From positions 3,286,001 to 3,350,000 of the forward strand of contig NZ_CP094970.1 of assembly GCF_025790165.1 (NCBI RefSeq): a stretch of 64,000 nt of DNA, read 5' to 3'. The notes under the pieces were generated by a model. It was not told the DNA's origin. It made no database searches and saw only the letters and a program-made list of their open reading frames with translations. The DNA is from Solicola gregarius (GTDB lineage: Bacteria > Actinomycetota > Actinomycetes > Propionibacteriales > Nocardioidaceae). Numbering within the stretch: the first letter of the stretch is position 1; each line of letters begins with the position of its first letter. A program made the translations under genes and the position numbers. This document shows positions 1-64,000 of the stretch, one piece after another.

Positions 1-781
<781 letters not shown>

Positions 782-797
782 CCGGCAAGGGAGACGT

Positions 798-1500
798 GTG
801 GACACCACGACCGACAAGGTGAGCGGCGGCGGGCGGGTTCTCGTCATCGACGACGACACCGCGCTGTCGGAGATGCTCACGATCGTCCTGGAGAACGAGG
901 GCTTCGAGCCGGTCGTCTGCAGTACGGGCGATGGTGCGCTGCCCGCGTTCCGTGAGCACAAGCCCGACATCGTCCTGCTCGACCTGATGCTCCCGGGCAT
1001 CGGCGGCATCGATGTGTGTCGGGCGATCCGTGCGGAGTCGGGTGTCCCGATCGTGATGCTCACCGCCAAGAGCGACACCGTCGATATCGTCCTCGGCCTC
1101 GAAGTCGGGTGCCGACGACTACGTCGTGAAGCCGTTCAAGCCCAAGGAGCTCATCGCCCGCATCCGCGCGCGGATGCGCCGGTTCGAGGAGGCGCCGCCG
1201 GAGACCTTGACGATCGGCGACCTGTCGATCGACGTCGCGGGCCACCGCGTCACGCGAAGCGACGAGGAGCTCTCGCTGACGCCGCTCGAGTTCGACCTGC
1301 TGCTGTGTCTCGCGCGCAAGCCGTGGCAGGTCTTCACTCGGGAGGTGCTGCTCGAGCAGGTGTGGGGCTACCGCCACGCCGCGGACACGCGGCTGGTGAA
1401 CGTCCATGTCCAGCGGCTGCGCTCGAAGATCGAGCATGACCCCGAGCACCCGCAGATCGTTCTCACGGTACGTGGGGTGGGATACAAGGCGGGGTCGTGA
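798..1500 (+). CDS. mtrA: Response regulator MtrA (reading frame interrupted by a one-base insertion)
   Basis: OmpR-family response regulator of the MtrAB two-component system, which in actinobacteria controls cell-wall, replication and division genes. GTG start at 798, preceded by AAGGGAG. The receiver domain carries VIDDD and the phospho-acceptor Asp62 in LLDLMLPG; the C-terminal winged helix has LTPLEFDLL, VFTREVLLEQVWGY and VNVHVQRLRSKIE. The frame changes at 1098-1105: CTCGAAGT gives a meaningless run, whereas CTCGAGT would restore LESGADDYVVKPF exactly as in mycobacterial MtrA. With one A removed the protein is 233 residues, normal for the family. Because mtrA is generally essential, a sequencing or assembly error is the likeliest cause. 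The gene is followed directly by mtrB. Confidence 0.93.
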
Positions 1501-1519
1501 TGGACAGCGGCCGACGGAC

Positions 1520-1689
1520 ATGAGCGGCGAGGAAGGCAGCGATCGGAGTGGCCGGCGCGAGGAACGAGCGCCGTCCGCGACGAGAGCGGACGACCGAGCG
1601 CGACCGGCAGGGATGAGCGGCGAGGAAGGCAGCGATCGGAGTGGCCGGCGCGAGGAACGAGCGCCGTCCGCGACGAGAGCGGACGACCG
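1520..1689 (+). repeat. Two tandem copies of a 77-bp repeat, period 93 bp
   Basis: Positions 1520-1596 and 1613-1689 are identical over 77 bp, beginning ATGAGCGGCGAGGAAGGCAG. A looser relative, starting ATGAGCGGCGAGG and keeping GCGGAGTGG, lies at 27344-27430 between two ABC transporter genes, where it is clearly intergenic. The sequence therefore looks like a short dispersed intergenic repeat that has become readable as the N-terminus of MtrB. Confidence 0.75.
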
Positions 1690-3541
1690 GCCGAAGCCGA
1701 TGCCGGGCGGGGTACGCGAGTCGCCGGCGGATGATGGACGTGGCGCCGATAGGGCGCCCCCTGCGGACGGCGGGCGCTCACCGAGGCCGAGCGGTGAGCC
1801 CGCGGCGCGAGCAACGGTGGCGAGCGGCTATCTGTCGGGCGAGTCGGTTGGCCGCCTGCGTACGCACGCGGTCGCGCTGCTCCGCCGGGTCTTCGTCGTT
1901 GTCACCCGGCCGTTCGTGCTCGCGGTACGGGTGTGGCGGCGGTCCGTGCAGGCCCGTGTCGTCATCGGCACCCTGGTGCTCTGCTCGATCGTGATCGGGC
2001 TCGTCGGCTGGGTGCTGATTCGTCAGGTCGCCGAGGGACTCGTCGACAACCGGCGCGAGGCGGCGGTGTCGGTCGCCGAGGAGGGCTTCTCGACCGCGCA
2101 GGAGAACATCAGCGCGAGCCCGACGCAGGGCGCGTTCGACGAGTCGCAGATGCTCGGCGAGCTTTACGACGTCCTCGTCACGCAGGGCGGGTCGGCGCGC
2201 GCGTACGAGGTGGTGCTGGAGGGGCCGCTGCCGTCCGCAGACGACGGTGGCGCCGGCGAGACGGGCATGCGCTCGTTGTCGGAGCTCGAGAAGGGCAGCA
2301 TCCCGGAGGATCTGAAGGTACGTGTCGCCGCGGGAGACAATGCCGACGCGGACAGTCCGCCGAAGATCTACTGGACGTACACCGACCTGTCGCTGAGCGA
2401 GGATGGCGACGACGTCCCCGCCATCGCCATCGGCAGGGTCGTGCAGATGCCGGGCAACGGCAACCGGTACTCGCTCTACTACCTGTTCTCGATGGAGGAG
2501 CAGGACGACACCCTGCACCAGATCACCAGCGCGATGATCTATGCCGGCATCGCCCTCGTCCTGCTGGTGGCCGGTGTGGCGTGGATCGTGACCCGGCAGG
2601 TCGTGACGCCGGTTCGCCTGGCCCGCCGCATCGCGGAGCGGCTCGCGGCTGGGCGGCTGGAGGAGCGCATGCATGTGCGCGGCGAGGACGACATCGCCCG
2701 CCTGGGCGTGTCCTTCAACCAGATGGCGAGCAGCCTGCAGAAACAGATCCGCCAGCTCGAGGAGCTGTCGCGGGTGCAGCACCGGTTCGTCTCGGACGTC
2801 TCCCACGAGCTTCGTACGCCGCTGACGACGGTGCGTATGGCCGCCGACGTGCTCCACGACGCGCGGCAGACCTTCGATCCGATGACGGCGCGTTCGGCCG
2901 AGTTGCTGCAGAACGAGCTGGACCGGTTCGAGGCGCTGCTGGCCGACCTGCTCGAGATCAGCAGGTTCGATGCCGGCGCCGCACGTCTGGAGCTGGAGCG
3001 GGTCGACCTGGCGGAGGTCGCCGACCGCGTGGCCGACTACTACCGAGGCTTCGCCGAGCGCCATGGCGTGACCTTGACCGTACGCGCGCAGTCTCGGCCG
3101 GTGGAGGTGGAGGCCGACGTGCGGCGGATCGAGCGGGTCGTACGCAATCTGGTCGCGAACGCGATCCACTACAGCCGGTCCGAGCAGGTCGACCTGCTGG
3201 TGGCCGGATCCACGGCGAGTGCGGCGCTCGCCGTACGCGACTACGGAATCGGCCTGCGCCCGGGCGAGGCGCAGCTGGTGTTCAACAGGTTCTGGCGGGC
3301 CGATCCCTCGCGCGTGCGTACCAGCGGCGGCACCGGCCTGGGGCTGGCGATCTCGCTCGAGGACGCGACCCTGCACGGAGGGTGGCTACAGGCCTGGGGC
3401 GAGCCCGACCGGGGAGCGCAGTTCCGGCTGACCCTGCCGAGGCACGCGGGCGAGGACGTCGAGCGGTCCCCGCTGCCCCTCGTACCCGCTGACGCCGGTA
3501 CGACCCGGCGGCGGATGACCCAGGTGGGGGTGGACGACTGA
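1520..3541 (+). CDS. mtrB: Sensor histidine kinase MtrB
   Basis: Membrane histidine kinase partner of MtrA. Visible in order: an N-terminal low-complexity charged region, a first membrane helix (about residues 150-175, VIGTLVLCSIVIGLVGWVL), an extracellular domain, a second helix (MIYAGIALVLLVAGVAWIV), HAMP, HisKA with SDVSHELRTPLTTVR, an N-box (NLVANAIHYS) and the ATP lid (RDYGIGLRPGE, SGGTGLGLAI). The start is uncertain. The frame from the ATG at 1520 contains two tandem copies of a 77-bp sequence (from 1520 and 1613, period 93 bp) absent from other MtrB proteins, so a later start such as the ATG at 1700 is possible; none has a strong ribosome site. Length from 1520 is 673 residues. The stop overlaps the lpqB start by one base. 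Confidence 0.93.
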   Translation: MSGEEGSDRSGRREERAPSATRADDRARPAGMSGEEGSDRSGRREERAPSATRADDRPKPMPGGVRESPADDGRGADRAPPADGGRSPRPSGEPAARATVASGYLSGESVGRLRTHAVALLRRVFVVVTRPFVLAVRVWRRSVQARVVIGTLVLCSIVIGLVGWVLIRQVAEGLVDNRREAAVSVAEEGFSTAQENISASPTQGAFDESQMLGELYDVLVTQGGSARAYEVVLEGPLPSADDGGAGETGMRSLSELEKGSIPEDLKVRVAAGDNADADSPPKIYWTYTDLSLSEDGDDVPAIAIGRVVQMPGNGNRYSLYYLFSMEEQDDTLHQITSAMIYAGIALVLLVAGVAWIVTRQVVTPVRLARRIAERLAAGRLEERMHVRGEDDIARLGVSFNQMASSLQKQIRQLEELSRVQHRFVSDVSHELRTPLTTVRMAADVLHDARQTFDPMTARSAELLQNELDRFEALLADLLEISRFDAGAARLELERVDLAEVADRVADYYRGFAERHGVTLTVRAQSRPVEVEADVRRIERVVRNLVANAIHYSRSEQVDLLVAGSTASAALAVRDYGIGLRPGEAQLVFNRFWRADPSRVRTSGGTGLGLAISLEDATLHGGWLQAWGEPDRGAQFRLTLPRHAGEDVERSPLPLVPADAGTTRRRMTQVGVDD

Positions 3542-5301
3542 TGGCGCGACGCGTACTCATGGCAACCGTCGCCGCGGCCGCGTTGGCGGTCGCCGGCTGT
3601 GCGTCGATCCCCGACACCGGCACCGTGCACACCGCGGACTCGACGACCGACAAGGCCGTCGACTCGCTCTACACGCCGCCCGGCCCGCAGCCGGGCGCGT
3701 CGCCGGAGGAGCTGATCGGCCAGTTCCTGGACGCGATGAGGGCCAAGCCGGTGACGAGCGAGGTCGCGCGGGAGTTCCTCACCGAGAAGGCAGCCGACAG
3801 CTGGGACCCCGACCAGGAGACGATCGTCTACAACTCCGAGACGCAGCAGGAGATGAGCGGAGACCGCGTCGAGCTGGTCCTCGACACCTACGCGTCCCTC
3901 GGCCGGCGAGGTGGGTTCACCCCGACGTTCGGTGACGACCGTGCGCTCGACCTCAAGTTCGAGAAGGAGGACGGGCAGTGGCGGATCGCCGACCCGCCCG
4001 ACGCGTACCTCCTCGACGAGAGTCAGTTCGAGGGCAACTATCTGCCGCTCTCGCTCTACTTCATCAACGACTCGCACCGATCGGCCGTACCCGATCCGGT
4101 CTATCTGCCCGAGGGTGACCAGCTCGCGACCAGTGCGATCGACGGGCTGCTCCAGGGTCCGTCCGACGCGCTCGGCGAGGCGGCGACGACGTTCATTCCG
4201 CAGGACACCGAGCTGGAGGTGTCGGTCCGGGTCGGTGACGGCGGGATCGCCGAAGTCAGGCTCGCAGGCGATCTGGAAGACCTCGATGCCGACTCCCGAA
4301 AGCTGATGTCCGCACAGATCGTGCTCACCCTGCGGCAGGTGCCCGGTGTCGAGGGCGTACGGATCCTGGTCGACGACGTGCCGTACGAGGTGTCCGGCGT
4401 CGACGAGGTACAGCCGACCAACGCGTGGGACCAGTACGACCCGTCGGTTTCGTCCGAGCCGAGCGATCTCTTCGCCATGCACAACGGTCGGCTGGTCGTC
4501 ATCCAGGACGACGAGGTGCACGAGTTCGCGGGGCCGTGGGAGGGCACGCGGGCCGATATCGACGATTTCGCGGTCAACGGCGACGAGGACCGGATCGCGG
4601 TCGTCGAAGAGGGGCGGACGACGGCCTCGGTCGGGTCGCTCGCGATCAACGCCGCCGACCGCAAGACCGTGTTGGTCGGCGACCATCTGCTCGCTCCGCG
4701 CTGGGACCCCCTGGACTGGCTCTGGTTGGTCGATGCGCGCAAGGAGTCGACGAGCATCGCGGTGTGGCACGAGGGCGGCGAGCTGCGGTCGATCCCGATC
4801 GGCGAACTGGACGGGATGCGCGTCACGAGCATCTCGATCTCGCCCGACGGCACCCGTTTCGCCGCGATCGCCTTGCCGCCCGGAGCGAAGGACGGTCGCG
4901 ACGCCGCCGCGTACGTGGGCTACATCCGGCGCTCCAGCAAGGACAACAGGCCGGTCGAGGTCGAGGGTGTGCATCGGGTGCGGCTCGACTCGAGCAATCT
5001 CAAGAACCTGCGATCGGTGGCCTGGCGGGACGCGACCCACCTCGTGCTGCTTGCCGACCGTGGCGCCCTGAGCCGCCAGCCATACGTCGTCGCGATCGAC
5101 GGCTCGAGCATCTCCGGGGGCGTGTCCGTCGATCAGCCGTCGTTGCCGGAGGTCGGGGCGGTGTCCGTGGCGGCGTCCGGACGGATCAGTGACCCGATCT
5201 ACGTTGCCGACGACGACGGCGGCGTCTGGAAGCTGGACAGCACGCAACGTTGGTCGAAGATCAGCGACGAGAAGATCTGGACGCCGCACTACGCCGGCTG
5301 A
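3541..5301 (+). CDS. lpqB: Lipoprotein LpqB, accessory to MtrAB
   Basis: Surface lipoprotein that modulates MtrB signalling in mycobacteria. The signal peptide ends in a lipobox (VAGC) with the lipidated cysteine at residue 20. The middle carries a GerMN-type domain (about residues 195-285, with LLQGPS and LRQVPGVEGVRILVDDVPYEV), and the C-terminal half resembles the LpqB beta-propeller (LAPRWDPLDWLWLVD). 586 residues, the usual length. ATG at 3541 overlaps the mtrB stop by one base (TGATG), implying translational coupling in the mtrA-mtrB-lpqB operon. Confidence 0.95.
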   Translation: MARRVLMATVAAAALAVAGCASIPDTGTVHTADSTTDKAVDSLYTPPGPQPGASPEELIGQFLDAMRAKPVTSEVAREFLTEKAADSWDPDQETIVYNSETQQEMSGDRVELVLDTYASLGRRGGFTPTFGDDRALDLKFEKEDGQWRIADPPDAYLLDESQFEGNYLPLSLYFINDSHRSAVPDPVYLPEGDQLATSAIDGLLQGPSDALGEAATTFIPQDTELEVSVRVGDGGIAEVRLAGDLEDLDADSRKLMSAQIVLTLRQVPGVEGVRILVDDVPYEVSGVDEVQPTNAWDQYDPSVSSEPSDLFAMHNGRLVVIQDDEVHEFAGPWEGTRADIDDFAVNGDEDRIAVVEEGRTTASVGSLAINAADRKTVLVGDHLLAPRWDPLDWLWLVDARKESTSIAVWHEGGELRSIPIGELDGMRVTSISISPDGTRFAAIALPPGAKDGRDAAAYVGYIRRSSKDNRPVEVEGVHRVRLDSSNLKNLRSVAWRDATHLVLLADRGALSRQPYVVAIDGSSISGGVSVDQPSLPEVGAVSVAASGRISDPIYVADDDGGVWKLDSTQRWSKISDEKIWTPHYAG

Positions 5302-5373
5302 CGATCCACCGGGCCGTCCACAGCCCCGCGCGGTCGGGCGACGCCGGCGCGTACGCCGCGGCACGCTGACGGT

Positions 5374-6159
5374 GTGACCGATCTGCGCACACTCTCGGCC
5401 GCCGCGGCCGACCTCGTCGTCGGCATGCGCTGTGCGGGTTGCGGGCTGCCCGGCCTCCAGCTCTGCCAGACCTGCCGGCAGGCCCTTCGCCCACGGGCAC
5501 GGTCGTGCTGGCCGGACCCGTGCCCGCCCGAGCTGCTGACTCCGACGCCGGTCCCGCCGTGGTGCGCGGCCGCGTACGCCGGCGTCGTACGTGCGGTGTT
5601 GCTGGAGTACAAGGAACGTGGCCGCGACGGCCTCGCAGAGCCGCTCGCAGGGCTGCTGGTGGCGGCGCTGCGGGGGCTGTTCGCCACCGAGGCGTCGCCC
5701 GGTGGGTGGACGCTCGTCCCGATGGCGTCGCGCCGCGCGACCGTACGCTCGCGCGGCTACGACGGCGTACTCCTGCTCTCGCGGATCGCGGCCCGGCGCC
5801 TCCGCGGGTCGGGCCACGACGTGCTCGTGACGCGTTCGCTTCGACACCGACGACGGGTCGCGGACCAGGCGGGCCTCAATGCCACGCAGCGCCGGGAGAA
5901 CCTCGACGGCGCCCTGCGCAGCGTCGTCGGACGCTGGAGTAGGCGGCGGGCCGTCGTGGTCGTCGACGACGTCGTTACGACCGGTGCGACGGCCGCGGCC
6001 GCGGTGAGCGCACTCCGCGACTCCGGCGCGCCGGTGGTCGGCGCGGCGGTTCTGGCCGCCACGCCGAGACGCCCGGGCCGGGTCTCCCTGTCCGCTGCCG
6101 GAGAAGTAGACACGACCTACCGAAACGCTCCGCGGCGGGTTACCGTTCAGAACATGTGA
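5374..6159 (+). CDS. ComF family phosphoribosyltransferase-like protein
   Basis: ComF-type protein, 261 residues, of a family linked to DNA uptake in naturally competent bacteria but of unclear role in actinobacteria. The N-terminus has a zinc-finger-like cysteine set (CAGC ... CQTC) at about residues 20-36, and the C-terminus has a phosphoribosyltransferase loop (VVVVDDVVTTGATAAAA). The GTG at 5374 is used; it lies 73 bp after lpqB, and no strong ribosome site is seen. Its place between lpqB and hpf is the same as in mycobacteria (next to Rv3242c), which supports the call. Confidence 0.9.
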   Translation: MTDLRTLSAAAADLVVGMRCAGCGLPGLQLCQTCRQALRPRARSCWPDPCPPELLTPTPVPPWCAAAYAGVVRAVLLEYKERGRDGLAEPLAGLLVAALRGLFATEASPGGWTLVPMASRRATVRSRGYDGVLLLSRIAARRLRGSGHDVLVTRSLRHRRRVADQAGLNATQRRENLDGALRSVVGRWSRRRAVVVVDDVVTTGATAAAAVSALRDSGAPVVGAAVLAATPRRPGRVSLSAAGEVDTTYRNAPRRVTVQNM

Positions 6160-6186
6160 AACGTGTAGCCACTCGAGGAGGTCCCC

Positions 6187-6846
6187 GTGGAGATCGTGGT
6201 CAAGGGTCGGCATATCGAGGTCAGCGAGCGCTTTCGGGAGCACGTACACGAGAAGCTTGCGCGCATCGAGAAGTTCGAACAGCGCCAGCGGTTGAGCAGG
6301 ATCGAGGTCCAGATCGATCTGGAGCGTAACCCGCGGCTGCACGACCGTGCCGCACGCGTCGAGATGACCGTACGCTCGCGCGGCCCCGTGATCAGGGCGG
6401 AGGCCTGCGCCGAGGACAAGATGACGGCGCTCGACATGGCGATCGACAAGCTGGAGTCGCGACTTCGCAAGGCCGCCGACCGGCGGCGGATCCACCACGG
6501 CAGCAGGCGGCCGGAATCGGTCGCCGAGGCCACCGCCGGTGGAGACCTGGTCGAGTCCAGCCTGGTGAGCGCGGTCAACGGCAACTCAGCGGTCGCGGCG
6601 GAGGCGGAGACCGTTCGCCGGGCCGGACCGATCGAGGTCGTCGGCGAGGGCCCGCTCGTCGTACGCGAGAAGACCCACGACGCGCGTCCGATGACCCTCG
6701 ACCAGGCGCTGTACGAGATGGAGATGGTGGGGCACGACTTCTACCTCTTCATCGACAAGGACAGCGCCCAGCCGAGCGTCGTCTACCGGCGCCACGGCTA
6801 CGACTACGGCGTCATCCACCTCTCGCCGTCCCATGACATGATCTAG
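6187..6846 (+). CDS. hpf: Ribosome hibernation promoting factor, long form
   Basis: Long-form HPF/RaiA protein of 219 residues that pairs 70S ribosomes into inactive dimers in slow or stationary growth. The N-terminal S30AE domain (MEIVVKGRHIEVSERFREHV ...) is followed by a variable linker and the C-terminal dimerisation domain (KTHDARPMTLDQALYEMEMV, then VVYRRHGYDYGVI). GTG start at 6187, eight bases after a near-perfect GAGGAGG ribosome site. The stop codon TAG at 6844-6846 is part of the CTAG that bounds the repeat pair downstream. Confidence 0.96.
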   Translation: MEIVVKGRHIEVSERFREHVHEKLARIEKFEQRQRLSRIEVQIDLERNPRLHDRAARVEMTVRSRGPVIRAEACAEDKMTALDMAIDKLESRLRKAADRRRIHHGSRRPESVAEATAGGDLVESSLVSAVNGNSAVAAEAETVRRAGPIEVVGEGPLVVREKTHDARPMTLDQALYEMEMVGHDFYLFIDKDSAQPSVVYRRHGYDYGVIHLSPSHDMI

Positions 6847-7171
6847 TGTCCTGCGTTTGAAATGGCTTTACGGAAGGCGTCGTCCAGGTGGATGCATCCG
6901 CAAGGCCGAGAAGGAAGGTCATAGTGGGCCCTATTTCCGACGACGAGAACGCCGCGGGGCGCCGCCTGGGCGGCGAAAGACGTCAAGGTATTTCAAACGC
7001 AGGGCGCTAGTGTCCTGCGTTGACATTGCCCGTCGTGAGCGGCGTCCGGTGGGATGGCTCGCAAGGACGAGGAGGAAGGCGATGCAGGTACATCGTCGAC
7101 CGACGAGGACGCAGCGAGGCGCCCGTCCGGGCGTCGCGCAACAGGGTGAACGTCGACGGACGGGGCACTAG
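6843..7171. repeat. Tandem pair of diverged MITE-like units bounded by CTAG
   Basis: The 325-bp gap between hpf and the next gene holds two related units, 6843-7010 and 7007-7171, with periods 164 and 161 bp. CTAG, a rare word in such DNA, stands at all three borders (6843, 7007, 7168). Each unit opens with TAGTGTCCTGCGTT. Unit 1 ends with an inverted copy (ATTTCAAACGCAGGGCGCTA, 18 of 20 matching the reverse complement of the left end); unit 2 has a weaker inverted end. Both keep an internal pattern of GTCC, CGCAAGG, GAGGAAGG or GAAGGAAGG, a CGACGACGAG or CGACGAGG stretch, and a GC-rich hairpin. No plausible protein is coded. It may be a non-autonomous mobile element or a structured RNA. Confidence 0.6.
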
Positions 7172-7864
7172 GTGAGTTCAGACGGCGAGGCGACCGGCGA
7201 CCCGGTCGCCTCGGGCGCGACTCGTGTGCTCGTGGTCGACGACCAGGAGCTGTTCCGGCGCGGGTTGATGCTCGTGCTCGCGGGCGAGGACGACCTCGAG
7301 GTCGTCGGCGACGCGGCCGATGGCCCGACCGCCCTCGGGATGGTCGTCGAGCGTACCCCCGATGTCGTGTTGCTCGACGTACGGATGCCGGGGATGTCGG
7401 GCCTCGAGACGTGTGCCGCGGCGCGTACGATCGCGCCGCAGACGCGGATCATCATGCTCACGTCGAGCGACGACGAGTCCGACCTGTATGCCTCGGTCAA
7501 GGCGGGCGCATCGGGCTATCTGCTCAAGGATGCCTCGATCGACCAGGTCGCCGAGGCCGTACGCCTGGTCGCGGACGGGCAGTCGCTGATCAACCCGGCC
7601 ATGGCGGCGAAGCTACTCGAGGAGTTCAAGCTGATCTCCCAACAGCGGCCGGAGGAACCTCCGGGACCACGCTTGACCGGGCGCGAGCTCGAGGTGCTCA
7701 AGGAGGTCGCGCGGGGGTTGAACAACCGCCAGATCGCCACCGAGCTGTTCATCAGCGAGCACACCGTGAAGAACCACATCCGTAACATCCTGGAGAAGCT
7801 GCAGCTGCACTCGCGGGTCGAGGCCGTGATGTACGCGGTGCGCCAGAAGCTGCTCGACGTCTAG
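7172..7864 (+). CDS. NarL/FixJ-family response regulator, orphan
   Basis: DNA-binding response regulator, 230 residues. The receiver domain has VVDDQ and a phospho-acceptor Asp69 in VVLLDVRMPG, with the switch Thr/Ser in MLTSSDDE and Lys in YLLKDAS. The C-terminal LuxR-type helix-turn-helix (about residues 165-215) reads LTGRELEVLKEVARGL and ISEHTVKNHIRNILEKL. No histidine kinase lies next to it, so its partner is elsewhere. The GTG start is directly after the CTAG border of the repeat pair, so its promoter or leader may lie in that repeat; the true start could be slightly further downstream. Confidence 0.92.
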   Translation: MSSDGEATGDPVASGATRVLVVDDQELFRRGLMLVLAGEDDLEVVGDAADGPTALGMVVERTPDVVLLDVRMPGMSGLETCAAARTIAPQTRIIMLTSSDDESDLYASVKAGASGYLLKDASIDQVAEAVRLVADGQSLINPAMAAKLLEEFKLISQQRPEEPPGPRLTGRELEVLKEVARGLNNRQIATELFISEHTVKNHIRNILEKLQLHSRVEAVMYAVRQKLLDV

Positions 7865-7893
7865 CGTTACCTTACCCCGAGCGCATATCAAAG

Positions 7894-7963
7894 TTCCCGC
7901 CGAGGTACGGATTCCGGCCAGTAGGCAGGCCGCTATTGGCCGGAATCCGTACCTCGGCGGGAA
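7894..7963. terminator. 27-bp perfect inverted repeat, 16-nt loop
   Basis: Arms 7894-7920 and 7937-7963 are exact complements (TTCCCGCCGAGGTACGGATT and onward). It lies 30 bp after the response regulator stop and before the ycaQ-like gene. There is no T-run, as is usual in actinobacteria; it would fold into a very stable hairpin that could stop or stabilise the upstream transcript. Confidence 0.6.
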
Positions 7964-8008
7964 GTACGCGTACGAGGTTGTCGGCGGCGACCGATAGCGT
8001 CTGACGCG

Positions 8009-9211
8009 ATGTCAGACCTCACCTTCACCCGGCTGCAGGCGCGGCGTGTCGCCCTCGGTGCACTCGGTTTCGCCCGGCAGCGACCCGAGTCCGCGAGTGC
8101 ACGCCATGCGAACGCCGTCAGCGAGCGCCTCGGCCTGTTCCAGATCGACTCCATCAACGTCCTCGCCCGGGCGCACTACATGCCGCTCTTCTCGCGGATC
8201 GGCGCGTACGACCCCGAGATCCTGCACCGGATGTTCGGGCGTGCACCGCGGCGGATGTTCGAGTACTGGGCGCACGAGGCATCGCTGGTACGCAGCGAGC
8301 TGTATCCGTCGCTGCGGTTCCGGATGCGCGACGGCGCGCGGATGTGGGGCTCGATGCGCCGGGTCGCCGACGAGCGACCCGATCTGGTCGCGTGGGTGCT
8401 GCACGAGGTGGCCGAGCGCGGGCCCCTCACCGCGCGTGAGATCGAGCACGATGCCGTACGTGCCCGCGACGGCTGGGGATGGAACTGGTCGGTCGTGAAG
8501 ACGGCGCTCGAGTACCTCTTCTACAAGGGTGAGGTCACCTCGGCGCGACGCAACTCCGCGTTCGAGCGCGTGTACGACCTTCCCGAGCGGGTGCTGCCGC
8601 GAGACGTGCTCGACCTGGCCGAGCCCGACCGCGACGAGGCGCACCGCACGCTCGTACGCGTATCTGCGCGGGCGCTCGGCATCGCGACGGAGCAGTGCCT
8701 GCGCGACTACTTCCGGCTCGCGGCCGAGCCGACGCGCGACGCGGTCGCCGAGCTGGTCGATGCCGGCGAGCTACTGCCGGCGCGCATCGACGGCTGGTCG
8801 CGTCCGGCCTACCTGCATGCGGAGGCGAGCCGGCCGCGCCGCATCCGGGCCCGGGCGCTGGTGAGCCCGTTCGATCCGCTGGTGTTCGAGCGGCGCCGCA
8901 CCGAGGAGCTGTTCGGCTTCCGCTATCGCATCGAGATCTACGTACCCGAGGCGAAGCGTGTCCATGGCTACTACGTGCTGCCGTTCCTGCTCGGCGACTC
9001 GCTCGTCGCCCGGGTCGACCTCAAGGCCGATCGCGCAACGGGGAGGCTGCTGGTCAAGGGCGCGTACGCCGAGGACCACGCGCCGCCCGAGACGGCGGCC
9101 GAGCTCGCCGCCGAGCTACGCCTGATGGCCGACTGGCTCGGCCTGTCCGATGTGGTCATCGCCGCGCGTGGCGATCTCGCTCCTGCCCTCACCCGAATGT
9201 TTACCATGTAA
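8009..9211 (+). CDS. YcaQ-type winged-helix DNA glycosylase
   Basis: A 400-residue member of the YcaQ/AZL (HTH_42) family, whose E. coli member unhooks interstrand DNA crosslinks. Family landmarks are LGLFQIDSINVLARAHYMPL near residue 47, FEYWAHEASL near 87, and the C-terminal LVSPFDPLVFERRRTEELFGFRYRIEIYVP. ATG at 8009. The gene ends inside a palindrome: its last residues (RMFTM and stop) are coded by the first stem of the triple-palindrome element at 9197-9286. It stands alone, in its own orientation group with secA. Confidence 0.88.
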   Translation: MSDLTFTRLQARRVALGALGFARQRPESASARHANAVSERLGLFQIDSINVLARAHYMPLFSRIGAYDPEILHRMFGRAPRRMFEYWAHEASLVRSELYPSLRFRMRDGARMWGSMRRVADERPDLVAWVLHEVAERGPLTAREIEHDAVRARDGWGWNWSVVKTALEYLFYKGEVTSARRNSAFERVYDLPERVLPRDVLDLAEPDRDEAHRTLVRVSARALGIATEQCLRDYFRLAAEPTRDAVAELVDAGELLPARIDGWSRPAYLHAEASRPRRIRARALVSPFDPLVFERRRTEELFGFRYRIEIYVPEAKRVHGYYVLPFLLGDSLVARVDLKADRATGRLLVKGAYAEDHAPPETAAELAAELRLMADWLGLSDVVIAARGDLAPALTRMFTM

Positions 9212-9286
9212 ACATGGTAAACATCCGCCTTGCACGGCGAATTCGCCGTGCAAAGTGCACCTTTACCATGTAAACATGGTAAAGGT
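9197..9286. repeat. Triple-palindrome element, copy 1
   Basis: Three palindromes in 90 bp. Stem 1 at 9197-9224 (ATGTTTACCATGT, AA, then its complement). Stem 2 at 9230-9253, a 24-bp perfect palindrome around GGCGAATTCGCC. Stem 3 at 9259-9286 (ACCTTTACCATGT, AA, complement). The same layout recurs at 32910-32997. Here it lies between the ycaQ-like gene and secA, overlapping the ycaQ stop codon. It could be a repetitive extragenic palindrome, a terminator, or a binding site for a dimeric regulator. Confidence 0.75.
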
Positions 9287-9391
9287 AGATCCGCAGGCCA
9301 CGGGAGTTCGGCCCATCGCGGCCGAGTCGCTACCATGGCTGGGTTAGCCGTTCCGTCGTACATCCATGCCCAGACCCAGGAGTCCGCACCC

Positions 9392-12121
<2,730 letters not shown>

Positions 12122-12133
12122 CCGACCGCCCCG

Positions 12134-12190
12134 TGAGCATGACGTTCGAGCTGCGACACGCCGGTTGGCGTCGCTCGAACGTCATGCTCA
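12134..12190. terminator. 18-bp perfect inverted repeat between convergent genes
   Basis: Arms 12134-12151 and 12173-12190 (TGAGCATGACGTTCGAGC and complement) with a further small stem in the loop. It sits 13 bp after secA and 8 bp before the end of the convergent gene, so it probably ends transcription from both sides. Confidence 0.7.
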
Positions 12191-12197
12191 GCGCGGG

Positions 12198-12680
12198 CTA
12201 GCCCCAGTTCATCGCGGAGCACATCCAGCGACCGTCGACCCGGTCGAGGCGTAGTGCGAGCGCCCGCGACCTGTTGCCCTGGACGATCCGGGCGCTGATT
12301 TCGGCGCACGCATCGGCGGGTTGCTCGACATGCACCGACGCCACCCGGGTCGACAGCGGCCCGGCAGGGGCGCCGTGCGCGGAGGCGCCGCCGAGCGACT
12401 CCAGCCGGTCGACGAGGTCGCCGTACACCGACTCGGTTGCCAGCCGCAGCATCTGGCTCGCCGGCCTTGCGCCGTCGATGATCTCGACGAGTGCTTGCAC
12501 GATCCGGCGCGACCTCGCCTCCATCTGGGTGTGGGGGCGTCCTGCCGTGGGGCGGGTGGCGGGTCGGCGCGGCCCCGCACCCGGCGACGTCAGCCGGGGC
12601 AGCACCGGTGCGGGCGGCGTACGCGGCGGTGCGGGTGGTCGCTGGACGCGGAGTTCGATCGCGGTTGTCGACGCGCTCAT
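12198..12680 (-). CDS. Rv3235-like protein
   Basis: 160-residue protein with a Pro/Ala/Arg-rich N-terminal half and a conserved C-terminal region (RIVQALVEIIDGARPASQML, later SRALALRLDRVDGRWMCSAM) that matches the small actinobacterial family typified by Rv3235, often encoded close to secA. Function unknown. No signal peptide or membrane helix. ATG at 12680 overlaps the stop of the LysM gene upstream by four bases (ATGA), so the two are probably translated together. Confidence 0.72.
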   Translation of the reverse strand: MSASTTAIELRVQRPPAPPRTPPAPVLPRLTSPGAGPRRPATRPTAGRPHTQMEARSRRIVQALVEIIDGARPASQMLRLATESVYGDLVDRLESLGGASAHGAPAGPLSTRVASVHVEQPADACAEISARIVQGNRSRALALRLDRVDGRWMCSAMNWG

Positions 12681-13300
12681 GGCTTTCTCTCCCGATCGTC
12701 GGTTGGCTGTACGAGGCGGGTCCCGGGAAGTAGCAGGTCGGGGTCCGAGCCGATGGCGCCGCGGTTGGCGGCGTACCAGCGTCGGCACGCGTGTGCGATG
12801 GCGCCGTCGTCGGCGCCGGCCGGCAGGCGAGCGGCCGCGAGCCGCCACAGGGTGTCCCCTCGACGTACGACCACGGTCATGTCGGGCGATGCGGCCGTGT
12901 TGGCCTGGGCCGCGGGCCGGTCGGGGAGGCGTAGCCCGACGATGCGCGGCGGCGGGGCAGTGCCGTCGTCGGCATCCGCCGCAACGGGGACGAGCGTGAC
13001 GGCGCCGCCGACGGCCAGGCCGAGCACGCGGCTCCACGTACGCGGCGTGATCCGCACGGCGATCCGGGCCGGCCAGGAGCGGGTTCCGGTTGCGGCCGCG
13101 AGCACCGTGACGGCAGTGGCGAGCGAGAGCCATCCGCACCCGCAGAAGGCGGCCACCTCGGCGAGCTGGACCACCAGGGTCTCGAACTCGCGGGGCCCGG
13201 GGTCCGGCCGGATCGCCAAGGCAGGGGCGAGCACGCAGGCCGCGCCGGCGAGCGCGACGGCCGTGGTCGCGCCCAGGGCGAGGCGGCTGCTCGCTGCCAT
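12677..13300 (-). CDS. LysM-domain membrane protein
   Basis: 207 residues. An N-terminal membrane region with two or three helices (GATTAVALAGAACVLAPALA; SLATAVTVLAAATGT; SRVLGLAVGGAVTLVPVAA) is followed by a C-terminal LysM domain (VVVRRGDTLWRLAAARL ... HACRRWYAANRGAIGSDPDLLLPGTRLVQP). LysM binds peptidoglycan, so the protein probably anchors to the wall on the outer face. It overlaps the Rv3235-like gene by four bases. Similar LysM proteins with this topology occur beside CpaB/CpaE-like genes in actinobacteria, which matches the SAF and CpaE-like genes about 1 kb away. Confidence 0.82.
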   Translation of the reverse strand: MAASSRLALGATTAVALAGAACVLAPALAIRPDPGPREFETLVVQLAEVAAFCGCGWLSLATAVTVLAAATGTRSWPARIAVRITPRTWSRVLGLAVGGAVTLVPVAADADDGTAPPPRIVGLRLPDRPAAQANTAASPDMTVVVRRGDTLWRLAAARLPAGADDGAIAHACRRWYAANRGAIGSDPDLLLPGTRLVQPTDDRERKP

Positions 13301-13428
13301 GCGTGCTCCTAGTTCATGACGTTTGACTACGTTTGCTTACGAATACGTGCGGTACACGTTCTTAGCGGTCCGGCGGTCCGGCGTCAAGCGGCGATCCACA
13401 GGCCGCTTGGGTGCAGTACGGTTCCGAG

Positions 13429-13956
13429 GTGCGGTGGGACGATCTGTTCGAGGCACTCGAGTCCGAGTCCGTGGCCCTGCAGCGCGAGACGCGTGATGCC
13501 GACATCGCAGACCGCACCCGCAGCGCTCGGGCGCAGACCTCGTGGCTGATGCGCTGCCGGGGTGTCGACCTGTCCCTGCGGGTGCATGGTGCGGGCGTCG
13601 TCCGCGGGACGGGCGTGACCGTGACTCCTGCGTGGCTGCTGCTCCGCGACGGCGGACCGTCCGACCTGGTCGTGAGTACGTCCGCGGTGACGGCGGTGTC
13701 CGGGCTCTCCGACTCGGTCACCGAGCTCGGGCTGAGCAGCGAGCGGATGGGCTGGACGCACGCCTGGCGGGTGCTGAGCCGCGACCGCAGCGATGTCCGG
13801 ATCACGTGCACCGACGCGACAGTCGTCGGCGGTGTCGCCGAGACCGTTGGACGTGACTATGTCGCGTTGCGGCCGTACGACGCGGGCCGTCCCAGCGGTG
13901 CCGCGGCCGTCGCCGTTCCGTACGCGGCGATCGCCACGGTGGCGTGCCCGCGCTGA
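13429..13956 (+). CDS. Protein of unknown function
   Basis: 175-residue soluble protein starting (GTG) MRWDDLFEALESESVALQRE. I recognise the opening from a common actinobacterial hypothetical family, but know no function. Codon use is strongly coding (G/C at third positions throughout). An in-frame GTG at 13411 is an alternative start; neither has a good ribosome site. The residues form alternating beta-like segments with no clear catalytic motif. It lies between the divergent LysM gene and a convergent HTH gene. Confidence 0.75.
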   Translation: MRWDDLFEALESESVALQRETRDADIADRTRSARAQTSWLMRCRGVDLSLRVHGAGVVRGTGVTVTPAWLLLRDGGPSDLVVSTSAVTAVSGLSDSVTELGLSSERMGWTHAWRVLSRDRSDVRITCTDATVVGGVAETVGRDYVALRPYDAGRPSGAAAVAVPYAAIATVACPR

Positions 13957-13977
13957 ACGCCCGTGCTCCGGGAGGCG

Positions 13978-14226
13978 TCAGCGCGGCTCGGGATCGCCGT
14001 CGCCGAACGGGTGCGCGTCGATGTACGACCTGGTCGCGGTGTACTGCTCGCTGATGTAGCTCTCGAGCGCTTCGGCCTCGACCCGCCACTGGCCGCGCCC
14101 GCCGATGCGGATCGCCGGCAGCTCGCCCCGCCGCACCAGCGCGTACGTCTGCCGGTCGGAGATGTTGAGGACCTCGGCGACGTCGGCGAGCGTCAGGAAG
14201 CGCGGCGAATCGGATCCGAGGGGCAT
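13978..14226 (-). CDS. Excisionase-like helix-turn-helix protein
   Basis: 82-residue DNA-binding protein of the MerR/excisionase-type HTH_17 group: FLTLADVAEVLNISDRQTYA forms the helix-turn-helix and LVRRGELPAIRIGGRGQWRV the wing. BldC belongs to the same superfamily, but this protein has a different C-terminal extension (ALESYISEQYTATRSYIDAH), so BldC itself is not claimed. ATG at 14226. It is convergent with the unknown gene at 13429 and divergent from the SAF-domain gene. Confidence 0.85.
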   Translation of the reverse strand: MPLGSDSPRFLTLADVAEVLNISDRQTYALVRRGELPAIRIGGRGQWRVEAEALESYISEQYTATRSYIDAHPFGDGDPEPR

Positions 14227-14327
14227 GAGCGTCAGTCTGCCAGGCGGCACCGTCGACGACGCGGGCGTACGCGTGCCCTGTGGACAACGACTGGCGGATT
14301 TCGCGATTTGGTGCACACTGTCTTTCC

Positions 14328-15020
14328 ATGCCAGCGGACAGAACCGTGCCAGCCCCGACCTCACCGACCGAGACGGCGGCGCCTCCCGCTACCCGGCTGC
14401 GCCGTCCACGGTGGTCGGATCCGCGGCTGCTCGTCGGGTTGTTGCTCGTCTGCGGGTCGATCGTCATCGGTGCGCGGGTGATGGCGGCGGCCGACGACAC
14501 GACCGCCGTGTGGTCGGTCGCGACCGACCATCGGGCGGGTACGCCGGTCGACGCGTCCGACCTGCGCCCCGTCGACGTACGACTCGGCGACGGCGCCGAA
14601 CGCTACGTCGCCGCCGACGAGTCGGTCGCGTCGGGACGCGTCTGGAGCCGAGACGTCCACGCCGGTGAGCTGCTCGGAGTCGCCGCCACCCGGCCGGTCG
14701 ACGTACGCGAGGTCGCGCAGCTGCCGCTCATCGTGTCCGCCGGGTCCCTGCCCAGCGACCTCGCGACCGGCGACCGGGTGGACGTGTGGGTGAGCAGCGG
14801 CCCGGAGTCGGCAGAGTCTGGTCGCGCGGAGCTGGTGCTGGACGGGATGCGCGTGCTCTCGGTCGTCGCCGCACCGGCGTCGATGGGTGGCGACATGAGC
14901 GGATACCGGGTGCTGCTTGCGCTCGAGCATGACCGTCCCGACCGGCTGGGCCCGGCGCTCGGTGCGATCGGCGCCGGAGAGGTGACCCTCGTCCGCGAGG
15001 TCGTGGGAGAGATGTCGTGA
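14328..15020 (+). CDS. SAF-domain protein, CpaB/RcpC-like
   Basis: 230 residues: a cytoplasmic Pro-rich N-terminus, one membrane helix (LLVGLLLVCGSIVIGARVMA), then a SAF domain (DHRAGTPVDASDLRPVDVRL ... RVWSRDVHAGELLGVAATR). CpaB/RcpC proteins of Tad pilus systems have this build, and the next gene is CpaE-like with a four-base overlap, so a Tad assembly role is likely. The remaining Tad genes are 24 kb away. Confidence 0.8.
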   Translation: MPADRTVPAPTSPTETAAPPATRLRRPRWSDPRLLVGLLLVCGSIVIGARVMAAADDTTAVWSVATDHRAGTPVDASDLRPVDVRLGDGAERYVAADESVASGRVWSRDVHAGELLGVAATRPVDVREVAQLPLIVSAGSLPSDLATGDRVDVWVSSGPESAESGRAELVLDGMRVLSVVAAPASMGGDMSGYRVLLALEHDRPDRLGPALGAIGAGEVTLVREVVGEMS

Positions 15021-16249
15021 CACTGTCCGTACTGATCGCGGCCGGCGGTGCGTCGTGGGAGTCCGATGCGGTGCACGTACTCGAGCATGCAGCCACCGTG
15101 ACCCACGTACGCCGCTGCGTCGACGTACTCGACCTGGTTGCGACGGCGGCATCCGGGCAGGCACACGCCGCCCTGCTCTCGGTCGACCTGCCGGGCCTCG
15201 ACACCGACGTCGTGCACAGGCTGGTCGAGGCGCGGGTGACGCCGGTCGGCTTCGCCGAGTCCGGCGACGGCCCGGTCGAGGCGCGCTTCGAGGCCATCGG
15301 CGTCCGCACCTGCGCCGACACCGGCGGTCTCGATCGGATCGACGATCTGGTGATCGCCGCGACGGCGTTGCCAGAAAGCGTCGAGCCGGTCGACGCGGGC
15401 GCGTTCGAGCGGGTCGATCGCGGGACTGGCCGGATGGTCACCGTCTGGGGCCCGACCGGCGCGCCCGGCCGAAGCACGGTGGCGCTCGGGCTCGCCGCCG
15501 AGTCGGCCGATACGGGGACGCCGACGCTGCTCGTCGACGCCGATACGTATGGCGGCTCGGTCGCGCAGATGCTCGCGGTGCTCGATGAGGTGAGCGGCAT
15601 CCTGGCCGCCGCGCGTAGTGCCGACACGGGCTCGCTCGACCTCGCGGATCTGACCCGACACGTGCGCCAGGTGGGCCCGACGCTTCGGGTCCTGACCGGG
15701 ATGGGTCGGGCGGATCGGTGGCCACAGCTGCGCGTCGGCTCGTTCGACCGGATCCTCGAGGTCGCCCGCGAGATGGCTCCCGTCGTCATCGTCGACGTCG
15801 GGTTCTGCCTCGAGTCCGATGAGGAGCTCGCGTACGACACCACCGCTCCACGGCGCAACGCGGCCACCCTCCGCGCACTCGAGCGGTCGGACTCCGTCGT
15901 GGCCGTCGGCGCCGCCGACCCGCTCGGTCTGACCCGGCTCACCCGCGGGGTGCACGAGCTGCGCGACCGAGTGCCCGACCTCGACGTACAGATCGTCGTC
16001 AACCGGATGCGCGACTCGCTCGGATGGGGACGCGAGCAGATCGCGTCGACGATCGAGCGGTTCACCGGCTCGGTGCCCGTCGCGTTCCTCCCTCACGACC
16101 AGGTCGCCGTCGACCGCGCCTGGGTCGACGGTCGTACGCTGCTCGAGGGTCGCGACTCCGCGCTTCGCCGGGCGCTCGGCGACGTCGCGTCCGCCGTGCT
16201 CGGCACGGCTGCCGTGCGCCCACGCGCGATGGCGCGGCGGCGCCGCTGA
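15017..16249 (+). CDS. CpaE/TadZ-like P-loop protein
   Basis: 410-residue MinD/ParA-type protein with an N-terminal receiver-like domain (residues 1-120) and a C-terminal ATPase-like domain (from about 135). The P-loop reads GPTGAPGRSTVAL: arginine stands where the usual MinD-type motif has lysine before Ser/Thr, so ATP binding may be altered; I believe this variant is shared by actinobacterial relatives. Later motifs are LLVDADTYGGS and VVIVDVGF. In Tad systems such proteins place the pilus machine at the pole. GTG at 15017 overlaps the SAF gene stop by four bases. Confidence 0.82.
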   Translation: MTLSVLIAAGGASWESDAVHVLEHAATVTHVRRCVDVLDLVATAASGQAHAALLSVDLPGLDTDVVHRLVEARVTPVGFAESGDGPVEARFEAIGVRTCADTGGLDRIDDLVIAATALPESVEPVDAGAFERVDRGTGRMVTVWGPTGAPGRSTVALGLAAESADTGTPTLLVDADTYGGSVAQMLAVLDEVSGILAAARSADTGSLDLADLTRHVRQVGPTLRVLTGMGRADRWPQLRVGSFDRILEVAREMAPVVIVDVGFCLESDEELAYDTTAPRRNAATLRALERSDSVVAVGAADPLGLTRLTRGVHELRDRVPDLDVQIVVNRMRDSLGWGREQIASTIERFTGSVPVAFLPHDQVAVDRAWVDGRTLLEGRDSALRRALGDVASAVLGTAAVRPRAMARRRR

Positions 16250-16337
16250 ACGAGCGGCGTGGCCCGCGTACGACGATGCGGCGCCCGCCCGGTGAGTGAT
16301 GGCAAGATGAGAGCCCGCCTCTCTCGCAAGGAGCCCG

Positions 16338-17757
16338 ATGCCTGACCGTCTTGACCCGGTCGCCGCGATGCTGCTGGCCGAGGAGACGACCACAGCGCCG
16401 CGACACGTCGCGACGCTCGCCGTCCTCGAGGGCGACAGCGGCCTCGACTACGACCGGCTCGTCTCCGTCGTCAACGAGCGCATCGCGTTGGTGCCTCGCT
16501 ATCGGCAACGCGTCCTGCGACTACCGGGCAACGTCGGGGCTCCCGTGTGGGCCGACGACGACTTCGACCTCAGCTTCCACGTACGTCGGTCGGCCCTTCC
16601 GAAGCCGGGCACGATGGCGTCGTTGCGCGAGCTCGTCGCCCGCCTGATCGCGCGCCCGCTCGACCTCGACCGGCCACTGTGGGAGGCATACCTCGTCGAG
16701 GGTGTCGGCGACGACCGTGTCGCGCTGTTGATCAAGTCGCACCAGGCGCTCGTCGACGGCTCCGAGACCGTCGACCTGGCGCAGGTGCTCCTCGAGGAGA
16801 CGGCCTACGACCGTGAGGTGCCCGCGGACGACTGGCGTCCGCGACCGGCGCCCAACGCGCTGAGGCTCGCGGGGGAGTCGATCGTCGAGACGATCACGGA
16901 TCCGCGCCGGATCCTCGGCACGGGTGTGTCGCTCGCGGGAAAGGTCGTCGCGCGCCTTCCCGTACTCGGCAACCACCGTGTCGACCCGCATTCCGTGCTG
17001 TCGGCCGACCCGAGCCAGCAGCGCCGGTTCGCAACCGTACACACGCAACTCGACGACTACCGTACGGTGCGCGACGCGCACGGGGGCACCGTCAACGACG
17101 TCGTGCTCAGCGCGATCGCAGGCGGCCTGCGCGCCTGGCTGCTCACCCGCGCCGAGCCCGTGTCCGCGGCCACCCGCTTCCGGGCGCTCGTCCCGATGTC
17201 TGTCGTCGGCGATGACGGCGACGACGATGCCCCCACGTCGCTCGGCAGTGCGGTGCGCGGGCATCTGCTCTCGCTGCCCGTCGGCGAGGGCAACCCGGTC
17301 GTGCGCCTGCACCAGGTGTCGTACGCCCTGAAGGCGCATCGGGAGACGGGGCTCGCCGTTGCGGCGAGCCAGCTCGCGTCGCTTCCGGGTTTCGCTCCCA
17401 CGACGTTCCACGCCGTCGGGTCCCGGGTCGCCGACACGCAGCCGAAGCGGTCGTTCCACCTTGCGGTGACCAACGTTCCGGGGCCGCAGGAGCCGATGTA
17501 CATGGCGGGCGCACGCGTCCTCGAAGTCGTATCCCGCGCTCCCGCTGACGGCCGAGCGGGCGCTGTCGATCGGCGTCACGTCGTACGACGGTGCCGTGTT
17601 CTACGGCATCGTCACCGATCGCGACGCGATACCCGACGCCGATGTGCTCGCGCAGTGCATCGAGGAGGCGCTGGCCGAGCTCGTCGAGTCCGCCGCGTCG
17701 AGTCACACGCGTGCGCCACGCGGGCGAGCGCGGCCGAAGGGGCGCGACCGCCGATGA
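16338..17757 (+). CDS. WS/DGAT-family O-acyltransferase (frame interrupted)
   Basis: Member of the wax ester synthase/diacylglycerol acyltransferase family, which makes storage lipids from acyl-CoA. N-terminal DPVAAMLLAEETTTAPRHVA, a mid region with VNDVVLSAIAGGLRAWL, and C-terminal FHLAVTNVPGPQEPMYMAGA are family landmarks. The active motif HHxxxDG reads HQALVDG (His135, Gln136), so the second histidine, normally catalytic, is missing. The frame breaks at 17520-17527 (CTCGAAGT); with CTCGAGT it continues VLESYPALPLTAERALSIGV to a stop at 17755-17757, giving 472 residues, a normal length. ATG at 16338 with AAGGAG upstream. Confidence 0.87.
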
Positions 17758-18119
17758 CGCGCGTGTTCGTACCGGCGAGTCCGGCCGACCTTCGCACGCT
17801 CGCCGCGGGTGGCGCCATCGCGCCCGGTTCCGCGTACGCGGCGACTCGGTCGCTTGCCGACGAGTACCCCGACGCGGACGACGAGGAGCTCGTGTTCGCG
17901 GCGATGATGGCGGCGGCCGAAGACTGCACGCACGAGCCGGCGATCGTGGTCGCGGCCGACCTGGAGGCGGCGGAGACATCGACGCCCGGAGCGGTCGAGC
18001 TCGCGAACGACCTGCTGCTCGACCGGGTGGCGGCCTTCCACGTCGGCTCGCCGTCCAACGGCGAACTCGGCTGGTACGCCACGCAGGAGCTCGACGACCT
18101 GATCGCGCAGCTCGGCTGA
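17754..18119 (+). CDS. DUF6912-like protein of unknown function
   Basis: 121 residues, MTRVFVPASPADLRTLAAGG ..., acidic and soluble. The opening and the pattern DDEELVFAAMMAAAEDC resemble a small actinobacterial family of unknown role (I think DUF6912). The ATG overlaps the repaired acyltransferase stop by four bases (ATGA), which supports both the frameshift correction and co-translation. Without the correction, this sequence would appear fused in frame to the acyltransferase. Confidence 0.75.
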   Translation: MTRVFVPASPADLRTLAAGGAIAPGSAYAATRSLADEYPDADDEELVFAAMMAAAEDCTHEPAIVVAADLEAAETSTPGAVELANDLLLDRVAAFHVGSPSNGELGWYATQELDDLIAQLG

Positions 18120-18185
18120 CGCCGTGCCCTCGTGGGCGAATGCGTACATGTGGAACTGCCTAGACCGAGGTGACATGCTGGGCCC

Positions 18186-19815
18186 ATGGATGCAAGTACG
18201 CGAGTGCCCTACCCAGCGAACGAACCGGTTCTTACGTACGCGCCCGGCAACCCCGAGCGCGTCGAGCTCGAGGAGACCCTCAAGGACCTCCAGTCCGAGC
18301 AGTACGAGCTGACGAACACCATCGGCGGCACGCAGGTGATGGGCGGCGGGCGCCGGATCAAGTCCGTGCAGCCGCATGCGCACCGGCACGTGCTCGGCGT
18401 GATGAAGAACGCCAACGCGGCCGACGCGCGGCAGGCGATCGCGGCCGCGGCGGAGGCGGCGCCCGGCTGGCGCGCCATGCCGTTCGACGACCGGGTCGCG
18501 ATCATCCTGCGGGCCGCCGAGCTCGCTGCCGGGCCGTGGCGCCAGACCCTCAACGCAGCAACGATGTTGGGGCAGGGCAAGACCGTCCAGCAGGCAGAGA
18601 TAGACGCCGCCTGCGAGCTGATCGACTTCTGGCGCTTCAACGCGTACTTCGCCCGCCAGATCATGGACGAGCAGCCGCTCGCCAATGCCCCGGGTGTGTG
18701 GAACCGGCTCGACCACCGTCCGCTCGAGGGCTTCGTGTACGCGATCACGCCGTTCAACTTCACCGCCATCGCCGGCAACCTGCCGACCGCACCTGCACTG
18801 ATGGGCAACACCGTCATCTGGAAGCCCTCGCCGACGCAGGGGCTCGCGGCCCACCTGACGATGCGGCTGCTCGAGGAGGCCGGCATGCCCCCGGGCGTCA
18901 TCAACCTGCTCACCGGTGACGGCACGGGCGTCTCGCCGACGCTGCTGAAGGATCCGAACCTCGCGGGCATCCACTTCACGGGATCGACCAAGACCTTCCA
19001 GTACCTCTGGGGCGAGGTCGGCAAGAACATCGCCGGCTACAAGTCGTACCCCCGCATCGTCGGTGAGACGGGCGGGAAGGACTTCATCGTCGCCCACCCC
19101 AGCGCCGACGTCGACGTGCTGTGCACGGCAATGGTGCGGGGCGCGTTCGAGTACCAGGGGCAGAAGTGTTCGGCCGCCTCGCGTGCGTACGTCCCGCGCA
19201 GCCTGTGGCCGGCGTTGAAGAAGAAGCTCGCGGCCACCACCGAGTCGATCACGATGGGGCCGGTCACCGACCTGTCCAACTTCATGGGCGCGGTCATCGA
19301 CGATCGTGCGTTCGCCAAGCACAAGGCGGCGATCGACCGCGCCAAGCGACGCAACAACGTACGCATCGTCGCGGGCGGCACGTACGACGACTCCGAGGGC
19401 TACTTCGTACGCCCGACGGTGCTCGAAGTGCTCCGACGCCAATGACGAGATGTTCACCAAGGAGTACTTCGGTCCGATCCTCGCGGTGCACGTGTACCCG
19501 GACGCACGGTACGACGAGATGGTCGACCAGATGGAGTCGATCGCTCCGTACGCCCTGACCGGCGCGGTGCTCGCGAAGGACCGCGAGGCGGTCGTGAAGG
19601 CCGACGAGAAGCTGCGCTTCGCGGCCGGCAACTTCTACATCAACGACAAGCCGACGGGGTCGATCGTCGGCCAGCAGCCGTTCGGCGGTGCGCGCGCGTC
19701 GGGTACGAACGACAAGGCCGGCTCGGCGCAGAACCTGATGCGCTGGACGTCCACCCGGTCGATCAAGGAGACGTTCGACGCCCCGACCGACTACACCTAC
19801 CCCCACCAACGGTGA
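18186..19815 (+). CDS. pruA: L-glutamate gamma-semialdehyde dehydrogenase (frame interrupted)
   Basis: Oxidises glutamate semialdehyde/1-pyrroline-5-carboxylate to glutamate, the last step of proline breakdown. ALDH landmarks: N-binding FTGSTKTFQYLW, the general base Glu in VGETGGKDF, the catalytic Cys in GQKCSAASRAYVP, and the C-terminal QPFGGARASGTNDKAGS. The frame breaks at 19422-19429 (CTCGAAGT); CTCGAGT restores VLECSDANDEMFTKEYFGP. Corrected length is 542 residues, the family norm. No proline dehydrogenase gene is adjacent, but NAD-glutamate dehydrogenase lies just beyond the convergent gene and would take the product further. Confidence 0.94.
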
Positions 19816-19906
19816 GGAGAGGATTCTGGCCCGGTGAGGAGAGGATCCCGACCCGGCAGCCGGGTCGGGATCCTCTCCTCACCGGGCCAGAATCCTCTCC
19901 TCACCG
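19810..19906. terminator. 47-bp perfect inverted repeat with 3-nt loop
   Basis: Arms 19810-19856 and 19860-19906 match without a mismatch. Each arm holds two copies of GGTGAGGAGAGGAT. The left arm includes the pruA stop codon and the right arm ends one base before the stop of the convergent gene. It is well placed as a two-way terminator, but far longer than needed. Confidence 0.75.
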
Positions 19907-19907
19907 T

Positions 19908-20390
19908 TCAGGCGAGGTAGTCGGCGGCGGCCGTCTCCTCGATGCGCAGGGCGGCCGCGATCGCCTTCGCGACCTCCGGCTCGATCTTGCGGCCGACGAA
20001 CGGCACTTTCACGCGTACGTCGCCTGTCACCCGCAGCGTGCTGGTGTCCGTGCCGGCGAGCACGCTGGTGCCCTGCATGGACGCGGGCTGGCCCTTGATG
20101 CGCACCGACACCTCGGCGTGCCGCGTACCATCGGCGAGCGGTGGCGCCCAGCGCTCGACCTGCTGGATCTCGACGGTCTTGCCGAGGAACGCCTTGACGG
20201 CGTCCGGAACCTCGGCGGGCATGACTCGCTCGACGGTGATCGTGGCGGCGTCGCCGTCGGGCTCGACGCTCACGTCGTACGACTGCGCGTACGCCAGCTC
20301 GCACACGCGCTCGCGCCACGAGGCGTCGCACAGCATCGCGAAAACGGTGTCGGGTCCGGCCGCGTACTCGAGGGTCTCGTCCAGCTGCAT
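19908..20390 (-). CDS. DUF2505 family protein
   Basis: 160-residue protein (MQLDETLEYAAGPDTVFAML ... KVPFVGRKIEPEVAKAIAAA) of the DUF2505 family, which has an SRPBCC/START-like fold; ligand and role unknown. No signal peptide. ATG at 20390. Divergent from gdh with a 170-bp intergenic region. Confidence 0.85.
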   Translation of the reverse strand: MQLDETLEYAAGPDTVFAMLCDASWRERVCELAYAQSYDVSVEPDGDAATITVERVMPAEVPDAVKAFLGKTVEIQQVERWAPPLADGTRHAEVSVRIKGQPASMQGTSVLAGTDTSTLRVTGDVRVKVPFVGRKIEPEVAKAIAAALRIEETAAADYLA

Positions 20391-20451
20391 GGGCACATCA
20401 TGCAGCACGCGCGTACGGGCACGACCGTCGGCGCCCGGTCCGAATGGTGCG

Positions 20452-20463
20452 ATTGTCGACAAT
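20452..20463. promoter_or_regulatory. 12-bp palindrome in the gdh upstream region
   Basis: ATTGTCGACAAT is a perfect palindrome about 98 bp upstream of gdh and 62 bp upstream of the divergent DUF2505 gene. The core TTGTC-GACAA resembles sites of GntR/FadR-type regulators. Only position and symmetry support it; no regulator gene is adjacent. Confidence 0.35.
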
Positions 20464-20560
20464 TCCGCGAGCCCGGCTGCCGAACTCCGACGCCGGGCGT
20501 TAGTGTCGTCATATCGCACAACGGCGTGCGGTACGAAACGCTGCTGGAGGCTTCCCTGCC

Positions 20561-23500
20561 ATGGGTGACGACGTGGTTTCCGCCGATGAGTTGACGACGC
20601 TGGTAGAGCGCTACTACCAGCACGTACCCGCGGACGAGCTCGCTGACCGGTCCATCGATGCCCGCCGGGCCGCCGTCGAGAGCCAGCTCCGACTGGCCAC
20701 CGACCGGCCGCAGGGCACCTGCCGGGTCCGTGCATTCACCCCGACCGTCGAACAGCACGGCTGGGACGCCGGCGGCCACGTGGTGGTCGAGATCGTCGCC
20801 GTCGACATGCCGTTCCTGGTCGACTCGGTGACGTCGTTCCTCACCCGGAGCGACTACGGCATCGACCTGGTGATCCACCCGCAGTTCGTCGTACGCCGCG
20901 ACATCACCGGTGCGCTCACCGAGGTCGAGGTCGACACCGACGAGCTGGAGGAGATCGACGACTCCGACCCGACCCGGATGCGCGAGTCGTGGATGCACCT
21001 CGAGCTCGACGAGATCTCCGACCCGGGTGCGATGGAGCTCATCGAGGAGGGCCTGCAGCGGACGCTGCGCGACGTCGCGGAGATCGTCGAGGACTGGCAG
21101 AAGATGGAGTCCCGCGCACGCCAGATCGTCGACGGGTTCGAAACGTCGCGGCCCCCGATCGAGCAGGCCGAGGTGGCGCAGGCGGCACAGCTGCTGAGCT
21201 GGCTTGCCGACGGGCACTTCACGTTCATGGGCTATCGCGAGTACGACCTCGTGCAGGTCGACGGCGTCGACGGGCTGCGGCCGGTCGCGGGCAGCGGGCT
21301 GGGCATCCTGCGGTCCGACACCGACGCGCTCGGCGGCGTCAAGGAGCTGCCCGAGGCCGCGGCGGCGAAGGCGCGCGACAAGACCCTGCTGATCATCACC
21401 AAGGCCAACTCCCGTTCCACGGTGCACCGGCCGGTCTATCTCGACTACATCGGCGTGAAGACGTTCGACAAGGCGGGCGCCGTCATCGGCGAGCGCCGCT
21501 TCCTCGGGCTGTTCACGTCGTCGGCGTACACCGAGAGCGTGACCCGGGTGCCCGTGCTCAAGGACAAGGTGAAGGGCGTCCTGAAGCGGCTCGGGTTCGA
21601 CACCGCGAGCCACAGCGGCAAGGCCCTGATCGACCTGCTGGAGACGTACCCACGCGACGAGCTGTTCCAGACGCCGCTCGACGACCTCGTGCCGATCGCG
21701 AATGCCGTACTCCACCTGCAGGAGCGTCGCCAGCTGCGGCTCTTCCTGCGCCGCGACGACTACGGTCGCTTCCTGTCGTGCCTCATCTACCTTCCGCGCG
21801 ACCGCTACATGACGCAGGTACGCCAACGCCTCGAGCGGATCCTCGCGAGCGCCGTCGGTGGCGAGCCGACCGTCGACTTCACCGCCCGGGTCACCGAGTC
21901 GGTGCTGGCGCGGCTCCACTACGTCGTACGCCCGGAGCGGGGACACGAGATCGGCGAGCTCGACCGGGTCGCCCTCGAGCAGCGGTTGGCCGACGCGACG
22001 CGGTCGTGGGACGACGACTTCCGCCGCGCGATCGACGACGTGATAGGCGACGCCGCAACCACCGAGATCCTGCACACCTACGGCGACGCGTTCCCGGAGG
22101 CGTACAAGGAGGACTTCGGCGCCCGGACGGCCGTCGGCGACCTCCGCCGGTTGAAGTCCCTCACCACGCCGGGTGAGGTGGCGCTCGAGTACTACGCGCC
22201 CGGGGGAGCAGACGGCGGCGAGGGACGCCTCAAGATCTACCGATGCGGCGCACCGTTGTCGTTGTCGGATGTGCTCCCGCTGTTCCAGGCGCTCGGTGTC
22301 GACGTCATCGACGAGCGGCCGTACCAGATCCACGCACGGAGCACCGAGTCGTGGATCTACGATTTCGGCCTGCGTACGCGGGGCGGCGTGACCAAGGCCG
22401 ACCTCGAGCTGTTCCAGGACGCGTTCCTGGCCTGCTGGGGCAAGGACGCCGAGGCCGACGGCTTCAACCGACTGGTGCTGGCCGCGGGGCTGACCTGGCG
22501 CCAGGTTGTGATCCTGCGTGCGTACGCGACCTACCTGCGGCAGGCCAATGCGCCGTTCAGCCAGACCTACATCGAGCAGTCGTTGCTCGGTAACGTCGAG
22601 ATCGCCCGGCTGCTGGTCGAGCTGTTCGAGGCGCGCTTCGCGGTCGACCCGGGCAAGTCCGGTACTGCGGCGGTCGCGCCCGACGACCCGGACCGCAGGA
22701 CGCGCATCGAGCAGGTCGAGAAGGAGATCGAGAGTGCGCTCGACGCGGTCGTGACCCTCGACGAGGACCGAATCCTTCGCGGCTATCGCAACCTCATCCG
22801 GGCGACGCTGCGGACCAACTTCTACCGCACGGGCGATGACGGCCGGGCCCGCCCGTTCGTCTCGCTCAAGCTGGAGCCGACCGAGATCGACGACCTTCCC
22901 GAGCCGCGCCCGAAGTACGAGATCTTCTGCTACTCGCCCCGCGTGGAGGGCGTCCATCTGCGCTTCGGCAAGGTCGCGCGCGGAGGACTCCGCTGGTCCG
23001 ACCGCCGCGAGGACTTCCGTACCGAGGTGCTCGGTCTGGTGAAGGCGCAGATGGTCAAGAACACCGTGATCGTGCCGGTGGGTTCGAAGGGTGGCTTCTA
23101 CTGCAAGGATCTGCCCGATCCCGCCGCCGACCGCGACGCCTGGCTCGCCGAAGGCAAGGCGTGCTACACGACGTTCATCTCGAGCATGCTCGACGTCACC
23201 GACAACCGGGTCGACGGCGTTGCCGTGCCCCCGCCGGACGTCGTGCGCTGGGACAGCGACGACTCGTACCTCGTCGTCGCGGCCGACAAGGGCACAGCAA
23301 CGTTCTCCGACCTCGCCAACGAGATCTCCGCCTCGTACGACTACTGGCTCGGCGACGCGTTCGCGTCGGGCGGGTCGGTCGGCTACGACCACAAGGGCAT
23401 GGGCATCACCGCCAAGGGCGCGTGGGAGTCGGTGCGCAGGCACTTCCGCGAGATGGGGATCGACTGCCAGCGCGAGGACTTCACCTGTGTCGGCATCGGC

Positions 23501-25378
23501 GACATGTCCGGTGACGTGTTCGGCAACGGCATGCTGCTCTCCGAGCACACCCGGCTGGTTGCGGCGTTCGACCACCGGCACATCTTCGTCGACCCGAACC
23601 CCGATTCCGCCACGACGTACGCCGAGCGACGTCGCCTCTACCACCTACCGCGCTCGTCGTGGGCCGACTACGACGCCTCGCTGATCTCCGACGGCGGTGG
23701 GGTGTTCTCGCGTACGTTGAAGTCGATCCCGCTGACCGCGCAGATGCGCGCGGCGCTCGGGATCGACGACGACGTGACCAAGCTGTCGCCCGCACAGCTG
23801 CAGAGCGCCATCCTGCGCGCACCGGTCGACCTGTTGTGGAACGGCGGCATCGGCACGTACGTCAAGGCGACCAGCGAGACGAACGACGACGTGGGCGACA
23901 AGGCGAACAACGCGATTCGCGTCAACGGTGCGCAGCTGCGCAGCAAGTGCGTCGGTGAGGGCGGAAACCTCGGCCTCACCCAGCTCGGTCGGATCGAGTA
24001 CGCCCTGAACGGCGGGCGCATCAACACCGACTTCATCGACAACTCGGCGGGCGTCGACACCTCCGACCGCGAGGTGAACATCAAGATCCTGCTCGACGGT
24101 GTCGTACGTGCCGGCGGGCTCACCCGCGAGGGCCGCAACGACCTGCTGCCGACGATGACCGACGAGGTCGGCGATCTCGTGCTGCGCGACAACTACGAGC
24201 AGAATGTCGCGCTCGCGAACGCCGCCGCCGGAGCCGCGAGCCTGCTGCACGTGCACGCCGACTGGATCGGCCAGCTCGAGCGCGACGGGCTGCTCGACCG
24301 TGAGCTGGAGTTCCTGCCGTCGGACGAGGAGATGGCCAACCGCCGCTCCAACGGCAAGGGTCTGACCTCTCCCGAGCTGTCGGTGCTGCTCGCGTACACC
24401 AAGATCGTGCTCGCCGACCGGCTGATCGAGTCCGACATCGCCGACGACGCGTTCTTCCGCGGGCGGCTGTTCAGCTACTTCCCGACCGAGGTCAAGCACG
24501 AGTACCGCAAGGCGATGGCAGACCACCCGCTGCGGCGCGAGATCATCGTGACGGCGATCGTCAACGACCTGATCAACAACGCCGGAATCACGTTCTACCA
24601 CCGCCTCGCGACCGAGACCGGCGTGTCGGTGGCGGCGCTCGCCCGCGCACACGCGATCGCCGCCGAGATCTACGGCGTCGACGGCATCCAGGCCGAGATC
24701 GACGAGCTCGACAACGTCATCCCCGCGGAGATGCAGACCCGGATGCGCCTCATCCTGCGAACGCTCACCGAGCGCACCTCGCGCTGGATGGTCAACCATC
24801 GCAGGCAGGTCGATGCCGAGGCGGCCGTCGACTACTTCGGCACCGACGTACAACGGCTGCTGCGCGAGATGCCGAACCTCCTCGTCGGACGCGAGCTGGA
24901 CATCATGCGTGAGCGGGCGGAGCGGCTCACCGAGGCGGGCGTGCCCGATGCCCTGGCGAACCGCGTCGCATCCGTCGAACCCGCGTACGCGGCTCTCGGC
25001 AACGTCGTCACGGCGAAGTCGCACGACGTTTCCGCCGCGGACGTTGCGCGCGTCCACTTCCAGCTCGGTGACTCCCTCGGCCTCGACCGGCTGCTGCGTC
25101 GCATCTCGTCGCTCCCGCGCGACGATCGCTGGCAGACGATGGCGCGTGCCGCGCTGCGCGACGACCTGTACGGCGTGCACCACGACCTCACCGGGCGCGT
25201 ACTCCGCGACACGCCGGCCGACCTGAGCGCGGCCGAGCGGGTCAAGGCATGGATCGAGCAGGAGACCGGCACCCTCGATCGCATCGAGGGCATGCTCGAG
25301 GACATCTGGGGCGAGGAGACACCCGACCTGGCGCGGTTGTCGGTCGGCATGCGGGTCGTGCGGTCGCTGCTCGGCTGA
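20561..25378 (+). CDS. gdh: NAD-dependent glutamate dehydrogenase, 180-kDa class
   Basis: Large NAD-specific enzyme that deaminates glutamate to 2-oxoglutarate and ammonia. 1605 residues, the normal size of this class (Rv2476c type). N-terminal ACT-like and regulatory regions (VVVEIVAVDMPFLVDSVTSF), then the catalytic core with VEGVHLRFGKVARGGLRWSD, VIVPVGSKGGFY, GIGDMSGDVFGNGMLLS and ELLWNGGIGTYVKA-like text (LLWNGGIGTYVKA). ATG at 20561 just after CTGCC; ribosome site GGAGG about 10 bases upstream. With pruA it would feed proline and glutamate carbon into the TCA cycle. In mycobacteria the class is controlled through GarA; nothing on that is visible here. Confidence 0.96.
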   Translation: MGDDVVSADELTTLVERYYQHVPADELADRSIDARRAAVESQLRLATDRPQGTCRVRAFTPTVEQHGWDAGGHVVVEIVAVDMPFLVDSVTSFLTRSDYGIDLVIHPQFVVRRDITGALTEVEVDTDELEEIDDSDPTRMRESWMHLELDEISDPGAMELIEEGLQRTLRDVAEIVEDWQKMESRARQIVDGFETSRPPIEQAEVAQAAQLLSWLADGHFTFMGYREYDLVQVDGVDGLRPVAGSGLGILRSDTDALGGVKELPEAAAAKARDKTLLIITKANSRSTVHRPVYLDYIGVKTFDKAGAVIGERRFLGLFTSSAYTESVTRVPVLKDKVKGVLKRLGFDTASHSGKALIDLLETYPRDELFQTPLDDLVPIANAVLHLQERRQLRLFLRRDDYGRFLSCLIYLPRDRYMTQVRQRLERILASAVGGEPTVDFTARVTESVLARLHYVVRPERGHEIGELDRVALEQRLADATRSWDDDFRRAIDDVIGDAATTEILHTYGDAFPEAYKEDFGARTAVGDLRRLKSLTTPGEVALEYYAPGGADGGEGRLKIYRCGAPLSLSDVLPLFQALGVDVIDERPYQIHARSTESWIYDFGLRTRGGVTKADLELFQDAFLACWGKDAEADGFNRLVLAAGLTWRQVVILRAYATYLRQANAPFSQTYIEQSLLGNVEIARLLVELFEARFAVDPGKSGTAAVAPDDPDRRTRIEQVEKEIESALDAVVTLDEDRILRGYRNLIRATLRTNFYRTGDDGRARPFVSLKLEPTEIDDLPEPRPKYEIFCYSPRVEGVHLRFGKVARGGLRWSDRREDFRTEVLGLVKAQMVKNTVIVPVGSKGGFYCKDLPDPAADRDAWLAEGKACYTTFISSMLDVTDNRVDGVAVPPPDVVRWDSDDSYLVVAADKGTATFSDLANEISASYDYWLGDAFASGGSVGYDHKGMGITAKGAWESVRRHFREMGIDCQREDFTCVGIGDMSGDVFGNGMLLSEHTRLVAAFDHRHIFVDPNPDSATTYAERRRLYHLPRSSWADYDASLISDGGGVFSRTLKSIPLTAQMRAALGIDDDVTKLSPAQLQSAILRAPVDLLWNGGIGTYVKATSETNDDVGDKANNAIRVNGAQLRSKCVGEGGNLGLTQLGRIEYALNGGRINTDFIDNSAGVDTSDREVNIKILLDGVVRAGGLTREGRNDLLPTMTDEVGDLVLRDNYEQNVALANAAAGAASLLHVHADWIGQLERDGLLDRELEFLPSDEEMANRRSNGKGLTSPELSVLLAYTKIVLADRLIESDIADDAFFRGRLFSYFPTEVKHEYRKAMADHPLRREIIVTAIVNDLINNAGITFYHRLATETGVSVAALARAHAIAAEIYGVDGIQAEIDELDNVIPAEMQTRMRLILRTLTERTSRWMVNHRRQVDAEAAVDYFGTDVQRLLREMPNLLVGRELDIMRERAERLTEAGVPDALANRVASVEPAYAALGNVVTAKSHDVSAADVARVHFQLGDSLGLDRLLRRISSLPRDDRWQTMARAALRDDLYGVHHDLTGRVLRDTPADLSAAERVKAWIEQETGTLDRIEGMLEDIWGEETPDLARLSVGMRVVRSLLG

Positions 25379-25385
25379 GCGCTCC

Positions 25386-26297
25386 CTAACGCCGCTCGAG
25401 GACGTCGGCAACGTTGCGTACGGTGAATGCGTCGATGAGCTCGTCGCTGACTCCTGCGTCGCGCATCCGTGGCAGGAACGACCGCGCGAGGTGGGTGTAG
25501 CCGACGCCGCCATTGGCGAGCAGCGAGCTTCGCAGGCAGACGTCGTGCGACAGCAGTACCCGGTCGGCGTAGCCCGCCTCGACGAGGTTGCGAACGAAAC
25601 GGACCCGTTTGGCCTGCTCGTACTCCGACGTGTAGATGCCGAGCATGTCGAACTGCACGTACGCGCCGCGTTCGGCCAGCGCGACGTGGTACGCGGCGTC
25701 CGGTACCGAGTCGCAGTGGCCGACGATGACCCGCCGCGGGTCGACACCTTCATGCTCGAAGATGTCGAGCTGGGCATGGCCGACCGGCCACCGGGCAGCG
25801 TGGGTGGTGATCGCGACGCCGGTGCGGAGCTGGGCGCGGGCGGCCGCTCTGAGACACCTCTCCTCCAGGGCGCTCACGTACCACTTGTCGCACCCGACCT
25901 CACCGATGATCCCGGCACGAACATCGGTGCCGTCCACCCCGACCTCGATGTCGTGAACGATGACCTCGCTGAGCCCGCTGATGCTCGTGCGGTCGATCTC
26001 GTGCGGGGGCAGATACGGGTCGCGGTAGTAGCCCGACCCCATGACGACTGCGACGCCCGATCGTTCAGCGACCGTACGCAACGCCTGTGGGTCGCGGCCG
26101 AGCCCGCCGCTCGTGGTTTCGACGACGGACGCACCGCCTTCGCGTCTGAACTCCTCGAGCTCGAGTGCCATCAGGTCCGGGTCGTTGAGCAGCCCGTCGC
26201 CGCGGTACTCCGGCATCAGGTTGATGAACACGTGCTCGTGGGGAAGTGTGAAGCCGAGCTCGGAAGCGTCGATCGGGCCCGACACCGTCTCAATCAC
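25386..26297 (-). CDS. Phosphotriesterase-family metal hydrolase
   Basis: 303-residue TIM-barrel hydrolase of the phosphotriesterase/PHP-like family. Metal ligands visible: HEH in LPHEHVFINL (about residues 20-22), His in ITTHAARW, His in VGHCDS and Asp in LSHDVC. The bridging residue is Glu (GEVGCDKWYV) rather than the carboxylated Lys of true phosphotriesterases, as in E. coli Php. Substrate unknown; lactones or phosphate esters are possible. Its stop lies 8 bp from the convergent gdh stop. Confidence 0.88.
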   Translation of the reverse strand: MIETVSGPIDASELGFTLPHEHVFINLMPEYRGDGLLNDPDLMALELEEFRREGGASVVETTSGGLGRDPQALRTVAERSGVAVVMGSGYYRDPYLPPHEIDRTSISGLSEVIVHDIEVGVDGTDVRAGIIGEVGCDKWYVSALEERCLRAAARAQLRTGVAITTHAARWPVGHAQLDIFEHEGVDPRRVIVGHCDSVPDAAYHVALAERGAYVQFDMLGIYTSEYEQAKRVRFVRNLVEAGYADRVLLSHDVCLRSSLLANGGVGYTHLARSFLPRMRDAGVSDELIDAFTVRNVADVLERR

Positions 26298-26445
26298 GTG
26301 CGTGTCACTCCTCTGCGTGGCAGGCCGTCAACGTACCAAGCACGTCTGCGGACAGTGGCGAGATGTCCGCGCCGAGGGTGCTCAACCAAGACCGAACGGA
26401 CCCGCTCGTACAGGCGCGCTCGCCTGCTCCGATAGGGTCGCGCGC

Positions 26446-27348
26446 ATGGGAGTGGGGATCAGCGTCGACCGGCTGACCATGCGGTACGGCGACCTGGTCG
26501 CCGTCGACGAGGTCACCTTCGACGTACGCCCCGGCGAGTTCTTCGGACTGCTCGGTCCCAACGGTGCTGGCAAGACCACGACGCTCGAGATGATCGAGGG
26601 ACTGCGCAAGCCGGTGGGCGGCAGTGTCACCGTCGACGGCACCGCACCGTCCGGGCGCGATCCCGCGCTCCTGCGGCGGATGGGCGTCCAGCTACAGGCA
26701 TCGTCGTTCTTCGAGCGGTTGACCGCGCGCGAACAGCTCGACACGTTTCGCCGGTTGTACGGCGTGGACGCCGAGCGCGTCGATGCGATGCTCGACCACG
26801 TCGGACTGGCCGACAAGGCCGACGTACGCACGGAAGACCTCTCGGGCGGTCAGAAGCAGCGGTTGTCCATTGCTTGCGCCCTGGTGCACGACCCGGACGT
26901 CGTCTTCCTCGACGAGCCGACCGCGGCACTGGACCCGCAGGCGCGTCGCAACCTGTGGGACCTGTTGCAGGGACTCAACGACTCGGGTCGCACCGTCGTC
27001 CTGACGACCCACTACATGGACGAGGCCGAGGAGCTGTGTGACCGGGTGGCGATCATCGACCACGGCCGCATCCTCGAGCTCGACACACCGGCGGCCCTGA
27101 TCCGCAGCCTCGAGGCGCCGGTGCAGATCAGCCTCGTCCACGACTCGCTGCCTCGCGAACAGCTCGAGTCGCTGCCAGGGGTCGACCACGTCGGCCACGA
27201 CGACGGGGCGCTGACGATCACGACGGCCGAACCCGCGGCCGTGCTCACCTGGCTCGCCGAGCGGGACGCACTCGACGGCCTGTCGGTCAAGGGCGCAACC
27301 CTCGAGGACGTCTTCCTCGACCGCACGGGCCGGGAGTACCGCGCATGA
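26446..27348 (+). CDS. ABC transporter ATP-binding protein
   Basis: 300-residue DrrA/CcmA-type ATPase. Walker A GPNGAGKTT, Q-loop region LQASSFFERLTAREQL, signature LSGGQKQR, Walker B VVFLDEPTAALDP and H-loop TTHYMDEAEEL are complete. The C-terminal extension (SIAL/DrrA-type) ends LEDVFLDRTGREYRA. ATG at 26446; the stop is followed by a repeat-bearing 88-bp gap and the permease gene, so it forms a two-gene export operon. Confidence 0.94.
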   Translation: MGVGISVDRLTMRYGDLVAVDEVTFDVRPGEFFGLLGPNGAGKTTTLEMIEGLRKPVGGSVTVDGTAPSGRDPALLRRMGVQLQASSFFERLTAREQLDTFRRLYGVDAERVDAMLDHVGLADKADVRTEDLSGGQKQRLSIACALVHDPDVVFLDEPTAALDPQARRNLWDLLQGLNDSGRTVVLTTHYMDEAEELCDRVAIIDHGRILELDTPAALIRSLEAPVQISLVHDSLPREQLESLPGVDHVGHDDGALTITTAEPAAVLTWLAERDALDGLSVKGATLEDVFLDRTGREYRA

Positions 27349-27430
27349 GCGGCGAGGGCGCAGCGGGCGGAGTGGACACCGCGAGGGACGACTTGTCTCC
27401 GTGTAGGGAGCGAGTAACGAGCGGCGAGGT
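27344..27430 (+). repeat. Diverged copy of the mtrB-type dispersed repeat
   Basis: Begins ATGAGCGGCGAGG and continues GCGCAGCGGGCGGAGTGG; alignable with the two copies at 1520 and 1613. It fills the gap between the ABC ATPase and permease genes, and GAGCGGCGAGG appears again near its end (27419). Confidence 0.5.
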
Positions 27431-27436
27431 CATCGG

Positions 27437-28501
27437 ATGACGGGATTCGTCAGCCTGGCCACCGCGATGGCCAAGGGCTTCATCCGCGATCGGATGGCGA
27501 TGTTCTTCGCGATCCTGTTTCCGTTGATGTTCCTCGTGCTGTTCGCCGGGTTGTTCAACGACGAGGGAGATGCGCCGAAGAGCTCGGTCATCCAGGTCGG
27601 CGATGTCGCGCTGCTCGATGACGCTCCGAAGCAGGCGAAGGAGTCGTACGACGAGGTGCTGGACATCTCGAAGTCCGACGACCTCGACGCGGCGATCGCC
27701 GACGTACGCGAGGGCGATGCCGACGCGGTGATCACCCAGCAGGGCGACACGATCCATGTCGACTACACCGCCGCCGACCAGGTCGGCGCTGCGACGCTGC
27801 AGGGCGTACTCCAGTCGATCGTGCAGAGCGCGAACGTACAAGCGACCGGTGAGCCGCCGACGTTCAACATGGAGACCGACCAGGTCGAGGACGAGTCGCT
27901 GACGACGGTCCAGTACATGACCCCCGGCCTGCTGGGGTGGGCGATCGCCATGGGAGCGACGTTCGGCGCGGCCGCGAACCTCGTGGTGTGGCGCAAGAAC
28001 GGCATGTTGCGCCGACTTCGGCTCGCGCCGATCCCCACCTCGTCGATCGTGCTCTCGCGGGTGGTGGTGAGCATCGGGATCGCCGCGCTGCAGACCGTCA
28101 TCTTCGTCTCGATCGCGAGCGCGTTCTTCGGGCTGCAGATGACGGGTGGCGCGTGGCTGTCGATTCCGTTGCTCGTCTGCGGCACGCTGTCGTTCATGGC
28201 GATCGGCCTGCTTGCCGGTTCGGTCTCGAAGACCGAGGAGGGCGCGACGGGCCTGGCGAACTTCGTCATCTTGCCGATGGCGTTCCTGTCGGGGTCGTTC
28301 TTCCCGCTCGACGAGGCGCCGGGCTGGCTGCAGGCGGTGAGCCAGGCGTTCCCGCTCAAGCACCTGAACGACGGGATGCTGGATGTGATGGTCCGCGGCG
28401 AGGGGGTCGCCGCGATCGTGGGTCCGTGCGCGTTCCTGCTGGCGATCGCGGCAGTACTCACCGCGATCTCGGCGCGGCTGTTCCGATGGGACGCCACGTA
28501 G
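27437..28501 (+). CDS. ABC-2 type transporter permease
   Basis: 354-residue membrane protein: one N-terminal helix (FAILFPLMFLVLFAGLF), a large extracytoplasmic domain (residues 40-165), then five helices (GWAIAMGATFGAAANLVV, SIGIAALQTVIFVSIASAFF and following) typical of ABC-2 exporters with the motif FVILPMAFLSGSFFPLDEAP. ATG at 27437 after GAGGTC. It pairs with the upstream ATPase; substrate unknown, drug or lipid export being common for this group. Confidence 0.92.
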   Translation: MTGFVSLATAMAKGFIRDRMAMFFAILFPLMFLVLFAGLFNDEGDAPKSSVIQVGDVALLDDAPKQAKESYDEVLDISKSDDLDAAIADVREGDADAVITQQGDTIHVDYTAADQVGAATLQGVLQSIVQSANVQATGEPPTFNMETDQVEDESLTTVQYMTPGLLGWAIAMGATFGAAANLVVWRKNGMLRRLRLAPIPTSSIVLSRVVVSIGIAALQTVIFVSIASAFFGLQMTGGAWLSIPLLVCGTLSFMAIGLLAGSVSKTEEGATGLANFVILPMAFLSGSFFPLDEAPGWLQAVSQAFPLKHLNDGMLDVMVRGEGVAAIVGPCAFLLAIAAVLTAISARLFRWDAT

Positions 28502-28517
28502 GGTTCCGCCCCGGTTT

Positions 28518-28568
28518 GGGTCTATGTGGCATCGGTGGATACCTATTGGACCGATGCCACATAGACCC
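28518..28568. terminator. 19-bp perfect inverted repeat between convergent genes
   Basis: Arms 28518-28536 and 28550-28568 (GGGTCTATGTGGCATCGGT and complement), loop 13 nt. It lies 17 bp after the permease and 23 bp before the end of the convergent MMPL gene, as expected for a two-way terminator. Confidence 0.68.
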
Positions 28569-28590
28569 CACGTCGGGCGCCCACGGTGGG

Positions 28591-30789
28591 TCACACTCGG
28601 ACGGGATCAGGCGCCGGTTCCTCGACCGAGTCACCCTCGTGGATCCCGAACCGTTCGTGGAACCGGCGCAGCGGTTTCGGCGCCCACCAGGTTGCCCGGC
28701 CGGTGAGCCGCATCGTGGCCGGCAGCAGCGCACCGCGGATCAGGGTCGCGTCGATGAGTACGGCGAGCGGCAGGCCGATTCCGAACGCCTTCATGAACGT
28801 GATGTCGGAGACCAGGAAGCCGAGGAAGACCAGTGAGATCAACACCGCCGCGGCCGTGACGATCCGCCCGACCTTCTCGAGGCCGAGCGCGACGGCACCG
28901 ATGCTGTCGCCGCTGCGGTCGTACTCCTCCTTGATCCGCGACAGCAGGAACACCTGGTAGTCCATCGCCAGCCCGAAGGCCACCGCGAACAACATCACCG
29001 GCACCGTCGCGACCAATGCACCGGTCACCGTGAACCCGCCGAGCAGACCGGACAGGTGTCCGTCCTGGAAGATCCACACCAGCGCACCGAACGTCGCGGT
29101 GAGGCTCAACATGCTCAACGCCATTGCGATAAAGGGGAGTAGCGCGCTTCCAGTGAGCAGGAACAACAGCACGACCACCGAGATCGCCAGCGCCGCGCCC
29201 GCGACCGGCAACCGGTCGACCAGGGAGACCGTGACGTCGTGGTTGACCGCCGCCGCTCCTCCGACGTACGCCGTGCTCGGTGCGGGCACGTCGCGTACGT
29301 CCACGACGAGGTCGTCGAGCGCGTCCTGGTTGCCGGTCGACGGGACGACCGAGAGGTATGCCGCATCGCCGGACCGGAAACGCTCGCTGCCAGGACCGGG
29401 CTCCGCCGCGACGGCGCCGTCGACGTACGCGCCACCGGCGCCGTCGACCCGGGCGACGTCGTCGAGCTGCGACAGAGCGGCAGCGTAGCCGTCGAGATCG
29501 TCGCCGGCACCGGGTACGACGACACTCAGCGCGTTCTGCTCACCCGACTCGAAGTCGGTACGAATGGTGTCGGCGACCTGTCGCGAGCTCGCCGACTCGG
29601 GCATGGTGCGCTCATCGGCGGAGCTGAGTTTCAAGCCGAGGAAGGGCGCGCCGAGCGCGAGCAGGGCAACGACGACGACCGTGGCGATCGGTATCGGCCG
29701 ACGCATCACGAAGGACGCGAGGCGGTGCCAGGCGCCGTCCTCGACACTCCGCTCCGTTCGCGACCGCCCGAAGCGGCGCTTCGCTACCCGGGGACCCGCG
29801 ACCGCGAGCAGGGCCGGCAGGATCGTCAGCGATGTCAGCGCCGACAGCAGCGCGACGGCGATGCCCGCGTACGCCATGGAGCGCAGCGCAACCGGCGGGA
29901 ACCACAGCAGCGTCGAGAGTGCGATCGCGACGGTGACCGAGGAGAACGCGACGGTCTTGCCGGCCGAGCGGACGGTGTTGCGCAACGCATCCGGAATCTC
30001 TCGGCCGCCGTCGATCTCCTCGCGGAACCGACTGACGATGAGCAGGCTGTAGTCGATCGCGAGCCCGAGTCCGAGCAGCGTCACGACATTCACCGCGATC
30101 ACCGACACGTCGGCGACGCTCGCGAGCACCCACATCACTCCGAGGGTGAGCATCAACGTTGCGAACGCGACGATCAGCGGCAGGGTGGCGGCGACGACGC
30201 TGCCGAAGACGAGCAGGAGAGCGACGAGGGCGATCGGGAACGCGATCGCCTCGCCGATGGTCGCGTCGTGCGTGGACTGCTCGCTCATCTCGTGCTGCAG
30301 CATCGCGTACCCGCCGACCTCGATGTCGAGGGAGCCGTGTTCGCCCTCGTACCGCGGCGCGAGGTCGCCGATTCGTTTGTCGACCTCGGTGTCGTCGCCC
30401 GTGACGGTCGCCAGTACGAGCGCTTGGTCTCCGTCGGTGCTTCGCAACTGGTCGGGCTGTCCCGCGGTCCAGTACGACGTGACACCCTCGACGTACGGTT
30501 CCGCGGTGAGTTGCTCGACGAGCTCACTCGCTTCCGTTGCGGTCGTGTCGTCATCCACCGAGTCGGGAGAGTCGACGAGCAGTACGAGGTTCGACGGTCC
30601 CTGGCCGAAGTCCTCTCGCAGGATGTCCGCGGCGGTGGCGGAGTCCGCCCCGGGGTCGTCGAACCCGCCGCCCTTGAGCTTGTCGAACAATGTGGCGCTC
30701 GACGCGCCCGCCGCGAGCGCGACGATGAGCGCGATGACGAGAACCCTGCGCCGTCGTTGCAGCATCAGGTCGGATAGTCGTCCCAGCAC
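28591..30789 (-). CDS. MMPL-family RND transporter
   Basis: 732-residue transporter with two repeats of membrane helices and two periplasmic loops. Landmarks: N-terminal helix VLVIALIVALAAGASSATLF, GLGLAIDYSLLIVSRFREEI in the first half and AFGLAMDYQVFLLSRIKEEY in the second, the paired Asp-Tyr motifs that carry the proton relay in MmpL proteins. The C-terminal tail is short, so it lacks the long cytoplasmic domain of MmpL3. ATG at 30789. Monocistronic; substrate unknown, lipid or drug export being usual. Confidence 0.93.
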   Translation of the reverse strand: MLGRLSDLMLQRRRRVLVIALIVALAAGASSATLFDKLKGGGFDDPGADSATAADILREDFGQGPSNLVLLVDSPDSVDDDTTATEASELVEQLTAEPYVEGVTSYWTAGQPDQLRSTDGDQALVLATVTGDDTEVDKRIGDLAPRYEGEHGSLDIEVGGYAMLQHEMSEQSTHDATIGEAIAFPIALVALLLVFGSVVAATLPLIVAFATLMLTLGVMWVLASVADVSVIAVNVVTLLGLGLAIDYSLLIVSRFREEIDGGREIPDALRNTVRSAGKTVAFSSVTVAIALSTLLWFPPVALRSMAYAGIAVALLSALTSLTILPALLAVAGPRVAKRRFGRSRTERSVEDGAWHRLASFVMRRPIPIATVVVVALLALGAPFLGLKLSSADERTMPESASSRQVADTIRTDFESGEQNALSVVVPGAGDDLDGYAAALSQLDDVARVDGAGGAYVDGAVAAEPGPGSERFRSGDAAYLSVVPSTGNQDALDDLVVDVRDVPAPSTAYVGGAAAVNHDVTVSLVDRLPVAGAALAISVVVLLFLLTGSALLPFIAMALSMLSLTATFGALVWIFQDGHLSGLLGGFTVTGALVATVPVMLFAVAFGLAMDYQVFLLSRIKEEYDRSGDSIGAVALGLEKVGRIVTAAAVLISLVFLGFLVSDITFMKAFGIGLPLAVLIDATLIRGALLPATMRLTGRATWWAPKPLRRFHERFGIHEGDSVEEPAPDPVRV

Positions 30790-31004
30790 GATATGTGTCC
30801 TCCGTATCCGGCCGGACCACGTCGTCCGGCGTTACAGACAAGACCCCCGCCGCGGGCTCGGGTGTGACATCTGTACGTGACCGAGACGCACCTCACAGCG
30901 GGGCGGACGTGCAGCTCGGCGTGGGCAGAGCACGGGTACGCGTCGTACAAGGCGCACTGACCGGCCGACGATCGACAGCGAGCCGGCATGCGCGCGACGG
31001 GGCG

Positions 31005-31901
31005 TCAGAGGTTGACGCCGCGCAGCTTGTCGGGATTGATGATGCCGTAGATCTCCTGGATGTGCTCGCCATCGGGTGCCAGCTCGACGAGCATGATGCC
31101 GTAGCTCTCGCCGTCCCCGGAGATGAGCACGCCTGGATCGCCGTTGACCTCGACCTGGCGGTACTCCAGCCCCGTGAAGTCCCCGCGCTCGACCAATCCG
31201 GCGATGAGCCGCCCGACCTTGTCGCGGCCGCTGACGACCTGTCGTGCCGCGCGTACGACGCCTCCACCGTCGGTCCACAGCGTGACGTCGGGCGCGAGCA
31301 CCTCGAGCAGCGCATCGAGATTGCCGCCGAGCGTGGCCGCCATGAACCGTTCGGTGGCCGCCTTGCGAAGCTGAGGGTCGGCGTCGAACCGCGGTCGTCC
31401 GGCACGTACGTGCCCGCGGGCGCGATGGGCGAGCTGGCGTACGGCGGCGGGCTTGCGATCGAGGATGCGGCCGATCTCCGCGTAGTCGTAGCCGAATGTC
31501 TCGCGCAGGATGAACACCGCGCGCTCCAGCGGGCCGAGCGTCTCGAGCACGACGAGCAGCGCCATCGAGATGTCGTCGGCGCGTACCGCCGGATCCGCTG
31601 CGTCGGGTTCCGCTTCTTCGACGAGCGGCTCGGGCAGCCACGGGCCGACGTACGTCTCCCGCCGCCGTTGCGCTCGACCCAGCCTGCGCAGTGACTCGTT
31701 GACGGTCGTGCGGATCAGGTACGCACGCGGGTTCTCGACCTCGTCGCGCGACGAGGATGCCCAGGAGAGCCAGACCTCCTGCAGGACGTCCTCTGTGTCG
31801 GCGACGGAGCCGAGCATGCGGTATGCCACCTGGAACAGCGTCTGGCGGTGCTCGGTGAAGGCTACGGTCTCGGCGTCGAGATCCACCGGGTCGGATGGCA
31901 T
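31005..31901 (-). CDS. ECF41-group sigma factor with SnoaL-like C-terminal domain
   Basis: 298 residues. Sigma2 (LFQVAYRMLGSVADTEDVLQ) and sigma4 (LGPLERAVFILRETFGYDYA) regions are followed by a SnoaL-type domain. The ECF41 marks are all visible: WLPEP in the linker, DGGG in the C-terminal domain and NPDKL near the end. In this group the C-terminal domain controls activity instead of an anti-sigma factor. ECF41 genes usually stand beside a carboxymuconolactone decarboxylase, oxidoreductase or epimerase gene; none is present here. ATG at 31901. Confidence 0.92.
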   Translation of the reverse strand: MPSDPVDLDAETVAFTEHRQTLFQVAYRMLGSVADTEDVLQEVWLSWASSSRDEVENPRAYLIRTTVNESLRRLGRAQRRRETYVGPWLPEPLVEEAEPDAADPAVRADDISMALLVVLETLGPLERAVFILRETFGYDYAEIGRILDRKPAAVRQLAHRARGHVRAGRPRFDADPQLRKAATERFMAATLGGNLDALLEVLAPDVTLWTDGGGVVRAARQVVSGRDKVGRLIAGLVERGDFTGLEYRQVEVNGDPGVLISGDGESYGIMLVELAPDGEHIQEIYGIINPDKLRGVNL

Positions 31902-31985
31902 GGCGTTTGGTCCTCTCGCTCGTCGGCTGACACAAGGTAGACCCCGCACGACCGACGAATGTGACATCGACGGTACGTCGTTCGG

Positions 31986-32822
31986 TCAACTTCTCGGTTC
32001 ACCCTCGCGACGCCGCGGTAGCGCGGTGCGCGCGAGCCACATCGCGACGACGAGCAGAGCGACGCCCACCAGCCCGTCCAGCCAGTAGTGGTTGGCCGTC
32101 ACGACCACGACGAACAACGTCACGCCCGGGTGCAGCACCGCGAGCCAGCGCCACCGCGTACGCGTGCTGACCACGATGCCGACCGCGACGAGCACGGCCC
32201 ACGCGACGTGCAGGCTCGGCATGGCGGCGAACTGGTTCGCGACGCCGGTGTGCGGCGAACCCGAGTACACGCTGAAGCCGAACAGCTGGCCGGTGTCGAC
32301 CATGCCGAGCCGCGGGAGCATCCGTGGTGGGGCGAGCGGGTAAAGCAGGTGGCCGACGAGCGCGGCGCCGGTGAGCAGCACCAGCGAGCGTCGTACCCAG
32401 GTGTAGTAGGCCGGTCGACGCCACAGCATCCACACCAGGAACCCGATCGTGACGGGGAAGTGCGCGACCGCGTAGTAGCCGTTCGCGAAGTCGACGCCGG
32501 TCGGCCACACCTGCAGCAGGTGCGCCTGGATGGCGTGCTCGTCGGGGAGCCGCAGGAGCCGCTCGACGCTCCATACACTCGCCGCGTTGTCGAACGCGGT
32601 TCGGACGTTCTGGGCCGCCAGGATGCGGCCCAGGTTGTAGATCGCGAACAGACCGACGAGCCAGCCGAGCTCGTAGAGCAGGCGGCGCTGTCGCTGGGGT
32701 GCGGGTGCGGTGGACACAACCGATACGCTGCCCGCGATCCGGTCGAGTGCGCCTCCCGCGTACGAACGAGCGGGCTCCCCCTGGGGTGTGGCGTCGCGTA
32801 CGTGCGCTGAGATGTCGCCCAT
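31986..32822 (-). CDS. PAP2-superfamily membrane protein (Aur1/inositol phosphotransferase-like)
   Basis: 278 residues, about six membrane helices. The phosphatase-type motifs are SLHVAWA (in FAAMPSLHVAWAVLV) and NHYWLDGL (in VVTANHYWLDGLVGV), the pattern of the PAP2_3 group that includes inositol phosphorylceramide synthase. Expected to act on a lipid phosphate at the outer face of the membrane. ATG at 32822. Its neighbours do not define a pathway. Confidence 0.85.
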   Translation of the reverse strand: MGDISAHVRDATPQGEPARSYAGGALDRIAGSVSVVSTAPAPQRQRRLLYELGWLVGLFAIYNLGRILAAQNVRTAFDNAASVWSVERLLRLPDEHAIQAHLLQVWPTGVDFANGYYAVAHFPVTIGFLVWMLWRRPAYYTWVRRSLVLLTGAALVGHLLYPLAPPRMLPRLGMVDTGQLFGFSVYSGSPHTGVANQFAAMPSLHVAWAVLVAVGIVVSTRTRWRWLAVLHPGVTLFVVVVTANHYWLDGLVGVALLVVAMWLARTALPRRREGEPRS

Positions 32823-32909
32823 TGCCCCTCCCGTCTGAGTGTGTACTCATCAAGAGGGGTGAGACGGGGGGTTTTGTGACACTACTCAGAGTGACGGCTG
32901 GCCTTGGAT

Positions 32910-32997
32910 GTTTACCATGTTTACATGGTAAACGTACGCTCTGCTTGGCGAATTCGCCGTGCAAGGCGTACCTTTACCATGTTCACATGGTAAAGGT
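32910..32997. repeat. Triple-palindrome element, copy 2
   Basis: Same architecture as at 9197-9286. Stem 1 at 32910-32933 (GTTTACCATGT, TT, complement), a central GGCGAATTCGCC core near 32947-32958 with a partly decayed right flank, and stem 3 at 32970-32997 (ACCTTTACCATGT, TC, complement). The loops differ from copy 1 (TT and TC for AA) while the stems are kept, which argues for selection on pairing. It lies just after the subtilase gene and 88 bp upstream of the PAP2 gene, both on the minus strand. Confidence 0.75.
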
Positions 32998-33011
32998 ACA
33001 GCCCGGCACGC

Positions 33012-36000
33012 CTAACGCACGGGCACCAGCCCGATCGACGTCTGCCGGATCGTGCTGCCGTCCGCGTCGCTGCCGGTGACGCGCAGAGACAGGGCGCCGT
33101 CCGCGCGCATCGCGCGGGCCGGAGCACTCGCCCGGTACGCCGCGTCGCCCACGCGCCGTAACCGCAGCCGGTGCCAGCGCTTCCCGTCGTCCGACGACCA
33201 CCACAGTCGCGCCCGAGCCATCCGCTCCGTCGCATCGGCGGTCTCGATGTGTCCGAACGAGAGATCGAGCGGCAGCCGCCTGGCCGTATCGGCATACCCA
33301 CGGTCGTCCACCCGCGGGCCGTAGTCGACCGACAGCAGCGACGGGCTCGTCTGCCCGACATGCGTCGGATCGTCCGGTGGCGCAGAGCGGAACGTCCAGG
33401 TCGTATGAGATTCCGGTGCAGCTCCGACGGTGTCGGGTTCGAGTGTCCAGTCGTGTGTGAGACGGAATCGGCGAGCATCCGACGGAACCTCGAAGCGGCC
33501 GAAGGGACCGTCGTTTCGCCCGAGAACCTTCCCGCGTGCGTTGCGCAGCACGACCTTCGACTTCTCGTACGTCGCGCCCGCCACCTTGCCCGAGTGCTCA
33601 CCGTCGCCGATGCCGACCTCGGCGATCAGCCGGTCCGTGGTCCGGGATGCGAGGACCGGGGCAACGTGCATGGCGGACGCGTACTCGCGCTCGAGTCGTG
33701 CACCGGGTGCGTACGACTGCGTCGCGCCGCACAGCGGCTTCATCGCGTCACCAGGCATGTCGATGCAGTCCTTCCACGCGACATCGGGGTCGGCCGTGAC
33801 GAGGTCGACCTCGTCGGCCGGTAGATCGACCGCTCGCAGATGCGTGATGCCGACACCGCTTCTGGTGTTGATGAAGGTGCGATCGACCTCGGCCTCGCCC
33901 GGCGTACGATCGGCGTGGAAGTCGCTCTTGACCCGCGCCAGCCGGCGTACGTCTCGTCGGGTCAGCCGCATGTCGGTCGTGTCCGGCAGCCGCCGGCCCG
34001 CGAGGTCGAGCTCGTACGCGTCGGGTGCCGAGCGCGGAACCCGCCCGCTCGGCTCCAGCCTCCAGCGCACATCGGTGTCGAATCGACCCTGGTCCACGAA
34101 GGATGACGGCTCTACGAACACCAGGCCGCGGTCGATCTCGCGGGGGTCGAAGAACCCGAGCTCGGTGAACCCGCGAGAGTCGGCGTGCCGCGATGCGACG
34201 AGCGTCGACTGCTCGACCCGGGTGGGTTGGCCGACCACACGCGGCGGGCGCAGTCGCTTCGCGTCGCGAGCGTCGATCGTGTAGTCGGTGTCGCTGTCGA
34301 CCACGAGTTCGGGCGTGCCGGCGAGGCTGTACGACACCCGGCCGTTCGCCGTCGGAGTCGCGATCCGGCCGAACCCCATGTAGTGGCCCGGGTCGACGCG
34401 TGCGTAGCCCTCGCCGTTCTCGTCGAGTGCAACCCGGTAGTAGCGGCCCGTGTCGGCGTTGAACAAGGAGACGGACGACTCGGCCATCGGATGGGTCTGC
34501 GCGGCCTCGGGCCGGTACGGGTCGCCCTTGCGGTCGAGCACCGTGATGTTCAGGTCGTATCGCTCGCGCTCGTCGTACGCGCCGAACGGCAGCCGCAGGA
34601 GGCTCTCGCCGCCGGCGACGAACGACATTCCGCCCTGCCACTGGCCGTCGGGGAGCAACCCGGGGTCGAACGTCACGGTCGTCGTCGCGCTGCCACCGGC
34701 GGGGACGGTGAGGGTCGCCGGACTCGCCGTGACCGCACGTTCCGGCGCGGCCCGGCCGTCGGTGTCGGACTCCGTGTCTTCGATGGAGACCGTCACCGGC
34801 CCGTCGCCCGGGTTGGACAGCGTCACCGCCCGCTCGCGGACGTCCTCGTCCGGATACCTGACGTACGCGAAGTCGAGCGACGCAGTATCCGACCTCAGCG
34901 TCGCCGCGGTCGCGCGCTCGAGGTTGATCCGGCCGCCGCCGTCGGTCCACGACGTCTGGCCGTCCCGATGGTCGGCGGTCGACACGATCCGTGCCTTGAC
35001 CTGGGCGGCCGTCCATGTCGGATGCTGCTGCCTGAGCAACGCGGCAGCGCCGGCGACGATCGGCGTCGCTTGAGAGGTGCCTGACATCGGCACGTACAGG
35101 TCTCCGTCGCGGGCGCCGGCCTTCGCGCCGAGGATGTCGACGCCGGGTGCCGTGACGTCGGGCTTCAGCCGGTACGTCGCGCGCGTCGGCCCTTCGCTGG
35201 AGAACCGGGCCTGGCCGTCGTTCTCCCGGGCCGCTCCGACGGTGAGCGCCGACTTCGCAGACCCCGGCGAGCCGATCGTGTACGGATCGGACCCGACCCC
35301 GCCGCGGTTGCCGGCCGCGGCGACGAAGAGGGTGTCCGACTCGGTCGTCAGCCGGTCGAGCGACTGGGCGACCGCGTCGTCGCCGTCGGTCGGCGGGCTG
35401 CTGAGGCTCAGGTTCGCAACGTCGGCGCCTTGGCCCGCTGCCCACTCCATCCCCTCGATCACCCAGGACTCCTGGCCGAACCCGTCATCGGCGAGCACCT
35501 TTGCGTTGAGCACGTCTGCACCCGCGGCGATGCCCTGCCGAGCGCCGTCCGACCCTGCGCCGTTGCCGGCGACGAGCGACGCCACATGCGTACCGTGGCC
35601 GTTCACGTCGGCAGGCCCGGCGCTTCCGGTGAAGTCGGCCTCGGCGACGACCTTGTCCGTGAGAGCAGGGTGGCCCGAGTCGACGCCGGTGTCGAGAACC
35701 GCAACGGACATCCCGTCGCCGTCGAGCCCGGACTCCCACGCGGCCGGCGCACGTACCTGCTCGAGGTAGCCGTCCAGGGCAGCGGCCTCGACCTGGCCGT
35801 CGAGCCAGATCTTCGCCGCGCCGTCGAGTCGCGCTCGCGTCGTACGCGGACTCGTCGGGTCGACGCCCGCCAGATCTTCGCCAAGCCGGGCAGCATCGGC
35901 CTTGTCGAGTTCGGCGGCAGCGGCGTCGACGCTGTCGAGCCGAGCAGTGGTACGCAGCGGCGATGCGTCGGCAAGTGACCGGACTCCGTCTGCACGGCGC

Positions 36001-36389
36001 ACGATCAGGGGGAGGTCATTGCGGTCGTCGTCGCCGTACCCCATCCGGAGCAGGGCCGTGACGTCGAACAGGGCCGGGTCGAGTACGCGCGGAACGAGGT
36101 CGGCGACATCGTTCGGTACGACGCTCACCTCGTTGCCGGCACGCTGGATCGAGAACCCGGCGGCCCCGTCGCCGGCAGGTTGGACCGTCACGGTCGGCCT
36201 TCCGCGGACAGGGGCGCCGACCGTTACCTGGTCGCCCGTGACCAGGGTGACGGTCGCGGTCCCTTCGGCCGCCGGGGCGGGCGTGCGCGCGGTAGGCGGT
36301 TCGGCCGCGGAGACGCCGGTGGCCGGGGCAAGCGGAGCCAGGAGCGCGGCTACGGCGATCGCTGTCAGGACGCGGGGGGAGCTGTGCAT
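33012..36389 (-). CDS. Secreted S8 (subtilisin-family) serine protease
   Basis: 1125-residue secreted protease. Signal peptide about residues 1-29 (VLTAIAVAALLAPLAPATGVSA). The catalytic triad is complete: Asp233 in VAVLDTGVDSGH, His265 in NGHGTHVASL and Ser439 in MSGTSQATPIVA, with the oxyanion Asn in AAAGNRGG. The long C-terminal part (from about 540) looks like Ig/CARDB-type beta domains, consistent with substrate binding outside the cell. ATG at 36389. Divergent from an HTH regulator gene 88 bp away, which may control it. Confidence 0.94.
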   Translation of the reverse strand: MHSSPRVLTAIAVAALLAPLAPATGVSAAEPPTARTPAPAAEGTATVTLVTGDQVTVGAPVRGRPTVTVQPAGDGAAGFSIQRAGNEVSVVPNDVADLVPRVLDPALFDVTALLRMGYGDDDRNDLPLIVRRADGVRSLADASPLRTTARLDSVDAAAAELDKADAARLGEDLAGVDPTSPRTTRARLDGAAKIWLDGQVEAAALDGYLEQVRAPAAWESGLDGDGMSVAVLDTGVDSGHPALTDKVVAEADFTGSAGPADVNGHGTHVASLVAGNGAGSDGARQGIAAGADVLNAKVLADDGFGQESWVIEGMEWAAGQGADVANLSLSSPPTDGDDAVAQSLDRLTTESDTLFVAAAGNRGGVGSDPYTIGSPGSAKSALTVGAARENDGQARFSSEGPTRATYRLKPDVTAPGVDILGAKAGARDGDLYVPMSGTSQATPIVAGAAALLRQQHPTWTAAQVKARIVSTADHRDGQTSWTDGGGRINLERATAATLRSDTASLDFAYVRYPDEDVRERAVTLSNPGDGPVTVSIEDTESDTDGRAAPERAVTASPATLTVPAGGSATTTVTFDPGLLPDGQWQGGMSFVAGGESLLRLPFGAYDERERYDLNITVLDRKGDPYRPEAAQTHPMAESSVSLFNADTGRYYRVALDENGEGYARVDPGHYMGFGRIATPTANGRVSYSLAGTPELVVDSDTDYTIDARDAKRLRPPRVVGQPTRVEQSTLVASRHADSRGFTELGFFDPREIDRGLVFVEPSSFVDQGRFDTDVRWRLEPSGRVPRSAPDAYELDLAGRRLPDTTDMRLTRRDVRRLARVKSDFHADRTPGEAEVDRTFINTRSGVGITHLRAVDLPADEVDLVTADPDVAWKDCIDMPGDAMKPLCGATQSYAPGARLEREYASAMHVAPVLASRTTDRLIAEVGIGDGEHSGKVAGATYEKSKVVLRNARGKVLGRNDGPFGRFEVPSDARRFRLTHDWTLEPDTVGAAPESHTTWTFRSAPPDDPTHVGQTSPSLLSVDYGPRVDDRGYADTARRLPLDLSFGHIETADATERMARARLWWSSDDGKRWHRLRLRRVGDAAYRASAPARAMRADGALSLRVTGSDADGSTIRQTSIGLVPVR

Positions 36390-36477
36390 GAACGTGTTCT
36401 ACCTGCTCGGGACCTGTCCGCACCATCGGCTAGCGTGGCCGGTGCCAGACATGTCGTGAATCGGCCGGGGGTCGCAG

Positions 36478-37425
36478 GTGCTCGAGCACGTGGGTGTCTC
36501 GCCCGAAGACGAGTCGACCTATCGCGCGCTGCTGCGCCGCCCGCAGTGCACGGTCCGCGAGTTGGCCGAGCAGGTGGACCGGCCGCCCGACCTCGTACGC
36601 CGCTCGGCTCGCCGCCTCGAGGAGTTGGGGCTGCTGAGCCGTACCCCGGATCATCCTGCTCGCCTTGTCCCCACTCGTCCGGACCTCGCGGTCGACGTGC
36701 TCGTCGCGGCGCGACGGGCCGACCTCGACCGCGCCCAGGCGGGCGCTCGTGAGCTGCTCGACGAGATGAGCCTCCCCGACCAGTACCGGCCGGAGAGTCT
36801 GCTCGAGGTGCTCACCGGCCAGGACGCGATCGCGGCCCGGTTCGCCCAGCTCGTCCGGGCGACCGAGCGCGAGCTTCTCGTACTGGACCGGCCGCCGTAC
36901 GCGTCCGGCGCCGGCGACTCGGAGCCGCGGGTGCTCGGTCTCCTCGGCGACGGAGTGACCGTGCACGGAATCTACTCACCCGACTCGTTGCAGATTCCCG
37001 GTGCGGTCGAGGGCGCGTACAGCGCCGCAGATGCGGGCGAACGATCCCGCATCCATCCGGCCGTGCCGATGAAGCTCGCAATCGCCGATCGCTCGGTCGC
37101 GCTGCTTCCGCTGGTGGTCGACCGCATGGTCGACAGTGCTCTCGTCGTACACCGGAGCGCGTTGCTCGACGCGCTTGTGCAGATGTTCTTCCTGCTCTGG
37201 GACCAAGGCGTTCCGGTCGTCGGCGACTCCGACGCATCGGACCTCGATCGGCGGCTGCTCACCATGCTCGCGGCAGGCATGAAGGACGACACCATCGCTC
37301 GGCATCTCGACATCAGTAGTCGGACGGTCGGACGGAGAGTGGCCGAGCTGATGGACCGCATCGGAGCGAAGACCAGGTTCGAGGCCGGCGTACACGCTCA
37401 GCGTCGCGGACTGCTGGCCGACTGA
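36478..37425 (+). CDS. TrmB-like/LuxR-type HTH regulator
   Basis: 315-residue regulator. N-terminal winged helix of TrmB type (YRALLRRPQCTVRELAEQVD), a middle sensor-like region, and a C-terminal LuxR-type helix-turn-helix (MLAAGMKDDTIARHLDISSR, TVGRRVAELMDRIGAKTRFE). This double-HTH build is common in actinobacteria beside genes of secreted hydrolases. GTG at 36478, divergent from the subtilase gene; control of that protease is inferred from position only. Its 3' end overlaps the convergent membrane-protein gene by 28 bp. Confidence 0.87.
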   Translation: MLEHVGVSPEDESTYRALLRRPQCTVRELAEQVDRPPDLVRRSARRLEELGLLSRTPDHPARLVPTRPDLAVDVLVAARRADLDRAQAGARELLDEMSLPDQYRPESLLEVLTGQDAIAARFAQLVRATERELLVLDRPPYASGAGDSEPRVLGLLGDGVTVHGIYSPDSLQIPGAVEGAYSAADAGERSRIHPAVPMKLAIADRSVALLPLVVDRMVDSALVVHRSALLDALVQMFFLLWDQGVPVVGDSDASDLDRRLLTMLAAGMKDDTIARHLDISSRTVGRRVAELMDRIGAKTRFEAGVHAQRRGLLAD

Positions 37426-37949
37426 CGACTGGCCCGCGTACGTTCGCGAAGGATCACCCAGGCATGCGCAGCGGCGACCGCGGCCGCGGTCAGTACGAGC
37501 GCGACGCCCGCCTGTCCGCCGTAGGCGACGTCCGGCTTCACGTCGGGCGTTGCCGGCTTGGTCACGACCATCAACGCGAGCAGGAGGCCGATCGCGGCGA
37601 TCGATCCGAGAAGGCCAACGCTCTCGTCGATGCGCACGAAGCCCGCGATCGCGAGTAGTCCGACAAGCCCGATCAGGAGCAGGACGCCCAACGTCGAAGC
37701 GCCGCTGTTGTCCTGGCCGAGGATCTCCCAGATGGATCCGTACGACCAGCTCAGGCCGGAATCCTTGTCGACGGCCCGGTCGTACATGGGCAGAAAGCTC
37801 ACCACGAGAAGTGCCACGCCGAGCGCGGCGTAGATGCGGGAGAAGCCGCCGAACGTCTCCGCCTGCCGGCGGTGTCCCGCGAGCTCCTCCACCCGTCGAC
37901 GGAGTCGATCGAGCTCTTGGCGGTCGGTTGTCTGGTCGCGGTCATCCAT
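37398..37949 (-). CDS. Four-helix membrane protein of unknown function
   Basis: 183 residues. A short N-terminal coiled-coil-like segment (TTDRQELDRLRRRVEELAGH) precedes four predicted membrane helices (YAALGVALLVVSFLPMY, LGVLLLIGLVGLLAIAGFV, LLGSIAAIGLLLALMVV, GVALVLTAAAVAAAHAWVI). ATG at 37949 chosen; an in-frame ATG at 38027 is possible. Family not recognised. The 3' end overlaps the convergent regulator by 28 bp. Confidence 0.75.
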   Translation of the reverse strand: MDDRDQTTDRQELDRLRRRVEELAGHRRQAETFGGFSRIYAALGVALLVVSFLPMYDRAVDKDSGLSWSYGSIWEILGQDNSGASTLGVLLLIGLVGLLAIAGFVRIDESVGLLGSIAAIGLLLALMVVTKPATPDVKPDVAYGGQAGVALVLTAAAVAAAHAWVILRERTRASRQSASSPRR

Positions 37950-38094
37950 CGCACAGTCCTTCGTCGGTCGGGTCGTAGCGGCCTCCGGTCGTCGCCGCGC
38001 CAACAGAAGTGACGCCCAGGTCGCCACTATGGTTCGTCAACCGGGTCACTGCTCGGATAACGTACAGACAAAACGAGACCGACCAGGAGCGCCC

Positions 38095-38436
38095 GTGGCC
38101 AGGAAGACCGTAGTCAAGATCACCGACGACCTCGACGGCACCGAACTGCCGGATGGCGAGGGTGAGTCGGTGCGGTTCGCGCTCGACGGCGCCGAGTACG
38201 AGCTGGATCTCTCCGCGGCGAATGCGCAGGGTCTGCGCGACGCGATCACGCCGTACATCGAGTCGGGCCGGCGTACGGGTGGTCGGCGACGCTCCGGTGG
38301 ACACACTCGCCAGGTCAGCACCGAGGTCGACACCCGTGCCGTACGTGCGTGGGCGAACGCCAAGGGGATCAAGGTATCGAGCCGCGGGCGCGTCCCGCAG
38401 GACGTCATCGACCAGTACCGCAACGCCGGGAACTGA
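38095..38436 (+). CDS. lsr2: Lsr2-like nucleoid-associated protein
   Basis: 113-residue H-NS-like protein that coats AT-rich DNA and silences acquired genes. N-terminal dimerisation domain (ARKTVVKITDDLDGTELPDG ... VRFALDGAEYELDLSAANA), a basic linker (GRRTGGRRRSGGHTRQ), and a DNA-binding C-terminal domain (RAWANAKGIKVSSRGRVPQD). The usual AT-hook RGR is seen as SSRGRVP. GTG at 38095, seven bases after CAGGAG. Monocistronic. Confidence 0.96.
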   Translation: MARKTVVKITDDLDGTELPDGEGESVRFALDGAEYELDLSAANAQGLRDAITPYIESGRRTGGRRRSGGHTRQVSTEVDTRAVRAWANAKGIKVSSRGRVPQDVIDQYRNAGN

Positions 38437-38513
38437 CGGTCGGCGCACGACGCCCGGACTCGGCCGCGTGGACCTGTCCGACTCGTTGGCCCGGTGGTGC
38501 CCCGTGCGCATCG

Positions 38514-39485
38514 TCACTGTCGACCCAGCGCAGACACCGACCCGCTCGGCGGATCCGGCCGGGACCGATCCGGGACTCCCAGCCGGGTCAGATATCGGAC
38601 CGTGACGGTTCCGGCCACCGCGAGGGCCACCGCGATCGCGTATCCGACCCATGCGCGCCAGGTCGGCGTCATGCCTTGCCAGAACCACTCCCACACCGAC
38701 TCCAGCAGCTCTGGATCGTCGGCGTACCTGATCTCACTGCTCAGCAGGCCGAGCAATGCACCGGGCGCGTACGCGAACCACGAGATCAAGATCGCGAGTG
38801 GCCAGACCGCCAGTCGCTGCACGGGGCGGGCACCGATCACCACGAGAGCGGCGGCGAGGACGCCGACCCAGACCCATCCCACGGCTTCGACGGCCGACGT
38901 CACCGTGCCCGCCGAGCCGTCGGAGCCGTCGAGGATCGCGTCCAACGGCCGGCGTACGACGCCCCAGTACCAGCTCGTGCCGAGACCGGCGAGCACGCTC
39001 AGCGTCAGGCCGAACCAAACGGCGCCCCTGACGGCGACGACGCCGAGCCCCCAGCCGGCCAGTGAGCCGAGAACACATGCGCCCATGAGCACGGTCAGAA
39101 CCCCGCCGTCCGGGGTCTCCGCGGAGTCGTCGGCCAGTTGGAGGGCGACGTACGACTGAAGCAGCATCACCGCCACGGACGCCGCGAGCCCGACGAGTGT
39201 GGCAACCATCGCCTGTCGGCTCTGAACGCCGCCGAGGATCCGAGCCAGCCCGGCGGCGAGCCCTCCGATCAGTCCGAAGTCGAAGAGCATCCGAGTGCCG
39301 TACTCGTACAGGGGCAGCGCCATGGCGCCGTCGGTCTCCAACAGGTACGTCACGTCCGAACCGTTCAGGCCGGTCAGGATCCACGGCAGATAGCCGACGA
39401 TCCACCAGGCGGCGGCCGCGATTGCGGCGATGGCGACCGTTGGCACCGCGAGGCCGCGTTGCATTCGTTCGACCGAGATGACCAT
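38514..39485 (-). CDS. Polytopic membrane protein of unknown function
   Basis: 323 residues with about eight predicted helices (VPTVAIAAIAAAAWWIVGYL at the start, GYAIAVALAVAGTVTVRYL at the end). No transporter or enzyme motif recognised. ATG at 39485 (also M at residue 8). It is convergent with lsr2 and divergent from the Tad operon. Confidence 0.75.
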   Translation of the reverse strand: MVISVERMQRGLAVPTVAIAAIAAAAWWIVGYLPWILTGLNGSDVTYLLETDGAMALPLYEYGTRMLFDFGLIGGLAAGLARILGGVQSRQAMVATLVGLAASVAVMLLQSYVALQLADDSAETPDGGVLTVLMGACVLGSLAGWGLGVVAVRGAVWFGLTLSVLAGLGTSWYWGVVRRPLDAILDGSDGSAGTVTSAVEAVGWVWVGVLAAALVVIGARPVQRLAVWPLAILISWFAYAPGALLGLLSSEIRYADDPELLESVWEWFWQGMTPTWRAWVGYAIAVALAVAGTVTVRYLTRLGVPDRSRPDPPSGSVSALGRQ

Positions 39486-39681
39486 TGAAGGGCTCCGCTC
39501 CTGCTCGGTTTCGCCTCGTGCGGAAGACGATGCCGGACGTGCCTGTCGGATCGCTGTCGCCTCACTGCCATCGGCCCGGTCGCCCCGGGTTGTGTCGTGC
39601 TACTTGTCCACAGGTGTTGAGGAGGTCTAGCCAGATCGGCCGAGTTGCGGCACTATCCCGTGTCACGAACTCATCGAGGAG

Positions 39682-40926
39682 ATGAACGTGTCGCCGGCAA
39701 CAGACACCGTGGCCCTTGCCGAGCAGGTGCGCGATCGGGTACGCGAGCGTGGCATCGACCCCGTCCGCGAGACGCACACCGTACGACGGATCGCCGAGCA
39801 GGTGGCCGAGGAGTACGACCGGCGCAGCCTCACCGGCAGTGTCGCGCCGATCGAGAACGTCACGGCGCTCGTCGGCGAGATGGTGTCGCGGGTGTCCGGG
39901 TTCGGTGTGCTCCAGAGGTATCTCGACGACCCGAGCGTCGAGGAGGTCTGGATCAACGAGCCGTCGCGTGTGTTCATCGCGCGTCATGGTCGGTCGGAGC
40001 TGACGACGACGATCCTGACCGCAGACGACGTGCGCGACCTGGTCGAGCGAATGCTCAAGTCGAGCGGGCGGCGCCTCGACGTGAGCCAGCCGTTCGTCGA
40101 TGCCATGCTGCCCGGCGGCCATCGGCTGCACGTCGTACGCGACGGGATCGCGCGTGGCTACGACGCCGTCAACATAAGGAAGTTCATCGCGCGGGCGTAC
40201 TCGCTCGACGACCTCGTCGCCTTGGGCTCGTTGACCGTGCCGGTGGCGGCGTTCCTCGACGCGAGCGTACGTGCGGGTCTGAACGTCATCGTGTCCGGCG
40301 GCACCCAGTCGGGGAAGACGACGCTGCTCAACTGTCTGTCGGCGTCGATTCCGGGGTCGCAGCGCGTCATCACGTGCGAGGAGGTGTTCGAGCTGCGGTT
40401 CGGGCATCCCGACACCGTTGCCATGCAGACCCGGCAGTCCGGGTTGGAGGGCACGGGCGAGATTCCCCTTCGTACGTTGGTGAAGGAGGCACTTCGGATG
40501 CGCCCGTCGCGGATCCTCGTCGGCGAGGTGCGCTCGGCGGAATGCCTCGACCTATTGCTCGCGTTGAACGCCGGTCTTCCCGGCATGGCAAGCCTGCACG
40601 CGAACTCCGCCCGCCAGGCGCTCGTCAAGATGTGCACGCTGCCGCTGCTCGCCGCCGAGAACATCGGGGCGCGGTTCGTCGTACCCACCGTCGCATCGTC
40701 GGTCGACCTCGTCGTCCATGTGGCGATCGATGCGCACGGTCAGCGCCGTGTTGACGAGATCGTTGCCGTCACCGGCCGGGTCGAGAACGACCTGATCGAG
40801 TCCGAGGCAGTGTTCACGACCAACGACGGCCAGCTGCGCCGCATGTCGGGTGTTCCGCCCAGGCCGGAGCGGTACGCGCACGCGGGCATCGATCTCGATC
40901 ACCTCCTCGCGACCGCGGAGATCTGA
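39682..40926 (+). CDS. tadA: Tad/Flp pilus assembly ATPase TadA (CpaF)
   Basis: 414-residue secretion ATPase that powers Tad pilus assembly. Walker A GGTQSGKTTLLNCL, Asp box (EEVFELRFGHPDTVAMQTRQ), Walker B RMRPSRILVGEVRSAE and the His box GMASLHANSARQAL are present. ATG at 39682 with GAGGAG upstream. First gene of a tight operon with tadB, tadC, a mini-pilin and TadE/TadG-like genes. Confidence 0.94.
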   Translation: MNVSPATDTVALAEQVRDRVRERGIDPVRETHTVRRIAEQVAEEYDRRSLTGSVAPIENVTALVGEMVSRVSGFGVLQRYLDDPSVEEVWINEPSRVFIARHGRSELTTTILTADDVRDLVERMLKSSGRRLDVSQPFVDAMLPGGHRLHVVRDGIARGYDAVNIRKFIARAYSLDDLVALGSLTVPVAAFLDASVRAGLNVIVSGGTQSGKTTLLNCLSASIPGSQRVITCEEVFELRFGHPDTVAMQTRQSGLEGTGEIPLRTLVKEALRMRPSRILVGEVRSAECLDLLLALNAGLPGMASLHANSARQALVKMCTLPLLAAENIGARFVVPTVASSVDLVVHVAIDAHGQRRVDEIVAVTGRVENDLIESEAVFTTNDGQLRRMSGVPPRPERYAHAGIDLDHLLATAEI

Positions 40927-40927
40927 C

Positions 40928-41782
40928 GTGGGGGTGGTGATCGGCCTGCTGTTCGGTCTCGGGCTGCTGCTGGTCTGGACGGCGATCTCCGATCCCGAGC
41001 CAGAGCACCAGCGACGCCCGCGCACCCCGGGCCTCGCCAGGCTGCTTCGCGGTGCCGGCGTCGAAGGAGTGACTCCCGTCGGCGTGATGCTGTTGTGCAC
41101 CGCCTGCTCGGTTGTGGTCGGCTTCGTGATCCTGCTCGTGTCGCAGACCTGGGCCGTCGCCGTCGTGTTCGCGGCGATGGCCGCGTACCTGCCGATCGCC
41201 GTGCTGCGCGCGCGACAGGCCCGACGCCGCCGAGAGCGCCGCGAGGTATGGCCAGAGGTGGTCGACAACCTCGGGTCAGCCGTGCGCGCAGGGCTCTCGC
41301 TGCCCGAAGCGCTTGTCGAGCTCGGCGAACGCGGGCCCGTGCCATTACGCGACCCGTTCGAGAAGTTCGCCCTGGACTACCAAGCCAGCGGGCGGTTCAA
41401 CGCGTCCCTCGATCTGCTCAAGGAGCGGCTCGCCGACCCCGTCGGAGACCGCGTCGTCGAAGGCCTTCGCATCGCGAGAGACGTCGGGGGAGGCGATCTC
41501 GGCGCAATGCTTCGCACGCTGTCCTCCTTCCTGCGTGACGACCTGCGCACCCGGGGCGAGCTCGAGTCTCGACAGTCCTGGACGGTGAATGGTGCGCGGC
41601 TGGCCGTGGCGGCGCCCTGGTGCATCCTGCTGCTGATGTCGTTCCAGCAAGACGTCGTCTCGCGCTTCTCCACCGGGGCGGGTCTCGTCGTGCTCGGAGT
41701 CGGAGCGAGTACCTGCGTTGTCGCGTACCGGCTGATGATCAGGCTCGGGCGGCTGCCGGACGAACGACGCACCCTCGCATGA
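40928..41782 (+). CDS. tadB: Tad pilus inner-membrane protein TadB
   Basis: 284 residues, type II secretion F domain (VWPEVVDNLGSAVRAGLSLP ... LRIARDVGGGDLGAMLRTLS) with membrane helices at both ends. Works with TadC as the platform for the ATPase. GTG at 40928 lies one base after the tadA stop. The stop overlaps tadC by four bases. Confidence 0.9.
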   Translation: MGVVIGLLFGLGLLLVWTAISDPEPEHQRRPRTPGLARLLRGAGVEGVTPVGVMLLCTACSVVVGFVILLVSQTWAVAVVFAAMAAYLPIAVLRARQARRRRERREVWPEVVDNLGSAVRAGLSLPEALVELGERGPVPLRDPFEKFALDYQASGRFNASLDLLKERLADPVGDRVVEGLRIARDVGGGDLGAMLRTLSSFLRDDLRTRGELESRQSWTVNGARLAVAAPWCILLLMSFQQDVVSRFSTGAGLVVLGVGASTCVVAYRLMIRLGRLPDERRTLA

Positions 41783-42720
41783 GCGCCACCGTGCTCGGCG
41801 CACTGCTCGGCCTCTCGACCGCGGCCGGCGTCTGGGTCGTGGTCGCGTACGCGTTGTCGCGTCGACGCCCGGCTCTGGCCGATCGCGTCGACCCGTACTT
41901 GCGTGACCTTCCCGAGGCCCCGCGGATGGCGACGGAGCCGGCGCCGTCCAGTCGACCCACGGCCGTCGGGTGGGCGATCTTCGGCCCATCCGTCCGACGC
42001 ATCGCAGGCGGCGTCGAGCGCGTACTCGGCGGCGGTGCGACGATCCGGCGTCAGCTCGACCGCGTCGGGTCGGCGCTCACGCTCGAGCAGTTCCGTGTCC
42101 AGCAGGCGCTCTGGGGACTCGGCGCGTTCGCGGCCACCGCGGGCATCGGGGTGCTGTGGTCGGTGCGCACCGCCGTGTCTCCGCTGGCGTTGCTGTTGCT
42201 GTGTGCCATCGCATTCGCGGCAGGTGTCGTCGCCAGAGACCAGGCTCTGGGCCGTTCGGTCCGGCATCGCGAACGACGCATGGTCGAGGAGTTCCCGACG
42301 GTCACCGACCTGCTCGCCCTGTCGGTGGCTGCGGGGGAGGGGCCGGTCGCTGCGCTGGAACGATGTGTCGCGGTGAGCCAGGGGGAGCTGTCCGACGAGC
42401 TGCGTCGAGTCCTCGCCGAGATCCACACCGGGACCCGGATCTCCCGTGCGCTTGACGATCTGAGCGCTCGGACGGGTGTTCCCAGCGTCGCCCGGTTCGC
42501 AGAGGCCCTTGCCGTTGCGATCGATCGAGGCACACCGCTCGTCGACGTCTTGCACGCCCAGGCCGCCGACGTACGCGAGGCGAGCAGGCACGCAATGATC
42601 GAAGACGGTGCGCGTCGCGAGGTCGCGATGATGGCGCCGGTGGTCTTCCTGATCCTGCCGGTCACGGTGCTCTTCGCGTTCTTCCCCGGTCTCGTCGTTC
42701 TGCAGCTGACGTCGCCGTGA
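41779..42720 (+). CDS. tadC: Tad pilus inner-membrane protein TadC
   Basis: 313 residues, second F-domain protein (EEFPTVTDLLALSVAAGEGP, later PSVARFAEALAVAIDRGTPL), ending in a helix (MMAPVVFLILPVTVLFAFFP). ATG at 41779 in ATGA overlap with tadB, which supports the paired build. Confidence 0.9.
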   Translation: MSATVLGALLGLSTAAGVWVVVAYALSRRRPALADRVDPYLRDLPEAPRMATEPAPSSRPTAVGWAIFGPSVRRIAGGVERVLGGGATIRRQLDRVGSALTLEQFRVQQALWGLGAFAATAGIGVLWSVRTAVSPLALLLLCAIAFAAGVVARDQALGRSVRHRERRMVEEFPTVTDLLALSVAAGEGPVAALERCVAVSQGELSDELRRVLAEIHTGTRISRALDDLSARTGVPSVARFAEALAVAIDRGTPLVDVLHAQAADVREASRHAMIEDGARREVAMMAPVVFLILPVTVLFAFFPGLVVLQLTSP

Positions 42721-42807
42721 ACAGTCGTACCGTGCACACCGAACCTCTTATCCACAGTCGGCGGGCTTCGAGTGGCGTACGTCACAAAGTACTGGCATGG
42801 TTCCGCC

Positions 42808-42999
42808 ATGCATTTCGTCTATCGGCAATGGATCCGAGTCAGCACGGCACATCCTCGCGACGAGCGAGGAGACGTACCGGGGTGGGTGATGATCACGTTG
42901 ATGACGGCCGCGCTCGTGGCCGCGATCCTCGCCGTCGCGAGACCCGGTCTGCAGGGCATGCTGCAGTCGGCGCTCGACCGCGTCTCCGGCTCCGCCTGA
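42808..42999 (+). CDS. Small Flp-type pilin-like protein (DUF4244-like)
   Basis: 63-residue protein with a charged N-terminus followed by ERGDVPGWVMITLMTAALVA, one helix of about 22 residues and a short tail. I recognise the RGDVPGWVMITLMTA core from small proteins found in actinobacterial tad loci, where the major mini-pilin is expected. ATG at 42808 chosen; an in-frame ATG at 42772 is possible. Processing would need a TadV-type prepilin peptidase, which is not in this window. Confidence 0.75.
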   Translation: MHFVYRQWIRVSTAHPRDERGDVPGWVMITLMTAALVAAILAVARPGLQGMLQSALDRVSGSA

Positions 43000-43382
43000 C
43001 GTCGCCGTCGCGAGACAGGGGCTCTGCGGTCGCCGACTTCTGCATGGTGATGGTGGTGCTGGTACCCCTCGTCCTCGGGATCCTCCAGGTCGGCCTCGTA
43101 CTGCACGTACGCAACACCCTCACGTCGGCGGCATCGGAGGCGGCACGTCAGGCGGCGACCGTCGACGGCACGTCGTCGACCGCCGAGCAGCGCGCGCACG
43201 ACCTCATCGATGACACCGTCGGCGCCGAGTACGCGACGTCGATCGACGCGGCACCGACCAGCGTCGACGGATACCCCGGTGTCGAGGTGCGGATCGAGGC
43301 GTCGGTACCCGCTCTCGGGCTGTTCGGGCCGGGCGTGCAGCTTGCGGTCGAGGGCCACGCCGTCCAGGAGCGTCCGTCGTGA
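42996..43382 (+). CDS. TadE-like pseudopilin
   Basis: About 128 residues: SRDRGSAVADFCMVMVVLVP is the TadE-type prepilin motif plus helix, followed by an extracytoplasmic domain with VRNTLTSAASEAARQAATVD. Its start is unclear. No ATG or GTG stands at the right place; a CTG at 42996, overlapping the pilin stop as CTGA, would give seven residues before the motif, as in relatives. An upstream in-frame ATG exists only about 165 bp earlier, within the pilin. The stop overlaps the next gene by four bases. Confidence 0.78.
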   Translation: MTSPSRDRGSAVADFCMVMVVLVPLVLGILQVGLVLHVRNTLTSAASEAARQAATVDGTSSTAEQRAHDLIDDTVGAEYATSIDAAPTSVDGYPGVEVRIEASVPALGLFGPGVQLAVEGHAVQERPS

Positions 43383-43810
43383 CCCGCGACGATCGCGGCA
43401 GCGCGCTGATCGAGTTCGTCTGGCTCGGGTTGCTGCTGCTGGTGCCCCTCGTCTACCTCGTGCTCACGGCGTCCGATGTCCAACGCGCCGCGTACGGTGC
43501 GAGTACGGCCAGTCGAGCGGCCGGGCGAGCCTTCGTGCTGGCGCCCGACACTGCGGCGGCGTACGACCGAGCCGAGCGCGCGGCGCGTACGGCCTTGGCC
43601 GACCAGGGCATCGTGGAGGCGAGCGTCGATGTTGAGTGCGCTCCGAGCGCACAGAGCTGCCTGACACCGGGTAGCGCAGTGACGGTAGTGGTGACTGTGA
43701 GACAGCAGCTCCCACTCGCACCCGATGTCTTCGGCGGCGCGGCGCCGGCGATAACGGTAGATGCCCGGCACACCGAGCCGTACGGCACGTTTCGCGAGGA
43801 CCGCTCGTGA
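43379..43810 (+). CDS. TadE/TadF-like pseudopilin
   Basis: 143 residues starting MTRDDRGSALIEFVWLGLLL, a second TadE-type motif (RGSALIEF) and helix, then VQRAAYGASTASRAAGRAFV and a small extracytoplasmic domain with two cysteines (VECAPSAQSC). GTG at 43379 overlaps the preceding stop (GTGA), and its own stop overlaps the next gene in the same way. Confidence 0.85.
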   Translation: MTRDDRGSALIEFVWLGLLLLVPLVYLVLTASDVQRAAYGASTASRAAGRAFVLAPDTAAAYDRAERAARTALADQGIVEASVDVECAPSAQSCLTPGSAVTVVVTVRQQLPLAPDVFGGAAPAITVDARHTEPYGTFREDRS

Positions 43811-44235
43811 GGCGGCGGACCGATCGCGGCCAGGTCGGCGTGATGATCATCGGGTTCTTCGCGCTCGCCAGCATCCTGATGGCGGTCGTCGTCGACGTCT
43901 CGTCTGCGTACCTGCGACGCACCGCGATGAACAACATCGCAGACGGTGCGGCACTGGCGGCCGCAGACGCGGTGCAAGGCGAGCAGGTCTACGCGTCGGG
44001 GCTCGGTGAGGAAGCGCCGATCGATGCGGTCGTCGCCGGCGAGTACGTCTCTGCGTACCTCGCCGACTGCGGAGCGATCGCCGACTACCCCGGGCTGCGC
44101 TGGCGGGTCGAGCAGGACGGTGACCAGATCCGCGTTCGGGTCAGCGCACCGCTCGATCTTCCGCTGCGTGTCGCGGGGTGGGGTGACGGGGTGACGGTGG
44201 CCGGTGAGGCGTCCGTACTCGTACGAGTATCCTGA
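43807..44235 (+). CDS. TadG-like pilus-associated protein
   Basis: 142 residues: RTDRGQVGVMIIGFFALASI is a prepilin-like helix, followed by RRTAMNNIADGAALAAADAV, the conserved region of TadG-like (Rv3660-locus type) proteins. Short relative to full TadG, lacking a von Willebrand domain. GTG at 43807 in GTGA overlap. Last gene of the Tad operon here. Confidence 0.82.
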   Translation: MRRRTDRGQVGVMIIGFFALASILMAVVVDVSSAYLRRTAMNNIADGAALAAADAVQGEQVYASGLGEEAPIDAVVAGEYVSAYLADCGAIADYPGLRWRVEQDGDQIRVRVSAPLDLPLRVAGWGDGVTVAGEASVLVRVS

Positions 44236-44302
44236 CCAACGAGCAACGCCGCGGTCGCGCGGCGAGCCAGATCTCCAAGCTGTTCAGACGAAAGGCGCGC
44301 GC

Positions 44303-44782
44303 ATGTCGGACTCGGACGCCGACGAGCGCACCCACCCGGAGGACGACGGGCGTCGAGCCGCGATACCCGGGTTCGGGCCACGTCGCGACGGCGAGACGCC
44401 GGCCGCGCCGTCCGCAGACCGGTCGCCGCGTACCCTGCGCAACGTCCTGTTCGTACTCGGCGGCGTCGCCGCTGTCGTCATCGTCGTGATCATCGTGTTG
44501 ATCCTGGTGTTCTTCACGGTGATCGACGACGCCGTGAAGGACGTCGAGAGCAAGCGTAACGAGACCGCGATCACGACCGAGCAGTTCCAGTCGGTGAAGA
44601 TCGGCGCCCGCGAGGAGACCGTTCGCGACGAGTTCGGCGAACCCGAGGAGGAGTCGACGGGCGACGGCGCTGCGGGTACGACATGCCTTTACTACAACGA
44701 GAAGGATGCCGGGTTCGTCGCCGGTGACCGCTTCATGTTCTGCTTCGTCGAGGGACGCCTGGAACGCAAGTCTCGCGACTGA
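44303..44782 (+). CDS. Single-pass membrane protein, SmpA/BamE-like outer domain
   Basis: 159 residues: acidic cytoplasmic N-terminus, one helix (NVLFVLGGVAAVVIVVIIVL ... FF), then an outside domain with TTEQFQSVKIGAREETVRDE FGEPE-like text followed by TCLYYNEKD and FCFVEGRLERK. The stretch 'F..VKIG...E.V...FGEP' is the fold signature of SmpA/OmlA-like (BLIP-type) domains. ATG at 44303. Function unknown. Confidence 0.72.
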   Translation: MSDSDADERTHPEDDGRRAAIPGFGPRRDGETPAAPSADRSPRTLRNVLFVLGGVAAVVIVVIIVLILVFFTVIDDAVKDVESKRNETAITTEQFQSVKIGAREETVRDEFGEPEEESTGDGAAGTTCLYYNEKDAGFVAGDRFMFCFVEGRLERKSRD

Positions 44783-44792
44783 GCGCGGTTCG

Positions 44793-45944
44793 CTACGTCG
44801 CGGGCGCCGACATCAGGATCGCGTTCTGGTTGCGGTCGAGACCGGGCAACGTGATCGTCGATCCGCCGCAGTGCGGAGCGAACACGAACGACACCTTCCG
44901 GCCGCGCGGCTTCCACACGCGTTCGAGGCCGGACTCCGGCGACCAACGCATCAGGTCGTCCGCCGTGCCGTCCTTGCTCGCCGGGCGTAGGTAGTACGTC
45001 GCCCCGCCGCACCAGGTCGACGAGCCGGACATCGCGGCCCCGAGCTTGGCGACCTCGCCGTCGGGCCCGCGCGCGTACGCGGTGCCGATCTCGACTCGGT
45101 GTCGGTTGCGAATCTGCAACCAGAGTTGGGATTCACCGCCCGGGACGATCTCCCAGCCGACACACCGCTTGGCCGCACCGACGACCTGGGCGGTGCCGTT
45201 CTTGACCGCCTTGAGGGTCATGCAGGGCTTCGACCGGTTGTCGAAGCTGGTGTATCCGAGCGCGTCGGGCGTGAGCCTCAGCTGGGTGAAGCCCTCCTTG
45301 AGCGGCTTGGCACAGGTCAGCTGTTCGCCATCGAGCGAGCCGAGGTCGAGCCGGGCGAGGCAGTAGTGGTCGTTCGGTCCGGTGGGGTACGCGAGCGCAC
45401 CGTCGTACATGGAGATCGACCCCGCGGCGGCTGGCGGTGGGGCCGAGCCCACCTGCCCGACCATCCGCCGCTCACCGGTGCGCAGGTCGTACACGGCGAG
45501 CTTGCCGGACTTGGCGCCACGCGCGGTCAGGCTCGGGCCCGCGTACACGACCGCCCACGGCCACTGCATCTCGAGCGCCTGCACGCGTCCCTTACCGGCC
45601 CTGAACCGAAGGGTCTTGCCCGGTCCGGTGATCGTGACGCGCTTGCCGAGCGTGTCGGCGACACCGGTCCACCCGCGTGTTGCCGCCGCGGCGCCGTCGG
45701 CCCGCAGCTTTCGTACGCTCCAGTCGAGCCCGGCGGTCTCGGCCTCGGCCGCGTCGGGTGCCTCGTCGGTACCCGTCCCCGAGCCTCCCGATTCGGGCCC
45801 GTCGTCGGTACTCGTACCGGTGCTTGGACTCGCGCCGCTGCCGGTCGGGGTCTCGTCGTCGGCGGCTTCGTCGTCGCCTCCTGACGAACAGGCCGCGACC
45901 AGGCAGAGCGCGGCGATCGCGATGGTCGATCTCGCCCGCGGCAT
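44793..45944 (-). CDS. Lipoprotein with predicted beta-propeller
   Basis: 383 residues. Signal peptide with lipobox LVAAC, lipidated Cys19, then a long Ser/Gly/Asp/Glu-rich linker (residues 20-70) and a repetitive beta-rich domain (VYAGPSLTARGAKSGKLAVY ... LPGLDRNQNAILMSAPAT) reminiscent of a propeller. No enzyme motif. ATG at 45944 shares one base with the stop of the C39-like gene upstream, so the two are co-transcribed. Confidence 0.78.
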   Translation of the reverse strand: MPRARSTIAIAALCLVAACSSGGDDEAADDETPTGSGASPSTGTSTDDGPESGGSGTGTDEAPDAAEAETAGLDWSVRKLRADGAAAATRGWTGVADTLGKRVTITGPGKTLRFRAGKGRVQALEMQWPWAVVYAGPSLTARGAKSGKLAVYDLRTGERRMVGQVGSAPPPAAAGSISMYDGALAYPTGPNDHYCLARLDLGSLDGEQLTCAKPLKEGFTQLRLTPDALGYTSFDNRSKPCMTLKAVKNGTAQVVGAAKRCVGWEIVPGGESQLWLQIRNRHRVEIGTAYARGPDGEVAKLGAAMSGSSTWCGGATYYLRPASKDGTADDLMRWSPESGLERVWKPRGRKVSFVFAPHCGGSTITLPGLDRNQNAILMSAPAT

Positions 45945-47137
45945 CAGACCCCGATGTTCTGCTGGGGATGGGCCTTGTTCGCGAGGTAGCTCATGTACGC
46001 GCGGTGGTACTGCAGCCGTGCCACGTACGGTGCGCTGGAGTTGAAGCGCCGCGGGTTCCACGGTTCGAACAGACCGATCGTCGCTGGGTTCTTGCCGCGG
46101 TTGTTGTAGCCGCGTCCGACCTGGAAGTGTCCACCGCCGGAGTAGCCGTGGAGGTAGTCGAAGTACCTCGCGTCGAGCACGGGGTGCATCACGATCGGGG
46201 CACGGTACTTGGCGTAGTGGCGCTTGTTGAGGCTGAGCCACTTCTTGTAGCCGTAGCCGCTGATGTCCAAGACGATGTACTTGCCGGCGTACTTCTTCTT
46301 GTCGAAGCCGGTGTACTTGTTGACGGCGGCGACCATGTTCCAGATCCCGCTGCCGCTCGTGGTGGTGCCGAGCCGTCGGGCCCACAGCGACTGCGGCCTG
46401 ACGCTGCCCTTGCCGTGCCAACCCCAAGCGATCAGTTGCATGGTGGTGGGACCGCACCAGTACGAGCGTCGCTGTTCACGTACGTGATGCCAGTTGAGCA
46501 CGTAGTAGCGCTTCGGGTACGTCAGCTTGCGCTCGGTCGTTGCGGCGCGTGCCTCGGGGTGCCGGGCGAAGTAGCCCGCCGGGTACGCCGTGCCTTCGAG
46601 CTCGTGCCGAAGCTCCACCACCTTGCTGGTCGCAGCGGCGGCACGTCGTAGCTCCGCACGGTCGGCCGCGGCCTGCGCCTGCGGTGCCATCCGGGCGCCC
46701 GCGCGCAGGGAGTCGAGCAGGTCCGCGTCGCCGGTCTGGCGACCTCCCGTCCGCATCGCAGTCGACTCTCGCGAGACGAGATCGCGCCGGAGCTCGGCTG
46801 CAGTACGGGTAGTCCACCCGTAGTTGAGGCAGTAGCGCTGCGACTCGAACGTCGCGCAGCGGATCTTGGCGGACGCGAGCGCTCGTGCGCTCGCCGACGG
46901 GGCGAGCCGTGCGCCGGAGCTTCCGGCCGCGACCACGCGGTCTATCTCGCGTTGCATGGCGGGGGTGATCGTCGTCGGCGGCACGCTGCCGGGCGAGCTC
47001 GTACGTGCGTTGGTGGGTGGCCAGTTGTCGGACGGATCGGACGGGGTTTCTTGGTCGGCGGCCGATACCGGCGCCGACAGCACGGTTGCGCTGAGCAGGG
47101 CGACGGCTGCCGCGCTCACCGAGAAGCGCATATTCAT
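45944..47137 (-). CDS. Secreted C39-like cysteine peptidase
   Basis: 397 residues. Signal peptide (AAAVALLSATVLSAPVSAAD), a pro-region, and a C-terminal papain-like domain of the peptidase C39_2 type: catalytic Cys in QRRSYWCGPTTMQ, His in SGGGHFQVGRGYNNRG, Asp/Asn in GLFEPWNPRRFN. No ABC transporter domain is attached, so it is a stand-alone secreted enzyme, not a bacteriocin processor. ATG at 47137 (second Met at residue 3). One-base overlap with the lipoprotein gene downstream. Confidence 0.82.
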   Translation of the reverse strand: MNMRFSVSAAAVALLSATVLSAPVSAADQETPSDPSDNWPPTNARTSSPGSVPPTTITPAMQREIDRVVAAGSSGARLAPSASARALASAKIRCATFESQRYCLNYGWTTRTAAELRRDLVSRESTAMRTGGRQTGDADLLDSLRAGARMAPQAQAAADRAELRRAAAATSKVVELRHELEGTAYPAGYFARHPEARAATTERKLTYPKRYYVLNWHHVREQRRSYWCGPTTMQLIAWGWHGKGSVRPQSLWARRLGTTTSGSGIWNMVAAVNKYTGFDKKKYAGKYIVLDISGYGYKKWLSLNKRHYAKYRAPIVMHPVLDARYFDYLHGYSGGGHFQVGRGYNNRGKNPATIGLFEPWNPRRFNSSAPYVARLQYHRAYMSYLANKAHPQQNIGV

Positions 47138-47334
47138 CGCAGTACCTACATTCCAGGGGGCGGTTCTCCTCGAAGCCTCACCCCGGGGCGGCGACGTGTC
47201 AACCACTTGAGTCCCATCAGTCACATGAACACCAGTCGACACGCCGTGACACGCCGAGAATTTCATCGGTGTAATTCGTTCTGGGCGGGGGAACCGACGT
47301 CGCAGGGCGTACGTCGAAGGCACGGAGCGTGATC

Positions 47335-47690
47335 ATGCAGACGATGTCCTCGGCGCAACGCCGGCATCGCAGACCCGTGCTGTGGCTGCTCGTCGGCCTG
47401 ATGGTCGTGGCGACCGTTGCCCTGATCGACGTGGCGACCTCGGGGTCACCAGGCCGTCGCCGTGGTACGCCGGCGAGCCTCGGCTGCGGCCGGGGAGCGC
47501 GTACTCGCCGTCGCGTGGTCCTACCCGTACGACGGCGCTACCCGGCTGTTCCGCGACACCGGCTCACTGGGTGCCATGACGGTGGATGACGTACGCGCCC
47601 AGATCGAGCGCGACCTGCCACCGGCCTCGGTGTCCGGTCTTCTGCAGCGACCCGAAGGGATACGACGAGGACGTACCCGACGACTCGTGA
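47335..47690 (+). pseudogene. Small membrane-anchored protein, apparently frameshifted twice
   Basis: ATG at 47335, seven bases after CGGAG, begins MQTMSSAQRRHRRPVLWLLV with one membrane helix. The coding signal then moves to the next frame near the GGGG at 47442-47445 ([20 protein letters not shown] ... [12 protein letters not shown]) and again near 47630 ([19 protein letters not shown], stop at 47688-47690). Each change fits one extra base, which would leave 117 residues. It may be a decayed gene or another case of sequence error. Family unknown. It lies just upstream of prfB. Confidence 0.4.
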
Positions 47691-47764
47691 CCGCAGTGCG
47701 CATCGCCCGACCCCGGCGCAGGGCAGTGCGTCCCACGATCGGCCACACGGGGTACTGTCGCAGG

Positions 47765-48886
47765 GTGGCCGGTACCGATTTCGACACCCAGATCAAGCAG
47801 CTCGACGCGACCCTGCGCTCGATCGAGAACGTTCTCGACCTCGACGGCATGCGCGGCGAGATCGCCGATCTGCAGGAGCAGGTCGGTGCACCGGATCTCT
47901 GGGACGACCAGGCCAACGCGCAGCGAGTGACGGGCCGGCTGTCCGTGCTCCAGGCAGAGCTCGAGCGTACGACCGGGCTGCGTCAGCGACTCGACGACCT
48001 CGGCGTGCTCGTGGAGCTCGCGCAGGAGGAGTCCGACGCCGACACGTTGGCCGAGGCGGAGGCCGATCTCAGGCGCATCCACAAGGCGATCGAAGCACTC
48101 GAGGTACGTACCCTGCTGTCCGGCGAGTACGACTCCCGCGAGGCGCTCATCTCCGTACGTTCCGGCGCCGGCGGCGTCGATGCCGCCGACTTCGCCGAGA
48201 TGCTGATGCGCATGTACGTCCGCTGGGCCGAGCGACACAAGTACCCGACCGAGGTGTACGACACGTCGTACGCCGAGGAGGCCGGCATCAAGTCGGCGAC
48301 GTTCGCGGTCAAGGCGCCGTACGCGTACGGCACGCTGTCGGTCGAGTCGGGCACGCACCGCCTGGTACGCATCTCGCCGTTCGACAACCAGGGCCGGCGA
48401 CAGACGTCGTTCGCGGCGATCGAGGTCGTTCCGGTGCTCGAGCAGACCGACGAGATCGACATACCCGAGGACGAGATCAAGGTCGACGTCTACCGCTCGT
48501 CGGGTCCCGGCGGGCAGAGCGTCAACACCACCGACTCCGCCGTGAGGTTGACGCACATCCCGACCGGCATCGTGGTGAGCTGCCAGAACGAGAAGAGCCA
48601 GCTACAGAACAAGGCGACCGCGATGGTCATCCTGAAGGCCAAGCTGCTCGCCGTACGCAAGGCCGAGGAGCGTGCCACGCTGGACGAGCTACGCGGCGAC
48701 GTCGCGGCCTCGTGGGGCGACCAGATGCGCAACTACGTGCTGCATCCGTACCAGATGGTCAAGGATCTTCGTACCGAGTACGAGACCGGCAACACCAGCG
48801 CGGTCTTCGACGGCGAGATCGACGACTTCATAGAGGCGGGCATCCGCTGGCGGCGCAGCCACGAGACCGCCACCGCGGCGTCCTGA
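47765..48886 (+). CDS. prfB: Peptide chain release factor 2
   Basis: RF2 releases proteins at UGA and UAA. 373 residues. The SPF recognition motif ([12 protein letters not shown]) and the catalytic GGQ ([18 protein letters not shown]) are present. GTG at 47765 with GCAGG just upstream. No internal UGA frameshift site, so the autoregulatory frameshift known from E. coli is absent, as is usual in actinobacteria. Its neighbourhood with ftsE, ftsX and smpB 3-8 kb further on matches mycobacteria, with amidase and asnB inserted between. Confidence 0.96.
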
Positions 48887-48964
48887 CGCACGCGGCAGGC
48901 GCGTACGGCCGTCACCGCTACGTGGCAGACCGCGCCGCTGGGTAGCAAGTTTGCTGGGTAGCGG

Positions 48965-48996
48965 CGCGGATTACCATGGGCCCATGGTAATCCGCG
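48965..48996. terminator. 32-bp perfect palindrome between prfB and the amidase gene
   Basis: CGCGGATTACCATGGG and its exact complement with no loop, between convergent genes. The core TTACCATG...CATGGTAA is shared with stems 1 and 3 of the triple-palindrome elements at 9197 and 32910, suggesting a related repeat family. Confidence 0.6.
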
Positions 48997-49010
48997 GGGC
49001 AAAGTAGCGG

Positions 49011-50279
49011 TCAGATCTGGGCGAGGTCGGGCTCGATGGCGGCCGCGACCCGATAGAGCCGGGCGTCGAGTCCGTGCGGCGCCATGAGCTGTAGTCCGAC
49101 CGGTAGACCGGTGTCCGATCCCACCCCGCACGGCATGGACATCGCCGGTACACCCGCGAGGTTCGCCTCGACCGTCCACCAGTCCGTACGCGGGATGGCG
49201 AGCGGGTCGTCAACACCACGCCTGCCCAGTGGTGGGGCGACGAGAGGCATGGTCGGGCTCACCAGCACATCGCAGGACTCGAAGCAGTGACCGACATCGC
49301 GCGCCACCATCTCGCGTACCGAGAACGCCTCGCGTAGCTGGTCGGAGCCGCCGAGCGTCCGCGCGATCTCCAGCCGCTGCGCCGCCTCGTCGCCGAGCTC
49401 CCCGAGCATGGCATGGCTCTCGAGCACGATCAGCGCCTCTGCCGACGAGATGGCGTAGTACGTCGGCAGCGCTTCGCCCGTGCGGGCGAGCTGGACGTGC
49501 CGAAGCCGTGCGCCGTGCGCGACCAGCGCCTCGCAGGCGCGTACGAACTGGGCGCAGATCTCGGGGGAGTTGCGATCGCCGGACATCTGCTCGACGACGC
49601 CGATCGTCAGGTCGGCAAGCATCGGGGCGATCCGCCCGGCCTCGGCCGCGGCGGCGAGCTGGGGGGTCGACCCGGCGAGGACGTCGTGCAGCAGTGCCGC
49701 GTCGGCGACGGTACGCGCGAGCGGCCCGACCGTATCGAGGCTCGGAGCGAACGGCACGACGCCATCGAGCGGAACGCCGCCGTGGCTCGGCTTCACCCCG
49801 ACGACCCCGCACTGTGCAGCCGGCTCGCGGATGGAGCCGCCGGTGTCGGTGCCGAGTGCCAGCACGTCGTACGCGGCCGCCGCGGCCGCCGACCCCCCGC
49901 TCGAGCCGCCGGGACTGCGTTCGGTGTCCCAGGGGTTGAGCGTCGGACCCCATGCCGAGCTCTCCGTCGACGCACCCATCGCGAACTCGTCGAGGTTCGT
50001 CGTGCCGATGACCACCGCGCCCGCTTCGCGCAACCGGCGTACCACCTCGGCATCACGATGCGCCGGCCGCTCGGCGCGCCGAGTCGCCGAACCGCACCCC
50101 CACGGCGCACCGCGTACGGCGATGTTGTCCTTCACCGCGACCGGTCGGCCGCTCAGCGGGCCGGGAACTGCCGGCGCGCCGGGTGCCGCGTCGTCGAGGT
50201 GTACGAACGAGTTCAGCTCCGAGTCACGTGCCGCAATGCCGGACAGCGACGACCGCACGGCATCCGGCACGGCTGCCAT
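49011..50279 (-). CDS. Amidase-signature family hydrolase
   Basis: 422 residues. The Ser-cisSer-Lys triad is visible: Lys in PVAVKDNIAVRG, cis-Ser in SPGGSSGGSAAAAA, nucleophile Ser in GTDTGGSIREPA. GatA-like but without gatB or gatC nearby, so probably a free amidase; substrate unknown. ATG at 50279 shares a base with the stop of asnB, so the pair forms an operon. Together they could make and break an amide bond, which is only an inference. Confidence 0.9.
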   Translation of the reverse strand: MAAVPDAVRSSLSGIAARDSELNSFVHLDDAAPGAPAVPGPLSGRPVAVKDNIAVRGAPWGCGSATRRAERPAHRDAEVVRRLREAGAVVIGTTNLDEFAMGASTESSAWGPTLNPWDTERSPGGSSGGSAAAAAAYDVLALGTDTGGSIREPAAQCGVVGVKPSHGGVPLDGVVPFAPSLDTVGPLARTVADAALLHDVLAGSTPQLAAAAEAGRIAPMLADLTIGVVEQMSGDRNSPEICAQFVRACEALVAHGARLRHVQLARTGEALPTYYAISSAEALIVLESHAMLGELGDEAAQRLEIARTLGGSDQLREAFSVREMVARDVGHCFESCDVLVSPTMPLVAPPLGRRGVDDPLAIPRTDWWTVEANLAGVPAMSMPCGVGSDTGLPVGLQLMAPHGLDARLYRVAAAIEPDLAQI

Positions 50280-51769
50280 CAGGCCGTCGCGAATCGCCCG
50301 AGCACCCGCGGGTGCACGCCTTCGAGATGGTCGGCGAACATGCGTTGGTACGCGAGCTCCTCGCGGCTACGCGGTGCGGGCAGCCCCGCGACGCGTACCG
50401 CCTGCCAGTCGCGGTCGGCCGCGACACGGTACGCCTCGCGCTGCATCACATCGGCCATGCCGCTGCCGTCGCCGAACTGCTCCTTCGGCCGCCACAGGAT
50501 GTCGTCGGGCAGCCAGCCGGCGAACGCCTCGCGCAGCAGCGCCTTCTCCTGACCGCGCTCGCGCGGCAGCTTCCACTCGATCGGGATGCGCTGGGCGAGG
50601 TACACCAGGCTGCGGTCGAGGAACGGCACCCGCGCCTCGAGGCCATGCGCCATCGTGACCCGGTCGCAGCGCTGCAGGTTGAGGTTGTGCAGGCCCTCGA
50701 CGCTGCGGATCAGCTCCTCGGCGAGCTGTTCGTGGTCGATCGCGCGCAGATGGTCGTACCCGGCGAAGAGCTCGTCGGCACCTTCGCCGGTGAGCACGAC
50801 CTTGACCGTCGTGGACGCGAGCTCGGAGAGCAGGTAGTTGGGCACTCCACTGCGTACCAAAGAGGGCTCGTACGACTCCATGCAGCCGACGACATCGGGG
50901 AGCACCGCGACGACCTCGTCGGGGCCGAACACGCGCTCGTGGTGCTCGAGGCCGAGGTGGTCGGCGACGCGGCGTGCCGCGGCGAGATCCGTGCTGTCCT
51001 TCGTACCCGCGGCGAACGAGTGGATCGGCCCGCGCGACGGGTCGGCGTAGCGGGCCATGACCGCGGCGACGAGGCTGGAGTCGAGCCCACCGGAGAGGAA
51101 CACGCCGACCGGTACGTCACCCATCATCCGGTACCGCACCGAGTCGACGAACGACGAGCGGATCGCGGCGATGGCGTCATCGCGCGACTCCACCGGCGCG
51201 ACATCCGTACGCAGGTCGCGGAAACGGGCAAGGCCCGACTCGGGCGACCAGCGGAAGCCCGGCGGGAACTCCTCGACGTGCGGGCGCGTCTGCGGGTCGA
51301 ACGCACCCAGCTCGGAGGCGAACGCCGTCATGGAGCCGTCGCGTACCCAGTACAACGGCTTGACGCCGAGCGGGTCGCGCGCCGCGAGCACCGTGCCGTC
51401 GGCATGCGCGACGACGAAGGCGAACATGCCTCGTAGCTCCGCCAGGTCGTCGTCCGAGCCGCTCCTCGCCGCTGCGAGCGCTGCCTCACTGTCCGAACGG
51501 GTCCGGAACGCGTACCCGGCGTCCTCGCGGAGATCACTGTGGTTGTAGATCTCGCCGTTCGCGACCACCCAGTGCCCGTCGTCGGAGCCGAGCGGCTGGT
51601 CGCCGTCGGCAAGGTCGACGATCGCGAGCCGGGTATGGCCGAGCCAGGTGTCACCGACGGTACGCGAGCCGTAGCCGTCGGGGCCCCGGTGGCGGACCCG
51701 GTCGAGCATCTGGTGGCCGAGCTCCGCATGGGTGGTGACGGGGTCGTGGATCGCGACAATGCCGCACAC
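50279..51769 (-). CDS. asnB: Glutamine-hydrolysing asparagine synthetase
   Basis: 496 residues. N-terminal glutaminase domain with nucleophile Cys2 (MCGIVAIHD), RHRGPDGYGS and NGEIYNH; C-terminal synthetase domain with the PP-loop SGGLDSSLVAA and LTGEGADELFAGYDH. Makes asparagine from aspartate with glutamine nitrogen; some homologues instead amidate cell-wall or secondary-metabolite acids, which cannot be excluded. Shorter than E. coli AsnB (554). GTG at 51769; divergent from ftsE. Confidence 0.93.
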   Translation of the reverse strand: MCGIVAIHDPVTTHAELGHQMLDRVRHRGPDGYGSRTVGDTWLGHTRLAIVDLADGDQPLGSDDGHWVVANGEIYNHSDLREDAGYAFRTRSDSEAALAAARSGSDDDLAELRGMFAFVVAHADGTVLAARDPLGVKPLYWVRDGSMTAFASELGAFDPQTRPHVEEFPPGFRWSPESGLARFRDLRTDVAPVESRDDAIAAIRSSFVDSVRYRMMGDVPVGVFLSGGLDSSLVAAVMARYADPSRGPIHSFAAGTKDSTDLAAARRVADHLGLEHHERVFGPDEVVAVLPDVVGCMESYEPSLVRSGVPNYLLSELASTTVKVVLTGEGADELFAGYDHLRAIDHEQLAEELIRSVEGLHNLNLQRCDRVTMAHGLEARVPFLDRSLVYLAQRIPIEWKLPRERGQEKALLREAFAGWLPDDILWRPKEQFGDGSGMADVMQREAYRVAADRDWQAVRVAGLPAPRSREELAYQRMFADHLEGVHPRVLGRFATA

Positions 51770-51936
51770 GAAAGTTCCTCGATTCGTAGGGGGTTCGCCC
51801 TCATTCTACGAAGCCGACACGACGACGGCCGTGTCGGCCGGGCTCGTCTGGCGTGCCGACGTACACTCGGTTGCTGGCCAGCCCCGCCGCGCGGCGGGAC
51901 ATCCCATGACGCCTATCACCTGGCCGCGAGAGATCC

Positions 51937-52626
51937 GTGATCCGCTTCGACAACGTCACCAAGGCCTACCCCGGCCAGCAACGCGCTGCCCTCGAGGCAG
52001 TCGACGTCGAGGTCGACAAGGGCGAGTTCGTGTTCCTGGTCGGGGCATCCGGCTCGGGCAAGTCGACCTTCCTACGGCTCATCCTGCGCGAGGCCAGCCC
52101 GACCTCCGGGCGCGTGTACGTCGCGGGCAAGGAGATCAACCGGCTCGCGAGCTGGAAGGTGCCTCGGCTTCGACGCGACCTCGGCACCGTGTTCCAGGAC
52201 TTCCGGCTGCTTCCGAACAAGACGGTGTTCGAGAACGTCGCCTTCGCTCTCCAGGTCATCGGCAAGTCCAAGAGCGAGATCAGGCGACTCGTACCCGAGA
52301 CGCTCGAGCTCGTCGGGCTCGAGAACAAGACGGAGCGCCTGCCCGATGAGCTTTCCGGAGGCGAGCAGCAGCGCGTGGCGGTCGCTCGTGCGTTCGTGAA
52401 TCGCCCGATGATCCTGATCGCGGACGAGCCGACCGGAAACCTCGACCCGACGACCTCCGTCGGCATCATGAAGCTACTCGACCGCATCAACCGCACCGGC
52501 ACGACCGTGCTGATGGCGACCCACGATGCGGGCATCGTCGACCAGATGCGCAAGCGCGTCATCGAGCTCGACGACGGCAAGGTGATCCGCGACCAGGCGC
52601 GCGGCGTCTACGGCACCCAGAACTGA
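51937..52626 (+). CDS. ftsE: Cell division ATPase FtsE
   Basis: 229-residue ABC ATPase that, with FtsX, activates peptidoglycan hydrolases at the septum. Walker [15 protein letters not shown], signature [14 protein letters not shown], Walker [15 protein letters not shown] and H-loop [13 protein letters not shown] at 51937. Thirteen bases separate it from ftsX. Confidence 0.96.
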
Positions 52627-52639
52627 TCCGCGGGGAGTT

Positions 52640-53563
52640 ATGGCGTTCACACAGGTCTTCTCTGAGCTCGGCACCAACCTGAGGCGCAATGTCTCGATGT
52701 CGGTGTCGCTCATCGTCACCATGACGGTGTCACTGCTACTCGCCTCGCTGGGCCTGCTCCTCCAGCAGCAGGCAGACCACACCGAGGAGCGGTTCGGCAA
52801 CGAGCTCCAGGTGCAGGTCGTGCTGTGCACGGAGAACTCGCGCAGCTCGAACTGCCTCGGCGGTGCCGCGACCGACGAGCAGGCCGACGCCGTGAAGAAA
52901 GCGCTCGACGACAACCCGGCGGTCGAGTCGGTCGAGTTCCGCAGCTCGGAGGAGTTCCTCGACATCCTGCGCGAGACGTACAAGCAGGGCGACGAGATCG
53001 ACGACGAGATCCTCGAGGGTCTCAACGCGAAGGACTTTCCCGCGTCGTACTTCGTCACGATGAACGACCCGGATGATCACAAGGAGGTCGAGAGCCAGGT
53101 CGAAGGGATGAACGGCGTCGCGTCGACCGAGAACCTCCGCGATCTGCTCGGCCCGCTGTTCTCGATCCTCGACTACATCAGGTGGGCCGCGATCGGCGTC
53201 GCGCTGCTGCTCGTCATCGCCGCCGTGCTCCAGGTGTCGAACACGATCCGGATGACGGTGTACGCCCGGCGCCGCGAGATCGGCATCATGCGGTTGGTCG
53301 GCGCATCGACCTGGCATATCCAGATGCCGTTCATCCTGGAGAGCCTCGTCGCCGCTCTCGTGTCCGCGGCCCTTGCCTGTGCGGGACTCGCCGCGTTCAT
53401 GAAGTTCATCGTGTACGCCCAAGCACGCGAGAAGCTCAGCGAGATGACGTTGTGGGTCGACTGGTCCGACGCCGGCACCGTCGCGCTCTATACGCTCGGG
53501 TTCGCAATCCTGCTCGCGCTGATTCCGACACTCTTCATGACCCGCAAATACCTCAAAGTTTGA
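52640..53563 (+). CDS. ftsX: Cell division membrane protein FtsX
   Basis: 307 residues, four helices: SLIVTMTVSLLLASLGLLL near residue 30, an extracellular domain of about 120 residues (VQVVLCTENSRSSNCLGGAA ...), then helices near 185 (AAIGVALLLVIAAVLQVSNT), 235 and 285. ATG at 52640 with GGGGAG seven bases upstream. The outer loop is where FtsX contacts the hydrolase, likely the M23 protein coded next. Confidence 0.95.
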   Translation: MAFTQVFSELGTNLRRNVSMSVSLIVTMTVSLLLASLGLLLQQQADHTEERFGNELQVQVVLCTENSRSSNCLGGAATDEQADAVKKALDDNPAVESVEFRSSEEFLDILRETYKQGDEIDDEILEGLNAKDFPASYFVTMNDPDDHKEVESQVEGMNGVASTENLRDLLGPLFSILDYIRWAAIGVALLLVIAAVLQVSNTIRMTVYARRREIGIMRLVGASTWHIQMPFILESLVAALVSAALACAGLAAFMKFIVYAQAREKLSEMTLWVDWSDAGTVALYTLGFAILLALIPTLFMTRKYLKV

Positions 53564-53685
53564 GGTGCGTGCGTTAGCGTCGCTCTTGCGTGTCCGCGGC
53601 CCCGTGCCGCGTACCCGTGAACAAGTTCGTCGAAGGCCCATCAGCAGCAGAAAAGAGAGCAGACAGCGAAAGCGAAGGCAACACT

Positions 53686-55131
<1,446 letters not shown>

Positions 55132-55239
55132 GACTCGCATCCCCACCGTGAGCCGCACGTTCTCGCGGGAAACGCCGGCGTGTCTCCGCACAAACGTGCG
55201 GCCCACGGGGGTTTGGGGCGGGTTTGCGACAATGGGTGG

Positions 55240-55716
55240 ATGGCGAAGGAGAGCGGGCGCAAGGTGGTCGCGCAGAACCGCAAGGCGAGGCACGACTTCC
55301 ACATCGAGGACACCTTCGAGGCGGGTCTGGTACTCACCGGCACCGAGGTGAAGTCGCTGCGGGCCGGGCGGGCGTCGCTCACCGACGGCTTCGCCGATTT
55401 CGACGACGGCGAGATGTGGCTCCTGGGCGTCCACATCCCCGAGTACACCCAGGGCACCTGGACCAACCACACCGTACGACGCAAGCGAAAGCTGCTGCTG
55501 CACCGCTCCGAGATCGACAAGATCGAGCGCCGGGTCAGCGAGCGGGGCCTCACCGTCATTCCGCTGTCGTTGTACTTCCTCGACGGTCGCGCGAAGGTCG
55601 AGATCGCGCTCGCACGCGGTAAGAAGTCGTACGACAAGCGCCACGCGATCGCCGAACGCGACCAGAACCGGCAGGCGCAGCAGGAGGTCGGCCGCCGGAT
55701 CAAGGGTCTTCGTTGA
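55240..55716 (+). CDS. smpB: tmRNA-binding protein SmpB
   Basis: 158-residue partner of tmRNA in trans-translation. Landmarks: [49 protein letters not shown] and the basic tail [22 protein letters not shown] at 55240 chosen because the family begins MAK/E with this spacing. The tmRNA gene is 2.6 kb downstream. The stop overlaps the next gene (TTGA). Confidence 0.96.
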
Positions 55717-56603
55717 TCGACCCGGCCGACGACGTCGCGCACGTACGCGCCTGGGTCGATGCGCTCGGCCTTCCCGGGCTCTTCGACGCGCATGTGCATT
55801 TCATGCCGGCGGCCATCATGGACCGGGTCTGGGCTCACTTCGACGAGCGGGGCCCGCTGATCGGGCGGCCGTGGCCGATCAGGTACCGCGGCTCCGACGA
55901 CGAGCGCCTCGCCACCCTGCGGTCGTTCGGTGTTCGCCGCTTCTCCGCGCTCCCGTACGCGCACAAGCCCGGTGTTGCGGATTTCCTGAACGGCTGGGCG
56001 CGTGACTTCGCCGAGCGGCATGACGAGGTTCTCTGGTCGGCGACGTTCTATCCCGAGCCATCGGCCGGCTCGTACGTCGAAGGCCTGATCGAGGATGGTG
56101 CCGAGATCTTCAAGGTGCACGTCCAGGTCGGCGACTTCGATCCCCGAGATGCGCTGCTCGACCCGGTGTGGGCCGCGCTCGCCGACAGCGAGACGCCCGT
56201 TGTCGTGCACGCCGGATCCGGTCCGGTGGCCGGACGGCACACGGGAGCGGGGCCGATCGGCGAGGTGCTCTCCCGGCATCCACGACTTCCGATGGTCGTC
56301 GCGCACATGGGTGCGCCCGAGTACGCCGACTTCCTTGTGCTCGCGGAGAAGTACGAGCGCGTCCGGCTCGACACCACGATGGCGTTCACGGACTTCTTCG
56401 ACGCCGAAGCGCCGTACCCTGCCGACCTGCTGCCGCGCCTGCATGACCTCGAGCCACGCGTGCTGCTGGGGTCGGACTTCCCGAACATCCCGTACTCCTA
56501 CGCGCATCAGCTCGAGGCGCTCGAGCGCCTCGGGCTCGGTGACGACTGGCTGCGGTCGGTGTGCTGGCAGAACGCCGTCGAGCTGTTCGGGCTGCGCCGG
56601 TAG
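55713..56603 (+). CDS. Amidohydrolase-2 family protein
   Basis: 296-residue TIM-barrel metal hydrolase. Metal-site residues: DAHVHFMP near residue 25, His in VVVHAGSGP, His in [10 protein letters not shown], Asp in [13 protein letters not shown]. Members act as decarboxylases or hydrolases; substrate unknown. A TTG start at 55713 overlaps the smpB stop by four bases, implying coupling. No other catabolic gene is adjacent. Confidence 0.87.
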
Positions 56604-57578
56604 TCAGGCCTCGTACGTCGCGGCGGCCGCGCGAGCGACCTCGCGCATCTCGGTACGCAGATCGGACGGCGCGAGCACCTCGACGTCGCCGGCGAACGCG
56701 AGCAGGGTGCCGATGGCAGCCCGGCGTATCCGGAAGGTGCATCGCATCAGCACCGAGTCGGGCCCCGACTCGTCCGTGTCGATCGTCGTTCCGCTCACCA
56801 GCATGGGTTGGCACGCCCGGCGCACCTGACGCTCCTCGGCACGGCTGCAGCGGAACTCGAGCGTGATGTTGTCCTCGCCCGGCCGCTCGAACCTCTCCCG
56901 CATCCGCTCCCACTCGGCATCGAGGTCGAAACCCGCCGGTCGTTCGAAGGTCGCGTCGAGCACCGAGAGGGACGTCACCCGCCCGACGCGGTAGGTCTTG
57001 GTCGAGCCGCGATGGTGTGCGAGCAGATACCACCGTCCGCCGTTCTCGATCAGCCCGTAAGGGTCGACCGTGCGCTGCTTCGCACGAGCATCCGAAGCGC
57101 CGCGGTACGACATTCGTACCCGCTGGTTTCGTACCGCTGCCATCCGCAGCGTCGGCAGGTGACGTGAGTCGTCCGGATCGACGAACCATCGCCGGCGGTC
57201 GACATGCACGACATCGCGAAGGTCACGCGCGCGTTCGAGCGTGCGATCGGGAGCGGTCGAGGCGAGCTTGTCGAGCGTCTGCCGCACCTGGCTGCCGAGC
57301 CCGAGGTCGGAGAGCGTGTCGAGGCCGGTGTACGCGAACAACACCTGTGCCTCGTCGTCGGTCAGCGCGCTGACATCGGCCCGGAACCCTTCGAGCAAGG
57401 AGAATCCGCCGTTGCGCCCCCGCTCCGCGTACACCGGCACGCCGGCGGCCGACAACGCCTCGATGTCGCGCATCACCGTACGCGCACTCACCTCGAGATG
57501 GTCGGCGAGCTCGCGCGCGGACATCGACGCGCGACCGCGGAGCAGCAGCATGATCGACAGCAACCGGTCGGCCTTCAT
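56604..57578 (-). CDS. WYL-domain transcriptional regulator (YafY type)
   Basis: 324 residues. N-terminal HTH (MKADRLLSIMLLLRGRASMS, ARELADHLEVSARTVMRDIE), then a WYL domain (VDPYGLIENGGRWYLLAHHR) and a C-terminal WCX region. Ligand unknown. ATG at 57578. Divergent from the DinB-like gene at 57681, which is the most likely target. Confidence 0.92.
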   Translation of the reverse strand: MKADRLLSIMLLLRGRASMSARELADHLEVSARTVMRDIEALSAAGVPVYAERGRNGGFSLLEGFRADVSALTDDEAQVLFAYTGLDTLSDLGLGSQVRQTLDKLASTAPDRTLERARDLRDVVHVDRRRWFVDPDDSRHLPTLRMAAVRNQRVRMSYRGASDARAKQRTVDPYGLIENGGRWYLLAHHRGSTKTYRVGRVTSLSVLDATFERPAGFDLDAEWERMRERFERPGEDNITLEFRCSRAEERQVRRACQPMLVSGTTIDTDESGPDSVLMRCTFRIRRAAIGTLLAFAGDVEVLAPSDLRTEMREVARAAAATYEA

Positions 57579-57601
57579 GCTCACAATCTTCGCAGAAATA
57601 T

Positions 57602-57618
57602 ATGACACAAGACGTCAT
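57602..57618. promoter_or_regulatory. ATGAC-N7-GTCAT inverted repeat between divergent genes
   Basis: ATGAC at 57602-57606 and GTCAT at 57614-57618, between the WYL regulator and the DinB-like gene, in the AT-rich stretch where the promoters should lie. Possible operator for the WYL protein; short, so chance cannot be excluded. Confidence 0.3.
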
Positions 57619-57680
57619 GTATTGCGTGAATGGTGGTTCCTGTCGACGTCAAGGCGGCGTCAGTACGGGAGGAGAACCAG

Positions 57681-58265
57681 ATGAACACCGACCCACGAGG
57701 CACCCTGCGGGACGCGGTCGACCAGGCCGGCGCCCTCGTCGCGGCAACGACGGACGACGCACTCGCCAGGTCGACCCCATGCGACGAGTTCGACGTACGC
57801 GCGCTGCTCAACCACATGGACGGTGTGCTACGCCGGATCGCCCATGTCCTGGACGGCGGAGCGCCGTTCGACGTACCGAGCAGCGTCGACGGGTTCGCGG
57901 ACGACGACCGCGACACGGTGTGGAAGGACGATGCGGCGACACTCGGACAGCGACTCGACGACGACTCCGTCCTCGACCGGATGGTCACCGTGCCGTTCGG
58001 GACCATGCCCGGGAGGGCGGCCATCGCGGTGTACGTCAACGAGCTGACGACCCATGCATGGGACCTCGCCAGCGCGATCGGCCGTCCTGATCTGCTCGAG
58101 GACGCACTCGCCACGTACGCATTGGAGGTCATTCAGGACGCGCTGCCCGAGGAGCCGCGAGGCGGGCCGATCCCGTTCGGGCCGGTCGTCGCGGTCGGCC
58201 CCGACGCAGCTGCGTACGAAAGGCTCGCCGGGTGGCTCGGCCGGGATCCGGCCTGGCGGGCCTAG
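57681..58265 (+). CDS. TIGR03086-type DinB-like metal-binding protein
   Basis: 194 residues of the mycothiol-dependent maleylpyruvate isomerase N-terminal/DinB-like group: STPCDEFDVRALLNHMDGVL carries the first metal His, and VNELTTHAWDLASAIGRPD the second. Members in actinobacteria may be thiol-dependent enzymes. ATG at 57681 with GGGAGGAG eight bases upstream. Probably controlled by the divergent WYL regulator. Confidence 0.87.
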   Translation: MNTDPRGTLRDAVDQAGALVAATTDDALARSTPCDEFDVRALLNHMDGVLRRIAHVLDGGAPFDVPSSVDGFADDDRDTVWKDDAATLGQRLDDDSVLDRMVTVPFGTMPGRAAIAVYVNELTTHAWDLASAIGRPDLLEDALATYALEVIQDALPEEPRGGPIPFGPVVAVGPDAAAYERLAGWLGRDPAWRA

Positions 58266-58341
58266 CGGAATAGCGCATGCGCCGGGGTGGTTGGACCAGG
58301 TACGCTGGAACGGCTGCCCCGGCAGCATTGACAACTCAAGA

Positions 58342-58707
58342 GGGGCTGATCGGTTTCGACTTCGGTCGTACGGATCAGATGAAGCGGGCCGAGAATCCAA
58401 GGTCATCTCGTAAACGTTCCTTGGAAACCACAAGTGCCAATTCAAAGCGCACTGACTTCGCTCTCGCCGCCTGAGGCGGCCTAGCGAAGGGTCAGCCTGG
58501 GAGTGCCTCCGTCCCAGTCACTGGCCTCATTAAGGAGGCTTGCTGCACCTACCCGGTCGCGGGGTAGGTGCGGGACTTTTTCGCGACTGAGCCTGTCGGC
58601 GGCGTGTCTGCTCGAATGCCGAGGCTGAGAAAAGCGTCATGCAGACTGCGCCCGGAGAAGACCTGATGCTGCGCCGAAGGACGCGGGTTCGATTCCCGCC
58701 AGCTCCA
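58342..58707 (+). ncRNA. ssrA: Transfer-messenger RNA
   Basis: 366 nt. The 5' end GGGGCTGATCGGTTTCGAC and 3' end GGGTTCGATTCCCGCCAGCTCCA pair as a tRNA-like acceptor (GGGGCTG with CAGCTCC) and T arm. The terminal CCA is not encoded. The tag frame at 58436-58474 reads ANSKRTDFALAA and stop (resume codon GCC), ending LAA as required for protease recognition. Works with SmpB (55240). The last 15 bases are repeated twice more downstream. Confidence 0.96.
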
Positions 58708-59000
58708 CGATCGATCGGTACCGGTGTGCTCGCGAGGGCGCGAGCCGGTATCGATCGTTGTCTGTCTGGGGGTGCGACCCCCAGGCCCCGCCCGGGGCTT
58801 CGCCCCCGGACCCCCAAAGTGGGCCGGTGTGCGACGGGATCCCGCCAGCTCCACGATCGATCGGTACCGGTGTGCTCGCGAGGGCGCGAGCCGGTATCGG
58901 TCGTTGTCTGTCTGGGGGTGCGACCCCCAGGCCCCGCCCGGGGGCTTCGCCCCCGGACCCCCAAGTGGGCCGGTTTGCGACGGAATCCCGCCAGCTCCAC
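58694..59000. repeat. Two 146-bp tandem repeats beginning with the tmRNA 3' end
   Basis: TCCCGCCAGCTCCAC, the end of tmRNA, recurs at 58694-58708, 58840-58854 and 58986-59000, spaced by exactly 146 bp. The units between are nearly identical (few substitutions) and each holds the hairpin CTGGGGGTGCGACCCCCAG (58766-58784 and 58912-58930). Duplicated tmRNA 3' ends are typical attachment-site scars of elements that integrate at ssrA. The stretch 58708-59058 contains no plausible gene. Confidence 0.8.
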
Positions 59001-59058
59001 GTGGGATCGTTTGTAAGGGATGCGTGTTCCTCGTTCGTGTTTCGCGTAGGAAATGCGT

Positions 59059-59436
59059 CTACTTGGTTTCGTTTGGGTGTGCCGTGTGTACGTCCTCGAT
59101 GAGGACATATCCGGTGACCTTCTTGTTGGTCGTGGTATCGATGAAGTACCAGATGCGGCCGCCGCCAGGAAACTTGTACTGGTACCGGTCGTACTCCTCG
59201 CCCTGGTATGTGCCCCGAGCGAGGTCAGCCTTCAACCGGTAGACCCGCTTGCCGTCTTCCAGCGCGGGTTCGACGCAGAGGTGCTCCCACGCGTCCACAA
59301 TCGCATTGCGGTAGGTGGCGAGGCCGTCCTTCCAGCCCTTCTCTGCCTGCCGGGTGATGAGGACTATCCCGTACTCCGCCCGTTTCAGTGGACGGCGGAC
59401 GAGGTCGTCCTCTCGTCGGGCCTTGCCGCGCGTCAC
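59059..59436 (-). CDS. RelE/ParE-like toxin of a toxin-antitoxin pair
   Basis: 125 residues: VRRPLKRAEYGIVLITRQAE, KGWKDGLATYRNAIVDAWEH, then YRLKADLARGTYQGEEYDRY and RIWYFIDTTT...VHTAHPNETK. The small basic alpha-beta build resembles RelE-type mRNA interferases, and I recognise relatives paired with Phd-like partners in actinobacteria. The ATG at 59436 overlaps the antitoxin gene by four bases. Third-position G/C is lower than in neighbouring genes, in keeping with acquisition. Confidence 0.75.
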   Translation of the reverse strand: MTRGKARREDDLVRRPLKRAEYGIVLITRQAEKGWKDGLATYRNAIVDAWEHLCVEPALEDGKRVYRLKADLARGTYQGEEYDRYQYKFPGGGRIWYFIDTTTNKKVTGYVLIEDVHTAHPNETK

Positions 59437-59891
59437 GAGGCGCGAGGATCCGGGACGACGCTGCCTTCAGGGAGGTACTCCAGGTTGTCAGGTCGACTCT
59501 GGAGGCCAAGGGAGTACGCGATCGCGGTCTCTCGCCAGTTCGCTACCTCCACGCCGAGCCGGTCGAAACGGCCCACCGATGCGCATGCTCGGGCGGTTCG
59601 CAGGAAGTCATCGACGAACCGCTGCCGCGCAGGAGCGTCGAGGAACTCCATCCACGGGAACGACTCCTGGAGGGACCCTGCGAGACGTTCAACAACGTCC
59701 TTATCGAGAAGGGTGGCGCCGATCAAGTGCGCGAGCGCCCCAACCATCTCGCGCTCTTGCGAGGCGTCCTGGTCCTTCGATAGCCGCAGTGCTTCGCCCC
59801 CACGCCGCGTCAGCACGACATCGCCTTCGTTCAGGCGGTCGATCACGTCGTTGGGGTTGCGGAGAAGTTCAGACAGCGTGGCGGTGCTCAT
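59433..59891 (-). CDS. Phd-like antitoxin, long form
   Basis: 152 residues. N-terminal MSTATLSELLRNPNDVIDRL NEGDVVLTRRGGEALRLS-type text is the DNA-binding Phd/YefM fold; the remainder (ALAHLIGATLLDKDVVERLA ... FLRTARACASVGRFDRLGVE) is an extra domain, making it about twice the usual antitoxin length. It precedes and overlaps the toxin gene, the standard order. ATG at 59891; the promoter at 59898-59926 would give a leaderless mRNA. Confidence 0.75.
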   Translation of the reverse strand: MSTATLSELLRNPNDVIDRLNEGDVVLTRRGGEALRLSKDQDASQEREMVGALAHLIGATLLDKDVVERLAGSLQESFPWMEFLDAPARQRFVDDFLRTARACASVGRFDRLGVEVANWRETAIAYSLGLQSRPDNLEYLPEGSVVPDPRAS

Positions 59892-60196
59892 GCCACAAGT
59901 ATGCAGAACTAGTTCAGAACTATCAACGCCTGGTCGCCCCGGGGGATTCTTGCGGCCCCAGCGAGGGATCGAAGCCTCTGACCCCCAGGACGTTATGTGT
60001 AGTCGCAGGTCAGCAGGAGTGCCGCGTTCCCGTACGACGACTCAGGATCGATCGGTACCGGTGTGCTCGCGAGGGCGCGAGCGGGTATCGATCGTTGTTT
60101 GTCTGGGGGTGCGACCCCCAGGTCCCGCCCCCGGAGTCCTGCCACGCGGGCGAGAGTGCCGATGGAGTCGTGAAATTCTGTTGCGGTTGAAGCAGG
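59892..60196. other. 305-bp gap: operon promoter plus a distal copy of the ssrA-side repeat
   Basis: Apart from the promoter, the gap holds at 60046-60134 a fourth, shortened copy of the 146-bp repeat (GATCGATCGGTACCGGTGTG ... GGGGGTGCGACCCCCAGGTC). The toxin-antitoxin genes are thus flanked by direct repeats. Nothing else is recognised. Confidence 0.7.
59898..59926 (-). promoter_or_regulatory. Promoter and operator of the toxin-antitoxin operon
   Basis: On the minus strand TTGATA (59926-59921) and CATACT (59903-59898) are 17 bases apart, close to the sigma-70 consensus. The spacer holds the palindrome GAACTAGTTC (59906-59915) within a direct repeat AGAACTA, a likely site for antitoxin autoregulation. 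The start codon begins only 7 bases after the -10 box. Confidence 0.55.
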
Positions 60197-60736
60197 GTGA
60201 TCGCAATCCTGTCGCGTGTGGACTCCTGGGAGATCGCGGGTGAGCCGCCGCTGCGACTCGAACTCGTCGAGATGCGCCATGCCGAGGCTATGGAGCGGTT
60301 CGAGCTCGCGAACCGTGAGTTCTTCGCCCGGCACGTGAGCGACCGTGGCGACGACTACTTCGAGCAGTTCGAGCAGCGACTGGCGAGTCTGGTGGACGAG
60401 AACCGTTCTGCGCGCAGCCTGTGTTTCGTCCTCGTCGGCTCCGCCGGTGAGGTGGCGGGGCGGATCAATCTGTATGACATCGATCGGCCCGAGGTCACCG
60501 AGCTGGGCTTCAGAGTGGCCGAGCGTGTCCAGGGCAACGGCGTGGCCAGCCGCGCGGTGTTGGCCGCCCTGGGGGTGGCCGGCGCGCGTGGGGTGAGGCA
60601 GGTCGTCGCACGCGCATCGACGATGAACATCGCATCCCAACACGTGCTGGAGAACTGCGGATTCTCGGGCACCGGCCAGATCGAGCCACCCGCAGACTCA
60701 TCGAAGGCCTTTGTCGGCTACCGCAGAACACTCTGA
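60197..60736 (+). CDS. GNAT-family N-acetyltransferase (RimJ/RimL-like)
   Basis: 179 residues. LRLELVEMRHAEAMERFELA at the start, acetyl-CoA site ELGFRVAERVQGNGVASRAV and C-terminal ASTMNIASQHVLENCGFSGT are the GNAT motifs A and B of the RimJ/RimL group. Substrate unknown. GTG at 60197 after AGCAGG. Convergent with katG across a strong hairpin. Confidence 0.9.
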   Translation: MIAILSRVDSWEIAGEPPLRLELVEMRHAEAMERFELANREFFARHVSDRGDDYFEQFEQRLASLVDENRSARSLCFVLVGSAGEVAGRINLYDIDRPEVTELGFRVAERVQGNGVASRAVLAALGVAGARGVRQVVARASTMNIASQHVLENCGFSGTGQIEPPADSSKAFVGYRRTL

Positions 60737-60779
60737 CCGCCACCCGCCCACGGAAGGTGCCGGTCTCGCGGCCCCACGT

Positions 60780-60826
60780 ACGACTGTGCGCCGCGTCCCG
60801 ATGACGGGGAGGCGGCGCACAGTCGT
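60780..60826. terminator. 15-bp inverted repeat between GNAT and katG
   Basis: Arms 60780-60794 (ACGACTGTGCGCCGC) and 60812-60826 are exact complements, loop 17 nt, between convergent genes and 12 bp from the katG stop; likely two-way terminator. Confidence 0.7.
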
Positions 60827-60838
60827 GTCTGTGTCGGG

Positions 60839-63536
<2,698 letters not shown>

Positions 63537-63551
63537 GTGCCGCAGTCTTCC

Positions 63552-63580
63552 ATCTTTTCTTGAATCATTCAAGAAAAGAT
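63552..63580 (-). promoter_or_regulatory. Fur-box-like palindrome upstream of furA-katG
   Basis: A perfect 13-3-13 palindrome (ATCTTTTCTTGAA, TCA, complement) starting 16 bp before the furA start codon, the only very AT-rich patch nearby. Position and symmetry fit FurA autoregulation, with TTGAAT on the minus strand as a possible -35 box within it. Confidence 0.75.
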
Positions 63581-63589
63581 CTCGGGGGA

Positions 63590-64000
63590 TCAGGTGAGGT
63601 GGTCGAAGTCCCCGCGCACCCACGCCGCGTGTCGGTCCGCCGAGCGGCGTACGACCGCCCGCGCGTCCGTGGGTACGACGTTGTCGAAGTTGGAGTACAG
63701 CCGGTCGAACGCGAACTGCTCCACGTGATCGGCTATCCGCTCCACCACTGCTGCCGACAGCGGGATGCGGTTCGGGTAGCTGCGCATGAAGCTGACCGAT
63801 GTTCGGTCCGGGTTCGCGAAGATCGTGTCGCCGGCGAGGAGTACGCCGCGGTCGTCGGCTCCGTGTGCCCAGTGCACGACCGCACTGCCCGGGAAGTGAC
63901 CGCCCGGCTGGCTCAGCGTGACACCGGGAAGAATCGGCTCGGTGCCGGCCCAGGTCCGGATCACGGGGTCGGGTCGCGCTACCCAATGCGCATCGGACTC
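63590..64000 (-). CDS. MBL-fold metallo-hydrolase, C-terminal part
   Basis: The last 136 residues of a metallo-beta-lactamase-fold hydrolase whose start lies beyond the right edge. Visible: LSQPGGHFPGSAVVHWAHGA with the metal His, LLAGDTIFANPDRTSVSFMR with the metal Asp, and the C-terminal helices. Substrate unknown. Divergent arrangement is not seen: it is on the same strand as furA but separated by the Fur palindrome. Confidence 0.82.
   Translation of the reverse strand, partial: ESDAHWVARPDPVIRTWAGTEPILPGVTLSQPGGHFPGSAVVHWAHGADDRGVLLAGDTIFANPDRTSVSFMRSYPNRIPLSAAVVERIADHVEQFAFDRLYSNFDNVVPTDARAVVRRSADRHAAWVRGDFDHLT

Follow-up and report, generated by a model that had tools for sequence, protein, structure and literature searches.

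Short gene-less repeat units behind ssrA and four tRNA genes of Solicola gregarius, and a putative toxin-antitoxin pair lying among them

The 3′ end of the tmRNA gene (ssrA) of Solicola gregarius is repeated downstream of the gene, next to a putative toxin-antitoxin (TA) pair. Is this arrangement the remnant of an island integrated at ssrA, or a repeat of a different kind? In the window (the whole 64,000-nucleotide stretch of contig NZ_CP094970.1 analysed here), an earlier note had reported that the last 15 bases of ssrA recur at an exact spacing of 146 bp, and this is indeed the case: the sequence at 58694-58708 is found again at 58840 and at 58986 (146 + 146; Table 1). The 3′ end of the gene is placed at 58708 by ARAGORN vs. 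58710 by Rfam, and no CCA is encoded (CTCCA-CGA). The first base of the repeated tail is called T60 here, which we take from the tRNA numbering convention.

Table 1. Features of the ssrA locus (positions in the window)
Feature	Position	Strand	Remarks
tmRNA gene (ssrA)	58342..58708	+	ARAGORN; RF00023 160.8 bits; tag ANSKRTDFALAA
Tail copy 1, native last 15 bases of ssrA	58694..58708	+	from last T-loop base (T60) to gene end
Unit 1 body	58709..58839	+	terminator-like hairpin, GGGGG/CCCCC hairpin (~58766-58784), GC-rich hairpin, end CGACGGGA (58832-58839)
Long hairpin directly 3′ of ssrA (in unit 1)	58712..58757	+	kept in congener, with two compensatory pair changes
Tail copy 2 of ssrA	58840..58854	+	
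Unit 2 body	58855..58985	+	97% to unit 1; end CGACGGAA (58978-58985)
Tail copy 3 of ssrA	58986..59000	+	
TA block	59002..60045	.	62.5% GC vs. 68.6% in window; not in congener ssrA-katG interval
Putative toxin, 125 aa	59059..59436	-	RelE/YoeB-like fold predicted
Putative antitoxin, 152 aa	59433..59891	-	Phd/YefM-like N-terminus
Unit 4, partial body	60046..60130	+	approximately first 85 bases of unit; no ssrA tail

The 146-bp unit has one full repeat, with 97% identity over 144 positions in BLAST, and the array was scored 579 with 2.1 copies by TRF. BLAST also matched a copy beyond the TA genes to unit positions 13-100 at 95%, and base-by-base comparison placed its start, 60046, exactly at the first base that a unit has beyond the tmRNA tail. 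The proposed fourth partial repeat (60046-60134) is therefore correct as a partial unit but, having no tail, does not repeat the end of tmRNA a fourth time. Recent duplication, which had been suggested from the likeness of the repeats, is supported for units 1 and 2 and less so for the fourth copy. In the 4.9-Mb single-contig genome, the 146-bp unit was found (E ≤ 0.001) at three adjacent places only; the GCGAGGNACGAGC hairpin motif is present elsewhere too. The repeats at ssrA are genuine; an assembly artefact is made less likely by the single-contig genome and by the units seen in a number of other genomes.

Elsewhere in the genome, units of this layout follow four tRNA genes (Val, Pro, Pro and Ser), so that, with ssrA, 5 of 46 tRNA/tmRNA genes have their own tail copied (at least 13 nt, within 154 bp). 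In the congener, the one genome with which the genus comparison was made, own-tail copies of at least 12 nt were detected at 3 of 47 genes, plus one that is displaced; apparently orthologous tRNA-Pro, tRNA-Val and ssrA genes carry units in both congeners. The left end of the tail copy was the same T-loop base of the gene (T60) in 11 of 11 copies compared, a set that leaves out a few known copies, e.g., the near one of Val152 and that of Leu, and CG[AT]CGG stood directly before ten of the 11. The same junction base was found in all 17 ssrA copies from g19, another genus of the family. As a chance control, the tail of each S. gregarius tRNA gene was compared with the region downstream of other tRNA genes, which gave 11 matches of at least 12 nt in 1984 pairs; since all 11 matches are real tRNA genes lying downstream, chance is excluded.

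A covariance model of the Pro/Val units retrieved six matches below 1e-8 from 294 genomes, and each lies behind a tRNA gene. The model had been built from four of these; the congener's displaced Pro unit and a tRNA-Leu unit in genome G168 are new. At a threshold of 0.01, 58 of the 294 genomes contained some match. Weaker matches (above 1e-8) were rejected as units: among 27 loci that were fetched, only the tRNA-Ser locus of G019 copies its host's tail, while the known Pro179 unit, also a weak match, lies outside these 27. We regard the remaining weak matches as noise or as hairpins of a dispersed kind. At E 0.01, the model reported neither the ssrA units nor the Ser unit of S. gregarius. The interior of the S. 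gregarius ssrA units is not demonstrably homologous to that of the tRNA units or of the g19 ssrA units; likeness to the g19 GTGAATCGAGTGGGCC element is suggestive by eye (AGTGGGCC...GACGGGATCCC), and a g19 profile search returned no match. A left arm complementary to the tail was evaluated in 13 units. Such an arm is supported for Val201, Pro179 and E. coli Tyr (shuffle fraction at most 0.01) and weakly for Leu and Pro182 (about 0.05); complementarity had no support in the other eight, including Ser and three ssrA units.

In g19, a unit is present at 15 of 30 ssrA loci. Genomes G019 and G123, a species pair, differ by the exact presence or absence of a 152-bp unit, with the first 46 bases beyond the tail being identical, and, since the unit is present or absent precisely between 15-bp repeats, the difference is compatible with site-specific insertion. 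Variable letters of the tail are those of the host's own ssrA in 25 of 27 copies (one locus counted twice). An initial ssrA survey revealed units in 4 of 63 rows (two genomes entered twice, one row without downstream sequence). No own-tail copy was found at the 14 genes of G012, and none longer than 10 nt among 33 genes of G021. Some ssrA genes are followed by arrays with odd periods: 45 bp in four copies (L351), 32 bp (L136) and 19 bp (L339). The layout also occurs behind ARAGORN-confirmed ssrA in two further unrelated species, a third from the same scan being unconfirmed. A phylum-wide pattern matched 17 of 396 genomes and was discarded, as only two of the 19 loci fetched, both from S. gregarius, adjoin a tmRNA gene.

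A comparable repeat behind the E. coli tyrosine tRNA genes has been known since the 1970s (tyrT), and the annotation derives a named sRNA, rttR, from it. At tyrV, copies of the 19-nt tail recur at spacings of 178, 356 and 534 without mismatch. As in our units, this 178-bp repeat is arranged in tandem behind a tRNA gene, ends in the last bases of its host and has a period of similar order. Each of its units also carries a tail-complementary GGGGAAGGAT, a feature supported here for Val201 and Pro179 and weakly for Pro182. It differs in that the copies start two bases earlier in the T-loop and include CCA, so the junction is not universal (by eye, a Eubacterium copy starts earlier still); in that one tRNA locus was examined there, compared with ssrA and several tRNA genes here; and in that the units described here open with a strong terminator-like hairpin. 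The Rfam RtT model (RF00391) gave three matches above the cut-off in the E. coli control and none in window positions 57500-61000 or in loci L152, L179, L182, L190, L006, L007, L138, L278, L136, L274 and L302; RtT RNA has neither a covariance-model nor a sequence match to the actinobacterial units tested.

The gene order around ssrA in the congener is the same as in S. gregarius (smpB, WYL, TIGR03086, ssrA, katG-type peroxidase). Its ssrA-katG interval contains a duplicated ssrA tail, at a spacing of 167, but neither TA nor GNAT genes. The comparison of ssrA downstream regions that the earlier note had proposed recovers the tail duplication without the supposed cargo. The note had also held that the same repeats at many unrelated loci, or unchanged in all relatives, would speak against an island, and equivalents are found in part, in the congener and at the four tRNA genes. 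The TA block may have been lost in the congener, the genus being represented by two genomes. A genuine integrated element was found at tRNA-Pro of the congener (L302). This pSAM2-like element (12.3 kb; RepSA, FtsK/SpoIIIE and Phage_integrase) resembles our units in lying at a tRNA 3′ end and leaving a direct repeat, and differs in its size, its integrase and its exact 43-nt repeat that runs from the anticodon arm on. The short-tail unit of this gene is displaced and lies 128 bp beyond the 43-nt repeat.

The two TA ORFs lie between tail copy 3 and the fourth unit copy. The right edge of the TA block coincides exactly with the start of the unit body, and base-by-base inspection found no ssrA tail there. 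The pair resembles type II systems of the YefM-YoeB/RelBE kind in gene order and overlap, in the Phd/YefM-like antitoxin (E 4.5e-4; 20.4 bits, below the Pfam cut-off of 29.8) and in the predicted RelE/YoeB-like fold of the putative toxin, and differs in that this toxin has no sequence match in Pfam, NCBIfam, PADLOC or PDB; the best Foldseek hit had an E of 0.018, with none at 0.001. The toxin is present in 6 of 294 family genomes, S. gregarius included. No tRNA/tmRNA genes were found around its relatives in nine stretches (seven distinct places, mostly with 1.5 kb of flank), and the closest relative adjoins an ORF with a PF00589 integrase match. No PF00589 integrase is present in the window. 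None lies within ~100 kb of ssrA in either congener, and the nearest of the nine in the S. gregarius genome is ~119 kb away.

On balance, and with moderate confidence, we favour the reading that the ssrA repeats are units of the RtT type, which hold no genes, sit at the 3′ ends of tRNA and tmRNA genes and come and go across a short repeat, and that the TA pair is separate from them. The ssrA locus would be a short tandem array of such units, each made up of a terminator-like hairpin directly 3′ of the gene, a further structured stretch closed by CG[AT]CGG with one or two more bases, and the 3′ end of the gene from T60, which comprises the 3′ strands of its T-stem and its acceptor stem. Units of this kind also stand at several tRNA genes of the genus and the family, each with the tail of its own host gene. 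We infer that recombination or slippage between copies of the 12-20-bp tail changed the copy number. Since the interiors are alike across tRNA genes while the tail is that of the host gene, a gene probably acquired its first unit as a short cassette, inserted by a site-specific event at the T-loop. The TA pair would have entered apart, probably later, at the junction of tail copy 3 and a unit body, and is best read as not being the cargo by which the repeats arose. Against the favoured reading count the ssrA-unit interiors, for which homology to the tRNA units and to the g19 units could not be demonstrated, the complementary arm limited to some units, the absence of an RtT match, the patchy occurrence of units, and a junction that the E. 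coli and Eubacterium copies do not share. It is distinctly unlikely, in our judgement, that the locus is instead what remains of one or several integrative elements specific to ssrA, i.e., of islands inserted at the T-loop that lost most of their DNA and left the tails and the TA cargo. Such a scar would suit the lower GC content of the TA block, its left limit at a tail copy and its right limit precisely where a unit starts, and the ORF with an integrase match beside the closest toxin relative. In PMC3146451, Dehalococcoides ssrA islands are described with a 20-bp repeat, a 15-bp motif upstream of it and insertion in the middle of the T-loop; they stand in tandem, and 15 are given as lacking integration modules. 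The T-loop junction, seen in 28 of 28 copies compared here (three of them from ssrA of the genus), and the conserved motif upstream of the repeat resemble these. Those islands use serine recombinases, and the recombinase search here covered PF00589. Our units differ in being ~50-170 bp long and gene-less, in occurring at tRNA genes as well and in having no PF00589 recombinase nearby, and the TA block is not bounded by ssrA and a 3′-end repeat on both sides. Tail duplication without TA genes in the congener, gene-less units at four tRNA genes, the 43-nt repeat left by a real element and, for the cargo, the toxin relatives away from tRNA/tmRNA genes also count against it. What stands of the island proposal is that the repeated sequence comes from the end of ssrA, from the T-loop on, and that such a unit can be precisely present or absent; a single TA-carrying island is not supported.

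A vertically inherited RNA module has a modest chance, well short of even. A useful transcript or hairpin (a terminator plus a tRNA-like minihelix, as RttR may be) would be retained, with the tail matched to the host by selection or gene conversion and presence or absence produced by deletion between repeats. The units at apparently orthologous genes of both congeners, the compensatory changes that preserve hairpins, the tails that follow the host's variant and the annotated rttR all agree with this. However, a strong terminator-like hairpin lies before or at the start of the actinobacterial units, so read-through would be needed; Pro, Val, Leu and (by motif) Ser genes have the same interior, which implies past spread between genes; and distribution within g19 is patchy. 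Plain slippage, in which 15 bp at the end of ssrA were duplicated by chance and, together with neighbouring GC-rich hairpins, tandemly amplified without meaning, could produce two units that are 97% alike and is in line with the odd-period arrays, but it hardly accounts for one junction base in 11 + 17 copies, a common upstream motif and an interior common to different tRNA genes; we disfavour it as very improbable. Beyond the units described here, the preferred reading can be extended to cassettes without genes, most of them ~100-170 bp long, that would form a widespread class and target tRNA/tmRNA 3′ ends in the manner of integron cassettes. Each would bring a terminator and a hairpin site whose paired arm is the host 3′ strand, with precise gain and loss at the T-loop end and tandem accumulation. 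We regard this extension as unlikely. The likeness to integron cassettes is by analogy only (a hairpin site and short units in tandem), and, if the extension were true, the E. coli tyrT repeat would be one member.

These comparisons turn a local oddity into a comparable class that takes in ssrA, four tRNA genes, the family, further species and E. coli tyrT. Island finders that rely on short tRNA-end repeats could confuse the scars of real integration at tRNA/tmRNA genes with repeats native to the region downstream; the comparisons offer a way to tell the two apart, and the nature of the tyrT repeats, an old question, becomes testable by comparison. In the open-access literature, true islands apart, we found no description of units like these from actinobacteria or from ssrA, an absence that says little.

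A phage or plasmid origin of the unit was considered and set aside: no phage record was found at E ≤ 10, and, among the 20 listed of 115 plasmid records, matches had an E of ~0.9 over 12-14% of the query. The ssrA tail followed by a unit start was found in no viral contig searched. An 18-base ssrA end is present in 56 viral contigs and is preceded in 52 of them by GGGTT, the 5′ strand of the T-stem; unlike the short tail copies of S. gregarius, these viral ssrA ends keep that strand.

Behind the tmRNA gene (ssrA) of S. gregarius, the last 15 bases of the gene recur at a spacing of 146 bp, as the earlier note had described. Here we call tail the 3′ end of a tRNA or tmRNA gene from the last T-loop base on, and unit a gene-less block behind such a gene that ends in a tail copy. 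The fourth repeat reported there does start exactly at a unit start but carries no tmRNA tail. When the whole 4.9-Mb genome was searched with the 146-bp unit, matches at E ≤ 0.001 were confined to the array. The long hairpin that follows ssrA is conserved in the congener G001, where two of its pairs differ in both bases; in an alignment of four sequences only (18 pairs, 98.6% of cells paired), the covariation value was reached in 30 of 500 shuffles. We take the array to consist of RtT-type units, i.e., discrete gene-less blocks at the 3′ ends of tRNA and tmRNA genes.

Features of the ssrA array and of the integrated element in the congener
Feature	Position	Remark
tmRNA gene (ssrA)	58342-58708	
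Two 146-bp units opening with the last 15 bases of tmRNA	starts 58694, 58840	97% alike
Third, bare copy of the last 15 bases of tmRNA	start 58986	
Fourth, partial unit	start 60046	exact base where the unit begins after the tmRNA tail; own tail absent
pSAM2-like element, 12.3 kb	L302 (G001:C1:2558800-2573200)	in tRNA-Pro(GGG)

Two overlapping minus-strand genes lie between the third tail copy and the fourth unit (59059-59891). The upstream gene gives a weak Phd/YefM match, under the Pfam cut-off. The other, a putative toxin, matched no family and no PDB sequence; its predicted structure (mean pLDDT 83) is closest to YoeB and ParE/RelE toxins (Foldseek E 0.018 and 0.041), with nothing at E 0.001. 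The pair is a probable, not a proven, toxin-antitoxin system. The toxin is present in 6 of 294 family genomes, S. gregarius included, and absent from G001; no tRNA or tmRNA genes were found in nine scanned stretches (seven distinct places) around its relatives. The closest of these (L199, G287:C333), whose match falls in two reading frames and is 77% in the main part, adjoins an ORF with a Phage_integrase match. RelE/YoeB kin cut mRNA on the ribosome, and tmRNA rescues such ribosomes; that a RelE/YoeB-like putative toxin adjoins the tmRNA gene here and not in the congener is possibly coincidence.

The earlier note had read the repeats and the gene pair as a small island integrated at ssrA, or the scar of several integrations, with the pair as cargo. 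In G001, which shares the gene order of S. gregarius between smpB and a katG-type peroxidase, the ssrA-katG interval contains neither the toxin-antitoxin pair nor a GNAT gene, but the ssrA tail is duplicated regardless, at a spacing of 167. Tail duplication is therefore independent of the pair, and the tail expected from integration on the right of the block is missing; an island bounded by the repeats is thus not upheld. The block (62.5% GC vs. 68.6% in the window) opens at tail copy 3 and runs up to the precise start of a unit, suggesting the tail/unit junction as its target. We read it as a separate insertion, probably later than the array, loss in G001 being also possible with two genomes in the genus comparison. 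Shortly upstream of smpB, CAG and 15-bp (CAACGGTGGCTCCAA) tandem repeats occupy positions 54613-54717; the corresponding place in G001 holds a comparable repeat-rich ORF.

The tail of each tRNA and tmRNA gene was compared with its own downstream 350 bp. Copies of at least 13 nt were found for 5 of 46 S. gregarius genes (ssrA, tRNA-Val, two tRNA-Pro and one tRNA-Ser) and copies of at least 12 nt for 3 of 47 in G001 (ssrA, Pro and Val), not counting an 11-nt tRNA-Tyr match (S. gregarius), a 10-nt tRNA-Glu match (G001) and, in each genome, one tRNA-Gly match that is simply the following tRNA gene. Partial samples of two further genomes gave none in 14 genes (G012) and a single 10-nt match among 33 (G021). 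Among 1984 cross-matched control pairs from S. gregarius, all 11 matches of at least 12 nt were true downstream tRNA genes.

Whole tRNA-Pro and tRNA-Val units follow one order: the tRNA, a strong terminator-like hairpin, a tail-complementary stretch, GCCGGGAGGAGGA or nearly so, a hairpin with the loop GAGGNACGA, GACGACGGC and the tail copy. In the second Pro unit of S. gregarius, 52 bp long, most of the interior is missing. Pro and Val genes have the interior in common, and the tail is that of each host gene. A covariance model of these units also detected related interiors in a tRNA-Leu unit of G168 (E 7e-9) and in tRNA-Ser units of G019 (E 2.7e-4; tail copies at 110, 226 and 313); the S. gregarius Ser unit shares motifs with them, yet was not reported by the model. 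In all 11 copies compared (a few further known copies were omitted), identity with the gene starts at the T before CC, at the end of the T-loop; CG[AT]CGG precedes ten and CGACGA one. On the right, identity stops after 12 to 25 nt, depending on the copy, but only after 60 nt where unit 1 is followed by its repeat, unit 2. Complementarity between the left stretch and the tail had a shuffle fraction of at most 0.01 in three of 13 units and of about 0.05 in two, and was unsupported in the other eight, including all three ssrA units. Additional partial tandem copies of CGACGACGGCTCCTGTTGCGCC lie behind the G001 tRNA-Val unit (L201), and a perfect 93-bp tandem repeat (1.8 copies, 1520-1689), just past an ORF that by eye resembles a response regulator, holds GCGAGGAACGAGC, the loop motif of Pro/Val units, twice (0.06 pattern matches expected in the window).

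With the Pro/Val model, which was built from four sequences, the search of 294 genomes yielded six hits below 1e-8; four of these are the building sequences themselves. One of the two new hits is an extra G001 copy, 12.4 kb from a tRNA-Pro gene. The interval is a pSAM2-like integrative element: it encodes a Phage_integrase, the pSAM2-type replication initiator RepSA and FtsK/SpoIIIE. At its far end, 43 bases of the tRNA gene are repeated exactly, from the anticodon arm on, and the short-tail unit lies 128 bp past this repeat; behind the apparently orthologous S. gregarius gene (L179), there is a 52-bp unit only. The unit beyond the element is a native neighbour, pushed off with the original tRNA end. 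The element thus serves as a positive control: real integration in this genus leaves a long repeat.

In a first, order-level survey, 4 of 63 ssrA rows had a tail copy of at least 13 nt, two genomes being counted twice and one row lacking downstream sequence. Within g19, another genus of the family, ssrA was matched in 47 of 49 genomes, and 30 of these loci were analysed. Twelve had at least one tail copy within 700 bp (up to 2 mismatches); a strict string rule found a unit in 15 of 30, missing one of the twelve (L344). All 17 copies start at the T-loop end, and in a wider set (93 rows, G019 counted twice), 25 of 27 copies carry the host's own letters at variable positions. Up to the ssrA end, G019 and G123 share 96% identity over 1.87 kb; alignment resumes at 2007 and 1855, respectively (76% over 490 columns), the first 46 bases beyond the tail being identical. 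The two loci thus differ by exactly one 152-bp unit between two 15-bp tails. CCA is encoded after the tail in 5 of 15 unit-free vs. 2 of 15 unit-bearing loci (5/14 vs. 2/16 with L344 moved), which would fit an inserted unit replacing the native end, though numbers are small. The g19 element hairpin shows both-side changes in two of five stem pairs (13 sequences). Its profile did not match the ssrA units of S. gregarius or G001, so cross-genus sequence homology of ssrA units is unsupported. Short-period ssrA-tail arrays occur at L351 (45 bp, four copies), L136 (32 bp, three, near the stretch end) and L339 (19 bp, two). Elsewhere in the family (L022, L023, L027, L028, L035 and others), ssrA is followed at once by paired repeats, e.g., TCTTCGCAGAAT...TCTTCGCAGAAT (by eye), which may be recombinase arm sites.

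Gain and loss of units would be precise and take place across the short tail repeat, a short cassette being inserted at the T-loop end. We favour this over mere slippage because the copies have the T-loop junction in common, a motif immediately precedes it and interiors at different genes are related. In Dehalococcoides, ssrA islands with a (serine) recombinase leave T-loop insertions with a motif upstream of the repeat (PMC3146451), but the units here are not linked to a recombinase. An RNA or terminator module that is inherited vertically and occasionally deleted likewise accounts for much of the data.

A scan of 84,980 species (own and near genomes possibly excluded) for pairs of exact 14-base ssrA tails at a distance of 139-169 bp retrieved three others: Alteromonas, Lacimicrobium and a Eubacterium MAG. 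As the search pattern set the spacing, the scan is uninformative on its true distribution. A terminator-like hairpin lies between the tails in all three (by eye); ARAGORN confirmed the tmRNA gene in two, the Alteromonas stretch starting too far downstream to include it. Rfam RtT, the model of the E. coli tyrT repeat, did not match the actinobacterial units tested; rtT and BIME repeats are noted as similar in PMC2965389. In E. coli K-12, the 19-nt tyrV tail recurs at 178, 356 and 534 with zero mismatches, and each unit contains GGGGAAGGAT, complementary to the tail. Rfam places three RtT copies at this locus, and the sequence record names an sRNA, rttR.
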